DNA of 34,897 nt from Lentisphaerota bacterium. Lineage in GTDB: Bacteria; Verrucomicrobiota; Lentisphaeria; Victivallales; Victivallaceae. The notes below the pieces were generated by a model. It did not search any database, had not been told where the DNA came from, and worked only from the letters and a program-made list of their open reading frames with translations. Shown in pieces: positions 1-34,897 of this stretch (positions are counted from its first letter, which is position 1; each line of letters begins with the position of its first letter). The stretch lies in contig SUWG01000027.1 of the NCBI GenBank assembly GCA_015061625.1, positions 1 through 34,897 of the forward strand, read 5' to 3'. The translations under genes were made by a program, and so were the position numbers.

Positions 1-63
1 GATCAAATCATTAAGCCAAGCCATGCCCAGGAGTTGATTTTGGATAAAGTTCCAAATGCTCAT
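1..63 (-). CDS. Permease N-terminus, ArsP/DUF318-like (partial)
   Basis: Only the first 21 codons lie in the window; the gene runs off the left edge. An ATG at 63-61 follows a GAAAGG ribosome-binding sequence 11 nt upstream and opens MSIWNFIQNQLLGMAWLNDL. This resembles the start of two-domain membrane permeases of the DUF318/ArsP family, which commonly begin with a short amphipathic segment containing QxxLGMxWLN. It lies 58 bp downstream of the arsR-type gene in the same direction, the usual order for a repressor with its metal or metalloid permease. The family call rests on 21 residues and gene order, so it is tentative. The export substrate (arsenical, organoarsenical or metal) cannot be told. 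Confidence 0.55.
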   Translation of the reverse strand, partial: MSIWNFIQNQLLGMAWLNDLI

Positions 64-121
64 ATCTACATACCTTTCTTTGTTATTTAGCAAAAAGGCT
101 AAATATAATTCTAAAAAAATA

Positions 122-415
122 TTACTCTGCCTGTTTCTTGTTGATACACTCAATGGTATTGAGTATGCATGGACAACTCAGGCGATAATAAACCTGTTTG
201 CCACGTTTGTCATCAATGATAATTCCGGCGTTTTTCAAGATGGTCAAATGCTGGCTGACAGTTGCAAACTTCACTCCGACAGCGTTGACAAATTCACAGA
301 CACAATGTTCCATCCCATCAGCAAGCTGCTTAACGATCCACAGCCGGATAGGATGTCCCAGAGCTTTGAATACCTCTGCTTCTTTTTTGCAACAGTCTTT
401 TTCATAGATAAGCAT
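122..415 (-). CDS. ArsR-family metalloregulatory repressor
   Basis: A 97-aa winged-helix repressor of the ArsR/SmtB family, cytoplasmic and expected to bind DNA as a dimer until it senses a metal or metalloid. Visible features are FKALGHPIRLWIVKQL (helix 1-2), a CVCEF motif at about residues 38-42 matching the ELCVCDL metal-binding position, the recognition segment VSQHLTILKNAGII and a wing with RGKQVYYRL. Extra cysteines occur near the N-terminus (CCKKE, residues 8-9) and the C-terminus (SCPC, about 79-82). The start follows a GAGGTG ribosome-binding site 4 nt upstream. The next gene in the operon is a permease start, which supports a resistance role. The exact ligand is unknown. Confidence 0.9.
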   Translation of the reverse strand: MLIYEKDCCKKEAEVFKALGHPIRLWIVKQLADGMEHCVCEFVNAVGVKFATVSQHLTILKNAGIIIDDKRGKQVYYRLSCPCILNTIECINKKQAE

Positions 416-435
416 AAAACACCTCGTTATTTAGT

Positions 436-463
436 AATATAACATAATGTTCTAATTTTTCAA
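436..463 (-). promoter_or_regulatory. arsR promoter with overlapping palindrome
   Basis: On the minus strand TTGAAA (458-463) and TATATT (436-441) are separated by 16 bp, 21 bp before the arsR start. An 11-bp palindrome AACATAATGTT (441-451) sits in the spacer and touches the -10 box, the expected place for an autoregulatory ArsR operator. Confidence 0.65.
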
Positions 464-934
464 GCCGCTTTTTTAGAAAAAGCAATATTTTCAGTTGATG
501 GCAACAGGAGAAACCTTGCCGCCTTTTTTGCATTTTAAGGGGCGTGTCGCGGCAGTTACGGCAAGGTTCGGGGAAGTGGCAAAAAGCAACGAAAAAGCCC
601 TCGTGAAGTGGTTTTGTGAAAAAACTTCACAGAATTTTTGTCAGACTTGAAAAAATGGTCAGCGTTTTTTATCTTCCCTCATGCGCAGGTTCGATGCAAA
701 ATTGAATTTTTGTTAATAATCAAACACTTGCAAAAAGAATCTTGATTTTTACACTTTTCAGAAAAAGTCAGAATAGAGAGTGATTTCAGACAAAATCCGG
801 GGCAAAACGGTCTGATTTCAGCATCTCTCGTGTATTTATTACACACTGGCAGAAATATTGTAAAAGCCTTTGAACAAAAGAGTGTTACAAAATAACAGCA
901 AGGATGATTTTTTCAGGTAGATTAAAAGGGGGAT
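464..934. other. Intergenic region with two inverted repeats, no gene seen
   Basis: About 470 bp with no convincing ORF on either strand. Two structures stand out. A 10-bp inverted repeat pairs AACCTTGCCG (512-521) with CGGCAAGGTT (559-568) around a 37-nt loop. A 7-bp hairpin pairs GTGAAGT (603-609) with ACTTCAC (624-630). The rest is AT-rich with T/A runs. A structured RNA is possible, but I recognise no known family (it lacks tmRNA, RNase P and SRP signatures). Confidence 0.4.
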
Positions 935-956
935 AAAAAAAATGGCGGAGAGAGAG
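935..956 (-). repeat. attR-like copy of tRNA-Ser 3' end
   Basis: Twenty-two bases identical to 1349-1370: eight A then TGGCGGAGAGAGAG on the plus strand, which is the tRNA-Ser acceptor 3' half, CCA and T8 tail when read on the minus strand. The sequence diverges on both sides. Confidence 0.7.
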
Positions 957-1160
957 TCACTCTCCCAAATGTTGCCATTTAGCTTGTTTTACGCTCAAAG
1001 TCCTTGATTATCAGAAGTCCATTCCCGTATTTTTCGAAAATATATGCGTTTTTGAAACCTGATAAAAAAGGTTCTTTTTGGCACTTCTCATCATTCGTAA
1101 TGAAGTATTGCAATCCGGAACTCTCATTTTTCATTTTTACATCATATGAGCGAAGCGAAT

Positions 1161-1332
1161 GCTTCATATTTGGAGTGAAACGGAAAATGCTTCATAGCAG
1201 AATGAAATGGAGCTGCTTCATCGTCAGGCGTTTTTTATGAAGCATTTTGCGGCGATGCCGCAAAATATGAAGCGCATCTTGCGATGCATGAAGCGGCACT
1301 GCGTGCCATGAAGCAAAGCCTGACGGCTTCAT
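1161..1332. repeat. Array of perfect hairpins separated by ATGAAGC
   Basis: Four copies of ATGAAGC (1237, 1267, 1288, 1308) and four of its complement GCTTCAT (1161, 1189, 1215, 1326). Between consecutive ATGAAGC copies lie perfect stem-loops of different sequence: ATTTTGCGGC/GCCGCAAAAT (1244-1266, 3-nt loop), GCATC/GATGC (1274-1287), GGCAC/GTGCC (1295-1307) and AAGCC/GGCTT (1316-1329). The stems vary while the heptamer is invariant, so it is not a CRISPR array or a simple tandem repeat. A related pair of hairpins follows tRNA-Pro at 24891-24927. Confidence 0.85.
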
Positions 1333-1333
1333 T

Positions 1334-1362
1334 CCGCCATTTTTTTGCAAAAAAAATGGCGG
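1334..1362. repeat. Palindrome over tRNA-Ser 3' terminus
   Basis: Perfect 13-bp arms, CCGCCATTTTTTT (1334-1346) and AAAAAAATGGCGG (1350-1362), around a 3-nt centre. The right arm is the 3' end of tRNA-Ser read on the plus strand. The left arm is an inverted copy of it outside the gene. It could act as the tRNA terminator or as inverted core sites for an integrase. Confidence 0.8.
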
Positions 1363-1370
1363 AGAGAGAG
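1349..1370 (-). repeat. attL-like core within tRNA-Ser 3' end
   Basis: Tail and 3' terminus of tRNA-Ser, identical over 22 bp to 935-956. It also forms the tRNA-side arm of the palindrome at 1334-1362. Confidence 0.7.
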
Positions 1371-1446
1371 GGATTTGAACCCTCGGTGAGGTTGCCCCCA
1401 CAGCGATTTTCGAGACCGCCGCCTTAGACCACTCAGCCATCTCTCC
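1357..1446 (-). tRNA. tRNA-Ser(CGA)
   Basis: A 90-nt class II tRNA with encoded CCA. The acceptor GGAGAGA pairs with TCTCTCC, the discriminator is G, the anticodon stem GCGGT/ATCGC encloses loop CTCGAAA with anticodon CGA (reads UCG), a long variable arm is present, and the T stem-loop is GAGGG-TTCAAAT-CCCTC. It lies downstream of the STAS gene on the same strand but has its own promoter. Confidence 0.97.
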
Positions 1447-1458
1447 GGATGATTTGAT

Positions 1459-1487
1459 AATATAGCACCGGATTGCCGCTTTCGCAA
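1459..1487 (-). promoter_or_regulatory. tRNA-Ser promoter
   Basis: Minus-strand TTGCGA (1482-1487), 17-bp spacer, TATATT (1459-1464), 12 bp before the tRNA 5' end. The -35 and spacer lie within the hairpin at 1462-1499. Confidence 0.65.
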
Positions 1488-1499
1488 GTCCGGTACTAT
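1462..1499 (-). terminator. Hairpin after the STAS gene
   Basis: Stem of ATAG/CTAT, ACCGGA/TCCGGT and TTGC/GCAA with one mismatch and one bulged base, starting 7 bp after the STAS stop codon. It lacks a clean U-tract, so terminator function is moderate, and it overlaps the tRNA-Ser promoter. Confidence 0.5.
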
Positions 1500-1506
1500 G
1501 ATTTTT

Positions 1507-2007
1507 TTATTCAGACTGTTTTTTCAGGCGTTCCACATCCTGATCGGCAAATTCAATGACCTGTTTGAATTTTTCCGCATTGGCACTATCCGCCCCAACC
1601 AACGCCCGGTGCGCTTCCGCCACCGTTTGAGCCGTCGTCAGCATATCACTGCGGCCACCGGTCGGCAACGACACACCATTACCGGATGTATTGCCCTTTT
1701 CTTCTGCCAGTTTGAAAAGTTTTGCCACACCAAGATCACGCAGCAGCTTCAAAAGAACTTCACTTGCTCCGATCAGCATGACCTGCGAACCGAATTTGCG
1801 CAATTTCAACGCCAGCATCGTCAGTACCCCCATAAAGGTACTATCCATCGCTTCACAGTTTTCCAAATCTATCTGCAACCAGTTATCTTTGGTCAACTTG
1901 CCGGCCAACTCCCGCAACGGAACCGCATAATCAAAATTTGCCCGGCCGCTGACCGTTACCATATAACCGCCGTCAAGAGCTGTGATTTGCAAATCCTCAC
2001 TTTTCAT
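1507..2007 (-). CDS. STAS-domain anti-sigma factor antagonist
   Basis: A 166-aa cytoplasmic protein with an N-terminal STAS domain (about residues 5-105). The hallmark phosphorylation site is present as MDSTFMG with Ser56, preceded by the beta strand LQIDLENC. The family binds or releases anti-sigma factors (partner-switching) depending on serine phosphorylation. Beyond the STAS fold there is a 60-residue, Thr/Ala- and Glu/Lys-rich C-terminal extension, ending in a helical segment, with no recognised domain. It begins 14 bp after the alaS stop and has a GAGGGG ribosome-binding site, so it is probably co-transcribed with alaS. No anti-sigma kinase of the RsbW type lies in the window, so its partner is elsewhere. 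Confidence 0.85.
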   Translation of the reverse strand: MKSEDLQITALDGGYMVTVSGRANFDYAVPLRELAGKLTKDNWLQIDLENCEAMDSTFMGVLTMLALKLRKFGSQVMLIGASEVLLKLLRDLGVAKLFKLAEEKGNTSGNGVSLPTGGRSDMLTTAQTVAEAHRALVGADSANAEKFKQVIEFADQDVERLKKQSE

Positions 2008-2021
2008 AATCGCCCCTCAAG

Positions 2022-3809
2022 TTATTTGGTCGCCGCTTCGCCGATGACCGCCTTGATCCGGCGGACTCCACGGCTGGAACTTTCCTCTTTCAGAATTTTG
2101 AACGCCACCAAATCTCCGGTGTTTTCTGCATGAGGCCCGCCGCAAATCTCTTTGCTGACGTCTCCCATAGTGTAAACTTTGACCACTTCGCCGTATTTAT
2201 TGCCGAAAAGTCCCATCGCTCCGGCGGCTCTGGCTTCATCCACACTCATTTCTTCACAGATAACCGGCAGTTTGCGGGCAATGGCATCATTGACCAATGC
2301 GGCAACTTCCTGTATCTGCTCCGGAGTCATCTTATCCGGATGGGAAAAGTCAAAACGCAAACGTTCCGCAGTAATATTGGAACCGCGCTGCTCAACATGA
2401 GTTCCCAGAACTTTACGCAACGCCGCATGAAGCAAGTGCGTGGCACTATGCAACTTCGCCGTCTCCTCGGAGTGATCGGCCAGACCGCCTTTGAACTTCT
2501 GCTCCGCACCGGCTCTGGACAATTCCTGATGTTTGGCATACGCCGCCTGGAAACCATCGACATCCACTTCAAAGCCCTGCTCTTTAGCCATTTCCACGGT
2601 CAACTCAAGCGGAAATCCGTAAGTTTCATACAAGTTAAAGGCATTCTTGCCGCTGATAACTTTTTTGGTGATATGAGCCGGAACCCGGTCGATAAGTTTC
2701 TGGAATTCTTTGGTTCCATGCTCCAAGGCGGCGGCAAACTGCTTTTCTTCACGCTCAAGTTCACTGGTAATGATTTCAGCATTATTCTGCAATTCCGGAT
2801 AGAATTCACCCCACTGCTCAATAACTTTTTCAGCGATGCGGGAGGCAAACTCGGTAGTGATACCGATTTTGCGGCCTTCCCGGATGGCACGGCGGATCAA
2901 GCGGCGCAACACATAGGGCTGATCCACCCGGCCCGGAGTAATACCGTCACCGATGATGAATGTCGCCGCCCGCAGGTGATCGACGATGATACGCTCACTG
3001 GAAGTGCGTTCATTGGCCGGAATGCCCGGCACACCGCGGATGGCATCCAATTCAGCAAACAATGAAGCGAAAACTTCCGTTTCATAGCAGCTGGGTTTGC
3101 CTTGCAATACCGCCGTGATACGCTCAAGGCCCATACCGGTATCCACGTTGCGCTGTGCCAGAGGCTCAAATTTGCCCTCGGCATTTTTGTTGTACTGCAT
3201 GAAAACGTCGTTCCATATCTCCACCCACAACTTATTTGACGGATCGAAAACTTCCGGAGCCGGTGCTTCACCAGTCCAATAAAACATTTCAGTATCCGGC
3301 CCGCAGGGACCGGTAGTTCCCGCCGGGCCCCACCAATTGTCTTTCTTGCCCAGTTTGGCAATACGTTCAGCCGGGATACCCAGATTGTGCCAGATATTCC
3401 ACGCTTCTTCATCAAAAGGACAATCCTCGTCACCGGCAAACACCGTCACCGCCAGTTGAGAAAGCGGAATACCCAGTTCTTTGGTCAGAAAGTTGAAACT
3501 GAAGTTGATCGCCTCTTCCTTGAAATAATCGCCCAGCGACCAGTTGCCCAGCATTTCAAAGAAGGTCAGATGCACTGCGTCACCGACTTCATCGATATCT
3601 CCGGTACGGATACACTTCTGGCAGTCGGTCAATCTGCGGCCCGCCGGATGTTTCGCGCCCTGTAAATAGGGAACCAGAGGATGCATTCCCGCCGTGGTGA
3701 ATAAACAGGTCGGGTCATTATCCGGAATCAGCGAAGCACTCTTGATTTCCGCATGGCCGTTGGCTTTGAAAAACTCAATGTACTTTCTTCTCAATTCATT
3801 AGCAGTCAT
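2022..3809 (-). CDS. alaS: Alanyl-tRNA synthetase, short form lacking C-Ala domain
   Basis: Charges tRNA-Ala with alanine and clears mischarged Ser/Gly. The class II catalytic core is clear near the N-terminus (RRKYIEFFKANGH; LFTTAGMHPLVPYL; FFEMLGNWSLGDYF; NVDTGMGLERI). The editing domain follows, with zinc-binding HSATH (H454, H458) and CGGPH (C556, H560) motifs intact. The protein ends at 595 aa, right after the editing domain; the usual bacterial enzyme is about 870 aa and carries a coiled-coil plus C-Ala (DHHA1-type) domain. The next gene is a STAS protein, so the missing part is not a frameshifted neighbour. The ATG start has a GGAG sequence about 12 nt upstream and a promoter at 3851-3879. 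The only synthetase in the window; presumably essential. Confidence 0.95.
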   Translation of the reverse strand: MTANELRRKYIEFFKANGHAEIKSASLIPDNDPTCLFTTAGMHPLVPYLQGAKHPAGRRLTDCQKCIRTGDIDEVGDAVHLTFFEMLGNWSLGDYFKEEAINFSFNFLTKELGIPLSQLAVTVFAGDEDCPFDEEAWNIWHNLGIPAERIAKLGKKDNWWGPAGTTGPCGPDTEMFYWTGEAPAPEVFDPSNKLWVEIWNDVFMQYNKNAEGKFEPLAQRNVDTGMGLERITAVLQGKPSCYETEVFASLFAELDAIRGVPGIPANERTSSERIIVDHLRAATFIIGDGITPGRVDQPYVLRRLIRRAIREGRKIGITTEFASRIAEKVIEQWGEFYPELQNNAEIITSELEREEKQFAAALEHGTKEFQKLIDRVPAHITKKVISGKNAFNLYETYGFPLELTVEMAKEQGFEVDVDGFQAAYAKHQELSRAGAEQKFKGGLADHSEETAKLHSATHLLHAALRKVLGTHVEQRGSNITAERLRFDFSHPDKMTPEQIQEVAALVNDAIARKLPVICEEMSVDEARAAGAMGLFGNKYGEVVKVYTMGDVSKEICGGPHAENTGDLVAFKILKEESSSRGVRRIKAVIGEAATK

Positions 3810-3850
3810 AATCCAATCATCTCCATATAAGGATTAAAGTTCATCTTTAT

Positions 3851-3879
3851 AAGATAATACCACACTCAACTTTTTTCAA
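3851..3879 (-). promoter_or_regulatory. alaS promoter
   Basis: Minus-strand TTGAAA (3874-3879), 17-bp spacer, TATCTT (3851-3856). The -10 region reads GTATTATCTTA, shared with the rfbB and fic promoters. Confidence 0.6.
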
Positions 3880-3893
3880 GCAGATTTCACACT

Positions 3894-4571
3894 CTAATCA
3901 CGCTTTTCCCGGCGATACTCCCATGGCGGCAAAGGATTATGTTTCTGCCACAACCCCTGACGGAGCCGGCGCGCCGAATTCTGCGCATTTTCCAAATCAC
4001 GCTCACCGGAGGCATAATCGGCATAATACCACGCATTTCCCTCGAAAACCATCTCCAGATTTATATATCTGCCGCCCAGCATCACCTTCCCCACACTGCG
4101 GCCGTAACGATCTACCGAAATAACTTCCACCCGGACATTTTCTCCGAGAATTTTTCCCCTCAATGCATCACGGGAAGCAATACCGTATTCCTGATCGGCT
4201 TCCGGAGCATCGATACCGTAAAAACGCACTTTATAACGTTTTTCCGTGCCGCCATCGGAAACCAGCAAAGTCAAAGTATCTCCGTCATAAATTTCGATCA
4301 CCTGACCATTCAAAATCTGTTGCGGCACCGCCCTGCCCTCCGGCACACCGCCGCCGGGAAGCATCCTGACCACAAAACCGGGCAGATAATCCTTGTATTT
4401 CAATAAATTTATACCGGTTCTGCCCAGACGGTCAAGGTTGAAAAGCAATCCGCCGAGCAGTAACAGAAAAATGACCAGCAAAGATTTTCTGAATATTTTG
4501 CCCCACGCCCAGGAAGCAACCTTTTTACCCGCCTCTTTTACTGCACTTCTACCTTTTTTGCCAACTGCCAT
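3894..4571 (-). CDS. Membrane-anchored thermonuclease (SNase-like)
   Basis: A 225-aa protein with one N-terminal transmembrane segment (about residues 30-45, SLLVIFLLLLGGLLF) and a C-terminal staphylococcal-nuclease-like domain (about 88-220). Active-site elements are present: YDGDTL (Asp96 region), RFYGIDAPE (Arg116, Glu124) and VDRYGRSVG (Arg155/Arg158). Members cut DNA or RNA phosphodiester bonds with calcium. The topology suggests an anchored nuclease facing the periplasm. The ATG at 4571 is chosen over an upstream TTG (4658) because GGGAG sits 9 nt before it and the extra 29 residues have no support. It is divergent from the lipoprotein-rubrerythrin pair. Whether it processes environmental DNA or has a housekeeping role is unknown. 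Confidence 0.85.
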   Translation of the reverse strand: MAVGKKGRSAVKEAGKKVASWAWGKIFRKSLLVIFLLLLGGLLFNLDRLGRTGINLLKYKDYLPGFVVRMLPGGGVPEGRAVPQQILNGQVIEIYDGDTLTLLVSDGGTEKRYKVRFYGIDAPEADQEYGIASRDALRGKILGENVRVEVISVDRYGRSVGKVMLGGRYINLEMVFEGNAWYYADYASGERDLENAQNSARRLRQGLWQKHNPLPPWEYRREKRD

Positions 4572-4661
4572 AAAAATATATTCTCCCGCGATTACTATTG
4601 TTGCAAAAGAAAATATAACCGCAAAACCGCAAAAAAACAAGTCTCTTATACCGGACAACTC

Positions 4662-4689
4662 TTGATTTTTCGCCGCACTGATTTATAAT
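4662..4689 (+). promoter_or_regulatory. Promoter of lipoprotein-rubrerythrin operon
   Basis: TTGATT (4662-4667), 16-bp spacer, consensus TATAAT (4684-4689), 57 bp before the lipoprotein start. Confidence 0.65.
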
Positions 4690-4746
4690 TGAAAAACAGA
4701 GGAGAGCCACCGGATGGTCCGATGGTAAAAAAGAGGAGAAGAAAGT

Positions 4747-5037
4747 ATGAAAAAAAGTCTTCTGATCTGGGGAGCGCTCGTCGTCGTCGCGCTCTGTTTC
4801 GTCGGGTGTTGCTACTACAACACCACCCACTGCACCCATCATCACGCCAGCGCAGACAACTGCCCGACCTGTGATCAGCAGGATGGTGATGACGGCGATG
4901 TGGAAACCGTAACCATCGAAGCCGTTGAACTGGTTCCCGCCGATGCCCCGGCACAGGGCAATGCCCCCGCTGCCAACGCTCCGGCAACCCACACCCACCC
5001 GGCTCCGGCGGCCAATGCTCCGGCATCCGGCAACTGA
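4747..5037 (+). CDS. Small Cys/His-rich lipoprotein
   Basis: A 96-aa predicted lipoprotein. A lysine start and hydrophobic stretch lead to a lipobox-like VALCFVGC, giving acylation at Cys21. The mature N-terminus is dense in potential metal ligands: Cys22, His28, Cys29, His31-33, Cys39, Cys42 (a CPTC pair). An acidic patch (DGDDGD) follows, then a low-complexity tail rich in Ala, Pro and Asn with APAANAP-type repeats. The start has GAGGAG 9 nt upstream. Rubrerythrin starts 20 bp downstream, so the two are probably co-transcribed, which makes an envelope metal-binding or redox-stress role conceivable. I recognise no named family, and the repetitive tail may just be a surface linker. Confidence 0.75.
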   Translation: MKKSLLIWGALVVVALCFVGCCYYNTTHCTHHHASADNCPTCDQQDGDDGDVETVTIEAVELVPADAPAQGNAPAANAPATHTHPAPAANAPASGN

Positions 5038-5057
5038 TATGTATTCAGAGGCAATGT

Positions 5058-5636
5058 ATGGAATTATCCATCCGCAACACCAGAACTGAACAAAATCTGC
5101 TCAAGGCATTTGCCGGAGAATCCCAGGCGCGTAACCGTTACACCTATTTCGCAGCACAGGCAAGAAAAGAAAATTTCATGCAAATAGCAGCAATTTTCGC
5201 TGAAACTGCCGATCAGGAAAAGGAACACGCCGAAAGATTTTTCAAATTCCTTGAGGGCGGTCTGGTCAGCATCACCGCTGAATATCCAGCCGGAGTGATC
5301 TGCGATACGGCACACAATCTGGCGGCAGCCGCCGCCGGAGAATATGACGAATGGCATGATCTCTACCCGGAATTTGCCGAAATTGCCAGAGAGGAGGGTT
5401 TCGCCAAGATCGGTGCGATTTTCGACTTCGTTTGCGTGGCAGAAAAACAGCACGAAAAACGCTACCGCGACCTGCTGTGGAATATTGAAAACGATCTGGT
5501 TTTCAAACGCCCGGCTCCGGTGGTGTGGCGATGCCTGAATTGCGGCTATCTCCACAGCGGAACCAAAGCCCCGGAACGTTGTCCTTCCTGCGACCACGCC
5601 CGCGGATACTTTGAGATCCTCGCCGAAAACTGGTGA
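5058..5636 (+). CDS. Rubrerythrin
   Basis: A 192-aa non-haem diiron protein that reduces hydrogen peroxide in anaerobes using electrons from rubredoxin-type centres. The N-terminal ferritin-like four-helix domain shows AFAGESQARNRYTYFA (Glu21), EKEHAER (Glu54, His57) and a second helix pair with CVAEKQHEKRY. The C-terminal rubredoxin-like domain (about 155-190) has WRCLNCGYLH and RCPSCDH, giving the four iron ligands. Length and domain order are standard. It follows the lipoprotein gene with a GAGG ribosome-binding site, and a strong hairpin terminator follows. It is consistent with an obligate anaerobe. Confidence 0.96.
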   Translation: MELSIRNTRTEQNLLKAFAGESQARNRYTYFAAQARKENFMQIAAIFAETADQEKEHAERFFKFLEGGLVSITAEYPAGVICDTAHNLAAAAAGEYDEWHDLYPEFAEIAREEGFAKIGAIFDFVCVAEKQHEKRYRDLLWNIENDLVFKRPAPVVWRCLNCGYLHSGTKAPERCPSCDHARGYFEILAENW

Positions 5637-5644
5637 CAGCCGGT

Positions 5645-5687
5645 AAATATGTCCCGGAAATGCTAAATTTCATTCCGGGGCATATTT
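5645..5687. terminator. Bidirectional terminator, rubrerythrin / glycosidase
   Basis: Long stem pairing AAATATG with CATATTT and CCCGGAA with TTCCGGG around a short AT-rich loop, between two convergent genes. Confidence 0.8.
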
Positions 5688-5694
5688 CTGTTAT

Positions 5695-8031
5695 TCAAAA
5701 AAGATTATGTAAAGTTATTCTACCGGAAAATTCATTGGCATCTTGCAACAATTCAAACGTATTATCTGGCAGTGCTTTTATAAAATTCCCATCCGGCTCA
5801 AACCTGAAATACTCCGGCAAACGGAATCTGGTTCCTTTGACAAATGCATTATCTCGCTTTAACGACAACACGCCGTTTTTAATGGAGAACTGCACTTTAC
5901 CACCGACAGTATGCAGCGGATTCAGAGAAAATTCCCCGCCGGAAGCAAACTCTGCCGGGGCAATGCCGCCGGCCAGAATAAACTGATTGTTGCGATCCTC
6001 AAAATATAATCCACTGATCAGCAAATCCAGATAACGGCCATTATTACTGGCATTAGGCTGCCACGGGGTAAATACGTCACTTATTTCGCTGTAACGCTCC
6101 TGCAGCAGATAAAGATCCGGAGTCATGGCACAACTGCGGAATGTTCCGGCGGCAAGCAACGCTTTTTTCCACTCACCCAACTTCAAATAATGTTTGAACA
6201 TCTGCAATTCGGTATTGCCGATATAATGGATACGATCAAAAAGCGGTGAACAGAAACGACCGGAAAAACGGGTCCTTTCCGTATACGGGATTACCGAAGC
6301 GAATACCGGATCACGCGGATCAAAAACCTCAAGATAGGCCAGACCGCCGCCGAATGCCCTTTCAAAAGATAAAGCGATATTCTCTCCATCAGAGGGGATA
6401 CGGCGGCTGATGTAGCCATCACCACGGGCCAGAGAAGCGATTGCGGCCAACAGATTTTGCCGGTACTCCTCTGCACCGGAAGCAATTTCCGCATATTCCG
6501 GAGCGTTGATGCTTTCCAGAAATTTTGCGGCAGCCAAAACGCCCTGCAAACTGACGACATCAGTCATGGTCAGAATCCGCCCCCGGTCACCGTCACTGGC
6601 AACCGCGACCGGCATGACACCGAAACCGACTGCCTTTGAACCATCCGGGTTATATTTCTGCGTGGCTTTGACCTCACCTAAAATCCAGCGGGCGGCAAGA
6701 AGAATTTTCGGGGTGTATTCCCGGATAAATTCCTGATCGTTGCTGCACATGGCGTATTCCACTGCCAACTGCAATGCCGCTCCGGTAGTCCTCGCCCAGC
6801 GCGGACCGGTGGTACCGATGGAACCATGCAATGAAGTAAATTCACCTTCCGGAGGATAACCGCCATCCTGCAAGCGGAAAATAAAATCCAGCACTTTCTT
6901 TACTGCATCGAAATAACCGAGCCGGATCATGGGACGCATGGCTTCCACCGCCTCCCAGGTCCAGACAAAGAACCGCTCTGAACTGCCGCCCTGACATGGT
7001 TGACATACTCTGCCGCCCAATCTGGCACTTTCCAATTCCAAAAGCAGTTGCAGATTATTCCATTGAACCGCATAAAAAGTATCAGTCAAAGAATCACTGC
7101 CGAAACGGGCAACCGTCCCCCCGGATATCCGATCCCAATAAGCGGCAACTCCGGCACATACAGCATCGAAATCGCCGGCGGCAGCAGCTTGGGCATTACT
7201 GCCCTCAAAACGGATGGCGATGGTAAATGATGCACTGGCCCCCGGATCAAGTTTGCGGGAAAATTTTACAAAATTCGTTCCCTCTCTGATCTGCATTTCC
7301 GGCCCGGCAACATAAGGACGTGAACAACCGAACCGGGTATTGAAATCTTCCGGCTTATAAGAAAACTCGTCATTGAGTTTGACTATAAAGCCGTCATTGC
7401 TTACCACTTCAGGAATATTCTCTGCCGGAATAAGTTGAGCAAAACGGGAATTATCCCAACGGTAAGGGCAGTAGTGATAATCAAAAACCGTGACTTCTTT
7501 CGGTTTTGAAGCCAGCATCCGGACCACGGCATCCAACGCAGTATCACTGGTATTGAGTACCGTCACCCGTACATAAGTGATGCCGCTTGACGAATCTACA
7601 CAATATTCCAGAGTATATTTCAATTGCCAAGTGAGCAATTCACCTTTACTCATGGGATATCTGCCGCCGATCCGACTCCATGAGGTCTGCCGGAAATCAG
7701 CGATAAAAGGTGCTTCGTCAAAAAAGAAACTTACCATCTGCAAATTGATGTTTCCGACCTGCTGCCAGGTTTTAATCTCCTTGGCATTGAGGTCAGGCGG
7801 AACCGGCAGATAATAAACATTGAATGCACAATCACTGAAAATCAAACCTTGCTGATAAGGCAAATTCAAAGGAAAATGCACAGACCGCGGCTTGATACCG
7901 TGATGCAAACGGTGTTGCTCCAACTCAAGATAATTGAGATTGCCGACATTACTGTATGTTATCATCTCATCCGCCCTCATGACCGAAACGGCAAAAATAC
8001 CGCATAATAAAATAGCATATAATTTATTCAT
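5695..8031 (-). CDS. Secreted six-hairpin glycosidase-like protein
   Basis: A 778-aa protein with a signal peptide (MNKLYAILLCGIFAVSVMRA, cleavage probably near residue 20). The N-terminal 300 residues are beta-rich. The middle and C-terminal part (about 300-680) looks like an alpha/alpha toroid of six-hairpin glycosidases: WTWEAVEAMRPMIRLGYFD, LDFIFRLQDGGYPPEG, GSIGTTGPRWARTTGAAL and helical repeats spaced about 50 residues. A beta-rich tail follows. The glycan and catalytic acids cannot be named from sequence reading alone. It is third in an operon headed by a pseudopilin, 12 bp after the TIM-barrel gene. The start region holds a tandem 11-bp duplication giving two ATGs (8042 and 8031); only 8031 is in frame. 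Confidence 0.7.
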   Translation of the reverse strand: MNKLYAILLCGIFAVSVMRADEMITYSNVGNLNYLELEQHRLHHGIKPRSVHFPLNLPYQQGLIFSDCAFNVYYLPVPPDLNAKEIKTWQQVGNINLQMVSFFFDEAPFIADFRQTSWSRIGGRYPMSKGELLTWQLKYTLEYCVDSSSGITYVRVTVLNTSDTALDAVVRMLASKPKEVTVFDYHYCPYRWDNSRFAQLIPAENIPEVVSNDGFIVKLNDEFSYKPEDFNTRFGCSRPYVAGPEMQIREGTNFVKFSRKLDPGASASFTIAIRFEGSNAQAAAAGDFDAVCAGVAAYWDRISGGTVARFGSDSLTDTFYAVQWNNLQLLLELESARLGGRVCQPCQGGSSERFFVWTWEAVEAMRPMIRLGYFDAVKKVLDFIFRLQDGGYPPEGEFTSLHGSIGTTGPRWARTTGAALQLAVEYAMCSNDQEFIREYTPKILLAARWILGEVKATQKYNPDGSKAVGFGVMPVAVASDGDRGRILTMTDVVSLQGVLAAAKFLESINAPEYAEIASGAEEYRQNLLAAIASLARGDGYISRRIPSDGENIALSFERAFGGGLAYLEVFDPRDPVFASVIPYTERTRFSGRFCSPLFDRIHYIGNTELQMFKHYLKLGEWKKALLAAGTFRSCAMTPDLYLLQERYSEISDVFTPWQPNASNNGRYLDLLISGLYFEDRNNQFILAGGIAPAEFASGGEFSLNPLHTVGGKVQFSIKNGVLSLKRDNAFVKGTRFRLPEYFRFEPDGNFIKALPDNTFELLQDANEFSGRITLHNLF

Positions 8032-8043
8032 AATTTATTCATT

Positions 8044-9627
8044 TCAAAGCGTGAAGCGTTTTACTTCCATATTATTGAAAAAAATCTGTCCCGCAGATGA
8101 ATTGATATCCTGTGCTTCGCCGCAAAAGATGATCTCCACCTCATCCGCATCATCCGGCACAACCACCATGGAAGCAAGCTTGCCATTAACCACCCGGGTA
8201 ATCAATTCATCAGCACCGTTAAAAGCAATCCAAGGTTGCTGATTTCTCTTGAATATCACCCGGATAGCCGGATAGCCCAAGCCCCGTTTGGAAACAGAAG
8301 CCGACACAAAAAATATTTCACCGGGTGCGGCATTGAATGTATATTTTGCTCCGGCCTTGCCCCACGCTTTGCGAATCACCAGAGTATTGTTTTCCACAGA
8401 AACAGCACCGGCATCCTGCCACGAGGGAGCATGGAACCTGGTAAACTGTTTCCAGTCGGCAATCAGATTTTCCACCGACTGCATCCGGCCGCTGCGAATC
8501 AATTCATGGGCAAAAGTTTCCGGATTACGGGCAATATTAAAAGCCGTATCACAACCGGGAATGACCTCGTGCCAATATTGTCTCTGCACACTTTTGACAT
8601 GAGTTGGCCACCAACGGTAACGCTCATTATACACCCAGATATATCCATCGGAAACCCGGCGGGCCGCCATCAGATTGACCAGCAAACGCACTGCCGGAGC
8701 CATGCCCTTAAAGTCATGGGGAGTGCGGAATAACTCCTGCGGCAGATAACGGTCAAGATAAATTGCCGGAGCATATTTGACCATTGCCCGATACTTATCA
8801 CGCACATCCGGGGCAACATACGGCAAAACTCCACGGGTGGAAAGAACTTTACCGTAAGCGAAATCCAATGGCGAATTGAAATCATAACTGGTTTCCTGAC
8901 CGTCAAAGATATTCATCGTATCCGGAGCGGCTTCGATCATACCGTCAAAGAAAGCGGCGGTGAAACTGTTGAGCGTATTGCGGCTTTCCGCACCGGGACG
9001 GTGGTCACGGTAGTTGAAACAATACATATAGAGGATCAGCAGATCCATATCAGGGAATTCAGCGGCGATGGCTTCCATCACCGCTCTGCCCCGCTGGCGG
9101 GTCTTTACCAGATACTCGGCGTAAGTGTGCTGGGCCCTCTGCGGCTGATTGGAATAGCCAAATTGATTGGCTCCTGCAACGTACGCTTCCGGATCAAGCA
9201 TGATCCCCCGCATCCCGGCGGCCTTGGCCACCCGTGCGGCAGTACGGTAGTTCTGAACCACCTTTTCCCATGCCACATCGTCAAAGATATCGATCCGGCC
9301 GGGATTGATACCGACCTGCACGAAACTGTTGGCAACCTTGGGTGAATTCAAGGCCCGCAACCGGGCAATCGCTCTTGAAAAATGCTCAAAAGGTTTGAGA
9401 GTATCCAAATGGACCCAGGTAAGATAATAACTCTCATTATTCTCATTGAATCCAATCATCTGCACTCCGGCGCCATCCATCGGAGAAGCGGTCACAGTCG
9501 CGATGTTGGTTGCAATACTGTCGGATGTCAGGAAATCCCACCCCAATTCAATAAATTTCACATCTTCAGCAGCAATCAACCGGCACAACGATGCAACTGA
9601 CAGAAAAAATATGATAACTTTTTTCAT
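8044..9627 (-). CDS. Secreted TIM-barrel-like glycan-active protein
   Basis: A 527-aa protein with a signal peptide (MKKVIIFFLSVASLCRLIAA). The body alternates short strands and helices as in a TIM barrel: GWDFLTSDSIA, TWVHLDTLKP, FVQVGINPGRI, AAGMRGIMLDPEAY, DLLILYMYCF, PAIYLDRYLP and DGYIWVYNERYRWWPTH. The LDPEAY and YNERYRWW segments offer acidic residues typical of retaining glycosidase active sites, but I do not assign a family. The last 130 residues (about 395-527) look like a beta-sandwich carbohydrate-binding domain. It is second in the operon after a pseudopilin (28-bp gap). No Cys-rich or membrane segments follow the signal, so it is probably periplasmic or exported. Confidence 0.65.
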   Translation of the reverse strand: MKKVIIFFLSVASLCRLIAAEDVKFIELGWDFLTSDSIATNIATVTASPMDGAGVQMIGFNENNESYYLTWVHLDTLKPFEHFSRAIARLRALNSPKVANSFVQVGINPGRIDIFDDVAWEKVVQNYRTAARVAKAAGMRGIMLDPEAYVAGANQFGYSNQPQRAQHTYAEYLVKTRQRGRAVMEAIAAEFPDMDLLILYMYCFNYRDHRPGAESRNTLNSFTAAFFDGMIEAAPDTMNIFDGQETSYDFNSPLDFAYGKVLSTRGVLPYVAPDVRDKYRAMVKYAPAIYLDRYLPQELFRTPHDFKGMAPAVRLLVNLMAARRVSDGYIWVYNERYRWWPTHVKSVQRQYWHEVIPGCDTAFNIARNPETFAHELIRSGRMQSVENLIADWKQFTRFHAPSWQDAGAVSVENNTLVIRKAWGKAGAKYTFNAAPGEIFFVSASVSKRGLGYPAIRVIFKRNQQPWIAFNGADELITRVVNGKLASMVVVPDDADEVEIIFCGEAQDINSSAGQIFFNNMEVKRFTL

Positions 9628-9655
9628 CCCTTTAACCCCATATCAGAAATACCCG

Positions 9656-10390
9656 TCAGCGCACTGCCCAATCCCAACCGCTCTGCCCGTTGGGATAGAA
9701 CATCTGAAGGAAACTGCCGGAAGTACTTCCACGCTCACTTTCACTGATCTGGATGGAACGGCTGCCGCCATCAAGATGCAAATAATTGGCAGCGTTGCCA
9801 TGTTTCTGCAACTTCATCCACTTGTTTGTCCCTTCGCGTCCCCATTGAAAATAGACTGCGCCATTGGGATTTTCCATATCCGGCTCACCAAGCATGATAT
9901 ATGATGAGGGATAAAGAAACTCGTTGATTTTTCTTGGAACATGAGTACCGCCGGAATTCATCCAACCGTTGTTGATATTCCAAATGTAAGTAGAGTGGGC
10001 ACAATAAGCATCTCCAAATGTGTTGATGCCGATCTCCGCCCGTTTCACATAGTCGGTCGGGCAAAAATAAATTTCCGGAACTTTTGTAGAGCCGGTAGCT
10101 CCATCCAATTTTTCCAACAAGAATGCATAGTTTGCCTTCGAAATTTTAGCCCAGGTATCACTAGTACTGTGTGAAGGCAGGTAACCATCATAAGCATCCA
10201 TGTACATTGCGGTTTTAGTACCGATCTGTTTCTGATTGTTGATACAACTGGCAGCACGCCCCCTTTCACGGGCGGAATTCAATGCCGGCAGCAGGATCGC
10301 CGCCAAAATGGCAATAATGGCAATCACAACAAGAAGTTCTATAAGAGTAAAGCAGCAGTGGTTTACTCCGACCCGGCGGATGTTTTTCAT
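9656..10390 (-). CDS. Pseudopilin, H-X9-DG type (first copy)
   Basis: A 244-aa type II secretion/type IV pilin-like protein. After a short basic leader comes [18 protein letters not shown] with the conserved Glu at +5 (Glu18), the signature for prepilin peptidase and N-methylation. The next segment, [17 protein letters not shown], is the typical Lentisphaerae/Planctomycetes continuation. Near the C-terminus [12 protein letters not shown] fits the H-X9-DG motif. The residue before the cleavage point is Cys, not the usual Gly. ATG at 10390 is preferred to GTG at 10399 because AGGTGA lies 6 nt before it. It heads an operon with two secreted glycan-active proteins and is divergent from an AraC-type regulator. 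The role is probably envelope or surface display or export linked to glycan use; this is inferred from position. Confidence 0.88.
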
Positions 10391-10464
10391 AATTTTCACC
10401 TTTCTTTTTTACCAATTACAAACGGTCAGCAACTCTCCGTTCTGAATAAAAATATATCTGATTT

Positions 10465-10497
10465 TGCTTGACAAAGCAATAGAACAAATGTATTTTA
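10465..10497 (+). promoter_or_regulatory. araC-type gene promoter with inverted repeat
   Basis: TTGACA (10469-10474), 17-bp spacer, TATTTT (10492-10497). A perfect inverted repeat TTGCTT-GACA-AAGCAA (10465-10480) covers the -35 box and could be an operator. The divergent pseudopilin operon starts about 75 bp away. Confidence 0.65.
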
Positions 10498-10524
10498 AAT
10501 AGTAATTTTGTTGCGAGGCATATT

Positions 10525-11322
10525 ATGTTGACAGAATATTTCTACCGCCCATTTGACCAAGGCAGGATAAATTCTTTGCTGAAAGTCCGTTCATGCGGCC
10601 ACTATGTAAAAGAACACGGTTGGAGCGATATGCATGAAGTCAAAGATTTTATCCAGTTATATTGGTGCGTAAAAGGGGAGTTACTCTTTCATCATCCGGC
10701 AGGAGATTTCACATTGTACGCCGATGATGTCTGCTATTATTTCCCCGGAGATTATCACGATGTTGCTGTTACCGGAGAAATGGCGGATTTTTTCTGGCTG
10801 ACCATAGACGAAGAATCTTCACCGTCTCTGATAAAGTTGTTCGACCTGGAGCGTTCCGCGCACTATGCCGGAATTTGTCCGGTGGAAAACTTTATGAAAA
10901 TCTGCAACAATATCCAGAGTGAGACCATTGAATCTGAATTGCTCTGTTCTGCCACGGCCTATGACATAATCCTGCATTCACAAAATCCCAAAGAGTTGGA
11001 AAAAATCAATAATACTGTCGCCAAATTTGAATATTTTGTTGCTGAAAATTTTATCGATCCGAATTTGAATATTGAAAAAATTGCTGATTTTTGCGGCGTT
11101 CACCGGACAACTCTTTTCCGGATCATTCGGCAGTCAAAACACTTATCACCCAAAGAATATCTCACCAACTGCCGCTTGGAATACGCCGTAAAATTACTGC
11201 GTTCAACCACCGATACCATTCAACAAATCGCCGATATCAGCGGATTCAACGATGCCGGGTACTTCTCCAAAGTCTGCTTGGAAAAACTCGGCAAATTACC
11301 CAGCAGCATCCGCAATAAATAA
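10525..11322 (+). CDS. AraC-family transcriptional regulator
   Basis: A 265-aa regulator. The N-terminal half (about 1-150) is a cupin-like ligand-binding domain (QLYWCVKGELLFHHPAGDFTLYADD). The C-terminal 100 residues hold the two AraC helix-turn-helix units: IEKIADFCGVHRTTLFRIIRQ and IQQIADISGFNDAGYFSKVC. Family members respond to sugars and typically act on an adjacent operon. Here the pseudopilin/glycosidase operon is divergent and the CBM9/DUF4091 gene convergent, so the divergent operon is the likely target. The start has GAGG 8 nt upstream. A strong hairpin terminator follows. Confidence 0.92.
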   Translation: MLTEYFYRPFDQGRINSLLKVRSCGHYVKEHGWSDMHEVKDFIQLYWCVKGELLFHHPAGDFTLYADDVCYYFPGDYHDVAVTGEMADFFWLTIDEESSPSLIKLFDLERSAHYAGICPVENFMKICNNIQSETIESELLCSATAYDIILHSQNPKELEKINNTVAKFEYFVAENFIDPNLNIEKIADFCGVHRTTLFRIIRQSKHLSPKEYLTNCRLEYAVKLLRSTTDTIQQIADISGFNDAGYFSKVCLEKLGKLPSSIRNK

Positions 11323-11324
11323 AA

Positions 11325-11358
11325 ATAGAAAGTCCCCTTAAAAAAGGAGACTTTCTAT
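11325..11358. terminator. Bidirectional terminator
   Basis: Stem ATAGAAAGTC/GACTTTCTAT plus CCTT/AAGG with one mismatch and an AAAA loop, with A and T runs either side, between the convergent regulator and glycoside gene. Confidence 0.88.
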
Positions 11359-11377
11359 CTGATATTGAATATTTTGG

Positions 11378-14158
11378 TTATCTTTTTTTATACGCCAGCA
11401 ACTTTTCAATACAACCGGCGATCAACTCACGCTGCTGCAGCAAAATCCGGCTGTCGGTCGGCAGATCGGTCAGATTTTCTCCGATCCACTTCAACTGCAG
11501 CAACTCCCTGCCCTGTGCCGCTTCCGGAGCATCGGGAAATTCAGCAACAAGGGCTTCAAGCATTTCCAGATAAAGGTAATCCTGCAAACTTTCCCGGAGC
11601 AATTCCAGACGGATGCTCGGCACAATAACGCCATCTTCCGGATAGGTAAGACAACCATTGCCGCTGCCCGGTACCAGAGGCATGGGCTGACGATCCAACT
11701 GCTGCTCGCTGTACCAATTCAAACTCCAAAGCAAAGTCGCATCAATTTTGTAACGGTACGCTTTGAAATAGTGCATACGATGGACGATCGCTTCGACCGG
11801 GATCCGGTTGAAAGTGGGAAAGCCGTTTTGTATATTCAAATACCAACCGATCTTTTTACCGCTTCTCTGCAAATCCTGCAACTGCTCCAACCACCGGGGA
11901 TCAATGAAAAAACTGCTGTTGAAAAAGAGCATATCTACCGGTTCAGCATAGTATTTCACATAATCGTAACCGGAAAATGATTTGTCAAAACAGGTGATCA
12001 ATTTAAATCCGGTGCGCTCTTTGAGACCGATAAGATATTCCAAAACATCTTTTTGTTCCCGATCCACCTCGTCGTAATAGATATAGGTGTTATCAACCAA
12101 ACCGGCAGCCCGGATCTGGGCCAGTGCTTCATCATAGTCGGCAATAATTTCGTTGAGAAAATCTGCCCGGGTTTTACCTTTATCCTGAACTTCGGCAAAA
12201 TCTTTCAAATAGCGGTCCACCTCATGAAACCACGGCAATGACGGCAGGACCAGTACGCCGGTCCTTGCGACGATCTCCCGGAAATTCTCATAAAGTTTCC
12301 AATCCCGTTTACCCATTCTCCGGGAACCTTCCGGACTGATGATCGGAGTCAATCCATACTCCATGGCCAGAGCAGAAAGCATCCGGTAACATTCCTCAAA
12401 AGATGCTCCGGTGGCTTCCGTGGCCATCACCGGAGCGATCTGTGCCAGATTTTCCAATCTGGCAGAGCGTTGCGGCAAAGTAAAATTGCGAACATTGATC
12501 GTATATGGCACTTCAATTTCACTGCCATCGGCAGTTGTGACCTTGACTTTACCGGTATAACTGCCGGCTTGAGCATTGCGCGGAATGGATATGGATACCC
12601 ACCACACTCCGATCCGCCGCTGCGGAGAGAGTGTGCGGGGAATCCGGCGACTCAATTTATCCGGCCAGATTCCCAGTTGGTTGCTCTCCACCTCATCCAC
12701 CCGGAAAATCCTGGCCGTAAATCCACCGGATGCAGTCACCGTCTGGATCGCAACTTCCTGATCTCCGATGGCAACCGCTGCTGCTTGAAAATTAACCGTT
12801 TCTCCGGCAGCACCATTAAGCACGATCATATTGACGCTGGGCCGACGGGCTGAAAGCCGCCGCAATTCACGAACTTTTTCCAGTGAAGAAAAAATCGTTA
12901 CAAAAAAATTGTTATCTGCCTGAAAAACAGACTCACGCTGTTTGCCGATAAGCCAGTTGGTCGCGGCATCTTCCAATTCGGTAAATCTTTCATTGAGTCT
13001 TGCCCATGCTTCGGCACTCTGGGTTTCAGGAATGGCAGCCAATTCACGCCGCCACGCCGCAATCACAGGCGAATTGCCGCTGTCGATCTGCTGAAACATC
13101 TGCAACAATCTGCCGGTACGGACACTTACCGACGGATTTTCAAAAGGTATCACCCCGGAATTATAATGGATATATCCCTCTTTGGAACGGGCAAAAAGTG
13201 AAATACCGGTATCCTGATCCTGCACATTGATATTCATCGTCACCACGATCTCCTGCCCCGGAGCGATATTGAACAATCCGGAACGGTTATAACGTTTTTT
13301 CGGCCCTTCATTGACGATCTCCACCCGGCCCGGACGGGTAACTGATGAGTTGTTGCGCAGAATAACTTTGACCTGATTACGCCCCGGATGCAAAGGCTGT
13401 GACGGATTTTCCAGCCGGACGTGCAACGGGTAACTCGTATATTCAAAATCCCGGAACGCATTGTTTTCAAACATATTGTAAAATGCATCACCGGCCATGG
13501 CACACACGGCTTCAGGTTGAACTCTGGACATTTCCCGGGCGATCTGCCCACGCATACCGCGGTCTCGTTCCGGGTTGAACTTCAAGTTGGCAAACGGCAC
13601 TTCCGCTTCCATCTGCCAGTAACCGTCATAGAAACGCACCGCACAACGCATATGCCCCCAGGTGGCACGGAAGGGTGTTTCCGGGGTCTGCCCGCGGTAG
13701 GAAAGATGCTTTACTCCGGTGGCATAATAAGTGGCCTGCTGCATATTGCTGTCCGGACGGCGGGGAGCAAAGAACATAGTCATGTGATCTCTTTCCCACC
13801 CTTCCGGCCTGGTTCCCGGCGGCAACGCTCTGGCATCCGGATCATAACAACGGAAAGCAAAATACATTTTGTGACGGTCAAAACCCAATCTGGCTTCGGT
13901 ACGCATCGGCGGCGTACGGTCACCATTCCTTTTTCTGCCAACCAACTGAGTTAATTTGAAGTCGGTAAACACCGGCACTCCCGCCCATACATCATCGGAA
14001 ATATCACCATCCAACACCGGCGGCTTGCTCAAACGGTAAAATACCACCTTTTCTTCCGGTATCTGCAGCCTTCTCGGTTCCGGAATATTATCTCCGGCTT
14101 TTACCGCCAAAACAGCGGCGCAAGCAGCCAACAGTGCCAATACACTTTTGATTTTCAT
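11378..14158 (-). CDS. Secreted CBM9-like / DUF4091 glycan-active protein
   Basis: A 926-aa protein with signal peptide (LALLAACAAVLAVKA). Residues about 37-250 resemble a family-9 carbohydrate-binding (DOMON-like) module, with PPVLDGDISDDVWAGV and a long beta-sandwich. A central beta-rich linker follows. The C-terminal third looks like DUF4091-type glycoside-hydrolase-like domains: DNTYIYYDEVDREQ, DMLFFNSSFF, GWYLNIQNGFP and the tail motif YPEDGVIVPSIRLELLRE then LQDYLYLEMLE. DUF4091 proteins are found with glycan loci in PVC and Bacteroidetes; their activity is poorly defined. The ATG start follows GGAAGGAT by about 10 nt. The gene lies 19 bp after a pseudopilin, so they form an operon. Confidence 0.78.
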   Translation of the reverse strand: MKIKSVLALLAACAAVLAVKAGDNIPEPRRLQIPEEKVVFYRLSKPPVLDGDISDDVWAGVPVFTDFKLTQLVGRKRNGDRTPPMRTEARLGFDRHKMYFAFRCYDPDARALPPGTRPEGWERDHMTMFFAPRRPDSNMQQATYYATGVKHLSYRGQTPETPFRATWGHMRCAVRFYDGYWQMEAEVPFANLKFNPERDRGMRGQIAREMSRVQPEAVCAMAGDAFYNMFENNAFRDFEYTSYPLHVRLENPSQPLHPGRNQVKVILRNNSSVTRPGRVEIVNEGPKKRYNRSGLFNIAPGQEIVVTMNINVQDQDTGISLFARSKEGYIHYNSGVIPFENPSVSVRTGRLLQMFQQIDSGNSPVIAAWRRELAAIPETQSAEAWARLNERFTELEDAATNWLIGKQRESVFQADNNFFVTIFSSLEKVRELRRLSARRPSVNMIVLNGAAGETVNFQAAAVAIGDQEVAIQTVTASGGFTARIFRVDEVESNQLGIWPDKLSRRIPRTLSPQRRIGVWWVSISIPRNAQAGSYTGKVKVTTADGSEIEVPYTINVRNFTLPQRSARLENLAQIAPVMATEATGASFEECYRMLSALAMEYGLTPIISPEGSRRMGKRDWKLYENFREIVARTGVLVLPSLPWFHEVDRYLKDFAEVQDKGKTRADFLNEIIADYDEALAQIRAAGLVDNTYIYYDEVDREQKDVLEYLIGLKERTGFKLITCFDKSFSGYDYVKYYAEPVDMLFFNSSFFIDPRWLEQLQDLQRSGKKIGWYLNIQNGFPTFNRIPVEAIVHRMHYFKAYRYKIDATLLWSLNWYSEQQLDRQPMPLVPGSGNGCLTYPEDGVIVPSIRLELLRESLQDYLYLEMLEALVAEFPDAPEAAQGRELLQLKWIGENLTDLPTDSRILLQQRELIAGCIEKLLAYKKR

Positions 14159-14177
14159 CTTTTTTAATATCCTTCCG

Positions 14178-14987
14178 TCAATTTTCAGTAAAATTCCATC
14201 TGCTCATATAATCCGCTTTGGTCAAACCTTCCACATGACCGTCAGCCATCGTGGAATTGATCTGGGCATTATGCCAGTGAAATGCCAGATTGGCCAGACC
14301 GGTTCCGGTTTTGGAAGAATTCTGACCAATGGCATCCCAGCGACCGGCTCCGGTTACAGTAGCATTCTGCGTCCACCACACTGCATAGTTGGCATATCCC
14401 TCTGAAATAATCAGGAAATTGGATGGATTACGCATTTTGGCAGGAAACAATGATATTTTCTTATTCCAAACCGACACCCCCCAGCCGGTTTCTCCGGAAT
14501 GTCCGTTACTATCCGGCAACGGAGTTTCGCCGTTTTTCATGTAATTATAAGAAAAACTGTTATTATATGTATACCCGACCCCAAATTGACGGCGAATACT
14601 ATACACCTCATTTTTATTGGTATCATATACCCCGTAATGCGGATCACTCGGACAACGGTTCGTATTCGCCGCACCTTCCTGTACACTCCAATACCCGGCC
14701 TTATACAGCAAAAAAGGCAAAATCACCTTTGATGTACTGTAATATTCATCCCAAATCAAAAGCGGCAATTCGCCATTATAGGCATCGGCGTACATCGCCA
14801 TATAAGTTCCGATCTGCTTTTGCGAAGAAGCACAACTGGCCGCCTTGCCCCGCTGACGGGCAGAATTCAACGCCGGAAGCAGAATCGCCGCCAGAATAGC
14901 GATAATGGCAATCACCACGAGTAATTCAATAAGAGTGAAGCGTGACCGCTTCACTCTCCGGCCGGAGAGTGAATTTTCTTTTTTCAT
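14178..14987 (-). CDS. Pseudopilin, H-X9-DG type (second copy)
   Basis: A 269-aa pseudopilin paralogous to the one at 9656-10390. The basic leader ends RSR and is followed by [18 protein letters not shown] with Glu at +5, then [34 protein letters not shown]. The C-terminal H-X9-DG motif is [12 protein letters not shown]. The position before the cleavage point is Arg rather than Gly. The start has AAAGGAAAC 3-4 nt upstream. It heads a two-gene operon with the CBM9/DUF4091 protein; a LacI-type regulator lies just upstream on the same strand. The middle region differs strongly from the first copy, suggesting different partners for the same export or surface role. Confidence 0.88.
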
Positions 14988-15064
14988 ACTGTTTCCTTTC
15001 GTTTAAGGCTATTTTACTGTATCGTATTAGCCAATGTTTATAAAGAATTTGCAAACTCTTGCAA

Positions 15065-16114
15065 TTATTTTTTCAAAGTACTTTCTCTTTCAATAAACTG
15101 CCCATCAAAAAACACCGGGCCATGAGGGAACATTTTGCCTTCCCGGTAAGTTTTCCACAACGAGAGCAACTTATCACTGATCACACCGGGGTCGATCGAC
15201 AAAGTCGTCAACGGCACCGGAGCAACTGCCGACATACTCCACTCTCCGATACCGATCAACATGGTATCCTGCGGTATACAGAAACCGCGTTTGAGCAATT
15301 CCACTTCCGCACCGTAAGCGAAAAAGTCATTGCTCCCCAATATCGCATCGGGCAGTTTGCCGCCGCTGATTTTCAACAATTCACTCACCGCTGCACCGCC
15401 GCAATCAATTTTCCACCGGTTCCCGGCACAGGCACAATGCACTTGCGCTCCGCCGCCGGATAACTCCGCTATCCGCTTTTGAAAAGCATTGATCCGGAGC
15501 ATATGCGCCAAACGTTTTTCACCGCAGGTGATCACACCAAAAGAACGGCACCCTTTTTCCCAGAGATATTCAGCGCATCTTTCACCTGCCGCCCGATTAT
15601 CCACCGATACGGAAATGACATTTTCATTATCCACAACATCATCGACCAGCACGACTTTGCCGAAAAGTTCCTGAAGTTTGCTGATGTATTCACCACCGGC
15701 TTTTTCATCTGAAAAATTCTGGGAAACTATGATGAATTCAGCCAGACCGCTGCTGGCGATCTCCGGCATTTTCATATTGCGGCAATCTTCCATGGAAACC
15801 GCCTCAAGCATCACCCGGCTGCCGTCAAGCAGAAATTTGGATTGCAACTGCATGGCAAGATTGTTGTCACCGTGATTTTCCGATGTCTGCTGCATAAGTT
15901 CAGCCGAAGTGATGATTCCCACAATACCGGTGCGCCCGGTACGCATACTGCGGGCAATATGATTGGGCCGGAAACCGTTTTCACCGGCAATGCGCAACAC
16001 CCGTTGTGCCGTTTCATCGCTGATATTGAATTGTTTGGCCTTGCCGTTGATGATCATGGACACCGCCGATTGACTCACCCCGGCCAGTCGCCCGATCTCT
16101 TTCATCGTGATCAA
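15065..16114 (-). CDS. LacI-family transcriptional regulator
   Basis: A 349-aa sugar-responsive repressor. The N-terminal helix-turn-helix is MKEIGRLAGVSQSAVSMIIN, followed by a hinge helix RPNHIARSMRTG and a periplasmic-binding-protein-like ligand domain (about 60-340; ILGSNDFFAYGAEVELLKRG, PLTTLSIDPG). The TTG at 16114 is kept because GGGGA sits 8 nt before it; an internal ATG three codons later is too far from it. The promoter at 16160-16188 contains a perfect inverted repeat in its spacer, suggesting autoregulation. It lies immediately upstream of the pseudopilin/DUF4091 operon on the same strand, the likely target. Confidence 0.93.
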   Translation of the reverse strand: MITMKEIGRLAGVSQSAVSMIINGKAKQFNISDETAQRVLRIAGENGFRPNHIARSMRTGRTGIVGIITSAELMQQTSENHGDNNLAMQLQSKFLLDGSRVMLEAVSMEDCRNMKMPEIASSGLAEFIIVSQNFSDEKAGGEYISKLQELFGKVVLVDDVVDNENVISVSVDNRAAGERCAEYLWEKGCRSFGVITCGEKRLAHMLRINAFQKRIAELSGGGAQVHCACAGNRWKIDCGGAAVSELLKISGGKLPDAILGSNDFFAYGAEVELLKRGFCIPQDTMLIGIGEWSMSAVAPVPLTTLSIDPGVISDKLLSLWKTYREGKMFPHGPVFFDGQFIERESTLKK

Positions 16115-16159
16115 AATAAAATTCCCCGCGAATTGCTAAATCGTATTACCACGCTATTA

Positions 16160-16188
16160 AGTATACTAAACTTTTGTTCAAAAGTCAA
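16160..16188 (-). promoter_or_regulatory. lacI-type gene promoter with operator
   Basis: Minus-strand TTGACT (16183-16188), 17-bp spacer, TATACT (16160-16165). A perfect inverted repeat ACTTTTG-TT-CAAAAGT (16170-16185, plus strand) fills the spacer and touches the -35 box. Confidence 0.75.
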
Positions 16189-16272
16189 GAGTATAAGCAA
16201 AATTTTTTTGAAAATTTTTTCCGGAATCCGCAATTACTCCATCAAAACACCAAACAGTGCGGTAAAATCATC

Positions 16273-17031
16273 TTAAAATTCAATAACTTCACCGTCGTGA
16301 GCCAGAATCACCGGATAACCCAATCCGGCACACTTTTTCAGCACTTCCGCCTCCCCTTGCGCCGACTGATGTGGAGTATGCAAATGGTAGAATACCAGTT
16401 TTTCCGGAGCAAGCACCTTTAATACCGGCAACGCTTTTTCCAATGGGAAATGGGTCAATTCGCAAAAGATCAAATCACATTCTTTCGCCTTTTCCACCGG
16501 GAAATCGCCAAAATCTGCTTGCAAGTCTCCGGAAAACAGCACCTTTTTTCCCTCACAAAAAATCAATACCGCATAACTGCGCGCAGAACCATCTGCCCCG
16601 CCGGGCAAATGGCCGGTCGGGATGAATTCCACTTTTATTGTACCGTCATCGAAGCACGCTTTTTCATTCAGATCACAAAATTTCACTCCGTTGCGCCAGT
16701 TTGCCCGGTTGATATCGCACCATGCCGCCAATGCCGGTGCCGCCTGCGGTTCCGGCAGAAACAGAGACATTCTGATCTCCGGGAAAAGATGCCGGTGTTT
16801 GCCGGCCTGTTCCAGCAATGCCGGTAAACCGCCGGTGTGATCGATATGCATATGGGTAATAAATGCGGCAGATATCTGTGCGGCACGCAAACCACGATCA
16901 ACCAGCAATGCCCCCACCGGTTCAGCGGCATCGATCAAATAATTTTTCCCGCCGCTTTGCAATAATACCGACGTTTGAAACCGGCCTTTTTCCGGATTGC
17001 CGTGACTGCTGCCGAAAATCGTGATCTTCAT
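16273..17031 (-). CDS. MBL-fold metal-dependent hydrolase, RNase Z/PhnP-like
   Basis: A 252-aa metallo-beta-lactamase-fold hydrolase. The zinc motif THMHIDHTGG (HxHxDH) is intact near residue 60; downstream ligands are PTGHLPGG, LFSGDLQADFGD and a C-terminal FYHLH. The general layout (GSSHGNP at the N-terminus, SYAVLI, SGD) resembles RNase Z/ElaC or PhnP-like phosphodiesterases. At 252 aa it is shorter than tRNA-processing RNase Z (about 300) and I see no exosite arm, so a generic phosphodiesterase is more cautious. AGGGA lies 7 nt before the ATG. It is divergent from the HD-hydrolase gene. Confidence 0.8.
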   Translation of the reverse strand: MKITIFGSSHGNPEKGRFQTSVLLQSGGKNYLIDAAEPVGALLVDRGLRAAQISAAFITHMHIDHTGGLPALLEQAGKHRHLFPEIRMSLFLPEPQAAPALAAWCDINRANWRNGVKFCDLNEKACFDDGTIKVEFIPTGHLPGGADGSARSYAVLIFCEGKKVLFSGDLQADFGDFPVEKAKECDLIFCELTHFPLEKALPVLKVLAPEKLVFYHLHTPHQSAQGEAEVLKKCAGLGYPVILAHDGEVIEF

Positions 17032-17121
17032 TGATATTCCCTGCTCCTGTATCTGAAATACGCTATGGATTTAATATACCACAGGCTTGCGCTTATTCAA
17101 GAAAAACCGGATTCAAAAATC

Positions 17122-17150
17122 TTGCAATTACGCCGTTCCGGCGTTATAGT
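17122..17150 (+). promoter_or_regulatory. Promoter of the HD-hydrolase operon
   Basis: TTGCAA (17122-17127), 17-bp spacer, TATAGT (17145-17150). The spacer contains the inverted repeat ACGCC-GTTCC-GGCGT. Confidence 0.7.
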
Positions 17151-17173
17151 ATGGCAAAGACACGAGGTAAAAT

Positions 17174-17800
17174 ATGGATGCTTTGAAAAATTTTATTTCC
17201 AGCGGCAATCTGCGTCTGGATGCCCAGTTGAAATTCACCGCTGAAATCGACAAAATGACATCGGTTCTGCGCCGGACACTGCTCATTGACCGCTCCCGGC
17301 GGGAAAATGATGCCGAACACTCATGGCACATTTCCGTAATGGCACTGCTCTTTGCCGAATATGCGATCGAAAAAGTCAATGTACTGCACGCCGCCGAAAT
17401 GATGCTCATTCACGATCTGGTGGAGATCTATGCCGGAGATACCTTTGCCTACGACACCGCCGGATATGCCACCAAAAGCGAAAGAGAAAACGAAGCCGCC
17501 GACCGCCTGTTTGCCATACTCCCGCCGGATCAGGCCAGTTACATCCGCAATTTATGGCAGGAATTTGATGCCTGTCAAAGTAATGATGCCAAATATGCCA
17601 ACTGCCTCGACCGTTTACAGCCGCTCTTTCACAATATGCTTACCGAAGGACACACCTGGCGCAACTCCGAGTGCCCGACCGACAGCATCAAAGTCAGAAA
17701 ACGCATGGCTATCGTCAAAGAATTCATGCCCGAACTTTACAGCTGGGTGGATAAAAACATCACTCATGCCATCAATATAAAATGGTTGAAGGAACAATAA
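17174..17800 (+). CDS. HD-domain hydrolase, YfbR/HD_3-like
   Basis: A 208-aa HD-superfamily phosphohydrolase. Metal-binding residues are visible as ENDAEHSWH (His about 52), the HD pair in LIHDLVEIYAGD (about 78-79) and a later Asp in NCLDRLQPL. This pattern matches the HD_3 group that includes the 5'-deoxynucleotidase YfbR and its relatives. Length (about 200 aa) fits. The start has GAGG 6 nt upstream. The stop codon overlaps the next start (TAATG), implying translational coupling with the downstream lipoprotein. The substrate is probably a nucleoside monophosphate but is not proven. Confidence 0.85.
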   Translation: MDALKNFISSGNLRLDAQLKFTAEIDKMTSVLRRTLLIDRSRRENDAEHSWHISVMALLFAEYAIEKVNVLHAAEMMLIHDLVEIYAGDTFAYDTAGYATKSERENEAADRLFAILPPDQASYIRNLWQEFDACQSNDAKYANCLDRLQPLFHNMLTEGHTWRNSECPTDSIKVRKRMAIVKEFMPELYSWVDKNITHAINIKWLKEQ

Positions 17801-18468
17801 TGTCATACCGGTTCACATGGCTAACGACACTTTTCATGAGTGCCTTTTTGCTGTCCGGGTGCTGCACATCATACATCCTTGACCGCAGCGGCCGGGTCTC
17901 ATTGCAAATCAAAGAGATCCAAGTCGAAAGATCCGAAAAGGAGATCACCCTGACTTACACCGGAAATATCCGCACCGAATATTTCCCCGGAATCGCCAGT
18001 GACGATACAGAATCAACTATCCTGACCTTATCTTTTCCTCTGGATCATGAACCGGAAAATGCCGTATATTTCACCGAAGAGTACCGCATTGAGACTTTTG
18101 ATCAGGTTCCCCGTTTTTACCTTTCGCCATACTCGCTGTATTCCACCCAATTGGGGCAATGGCAGATCCATCCGGATGACATTCCGCTTACCGCAGAACC
18201 GCACATAAGCTGCAACCATCTGGCGATGCGGCAACTGGCCATTCCGCTTACCGTAACTCAAGACGGTGAATCGGTAAAGGTCAAAGGTTACTACGGGGCG
18301 ACCGGTGACGGAATAACCGACCTTTTTCCGGAGAATAACGAATTATTCTTACCGGAACGCTCCAACGGATATCTGTGGTGGCAAATATGCCTCTGCCCGG
18401 TTCCCTTGGCCATAGATATCGCCCTGCTCCCCTTACAAATCCTGACCATCGCCCTGATCGGCATCTGA
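17800..18468 (+). CDS. Predicted lipoprotein of unknown function
   Basis: A 222-aa protein with a lipoprotein signal (TLFMSAFLLSGCC; lipobox LSGC). ATG at 17800 overlaps the upstream stop by one base and has GAAGGA 5 nt before it; an upstream ATG at 17782 lies inside the previous gene and lacks such support. The body is beta-rich with no recognised domain. A hydrophobic segment close to the C-terminus (LCPVPLAIDIALLPLQIL) could anchor or insert in a membrane. It is translationally coupled to the HD hydrolase. Its last 36 bp overlap the convergent kinase gene. I do not recognise the family. Confidence 0.75.
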   Translation: MSYRFTWLTTLFMSAFLLSGCCTSYILDRSGRVSLQIKEIQVERSEKEITLTYTGNIRTEYFPGIASDDTESTILTLSFPLDHEPENAVYFTEEYRIETFDQVPRFYLSPYSLYSTQLGQWQIHPDDIPLTAEPHISCNHLAMRQLAIPLTVTQDGESVKVKGYYGATGDGITDLFPENNELFLPERSNGYLWWQICLCPVPLAIDIALLPLQILTIALIGI

Positions 18469-20151
18469 CGGCACGGAAAGTTCCGGACGGATATAACGGT
18501 TGCGGCTGTCAAAGTGAACCCGTCTGCCCTGCAGTAATTCATTAAGAATTTCGCTGTAAAGCGGTTCAAGATGGTTGGGAAATCCCGGAATCGTGGCGAT
18601 ATGTTCCCCGGCGGCAGTCACGACGATCGAGATCGGCCAGCGGTTGTTATTGAAAAGATTTCTGACCGTGGCAATATGCTTGCGCTGGGATTGCTCCATA
18701 CCGGCAAAATTGAAATCGATGAAAAGCAGGATGAAATTCTCACGCAGAAATGCGGAAAGTTTCTCATCCTCAAAACTTTCCGGCAACACTCTGGAATCGC
18801 AGAAAAATATCAGCAGCATTTTATTCTCTTCCTGTGCCTGCACCCCGGCAAATCCCAGATGGGTTTGCCACGACGGCCACGGTGCTGCCCGCCAGTTATC
18901 CTGCCCCGGATGGGCATCGACCCAGTGCCGGATCATATAGTTTATCCTTTCTGCGGCGATCGGTACAAACGCACACTTCCTTGCCGGTGGCTGAGTTTTA
19001 TTGCTTGCCGGTGCCGGTTCGGTATCTGCTTCATTCTCCTCATCATCTGACGGAGCGGGAACTTCTATTTTTTCCGGTTCCTGCCGGTCAGTGTCATCTT
19101 CTTCATCGTGACAAACTGCCGCCGGAATTTTTTCTGCCACACTGCTCCGGTTGCCGCTTACTTTTTTTACCGCCAGATATGTGTACGACGTCACTCCGGC
19201 AATAACCGATATCAGTATCGCATACACCGCCAGCCGCCATCTGCCCCGGATGATCAAATTTTCATCGGCAGGCACTTGTCCGGCTTTGCGGATCAATTCT
19301 TTCAATTCAGCCACATTCTGCGGCCGCTTTTCCGGTACTTTATCCATCATGCATTTGATCAACTCCACCACCGGACGGGGCAGATTTTTCCTGATCTTTT
19401 CCAATGGAACCGGTTTGCCGGAAATGACATTGATGATCGTTTCCACCGGAGTTTTGCCATCGTATGGCAGTTTGCCGCAGGACAGATGATACAAGGTACA
19501 CCCCAGAGAATATATGTCAGAACGGATATCCGCCCGGTGGGGGTCATGACACTGCTCCGGACTGGCATACGCCGGAGTGCCGAAAACTGCATTCCCCAAA
19601 GTCAAGGTGTGATCGCCGAATAACTCCCCGGCGGCCTTGGCGATACCCAAATCCATCAATTTGTATCTGCCGTCTTTACACCGCATGATATTTGACGGCT
19701 TGATATCCCGGTGAACGATCTGCTTTTTCTCCAATTCCTCCAAAGCATCGGCCATATCCGAGACGATACGCAGTAATTCACCGGCGGGGAGCGGTTCAAC
19801 ACAATATTCGGCGAGGGTCTGCCCTTCCAGATACTCCATTACGATAAAGAGCCACCCGGTCTTGCTGTCACAGCCGACATCAAATACCCGGACGATGCCG
19901 GGGTGTTCCAGAGAGTAAAAACAGCGTGCCTCGCGAAGAAAACGCTGGAATATTTCCGGGTCCCGGCCTCCGGTGGGATCAGTCATGATCTTCAAGGCAC
20001 AAAATTGCTTCAGCAGCAGGTGTTCAGCCAGATAGACTTCCGACATTCCACCGCGCCCGATAAAGGAAACGATACGGTACTTGTCAAAAAAATCATCCGG
20101 CTTCAACAATTCCGGCGGATTATCCGTCTGCGGCAACTCCTTTTCAGCCAT
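18433..20151 (-). CDS. Transmembrane Ser/Thr kinase with thioredoxin-like C-domain
   Basis: A 572-aa Hanks-type kinase. The kinase domain (about 25-285) has GRGGMS (32-37), Lys54 in CALKI, HRDIKPSN (catalytic Asp149), DLG (167-169, in place of DFG) and GTPAYASPEQ. A transmembrane helix spans about 304-328 (LAVYAILISVIAGVTSYTYL). A Glu/Pro-rich linker follows, then a C-terminal domain (about 395-540) resembling a thioredoxin/DUF255-type fold (MLLIFFCDSRVLPESF, FILLFIDFNF, RWPISIVVTAAGE), without a CxxC pair. ATG at 20151 is chosen: AAGAGG precedes it and it overlaps the upstream stop (TAATG). It is third in an operon with a sigma factor and zinc-finger protein, an arrangement known for ECF sigma factors in Planctomycetes relatives. 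Confidence 0.9.
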   Translation of the reverse strand: MAEKELPQTDNPPELLKPDDFFDKYRIVSFIGRGGMSEVYLAEHLLLKQFCALKIMTDPTGGRDPEIFQRFLREARCFYSLEHPGIVRVFDVGCDSKTGWLFIVMEYLEGQTLAEYCVEPLPAGELLRIVSDMADALEELEKKQIVHRDIKPSNIMRCKDGRYKLMDLGIAKAAGELFGDHTLTLGNAVFGTPAYASPEQCHDPHRADIRSDIYSLGCTLYHLSCGKLPYDGKTPVETIINVISGKPVPLEKIRKNLPRPVVELIKCMMDKVPEKRPQNVAELKELIRKAGQVPADENLIIRGRWRLAVYAILISVIAGVTSYTYLAVKKVSGNRSSVAEKIPAAVCHDEEDDTDRQEPEKIEVPAPSDDEENEADTEPAPASNKTQPPARKCAFVPIAAERINYMIRHWVDAHPGQDNWRAAPWPSWQTHLGFAGVQAQEENKMLLIFFCDSRVLPESFEDEKLSAFLRENFILLFIDFNFAGMEQSQRKHIATVRNLFNNNRWPISIVVTAAGEHIATIPGFPNHLEPLYSEILNELLQGRRVHFDSRNRYIRPELSVPSDADQGDGQDL

Positions 20152-20369
20152 TATGCCTCTTTCCTTCCCATAATGACTTCCCGGCTCTGACGCATTCTTT
20201 CCACCCCGGATTTCAATCTTTCTGCGAATTGGCGGTCTGCCATCACACCTGCCATTCTCCGGCGGCATATTTCACAATTTTTCAAATGACGGCGGCAACG
20301 CCAGCGCAATAAAAAACTGCCGGTTTTATTGAAAAGGTGTTCCAACTCAAATTCCTCAAAATGTCTCAT
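20151..20369 (-). CDS. Small HxxxCxxC zinc-finger protein, putative anti-sigma factor
   Basis: A 72-aa cytoplasmic protein without a transmembrane segment. It contains HLKNCEIC, an H-x3-C-x2-C motif (His28, Cys32, Cys35) typical of zinc-binding anti-sigma (ZAS) domains; the helical remainder is basic. It sits 14 bp after the sigma factor and overlaps the kinase start by one base, so all three are translated together. The position suggests it binds the adjacent sigma factor, with the kinase as a possible modulator of the complex. It is far shorter than usual transmembrane anti-sigma factors, so it may instead be an adaptor. AGGGTG lies about 8 nt before the ATG. Confidence 0.75.
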   Translation of the reverse strand: MRHFEEFELEHLFNKTGSFLLRWRCRRHLKNCEICRRRMAGVMADRQFAERLKSGVERMRQSREVIMGRKEA

Positions 20370-20383
20370 TGGAGTTCACCCTG

Positions 20384-20947
20384 TCACAACTTATTCAAAT
20401 TGCGGATCGTGCGCCGCAGATGTTCCAACGCCCGGAACTTATTCACATACACCGCATTGAGCGAAATGCCCAATTCTGCGGCAACCTCGGCGGGTGGACG
20501 ATTCTCGATGACATACATATAAAATGAACGGTAGGAGGTTTTTTCCATCTCATTGGCCAATACATCCAACGCCTCGGCACAGATATGATCGTACCACTCG
20601 GCATCCCATTTCTCGTCAAACGCATAGTCCAGCAGTGCCGGATTTTCCATCAATGGCACTCCGCCATCTTTCCGCTTTTCCAACACCGCAAAAACACAAT
20701 CTCTTGCCACGGAACGCAAATGCGCCCGGAATGAGCCGCTGTTACGGTCATATTTGAAACTTTTGGCATCCTTGAAAAAAGTTATCATCACTTCCTGGAT
20801 CAATTCATCACACTCATCCGCCGTCAAATGCCAATGCTCCCCGCAGTTGCGGATCAACGGTGCATACATCCGGTGAAAATTATCCCATGAAATTTCATCT
20901 CCGTCGATGATCTTTTCCAACAACGTCACGCTCGTCGTCAAAGACAT
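20384..20947 (-). CDS. RNA polymerase sigma factor, ECF-like
   Basis: A 187-aa sigma-70-family protein with only regions 2 and 4. Region 2 spans about 20-90 (FHRMYAPLIRNC, LTADECDELIQEVMITFF, GSFRAHLRSVARDCVF). Region 4 is about 145-187, with the helix-turn-helix PPAEVAAELGISLNAVYVNK followed by FRALEHLRRTI. Length and layout are those of ECF sigma factors, of the type found beside kinases in Planctomycetes and Lentisphaerae. It is first in the operon with the zinc-finger protein and Ser/Thr kinase. The promoter at 20994-21021 is overlapped by a 27-bp palindrome. Confidence 0.9.
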   Translation of the reverse strand: MSLTTSVTLLEKIIDGDEISWDNFHRMYAPLIRNCGEHWHLTADECDELIQEVMITFFKDAKSFKYDRNSGSFRAHLRSVARDCVFAVLEKRKDGGVPLMENPALLDYAFDEKWDAEWYDHICAEALDVLANEMEKTSYRSFYMYVIENRPPAEVAAELGISLNAVYVNKFRALEHLRRTIRNLNKL

Positions 20948-20993
20948 TATATAAAAGCCCCCTGAATCTCATCTTTTGGTATATCACCAGCAT

Positions 20994-21040
20994 AATATAA
21001 CACCGACACGACGAAATACAAGTTTAATAAACTTGTATTT
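20994..21040 (-). promoter_or_regulatory. Sigma operon promoter and 27-bp palindrome
   Basis: Minus-strand TTGTAT (21016-21021), 16-bp spacer, TATATT (20994-20999). The -35 box lies in a perfect palindrome of two 13-bp arms, AAATACAAGTTTA (21014-21026) and TAAACTTGTATTT (21028-21040), around one central base. This is a strong candidate operator. Confidence 0.75.
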
Positions 21041-21139
21041 TGTTAAGATTATACCGAAAACGGGGGATAATTGGAAGCCGGATATGAATATCACCACGGT
21101 CGCCGGTTCCGGGATAATATCCCCTCCCCCGGAATTTCT

Positions 21140-22111
21140 TTAATCCAGTTCCCGGAAAAGTGCGGGCAACTCATCCGGAAAGATGATCAATCCGCCCTCG
21201 ATGAAATGCCCGCCGCCTTTCCAGAACTCCACCACTTTACGTTGCAGTGAAGTGCGGCAGATCAACTCATCAGCATTTTTTTCTTTAGCCGCCGCATCCC
21301 ATAAACGCCAGCGGATAGAGTTATCCTGATCGATTTCCGGAATGTCAAAGTTGTGTCCCAAATCCTGAAATTGAATGATATTCGATTCCGGCGGCAGTAA
21401 TTCCCGGAATTGCCTTGAGAGCAGCCATGAATAACAGACCACTGCCCGGTAACGGTATTCCGGATAAAATTCCCGGTAAAATTCCACCATGTTTTTTATG
21501 GCGGCAATGCAATCTTTCCGCAACAACGGCCCGGATGCCGGAATATGCAAATTTATACATGGTTCCTGATAATTGAGCGCAACTGCGGCATCTGCCGGAA
21601 GCATCGACTGACCGGCAACACTTTGCAACACCCCGTCAGCATCCCGGTAAAAACTGCGCTTGACATTGAATAAATGAACTTCATTACACTGCAAACGGCC
21701 GAATTGCTTGATTTTGCCGAAAAGACAATGACTCTGCCATGCAAAAATTTCCCAGGTCAAACCGTAAAACCCCAAATCGGCTTCCATCGCCCGCATCCAG
21801 ATACTCAAATCGAATGAAATCAATTCAAGCATCCATGCCGGGAAATTGTTTCTACGGTACAACTCTTTAAGATTTTCACCATTCGCCACCACGACCAGCA
21901 GCAACAACCAGTGCTGATCATCTGCCGGAAAGAGAGATTTTACCTCATTTTCCGGAAATTCACCGAATTTATATGATGCTATCCGGCGGAAAAATGTCAA
22001 ATCCAACGATTCAAAAAATTTTTTCAACTTGCTGAATTTCTCTTTATCCAGATGGAAAAATTCAGCAGACTTCAACATCTTTTCCCATGAATCAGCAATC
22101 ATAACCGGCAT
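21140..22111 (-). CDS. Acyltransferase-like protein (NAT_N/GNAT_C type)
   Basis: A 323-aa protein matching, by eye, the two-domain acyltransferase-like family with an N-terminal helical domain (about 1-120) and a C-terminal GNAT-like domain (about 150-320). Visible segments are CINLHIPASGPLLRKDC, YRYRAVVCYSWLL and ELLPPESNIIQFQ, typical of the C-terminal part. No transmembrane helix is evident. It is 11 bp after rfbC and in the same direction, so it is probably last in the dTDP-sugar operon; an inverted repeat with GGGATA/TATCCC follows its stop. If co-transcribed it might acylate a sugar nucleotide or glycan, but these proteins also occur alone. Confidence 0.65.
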   Translation of the reverse strand: MPVMIADSWEKMLKSAEFFHLDKEKFSKLKKFFESLDLTFFRRIASYKFGEFPENEVKSLFPADDQHWLLLLVVVANGENLKELYRRNNFPAWMLELISFDLSIWMRAMEADLGFYGLTWEIFAWQSHCLFGKIKQFGRLQCNEVHLFNVKRSFYRDADGVLQSVAGQSMLPADAAVALNYQEPCINLHIPASGPLLRKDCIAAIKNMVEFYREFYPEYRYRAVVCYSWLLSRQFRELLPPESNIIQFQDLGHNFDIPEIDQDNSIRWRLWDAAAKEKNADELICRTSLQRKVVEFWKGGGHFIEGGLIIFPDELPALFRELD

Positions 22112-22122
22112 CCGTAACGTTG

Positions 22123-22668
22123 TTAAAGCAATTCCGCCTCTGCCAGAGGCGGATTAGCCAAATCCCTGGCAGACATGATACATTTCTTAAGGTCAAGCGG
22201 CCAATTTATATTCAGAGCCGGATCATTAAAAGCAATTCCACGCTCGTGTGACGGCATATAAGTATTGTCGCATTTGTAAGCAAAAACCGCCTCATCGGAA
22301 AGCACCGCAAACCCGTGAGCAAATCCGCGCGGGATAAATAACTGATATTTATTCTCGCCGGATAATTCCACGGCCACATACTTACCGAAAGTCGGAGAAT
22401 CTTTGCGGATATCCACCGCCACATCCACCACTCTGCCGTATATCACCCGCACCAGTTTGGCTTGAGTGTAAGGCGGCAACTGGTAATGCAATCCGCGCAA
22501 CACCCCTTTGACCGATTTGGATTCATTATCCTGGATCCACTGGCAGTCAATCATATTGCCGGAATAACGGTCACGATTCCATGATTCAAAAAAATAGCCG
22601 CGGTTGTCGCCGAAAACTTCGGGAACAACGATTTTTACATCCGGAATATCACTGCTGATTATCTGCAT
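22123..22668 (-). CDS. rfbC: dTDP-4-dehydrorhamnose 3,5-epimerase
   Basis: Converts dTDP-4-keto-6-deoxyglucose to dTDP-4-keto-rhamnose, step three of dTDP-L-rhamnose synthesis. The 181-aa cupin has the standard features: [28 protein letters not shown] with the catalytic His (about 63), [19 protein letters not shown], the [14 protein letters not shown] loop, and [15 protein letters not shown] with the conserved Tyr. Its ATG overlaps the end of rfbA by 10 bp, so translation is coupled. Length is normal (about 180). The acyltransferase-like gene follows 11 bp later. Confidence 0.95.
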
Positions 22669-23540
22669 AACTTTTTTTCTCCGATTATCCGCAATAAATA
22701 TTGACCGTAATCAGTTTTTAACATATGCTGAATATTTTGACGTACTTCATCGGCACTCAACCAGCCGTTTTCAAATGCGATCTCTTCCAGACAGGCAACT
22801 TGAAGCCCCTGCCGGGTTTCGATCGTGTGGATAAAATTGGCAGCCTCCAGCATACTTTCATGCGTTCCGGTATCCAGCCACGCATAGCCGCGCCCCAAAG
22901 TTTCCACATAAAGTTTTCCCCGGCGCAAATATTCATTATTGACAGCGGTGATCTCCAATTCACCTCGCGCCGACGGTTTGATGCTTTCGGCAATGGAGAT
23001 CACCTCGTTATCGTAAAAATAAAGTCCGGTCACTGCATAATTGGATTTGGGCGCAACCGGTTTTTCTTCGATGGAAACCGCGTTGCCACTGCAATCGAAT
23101 TCCACCACACCGAAACGCTCCGGATCGCACACATAATAACCGAAAACAGTCGCCATATCTTTTCTTCCGGCGGCCTCTTTCACCAATTTCGACAGATGCG
23201 CACCGTAAAAAATATTATCGCCCAGCACCATTGCCACACGATCACTGCCGATAAATTCCTTGCCGATAATAAAAGCCTGCGCCAGACCTTCCGGTTTCGG
23301 CTGTACCGCATAGGTGAATTCCACCCCGTAACGGCTCCCGTCTCCGAGCAATCTTTGAAACGAGGCCTGATCTTCCGGAGTTGTGATGATCAGGATTTCC
23401 CGGATCCCGGCCAGCATCAGAACCGAGATCGGATAATAGATCATCGGTTTGTCATAAACTGCCAGAAGTTGTTTTGATACCCCGCAGGTAATAGGATGCA
23501 ATCTGGTACCGGCTCCACCGGCAAGAACAATACCTTTCAT
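22659..23540 (-). CDS. rfbA: Glucose-1-phosphate thymidylyltransferase
   Basis: Makes dTDP-glucose from glucose-1-phosphate and dTTP, the first step of the dTDP-rhamnose pathway. The 293-aa protein shows the nucleotidyltransferase signature [56 protein letters not shown] and EKP, with the RmlA-type C-terminus. ATG at 23540 forms a 4-bp ATGA overlap with the rfbB stop; GTG at 23546 is an alternative. It lies between rfbB and rfbC; all three are coupled. Confidence 0.96.
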
Positions 23541-24613
23541 AAACACTTTTCTCCAGTTCCAAGACGTTCCATTTTGTATTCACCGCTCAAAACTCTGGCA
23601 CACCATGAGTCTTTGTTTTCCAGATACCACAATACAGTTTTACGGATGCCGCTGTCAAAAGTTTCCTGCGGTTTCCAACCGAGTTCTCCGGTTATTTTGG
23701 AAGCATCAATGGCATAACGCATATCGTGACCGGGACGGTCTTGAACAAAAACGATCTGTTCTTCGTAACTTTTGCCGTCTTTTCGGGGACGCAACTCATC
23801 CAGCAGTGAACAGATAGTACGCACCACATCGATATTACGTTTTTCGTTGTTGCCGCCGATGTTGTAAGTTTCGCCGGGGCTCCCGGCCGTTGCCACAGTA
23901 TATAACGCCCTGGCATGATCTTCGACATAGAGCCAGTCACGGATCTGCAATCCCTTACCGTAAACCGGCAGTTCCTTGTCGTCAAGAGCATGGAGGATGA
24001 TCAGCGGGATCAGCTTTTCCGGGAAGTGATACGGCCCGTAATTATTGGAACAATTAGTCACAACCGCCGGCAGACCGAATGTACGCTTCCACGCCCGCAC
24101 CAGATGATCACTTGCCGCCTTGGATGCCGAATAAGGTGACGATGGCGCGTAAGGAGTTGTTTCCCGGAAAAGATCTTCCGGTCCCTCAAGATCGCCGTAA
24201 ACTTCGTCCGTGGAAATGTGGTGAAAACGGAATGATGCTTTATCCTTTTCACTCAAGGTCTGAAAATATTTCCGTGCCGCTTCCAATAGAGTATAAGTGC
24301 CGACGATATTGGTCTGAATGAATTCACCGGGAGCATCGATCGAACGGTCAACGTGACTTTCAGCAGCCAGATGCATGATATGGGTCGGCCGGAATCCGGC
24401 AAAGATGCGATCCAATTCCCCGCGGTCGCAAATATCCGCCTTTTCAAAATGAAAACGGGGAGATGCCGATACCGGAGCGAGAGACTCCAGATTACCGGCA
24501 TAAGTAAGTTTATCGATCACACACACTTCATCATCAGTGCCGCCAATAATATGCCGCACCACCGCTGAACCGATAAATCCGGCCCCGCCGGTCACGATTA
24601 TCCGATTGCTCAT
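23537..24613 (-). CDS. rfbB: dTDP-glucose 4,6-dehydratase
   Basis: Oxidises and dehydrates dTDP-glucose to the 4-keto-6-deoxy sugar. The 358-aa short-chain dehydrogenase-type enzyme has [15 protein letters not shown] (NAD-binding GxxGxxG), [12 protein letters not shown], the active-site region [11 protein letters not shown], the YSASK motif (Tyr/Lys catalytic pair) and [19 protein letters not shown]. It is first in the operon rfbB-rfbA-rfbC-acyltransferase. Its promoter is at 24649-24677 and a GGTGAT ribosome-binding site lies close to the ATG. dTDP-4-dehydrorhamnose reductase (rfbD) is absent from the window, so the final sugar is not settled. Confidence 0.96.
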
Positions 24614-24648
24614 ACATCACCTTATTATACCATTTCAAATTCGGTTTT

Positions 24649-24677
24649 AAGATAATACAACTTACGATAAAAATCAA
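24649..24677 (-). promoter_or_regulatory. rfbB operon promoter
   Basis: Minus-strand TTGATT (24672-24677), 17-bp spacer, TATCTT (24649-24654), with the GTATTATCTTA form shared with alaS and fic. Confidence 0.6.
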
Positions 24678-24716
24678 GCCGAATTAAAAAATTTTATCTT
24701 TTTTCCGAAAAAACGC

Positions 24717-24744
24717 TTGTAAACGCAAAAATCCATGATATATT
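24717..24744 (+). promoter_or_regulatory. tRNA-Pro promoter
   Basis: TTGTAA (24717-24722), 16-bp spacer, TATATT (24739-24744), 43 bp before the mature tRNA 5' end. Confidence 0.65.
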
Positions 24745-24787
24745 ATGTAAACAAACTTGAAAGACAACTCAAGTTTCCGACACAAGT

Positions 24788-24865
24788 CGGGGTGTGGCTC
24801 AGTCTGGCTAGAGCGCTGCGTTCGGGACGCAGAGGCCGGAGGTTCAAATCCTCTCACCCCGACCA
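24788..24865 (+). tRNA. tRNA-Pro(CGG)
   Basis: A 78-nt tRNA with encoded CCA. Acceptor CGGGGTG pairs with CACCCCG, discriminator A. The anticodon stem CTGCG/CGCAG encloses TTCGGGA with anticodon CGG (reads CCG). The T loop is TTCAAAT. Its 3' end is duplicated at 28029-28057, so the gene hosts an integrated element and is kept intact by it. Confidence 0.97.
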
Positions 24866-24875
24866 TTTTTTTTGC
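24847..24875 (+). repeat. attL core (tRNA-Pro 3' end)
   Basis: 29 bp, identical to 28029-28057: the 3' part of the T stem, acceptor strand, CCA, eight T and GC. Confidence 0.88.
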
Positions 24876-24927
24876 AAAAAAATGGTCAACGAAGCCGTCA
24901 GGCTTCGCTTCGTGCGGCGACAGCCGC
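24861..24927. repeat. Palindrome over tRNA-Pro 3' end plus two hairpins
   Basis: 12-bp arms GACCATTTTTTT (24861-24872) and AAAAAAATGGTC (24876-24887) around TGC. Two perfect stem-loops follow: GAAGCC-GTCA-GGCTTC (24891-24906) and GCGGC-GACA-GCCGC (24914-24927), separated by GCTTCGT. The organisation and the GCCGTCAGGCTT core match the array beside tRNA-Ser. Confidence 0.85.
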
Positions 24928-24990
24928 TCTTCTCTTAAAAAACGGAGTTTGTTCTTCACATCTTCACCTGTCTTGAATTCTGCCTTGAAG

Positions 24991-25010
24991 TGGACCACAC
25001 ACTGGACCAC
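24991..25010 (+). repeat. Paired GGACCAC motif, left end
   Basis: TGGACCAC at 24991 and 25003, 12 bp apart. The same pair with the same spacing occurs near the right end (27945, 27957). Possible integrase arm-binding sites or remains of a duplicated end. Confidence 0.5.
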
Positions 25011-25022
25011 ACCCAAAGGAAA

Positions 25023-25421
25023 ATGTGTTTCATGGCAGCAGAAATCCCGAATCTCGTCAAGCGTAATGGCATCTATTACTTCCGGTGTCGTATTCCTTCA
25101 ATTCTCACTAACGGTCGTGCCCGTGAGGTGAAAATCTCCCTTAAAACCGGCAATTTGACTTCTGACCGCCTTGATGTTATAGTGGAAGTGTCAGATTACT
25201 CACGGAGAGTAATCGCAGAATCACTTGAAACTTACAACAAAGGAGGTGCAAACGACATGAATATTGTCACCGAAATCCGAAACAGAATAACTCAATACAT
25301 CAATACCAAATGGCTGACCCGGAAATGGAATTCACCATCATCGGAGGTGACTATTACCCCTTCAGCTTCCGCAACGACTATCTGTGCAAACACAACAGCA
25401 TTTTTGAAGACGACGGCATAA
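25023..25421 (+). pseudogene. Truncated tyrosine integrase N-terminus
   Basis: A 132-codon ORF. Residues about 7-55 (IPNLVKRNGIYYFRCRIPSI then VKISLKTGNL) match the start of phage-type tyrosine recombinases with a DUF6538-like N-terminal module (YYFRRRVP, then L-K-T). The core-binding and catalytic domains with the R...HxxR...Y residues are missing: after about residue 75 similarity ends, and a strong ribosome-binding site for another ORF lies inside. ATG at 25023 has AAAGGA 2 nt upstream. It sits directly inside the attL end, the normal integrase position. It is therefore a remnant of the gene that inserted the element. Confidence 0.65.
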
Positions 25422-25507
25422 ATCAGCCCCTGCAACACGACTTAACCACCTTCGCCAACCAATGGATGCGAAACATCGCCGAACAGCAGAATATTAAGAC
25501 ATTCTGA
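25258..25507 (+). pseudogene. Small unknown gene with probable 1-nt frameshift
   Basis: A GGAGGTG ribosome-binding site lies 8 nt before ATG 25258, the best such site in the element. The frame reads MNIVTEIRNRITQYINTK and then turns into low-quality sequence ending at 25421. A second frame opens at 25310, exactly where the first degrades, and gives a plausible acidic protein (MADPEMEFTIIGGDYYPFSF...) ending at 25507. One A missing from the run at 25306-25309 would join them into about 83 aa. I recognise no family. It could also be two overlapping ORFs. Confidence 0.45.
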
Positions 25508-25525
25508 CAAGTTACAATTGAAAAG

Positions 25526-25559
25526 CACTCAATGCCGTGATATATTACGGTGTTGAGTG
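25526..25559. terminator. Hairpin between small gene and HNH gene
   Basis: CACTCAA pairs with TTGAGTG and CCGT with ACGG around an 8-nt AT loop; flanking GTTAC/GTAAC extends the symmetry. A terminator or cruciform; no clear U-tract. Confidence 0.5.
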
Positions 25560-25643
25560 TAACTTATTTGGGTGACTATGAAAAAGAATTTGAAATATTA
25601 CATAGACCGTTTTCAGCATTTGCGGCAAGCTCCGGTAGTATAG

Positions 25644-26534
25644 AGGAATATTGATATAAAATTTGAACTCAAAGATTACCATAGAAATGTTTCAGACCAG
25701 GAACTGATTCAAGATGTACAAGATGTTGCAAAAAGCTTAGGGAAAGACACTCTAGCCGGTTCAGAATATTCACTACATGGAAAATATAATCATGCGACAC
25801 TTCAACGAAGATTTGGTTCTTGGAAAAAAGTGTTACAATTATGCAATCTGCAACTCAAAGGACATAATTTTAGATGTAACTTTTCAAATGAAGAAATGAT
25901 AGCTGATTTAAAAAGAGTTGCGAATATCGTAAATGTAGATTCACCCACACAAGAACACTATAACCGACACGGAATGTACCATAGTGTGACGTTGTGTAGA
26001 AAATATGGTTCTTGGAATAAAGTCCTTTCGTTTGCAGGAATGGAATTAAATCTCAGGCACAATATTTCAGATGAGGAGATGTTTGAAGAAATAGAACGGA
26101 TATGGATTATCCTAGGAAAGCAACCTACTGCGACCGATATAAAGAGTGGGATTTCTAAATATTCACTTGCTAGTTATGTCAGGCGCTTTGGTGGTTGGCG
26201 AAAAGCCTTAGAAGCATTTGTTGGCTTCATTAATTCAGATGTTCTTACTGAAGATAATAGTGATGAGCAAAATATCCACCAAGATGCATGTGACCATTAT
26301 AAAAAAAATGCGATGCACAAAACATCCAGAGACATAAATTTGAGATTAAGGTTTAAAGTGTTGCAGCGAGATAATTTTAAATGTTGTGCCTGTGGAGCAT
26401 CTCCGGCAAAAGATGTTTCGGTAGAATTGCACGTTGACCATATTCTGCCGTGGTCAAAAGGCGGCGAAACCGTTTTTGAAAACTTGCAAACATTATGTTC
26501 CAAGTGCAATTTAGGCAAAAGCGATATGGAATAG
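25644..26534 (+). CDS. Repeat-containing HNH endonuclease, start uncertain
   Basis: At least 296 codons. Three homing-endonuclease-associated-like repeats are visible, each with S[DN][EQ]E, a variable part and an RRFG(S/G)W(K/R)KxL close: VSDQELIQDV...RRFGSWKKVL, FSNEEMIADL...RKYGSWNKVL and ISDEEMFEEI...RRFGGWRKAL. A C-terminal HNH nuclease follows (CCACG, HVDHILPWSKGG, NLQTLCSKCN), metal-binding and catalytic residues intact. The reading frame is open only after a TAG at 25641. No ATG, GTG or TTG lies between that stop and the first repeat; an ATG at 25578 is in the same frame but on the far side of TAG. The gene may have lost its start, or use a rare start (ATT 25650, ATA 25656). GTG at 25830 would remove repeat one. 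Confidence 0.75.
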   Translation, partial: RNIDIKFELKDYHRNVSDQELIQDVQDVAKSLGKDTLAGSEYSLHGKYNHATLQRRFGSWKKVLQLCNLQLKGHNFRCNFSNEEMIADLKRVANIVNVDSPTQEHYNRHGMYHSVTLCRKYGSWNKVLSFAGMELNLRHNISDEEMFEEIERIWIILGKQPTATDIKSGISKYSLASYVRRFGGWRKALEAFVGFINSDVLTEDNSDEQNIHQDACDHYKKNAMHKTSRDINLRLRFKVLQRDNFKCCACGASPAKDVSVELHVDHILPWSKGGETVFENLQTLCSKCNLGKSDME

Positions 26535-26559
26535 GCAAATTACGTGTTGCCAGAGTTAT

Positions 26560-27702
26560 CTAAAATTTTAATGAATCCATATACCGATTATAGCAGAACA
26601 GCCGATTGCGTTTATTGCCGGTGGTTTCTTCGATGATGTTGATTTCCAGAAGATAATTCAGCATTTTACCGATGGTGGCATTGGTGAGTCCGGTCAGTTC
26701 TTTCAGTTTGGCGATGTCGGCTATCGGGTGACGAAGCATTGCCTGATGCACCGCCAAGGCTGAAGTTGCGGCTCTGCCAAGCGTGGCAATCTTTGCTCTG
26801 TCACTTTCAATTTGCTGGTGCAGATTCAAAATGATTTCATTGCTCTCTTTTGCCGTTTCGATAACTGCTTCCAAAAAGAAATCCAGCCAGCGTTCCCAGT
26901 CTCCGTTTTCACGGATGCCATTCAGCAAATCGTAGTAGTATTGACGGTGGCTTTTGAAATAGTAGCTCAAGTACAAAAGCGGCTGTTTCAACATTCCTCC
27001 GTTGCACAACAGTAAAGTAATCAGGAAACGCCCGACTCTGCCATTTCCGTCGAGGAACGGATGTATCGTTTCAAACTGAACGTGACTCAATGCTGCTTTT
27101 ACAAGAAGCGGAGTGTTTTCATCGTGCAGAAACTTTTCCAGTTCTCCCATGCAGCGTACTGCGTCTTCCGGCGGAGGCGGCACAAAAAACGCATTACCCG
27201 GATGGGTTCCCCCTATCCAGTTCTGACTGTGACGGAATTCTCCCGGATTTTTACCGCTGCCCCGACCTTTGGCAAGCAATTCAGCATGGATTTCCCGGAG
27301 CAAACGCAATGAAAGCGGAAATCCCTCTTCTAAACGCTTCAAGCCGTAAGTCATTGCCGCAACATAATTGCTGACTTCCTGAACATCATCAATGGGAACT
27401 CCCGGTTTTTCCTTGAGTTCAAACAAAAGCAAGTCAGAAAGCGAAGACTGCGTACCTTCAATTTGCGAAGACAGTACCGCTTCTTTTCGGATAAACATAT
27501 AGAGGAATATTCCAACATCCGGGAGCAGATTCGCTGAACCATCAAGTTTGCCAAGCAAAAAAGCTGCTTCATCCAGCTTTTTCTGCAGTTCTCCCGTAAT
27601 CTCCAATGCCGGAAACGGCGGCAACGGATTGGGGATAAAGGCTTTTACCGTTTCCCCGACCGTACTGACTGTTTCATAACGTCCTTGCAGCCCCCGTTTC
27701 AT
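26560..27702 (-). CDS. Fic-domain protein (AMPylase-type)
   Basis: A 380-aa Fic/DOC protein that would transfer AMP or a similar group to target hydroxyls. The N-terminal inhibitory helix is visible as SSQIEGTQSS, so the enzyme is probably self-inhibited (class II). The catalytic motif HPFLDGNGRVGRF is intact (His about 205). The C-terminus (about 315-380) is a winged-helix-like domain (IADIAKLKELTGLTNATIGKML). ATG at 27702 has GGAGAGG 5 nt upstream; an upstream in-frame start at 27729 lacks such support. It is convergent with the HNH gene, and inside the integrated element, so it is cargo. No separate antitoxin is adjacent. A promoter and two competing stem-loops lie upstream. Confidence 0.92.
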   Translation of the reverse strand: MKRGLQGRYETVSTVGETVKAFIPNPLPPFPALEITGELQKKLDEAAFLLGKLDGSANLLPDVGIFLYMFIRKEAVLSSQIEGTQSSLSDLLLFELKEKPGVPIDDVQEVSNYVAAMTYGLKRLEEGFPLSLRLLREIHAELLAKGRGSGKNPGEFRHSQNWIGGTHPGNAFFVPPPPEDAVRCMGELEKFLHDENTPLLVKAALSHVQFETIHPFLDGNGRVGRFLITLLLCNGGMLKQPLLYLSYYFKSHRQYYYDLLNGIRENGDWERWLDFFLEAVIETAKESNEIILNLHQQIESDRAKIATLGRAATSALAVHQAMLRHPIADIAKLKELTGLTNATIGKMLNYLLEINIIEETTGNKRNRLFCYNRYMDSLKF

Positions 27703-27740
27703 AATCCTCTCCAAATTAAAATAGCACATCGTTTTGTTTT

Positions 27741-27769
27741 AAGATAATACAATATCGTAAAATATACAA
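27741..27769 (-). promoter_or_regulatory. fic promoter
   Basis: Minus-strand TTGTAT (27764-27769), 17-bp spacer, TATCTT (27741-27746), in the GTATTATCTTAAAAC context also found before rfbB. Confidence 0.6.
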
Positions 27770-27824
27770 GTCGTTTATTTCAACTTTTTCAGAAAAAATT
27801 GGATTTTTATGATATGGCTCGCCA

Positions 27825-27877
27825 AATTTGTGACTCACTGCGTCACAAATTAAGCTTTTTCAATCGTCACGCAGTGA
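27825..27877 (-). promoter_or_regulatory. Two mutually exclusive stem-loops upstream of fic
   Basis: Stem one: AATTTGTGAC (27825-27834) with GTCACAAATT (27842-27851), 7-nt loop. Stem two: TCACTGCGT (27835-27843) with ACGCAGTGA (27869-27877). They share bases, so only one can form at a time. They lie upstream of the fic -35 box, so they may be DNA operators or belong to a longer transcript. Confidence 0.5.
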
Positions 27878-27944
27878 GAGACCAATTACCATTTGACTTT
27901 TGCTGAAAGTGCGCTATATTTGGCAAGTCGCAATAACAACAACA

Positions 27945-27963
27945 GGACCACAGAGTGGACCAC
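27945..27963 (+). repeat. Paired GGACCAC motif, right end
   Basis: GGACCAC at 27945 and 27957, 12 bp apart, same orientation and spacing as the left pair at 24991/25003; 66 bp before attR. Confidence 0.5.
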
Positions 27964-28028
27964 AAATAAAAGGCATATTTCAGCGGGTAAATCTATTGGA
28001 ATAAAGAATTTGCAAAAGATAAAGCGGG

Positions 28029-28057
28029 AATCCTCTCACCCCGACCATTTTTTTTGC
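28029..28057 (+). repeat. attR core copy
   Basis: 29 bp identical to 24847-24875. The bases before it (GCGGG) are unrelated to tRNA-Pro, so this is a 3'-end duplication and not a second tRNA. Confidence 0.88.
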
Positions 28058-28088
28058 CTTGAAATCCGGAACTATCTCTGCAAAAAGC

Positions 28089-28134
28089 AAGCAACGGCCT
28101 TGACAAATCTTTGATTTGCCAGCCGTTGCTTTTT
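28089..28134. terminator. Strong composite hairpin after attR
   Basis: AAGCAACGGC (28089-28098) pairs with GCCGTTGCTT (28122-28131); inside, CAAATC pairs with GATTTG around TTT. A T run follows. Probably the original terminator beyond tRNA-Pro, displaced by the element. Confidence 0.8.
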
Positions 28135-28240
28135 ATTTGCCTCTTCGACGGTTTATGACAGAAACTCATATTGATTTCTCGCTTGAAATTTCCGGCAGTT
28201 TTCCTACCCAGACCGCAAATCACCACGCCCCCACCTGAAA

Positions 28241-28274
28241 ATAAAAAAGGCGACACCGTTTTTCCGATGCCGCC
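28241..28274 (-). terminator. Terminator after histidine-kinase remnant
   Basis: Minus-strand GGCGGCATCG pairs with CGGTGTCGCC (G-U pairs allowed) around a short A-rich loop, followed by six T. It lies 18 bp after the remnant's stop codon. Confidence 0.75.
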
Positions 28275-28291
28275 GGTGAAAAGATTCTCGG

Positions 28292-28446
28292 TTAAAGAGG
28301 CAATATGATGCGGAATTCAGCTCCGTTCCCGGGGGAACTGATAATCTCGGCTTTACCATTATGGATAAGGGCAATATGTTTAACGTTGAGGCGGCGGGCA
28401 AAATTCTCGTTGACCGCAAGCAGGAAAAACAGTCTGGCAAATGTTT
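28292..28446 (-). pseudogene. Decayed C-terminus of a sensor histidine kinase
   Basis: The minus frame ending at 28292-28294 reads LNVKHIALIHNGKAEI then ISSPGNGAEFRIILPL and stop, which is the G2 region and tail of a PhoR-like HATPase domain. Upstream residues (ARLFFLLAVNENFARR) resemble a worn F-box, and the G1 glycine box is missing between ARR and LNVKH. Nothing further upstream fits, because the metallophosphoesterase ends at 28536. The intact terminator after the stop suggests a once-complete gene, cut down by deletion. The sequence 28447-28535 holds nothing I recognise. Confidence 0.65.
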
Positions 28447-28535
28447 TAATTGTGCAGACATTTGCCATGCTGTTTTACAGCAAAAAACGGCTGTTCATTT
28501 CCTGAATCAGAAAATTGATCCGGATATAGCGGCCA

Positions 28536-29471
28536 TCACTGCCCTTTACCGTAAAACATCCGGAATGATGCCGACAAAACATCCGGCGTACAAACTCTGC
28601 CGCAATTATCCCCCGGGGGATTGGTGGTCATTTCACGGGTAACTCCCATAAAATAATCGCCTTTCATGCCCTGTATATCGATCGATCCATCATAGTCCAT
28701 GGTGATAATCGCATGAACCGGTTCGGTATAAATTATGGTATGGTTGGCCACTTTGTTTTCGTTGACCAATTCGACCGGATAAAAATCATGACTTTCAGGC
28801 AGATAGTCATAGGTGGTCGAATTCAACTCCATATACACCACATCATCCATGATCCGCAGAAAATCCCGGTGATGATGTCCATTGATCACCAATCTGACTT
28901 TGCCCGGAGTTTTCCGGTTCTCTTCATTGATCAATGCTACTATTTCCGGAGCATTAGGCACATCATCGCTCCTTTCAATACTGCCGTGACTGAAAAGTAC
29001 ACACGGATACGGCGATGATTCCAAAGTGCTTTTCAACCACGCCACCTCTTCCGGCGGAATATATTCGCAACTATCCGGATGGGAATAATAATTACCCATA
29101 TCGTAATGCTCATAAACTCCATCGATCAGAACATAATTGGTATCCATCACCACAAAACGGAAACCATTCTGATCAAAAAAGTAATAACCGCAATCCAAGT
29201 GGAAACGTTTCAACGTTTCAACATACGGAGCCCGGTCGGAATCATGATTCCCGATCACATGATAAACCGGCATCGGAAAGTTGTCATACTCTTTCAAAAG
29301 TTCCGCAGAAACCTCAACATTATGACAAAAATCCCCGCAGGAAATCACAAAATCCACCTGATTTTTTTCCGCCCTTGCCCGGATCGCCGCCAAACGCTTT
29401 TCCGCTTGGGAATAAAAAACTCCGGGGTGATGGTGCAAATCAGAAAACGCTGAAAAACAAACTCTGCTCAT
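28536..29471 (-). CDS. Calcineurin-like metallophosphoesterase
   Basis: A 311-aa metallophosphoesterase with the full dimetal motif set: FSDLHHH (DxH, about residues 10-14), VISCGDFCHN, VIGNHDSD, LFSHGS and INGHHHRD. No signal peptide, so probably cytoplasmic. Family members cleave phosphomono- or diesters; the substrate is not deducible. It starts 16 bp after the rhamnosidase stop and is the last gene of the rhamnoside operon, so it may act on a phosphorylated intermediate or be an unrelated passenger. Length is typical. Confidence 0.88.
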   Translation of the reverse strand: MSRVCFSAFSDLHHHPGVFYSQAEKRLAAIRARAEKNQVDFVISCGDFCHNVEVSAELLKEYDNFPMPVYHVIGNHDSDRAPYVETLKRFHLDCGYYFFDQNGFRFVVMDTNYVLIDGVYEHYDMGNYYSHPDSCEYIPPEEVAWLKSTLESSPYPCVLFSHGSIERSDDVPNAPEIVALINEENRKTPGKVRLVINGHHHRDFLRIMDDVVYMELNSTTYDYLPESHDFYPVELVNENKVANHTIIYTEPVHAIITMDYDGSIDIQGMKGDYFMGVTREMTTNPPGDNCGRVCTPDVLSASFRMFYGKGQ

Positions 29472-29487
29472 AGTAACTTTGTTCCTT

Positions 29488-31782
29488 TTATCTTTCTATA
29501 ATTTTCACGCTTCCGACCGGTGCTTCTTCATACGATGCAATTACCGGAGTCAAACCTGCCGGATGAATGACCGTCAGATCGATTTTACCGGAGTCATTCA
29601 TTTCCCATGATACTTCAATATTGCCCGATGGTGTCGGCACTTCTCCGGAAGCAAAACTGTTATTGCCCGGATAAGGCTTGACTTCAAAGGTTTTGAAGCC
29701 GGGTTCCAATGGCGTAACTCCCAGAACCCATTTGCCGTAAAAACCGACGTGGATACTGCTCCAGGCATGACACAAACTGCCGGCCCCGTTGAAATCTTCC
29801 GCCCCCAGACCGGTTTCCCAGAATGTCGTTGCCCCACGGTCAGCCATGACAAGATATTCTGAATCGATCCGTTTTTGTGCGATCTTGCGGGCAAAATCTC
29901 CGGCACTGAACATACCATTGATATAATACAGCAACGGGCTGAATGTGAAACGCACCAACTTCTCATTGCCGTTGATCTGTCCGGCAAGACCGGCACGGCG
30001 CTCTTCCGGAACCAGTTGCATGGCCAGCATCATAAACTGGCTGTGCGCGTGACGCTTTCCAATAAATTTGCCATCTTTGATTTGAGAGGAATAGTTATTC
30101 TCTGCCGGGTCAAAGAAACTTTTTTCAATACACTCTCCCAATTCAGCGGCAAAACTTTCCCATTTATCAGCAGCATCATTTTTCCCGATAAAACGCCAGC
30201 AACCGGCGGCGGCTCTTATCGCCTCATAAGTGTAAAGATTATGCAGGATATGATAATCACACTTTTCCGCATCCAGCCGGTCAAGTTCCGGAACCCATTC
30301 AAAAAAGTTCCACACGGCAAAGGCGTTGCTCAAGCGGAAAAGTCCAGTTTCTGCATCGAATCTTTCCATGAATTTATCCAACATATCTTCTATCTGACCG
30401 GAAAACTGCAACGCCAGTGAAGTATCTCCGCTATACAGGCAATACTCCATTACTTCCAATATCCAGATCCGGGAAAAGGTGGTGATCGCCCCCCACGGGA
30501 TCGCAGAACCCCGATGCGGGTAATTGTTGGGAGCGCACATATTTATTTCACCGTTTTGAGCATTATAACCATTGCCCAGCAATTCAAGAGAGGCTCTGGC
30601 AAATGCATAGTTTCCCCACGCATAATAGCCGAAAAGTATCTGATTGCGGGAATCATACGCATACAACCCCTGTTCCCGCCACGGACAGTCTTCGTAATGA
30701 AAATGCATACAGCATTGCATAGTCCGTAATCCGATCTCCCGCAATCTGGCCGCTCCGGAAAATGAAGATTCAAATTTTGCCGCCGGAGGCAACGGCAGGG
30801 AAAAATCCCGCATCCCGGCATAGTTGATCACACTATTTTTCGCACCATTGCCGGTTATATTCAATTGAATATAACGGCATCCCATACGCAAAAACGGTAA
30901 TTGCAGCAGATTATGACCGTCACGGCAAATGAAACGGACAGTGAAATTGCGTTCCGCGATCCGGCTCCTGGGGTGGCCGTCAGTCAAATACTCGCCCCAT
31001 GTAAGATCAACTGTCATGCCGTTTCCGGCATTATCCAACTCAACTTCGGCATAACCGGCACATTCACAACCGAGATCAAAAACAGCATAAATGCCATTGG
31101 CCTGATTTTCTGAATCGTAATGATCGGCAGCCACACTCAATGCAAAGGTCTCTTTTTCGCTCTCCCGGAAAATTTTGCCTTGACTGACCGTCAGAGTACT
31201 CAAACGCCTGCCGATATTCAGCGGCGGCAAAGGACGCATGGTCAACTGACAATTTTCTCTCGGCACTTCCACAGCAAATTGCCAATGAGAATCATCAAAA
31301 TCGACACCGGAAAAATTTTCATATTTGCGCAAATCACGCAAGGCGGCAAATCCCAGTTGGATAGTGACTTTTTCAATATTTCCGCTGAAAAACTCCGGAT
31401 GCTCCACCGCTTTCCAATTTTCATCAGTTGCACAGAGCTGTTTACCGTCTTGCGTCAATACGGCAATGACTCCGGGAGTACCTTTCATCATCGACAGAAA
31501 ATCCTCTCCCGGCGCATACGCTTCAATGGAAATAACATTTTTGCCCGGTTTCAAATTGTTCACGGTAAATTGTGATACAGTTTTTCTATCCGGATAATCC
31601 GGGAATTGTCCCCGGCCGATCTCCATGCCGTTTACCGAAACCACAAAATCCCAATCCGCCGAGATCAGCAACTCCGCTTCCGCATCACTTCCGGCATCAA
31701 AAACACGCCTCAATGCCGCATACTGATTCAATTTTTCTTCAGCATTGCACCATATCCATTTGGCGTTATTCAATCGTTTCAT
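29488..31782 (-). CDS. Alpha-L-rhamnosidase (GH78-like)
   Basis: A 764-aa enzyme that would release terminal alpha-L-rhamnose. The N-terminal half has beta-sandwich domains (AKWIWCNAEE, SADWDFVVSVNGMEIGRGQF, DFLSMMKG, GYAEVELDNAGNG, LRMGCRYIQLNITG). The (alpha/alpha)6 catalytic domain (about 385-690) contains HYEDCPWREQGLYAYDSRN, the GH78 acid motif, and later ATTFWETG and HAWSS. A C-terminal beta-sandwich closes it. ATG at 31782 is chosen: it lies 32 bp after the symporter stop, and extension to 31953 would overlap that gene. No signal peptide is visible, suggesting intracellular hydrolysis of imported rhamnosides, in keeping with the adjacent symporter. Confidence 0.9.
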   Translation of the reverse strand: MKRLNNAKWIWCNAEEKLNQYAALRRVFDAGSDAEAELLISADWDFVVSVNGMEIGRGQFPDYPDRKTVSQFTVNNLKPGKNVISIEAYAPGEDFLSMMKGTPGVIAVLTQDGKQLCATDENWKAVEHPEFFSGNIEKVTIQLGFAALRDLRKYENFSGVDFDDSHWQFAVEVPRENCQLTMRPLPPLNIGRRLSTLTVSQGKIFRESEKETFALSVAADHYDSENQANGIYAVFDLGCECAGYAEVELDNAGNGMTVDLTWGEYLTDGHPRSRIAERNFTVRFICRDGHNLLQLPFLRMGCRYIQLNITGNGAKNSVINYAGMRDFSLPLPPAAKFESSFSGAARLREIGLRTMQCCMHFHYEDCPWREQGLYAYDSRNQILFGYYAWGNYAFARASLELLGNGYNAQNGEINMCAPNNYPHRGSAIPWGAITTFSRIWILEVMEYCLYSGDTSLALQFSGQIEDMLDKFMERFDAETGLFRLSNAFAVWNFFEWVPELDRLDAEKCDYHILHNLYTYEAIRAAAGCWRFIGKNDAADKWESFAAELGECIEKSFFDPAENNYSSQIKDGKFIGKRHAHSQFMMLAMQLVPEERRAGLAGQINGNEKLVRFTFSPLLYYINGMFSAGDFARKIAQKRIDSEYLVMADRGATTFWETGLGAEDFNGAGSLCHAWSSIHVGFYGKWVLGVTPLEPGFKTFEVKPYPGNNSFASGEVPTPSGNIEVSWEMNDSGKIDLTVIHPAGLTPVIASYEEAPVGSVKIIER

Positions 31783-31814
31783 AGCCCACTCACATCTCTT
31801 TTTACCGGATTGGA

Positions 31815-33584
31815 TCAATTCTCTGAAATCATTTCCTGACCGACCGTTGCGATCGTCAAACCCCGCCATTTTTTCTCCGGCTGCACCGGGCAGAACCAGA
31901 GGATCACAAACGCAACTATCAAAGAACAGGGCAAACCGAATGCAAAACTGCAAGCCAGCGGTTCAGTAGTCACACAGGCGTTGCTGTATGCCCACCAGAG
32001 AAAATTGGTAAACCCGATTCCAAGGATCAGCATCCCGATCATGGCGGTAATTTTTACACTCAAATGTGTCCGCAACTTTTTACCAAGATACGGCAGACAA
32101 AGCAATATCCCGGCAATTACAGGAACCAGCATATAAACGGCATCCAATTTTCCACCCCAACCGAAACCGATTTCCGGATTTTTCTCCCAGTTTTGAACGG
32201 CGGTACGGGATAACGCATACCAGATATTTTTACCGATGGCTTCACCGGCGGCAAAAAATGTATACGCCCAGATCAACAGCGAATTGGCTCTTTTGGAAAG
32301 CACCGCAAAAAGAAATGCCGGAGCAGTGGCGGCACCAAGCATATTGAAAATGGTTCCAACTTCAGTGATGCTCTGGCTGAGCCATCTGCCGGATAAATCC
32401 AAACCGAGACCAAGCAAAATGGCAAATGCCCCCACCAGAAATGTGGCCCAGCGGGAAACCGACACCTCTTTTGCCGGAGTCATTTTTTTATTGATGAATT
32501 TGGCATGGATCTCTTTAAGCCATACGGTGGACATGGAATTCATGCCGCTATCCAACGTACTCATGATCGCCGCCAGCATCGCCGCCATAAAAATTCCGGG
32601 AATCGGCGTCGGCGTTTTGGTTGCGATAAAGTGGAAAAATGCCATATCTCCATCGCCGGAGAGCGCCGGATCCGGATTTTGAGCATAATAAGCATAAATT
32701 GCAAAACCGACCATAAACAGCACAATCGTATTGACGAGCCCCAAACCGGAAGAAATACACTGGGATTTGAAACCGGTTTTCCAATCTTTGGTGGTCAGAA
32801 TACGCTGGATATTCAACTGATCACTGCTGACCGCCCCCATACTGCTGAAAAGAGAATTCCACAACAGCAGCCAGAAACACAATCTGATATAAGGGGTGAT
32901 CGTATAAAACTCTCTGGTGGCATACTGCGGGGCACCGTGACCGTTTTCAAATGCATAGATCATGCCGCCGATCAGACCGCCATCCAAATTGCTGTTCAGT
33001 ACCAGAAGAATAAAAATGGTTCCGCCTGCCAATACAAAAAATTGAATAACATCAGTCCAGATGACCGCTTTCATGCCGCCCATTACGGTATAAACCATGC
33101 CGATCGCTCCCACCAGCAATATCGTGAACCAGCACGGCCAGCCGTAAGCCGCCTGAAAAATTTTACTGCTGGCATAAAGCACCATTCCCAAATACATGAT
33201 GCGGGAATAAAAAGCACTTACGGCAACTACGGCTCTTACCGTATGATCATAACGGCGTTCAAGATATTCGTAAGGAGTAAAACTGCCCAGTTTGAAATAA
33301 AACCGGACAAAAAGCAGATAATACGGAATACCCATGGCACAAGTAAGAATATTCAACGAGAAAACAGTCATTCCATAATTGAATATTTCTCCGGGGATCA
33401 TCACTATCGAAATGCTTGACAATAAAGTCATCATCATCGACAATCCCACAGCAATATAGGGCATATTGCGACCGCCGAGCAGATAATTTTCCGTAGTTTC
33501 ATCTTTTTTGGCAAAGAAAAATCCCACTCCGATCACCGCAACCATATAGACTGCGATTATCGAAATATTTACCCATTGTTCCAT
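31815..33584 (-). CDS. Sodium:solute symporter (SSS family)
   Basis: A 589-aa inner-membrane transporter with about 13-14 hydrophobic helices. SSS signatures include NYLLGGRNMPYIAVGLSMM near the N-terminus, YTVMGGMKAVIWTDVIQFF, GAVSSDQLNIQRIL and MLAAIMSTLDSGMNSMSTVW. Family members import sugars, sialic acid or similar with sodium. Placed between an oxidoreductase and a rhamnosidase, uptake of rhamnose or a rhamnoside is the likely job; this is from position only. Spacing to neighbours is 18 and 32 bp, so it is in one operon. Confidence 0.93.
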   Translation of the reverse strand: MEQWVNISIIAVYMVAVIGVGFFFAKKDETTENYLLGGRNMPYIAVGLSMMMTLLSSISIVMIPGEIFNYGMTVFSLNILTCAMGIPYYLLFVRFYFKLGSFTPYEYLERRYDHTVRAVVAVSAFYSRIMYLGMVLYASSKIFQAAYGWPCWFTILLVGAIGMVYTVMGGMKAVIWTDVIQFFVLAGGTIFILLVLNSNLDGGLIGGMIYAFENGHGAPQYATREFYTITPYIRLCFWLLLWNSLFSSMGAVSSDQLNIQRILTTKDWKTGFKSQCISSGLGLVNTIVLFMVGFAIYAYYAQNPDPALSGDGDMAFFHFIATKTPTPIPGIFMAAMLAAIMSTLDSGMNSMSTVWLKEIHAKFINKKMTPAKEVSVSRWATFLVGAFAILLGLGLDLSGRWLSQSITEVGTIFNMLGAATAPAFLFAVLSKRANSLLIWAYTFFAAGEAIGKNIWYALSRTAVQNWEKNPEIGFGWGGKLDAVYMLVPVIAGILLCLPYLGKKLRTHLSVKITAMIGMLILGIGFTNFLWWAYSNACVTTEPLACSFAFGLPCSLIVAFVILWFCPVQPEKKWRGLTIATVGQEMISEN

Positions 33585-33602
33585 CTTACGACTCCTTCCG
33601 AA

Positions 33603-34631
33603 TTAAAGATATTCTGAAATTTTCACCGGCATTCCGCTTCGGGCAGAAGCGATCCCGGCTTGAGCAAAAGCGACTGTTTTCATCCCTTCTACCGCATCCG
33701 TTGCCGGAGGAGTATTATTTTTCAAATTGTCGATAAATTCATTGAATTCCGATTCAAAATTATGATTGGCGATTTTTACCGGAATTTTGGCGAAATCCCC
33801 TTTGGCTCCGGAGTCTTCCAAAGTACACTCCCTTATTTGCAAGTGATCGCTGGTATTGTCACAGATGATCGTTCCTTTGGTGCCGTATATCTCTGTGCGC
33901 ATACTGTATGGAGCATTTACTCCGCTGGAAACAAAAAGTTTGCCGATCGCTCCGGAATGGAATTTTATTACCGCAAAAGCACTGTCCGGCTTGGGCCAAT
34001 CCGGCATCAACAGGTGATTTTCCACGCAAAAGATGCTTTCCGGTTCACCAACGATCCAACGCATCAAATCCATCGCATGACAGCCGCCGCCCAAAAAGGT
34101 TTCCCGGCCGATCTGCGGATCTTTGCGCCATTGATCATGACCGGCGGCATTGTGGTAATTGTGAGCATACTGACTGGAAATACAGGCGATTTCACCAATT
34201 CTTCCCTCATCGACCAATCGTTTTGCCAACTGGAATCCGGGGGCGTAACGGCAAACCTGACCGGTCATAAAAAATTTTCCGGCGGCCTTGGCGGCAGAGA
34301 TTATTTTCTTACACTCTTCCACCGTGGGGGCCAATGGTTTTTCACAAATGACATGGCAATTTCGCTCCAATGCGATCAATGTCTGTTCACAATGCAGATG
34401 ATCGGGCGAAGCGATGATCATTACATCCGGAGCCGCCGAAAACAACTCATCATAACTTTGGGCAATAAGCAATCCCGGACGGTCAAACAAACTCTTGTCA
34501 ATGTAATCTCTGGTTTTATATGCCGGATCGAAAACAGCAACCAAGTCGCAATCTTTACGTTTGAAAACCCCTTTCGCCCAGAATTGACCGATACCCAATC
34601 CGGCGATGGCAATACGATACTTCTTATCCAT
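33603..34631 (-). CDS. Gfo/Idh/MocA-family oxidoreductase
   Basis: A 342-aa NAD(P)-dependent sugar oxidoreductase. The Rossmann fold begins IAIAGLGIGQFWAKGVF; ASPDHLHCEQT and HVICEKPLAPT (the EKP motif) are in place, followed by the C-terminal alpha/beta domain (GGGCHAMDLMRWIVGEP, with a likely catalytic His). Family members oxidise sugars or sugar acids, or have related activities. It lies between the aldolase and the symporter, in the same direction. A role in oxidising rhamnose or a derived sugar is plausible but not proven. Length is typical. Confidence 0.9.
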   Translation of the reverse strand: MDKKYRIAIAGLGIGQFWAKGVFKRKDCDLVAVFDPAYKTRDYIDKSLFDRPGLLIAQSYDELFSAAPDVMIIASPDHLHCEQTLIALERNCHVICEKPLAPTVEECKKIISAAKAAGKFFMTGQVCRYAPGFQLAKRLVDEGRIGEIACISSQYAHNYHNAAGHDQWRKDPQIGRETFLGGGCHAMDLMRWIVGEPESIFCVENHLLMPDWPKPDSAFAVIKFHSGAIGKLFVSSGVNAPYSMRTEIYGTKGTIICDNTSDHLQIRECTLEDSGAKGDFAKIPVKIANHNFESEFNEFIDNLKNNTPPATDAVEGMKTVAFAQAGIASARSGMPVKISEYL

Positions 34632-34661
34632 TCTTACTCTCCTTGAAATCTATTGATAATA

Positions 34662-34897
34662 TCATTTATTCCCGAATGTGTTTCCGGTTATCTGCCGGTA
34701 ATTTTCCAATATCCCGCTGCAGCAATTACCGATGGCAGTAACATCTGCTCCGCCATTAACAAAGTCAAAACCTTCCAGAAAACACTCTTTCAGTGACGGC
34801 AAACTGACTGTACCGGCAAATTTGCCGTATTTATGAGCCGTCTCAACCACCAATTTCCGCACCCGGCCGATTTCCGGATGATCAAATTCAGCGGGAT
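34662..34897 (-). CDS. HpaI/HpcH-type aldolase, C-terminus (partial)
   Basis: The right window edge cuts the gene; 78 codons remain on the minus strand. The readable end begins PAEFDHPEIGRVRKLVVETA and contains HKYGKFAG, GFDFVNGGADVTAIG and a helical end, which matches the last quarter of the HpcH/HpaI aldolase family (2-keto-3-deoxy sugar-acid and related aldolases). A GTG at 34862 is internal, not a start. It is upstream of the oxidoreductase with a 30-bp gap. In a rhamnose locus, 2-keto-3-deoxy-L-rhamnonate aldolase is the obvious candidate, but the active-site half is outside the window. Confidence 0.75.
   Translation of the reverse strand, partial: PAEFDHPEIGRVRKLVVETAHKYGKFAGTVSLPSLKECFLEGFDFVNGGADVTAIGNCCSGILENYRQITGNTFGNK

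Follow-up and report, generated by a model that had tools for sequence, protein, structure and literature searches.

Genomic islands classically lodge at the 3' ends of tRNA genes, and integration there is textbook knowledge. To our knowledge, what an incoming element does to the tRNA 3' trailer has seldom been studied. Among the closest described systems are IMEs and decayed CIMEs, which accrete at tRNA 3' ends (PMC5704250); the accessible part of that account mentions neither a conserved head of several hairpins nor an S23/IVP gene, nor does it describe gene-less units of 0.15-0.4 kb. In Methylophilaceae, islands preceded by repeats of the tRNA-Lys end measure 330 bp to 42 kb (PMC10872708), and the tycheposons to which these were compared begin at a tRNA and have a tyrosine recombinase of their own; in the portion of the source available, neither a hairpin module nor an S23/IVP gene is mentioned for either. 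A further relative is the 23S rRNA IVS, where an S23/IVP-family gene lies by a structured stretch in a stable-RNA gene and which has been called selfish; according to the excerpt consulted (PMC4990558), the family had no known function as of 2016. The units described here share with the IVS the PF05635 gene (at 21 of 26 loci) but not the location inside 23S rRNA: their modules sit at tRNA 3' ends (76 of 104 at a tRNA or tmRNA), the S23/IVP gene has, on our reading, a promoter-like stretch of its own, and many units, both of those in our window included, lack the gene. The literature searched, which covers the field in part, yielded no description of the hairpin module or of a pairing between tRNA and S23/IVP gene. 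We judge that integration at tRNA ends is known and that the hairpin head, its tRNA-specific first hairpin and the S23/IVP partnership are new.

The window, by which we mean the whole stretch of DNA analysed (34,897 nucleotides), contains two such units. The larger follows tRNA-Pro(cgg):

24788..24865, plus strand: tRNA-Pro(cgg), target gene (ARAGORN; Rfam RF00005, 65.6 bits)
24861..24887, plus strand: T8GC-A7 palindrome, with outer arms that pair the five terminal tRNA bases (GACCA/TGGTC; sequence, with similar flank mirroring in relatives)
24888..24990, plus strand: hairpin module of the CTTCAC/GTGAAG sub-type with degenerate linkers (sequence; by-eye comparison with Phe, His and Ser copies)
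24891-24906, plus strand: GAAGCCGTCAGGCTTC hairpin, followed by spacer hairpins and by CTTCAC-AT-CTTCAC near 24953-24967 (sequence)
24990..25421, plus strand: remnant of an integrase N-terminus, DUF6538 domain (PF20172, E 6e-10)
25830..26534, plus strand: HNH endonuclease with homing-endonuclease-associated repeats, cargo (PF18780, PF01844)
26560..27729, minus strand: Fic-domain protein, cargo (PF13784, PF02661)
28029..28057, plus strand: right-hand direct repeat of the tRNA-Pro 3' end, 29 nt, putative attR (100% identical to 24847-24875; repeat search)

The 29-nt unit at 24847-24875 consists of the tRNA-Pro 3' end plus T8GC, and between the repeats lie the module, the DUF6538 domain, the HNH protein and the Fic protein, ~3.2 kb in all. 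A profile search of the window gave no match to PF00589, and the DUF6538 remnant, a domain that we take to be an integrase N-terminus, is the sole integrase trace in this element. The second unit measures 414 bp, contains no integrase gene and follows tRNA-Ser(cga) on the other strand:

1357..1446, minus strand: tRNA-Ser(cga), second target gene (ARAGORN; Rfam)
1333..1363, minus strand: palindrome TCCGCCAT8GC-A7TGGCGGA, extending seven bases into tRNA-Ser (sequence, flank comparison)
1139..1332, minus strand: complete module of the GCTTCAT/ATGAAGC sub-type (sequence, comparison, pairing tests, RNA fold)
936..1092, minus strand: right end of the 414-bp element; shares homology with an integrase island's right end on contig C44 of the window's genome (blastn; alignment)
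935..956, minus strand: 22-nt direct repeat of the tRNA-Ser 3' end, then the empty-site flank of the sister species (sequence, locus comparison)

Here the repeated tRNA end reads CTCTCTCTCCGCCAT8 and recurs 414 bp downstream. The Ser module has four GCTTCAT linkers with palindromic spacers, a closing stem CGTCAGGC/GCCTGACG and then ATGAAGC-spacer units (~1139-1221). Both tRNA-end repeats and this inverted half (ATGAAGC-spacer-ATGAAGC) go beyond the first-pass annotation, as does the observation that module heads are carried by elements differing in size and content.

That annotation had proposed that the order after tRNA-Pro (T-run palindrome, hairpin, further hairpin, then a TAAAAAACG block) repeats the order after tRNA-Ser. 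With the tRNAs left out, the two 3' flanks align over ~50 nt with a score of 69, far above chance (1000 dinucleotide shuffles: mean 16.5, maximum 26), which bears out the common sequence of tRNA, T-run palindrome and GAAGCCGTCAGGCTTY hairpin. Nor is the likeness limited to the T/A run: once the palindrome is removed too, the score is 38, against a shuffle mean of 14.4 and a maximum of 28. Palindrome and GAAGCCGTCAGGCTTY hairpin are thus shared, but we could not confirm the TAAAAAACG block as an equivalent part, and its recurrence looks coincidental: as we read the sequence, in the Ser copy (AAAAAACGCCTGACG) the block contains one side, the 3' arm, of a long-range stem, whereas in the Pro copy (TTAAAAAACGGAGTTTGTT) it occupies the spacer-hairpin position of other copies. 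The 12-mer GCCGTCAGGCTT alone was rejected as a marker: the genome has four exact copies, two of which lie in 3-kb stretches without a tRNA.

A STAS-domain gene adjoins tRNA-Ser(cga) and has matches in 30 of the 34 genus genomes; the tRNA lies alongside at eight of these 30 loci, the window's own included. Two of them (G008, G016) are empty sites, in which tRNA-Ser and T8 are followed by ATCCCCCTTTTAATCT..., and in the window this same flank comes right after the 22-nt repeat. The site in G010 resembles an empty one and has a diverged flank. G012, G020 and G021 carry modules of the CTTCAC type, with an S23/IVP-type gene next in G012 and G021; at these loci (L456, L457, L460) the native flank is absent on our reading and no far tRNA-end repeat was found. 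The site in G001 has a third form, truncated where the contig stops. The orthologous sites, some empty and some filled, together with the 22-nt direct repeat and the 414-bp insert establish an insertion at the 3' end of tRNA-Ser(cga), and tRNA-Pro(cgg) likewise carries an insert with a 29-nt direct repeat. As expected of integrative elements, both inserts leave their tRNA intact and are bounded by a direct repeat of its 3' end, and for tRNA-Ser(cga) the empty orthologous site exists in relatives. We found no empty site for tRNA-Pro(cgg) because its neighbourhood, searched with 1.5-kb flanks, was recovered in the window's genome only: across 30 rmlB loci a single tRNA turned up, the window's own.

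Three PF00589 genes were found in the window's genome. On contig C44, an intact tyrosine integrase ORF begins ~0.25 kb behind tRNA-Ser(gct), and ~33 kb on lies a copy of the end of that tRNA with another module directly after it. The stretch ending in this copy agrees with the right end of the 414-bp element at 87% over 159 columns, the last ~21 of which are the tRNA-end repeat itself, and among 431 loci searched it occurs in these two places only. The left end of the 33-kb island has no module, and its link to the 414-bp element is at the right end only. Because the integrase island shares this right end, we favour integrase-driven integration with gene-less copies moved in trans. The best explanation of our observations, and in our view a probable one, is that these are integrative elements, many of them non-autonomous, which insert at tRNA 3' ends, probably by means of tyrosine integrases. 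Suppose the hairpin head is the left end of such an element: on insertion into the tRNA 3' end the tRNA would be rebuilt, with the crossover by a tyrosine integrase presumably falling inside the core formed by tRNA end and T-run, and elements that have an integrase would use it in cis, gene-less ones (the 414-bp copy, for example) being moved in trans. More tentatively, the head may be transcribed as the 3' trailer of the tRNA and work in folded form as RNA, and the linker-spaced hairpins might protect or insulate the tRNA end, or bind a downstream-encoded S23/IVP-type protein. The T-run palindrome was considered as the recombinase crossover and rejected, the gap between its T and A arms varying from 2 to 20 nt or more.

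The module has a regular anatomy. After CCA come T-run GC(C)..(G)GC A-run, an ATGAAGC-C..G hairpin, GCTTCAT linkers, a 3' arm (e.g. GCCTTTTCAG) and ATGAAGC linkers with spacers. GCTTCAT linkers usually number four (69 of 77 parsed modules) and are separated by palindromes of 13-14 nt, at most 44 nt. There are two sub-types, represented in the window by the Pro copy (CTTCAC/GTGAAG linkers) and the Ser copy (GCTTCAT/ATGAAGC). The loop of the first hairpin pairs with a later arm, and a local hairpin competes with the closing stem CTGAAAAGGC/GCCTTTTCAG. Each first hairpin is matched to its own tRNA: it mirrors the flank, odd flanks too (TTTATTTT with AAAAATA), and among 67 unique copies we counted 19, at Ser, Pro, Val and Ala, in which the mirrored stretch also covers five to seven tRNA bases.

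Pairing was tested in the 77 of 107 modules that could be parsed into linkers and spacers, the 30 unparsable ones being left out. Relative to controls in which arms are swapped between modules, and which ignore the relatedness of modules, closing stems pair at 96.8% (swapped mean 66.9%, maximum 75.3%) and left spacers (87 unique) at 96.1% (57.0%, maximum 62.5%), while right spacers (69 unique) pair less well, at 78.0% (58.0%, maximum 63.8%). Folded as RNA together with its tRNA (1130-1446), the Ser copy has z = -5.3, with none of 100 shuffles as good; the corresponding value for the Pro copy and its tRNA is z = -2.7 (2 of 200). Judged by its sequence, then, the module is predicted to fold by co-varying pairing that is kept by compensatory changes. 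Rfam 15 at the gathering threshold returned only tRNA and no module match in the window, and with E up to 1 the window, L187 and L456 gave, beyond tRNA, nothing but a match below threshold to RF04351, antisense to tRNA-Ser.

The protein family PF05635 (23S rRNA IVP/S23) has matches in 20 of the 34 genus genomes, 17 of them over the cut-off, and in none of 14 control genomes. From 29 over-threshold rows, 26 loci entered a linker test, and 21 of these have at least six module linkers within the 600 nt that precede the gene. At 18 of the 21, a same-strand tRNA lies 271-460 nt upstream of the estimated gene start; L520, L538 and L200 have at least eight linkers upstream and no tRNA. Neither linkers nor tRNA were seen at the other five loci (L515, L526, L536, L539 and L516, where the script missed the gene). 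The protein at L456 matches 2RLD (E 5e-31). A general S23/IVP-tRNA link was considered and rejected: relatives occur in 27 plasmid records (PLSDB), and in the four of these that were inspected (Bernardetia, Treponema, Monoglobus and Nostoc) the gene is annotated among ordinary protein genes, PLSDB annotation being without RNA genes.

Downstream, the stop codon of the gene overlaps an ATG (ATGA) in seven of 29 copies with a stop codon, the copies having been found by a short motif, which in at least one case sat in a frameshifted copy. The ORFs that follow are different in five of the seven (114 to at least 489 aa) and short in two (52 and 11 aa); for the five longer ones Pfam named SdpI, DUF4838 and CarboxypepD_reg, the last below cut-off. 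At L456, L519, L520, L521 and L536 the variable ORF starts at the S23/IVP stop and differs from locus to locus. The ATGA junction may possibly mark a fixed point of cargo exchange.

A more far-reaching proposal, which we offer tentatively and hold to be possible if on balance unlikely, is that the elements constitute a distinct class of mobile element in Lentisphaeria. Its constant head, the hairpin module plus the S23/IVP protein, would work as folded RNA within tRNA and tmRNA 3' trailers, its last gene would be variable and begin at the ATGA overlap, and the S23-type protein would bind the module and aid processing or spread, making the class a tRNA counterpart of the rRNA IVS. Here, a four-helix-bundle family familiar from rRNA intervening sequences is coupled to a tRNA-end module, and if this coupling is functional, the natural RNA partner of the S23/IVP family becomes testable.

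Could such elements spread through RNA? Under retro- or IVS-like mobility, a structured RNA and its RNA-binding S23/IVP protein would move through an RNA intermediate into stable-RNA genes, with a reverse transcriptase supplied in trans. Conserved strand pairing and the S23/IVP gene behind linkers in 21 of 26 loci fit this scenario, as does the Coxiella 23S rRNA IVS, which the excerpt of PMC4990558 calls a selfish element encoding S23p and which also resides in a stable-RNA gene; the window's genome even has one RVT_1 gene. However, RVT_1 is found in just eight of the 34 genus genomes, the window's included (three of 14 among those of best quality), and in five of 17 same-genus genomes with linker matches. 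A reverse transcriptase is therefore not present wherever the elements occur, as it should be for a retroelement such as a DGR or group II intron. Moreover, the direct repeats extend past CCA into the T-run, as in DNA recombination, the right end is shared with an integrase island, and both window elements do without the S23/IVP gene. Because reverse transcriptases are so scarce in the genus, we regard an RNA route as less likely than integrase-mediated integration, and improbable in itself.

Integration by integrases also has to be set against simple inheritance. A pattern of three GCTTCAY linkers with gaps of 9-26 nt matches 18 of 40 genomes, namely 17 of 24 from the same genus (the window's own included) and one of 16 others; the reversed pattern gives zero matches in 39 of the 40 and two, versus 40 real ones, in the window's genome. 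Such confinement mainly to one genus, along with the presence of the module at tRNA-His in several species, is what one would expect of a non-mobile host feature, a genus-specific tRNA 3' trailer or regulator passed on vertically. This reading, contradicted by the empty orthologous tRNA-Ser(cga) sites and hard to square with direct repeats, with modules behind tRNA-end copies that lack a tRNA, or with different module sub-types at one orthologous tRNA, strikes us as very unlikely.

A scan of GTDB species genomes with a module pattern containing no tRNA part recovered 103 stretches with 104 modules. Among the 80 of 103 stretches listed by title, 78 are Lentisphaeria, Lentisphaerae or Victivallaceae MAGs, one is from Kiritimatiellae and one from 'Bacillota'; where these 80 titles give a host, it is the herbivore gut. 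A same-strand tRNA or tmRNA lies 0-120 nt upstream of 76 of the 104 modules, against ~0.9% by chance, and the targets comprise 19 tRNA isoacceptors and tmRNA. The remainder lie behind a copied tRNA end (CCA-T; 16), are cut upstream (four) or have neither (eight). We based the count on this set because a larger one, of 107 modules, included loci fetched by a CCA-anchored pattern. Heads behind copied tRNA ends are consistent with serial insertion. One folded module with compensatory changes thus recurs behind 19 isoacceptors and tmRNA, and the initial suggestion of an element family that attaches to tRNA ends is supported by this distribution as well as by the empty sites in G008 and G016 and the direct repeats bounding both window inserts. 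A downstream tRNA-end repeat was found for one of 79 tRNA-adjacent module loci (mean 1.4 kb of downstream sequence), many contigs stopping shortly 3' of the module and so hiding far junctions; a stricter search at 17 relatives' loci found none. A viral origin was considered and rejected: the specific module pattern found no stretch in viral contigs, among which no S23/IVP protein relatives were found either (a looser linker pattern gave at least 120 viral matches, excluded from every count).

Might the module be an ordinary bidirectional terminator or REP-like repeat that lies near tRNAs by accident? The CTTCAC linker does recur in another interspersed repeat, tandem four-hairpin arrays away from tRNAs. 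Yet T-run, hairpin and A-run follow, on our reading, the reverse of the order in an intrinsic terminator, and the excess of modules at tRNAs, the empty sites and the tRNA-end repeats make the idea most unlikely. The separate repeat of CTTCAC-linked hairpins is often tandem (~212 bp apart in C9) and occurs at L138 (5200-6450), L139 (1950-3000), L140, L141, L142 and L143, on contigs C9, C43, C36 and C26 of the window's genome.

Replication slippage or gene conversion of tRNA 3' regions without a site-specific recombinase is hardly credible: near-identical 171-bp tandem units behind tRNA-Lys resemble tandem duplication, but the 414-bp and 3.2-kb inserts are of unrelated content and occupy single sites, and the same module recurs at 19 isoacceptors.

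In the window's genome, eight of 46 tRNAs, tRNA-Ser(cga) of the window among them, have a copy of their own 3' part at most 1.1 kb away (0.12 expected). Short units of ~140-540 bp lie downstream of tRNAs at L067, L078, L089, L091, L093, L094 and L065 (Lys ctt, Met cat, Tyr, Gln ctg, Glu ctc, Glu ttc and Thr cgt, respectively). Mostly they end in a copy of the tRNA 3' part from the T-loop or nearby (TCGA...) and have no hairpin module at their head; several right ends have GGTTGCCGTC..GGCTTCGCC in common, and the units behind tRNA-Lys are four, near-identical, of ~171 bp. At L094 the tRNA-Glu(ttc) array is followed downstream by a linker array and, immediately after the latter, a PAPS-reductase-like gene (2235-3008, minus strand). 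Finally, Val(tac), Pro(tgg), Ser(gga) and the Ser(cga) of G001 (L066, L072, L092, L458) precede one and the same stretch, CTCCTATGAGAGACTATTTGTCAAG..., which reaches the contig end and is probably an unassembled repeated element.
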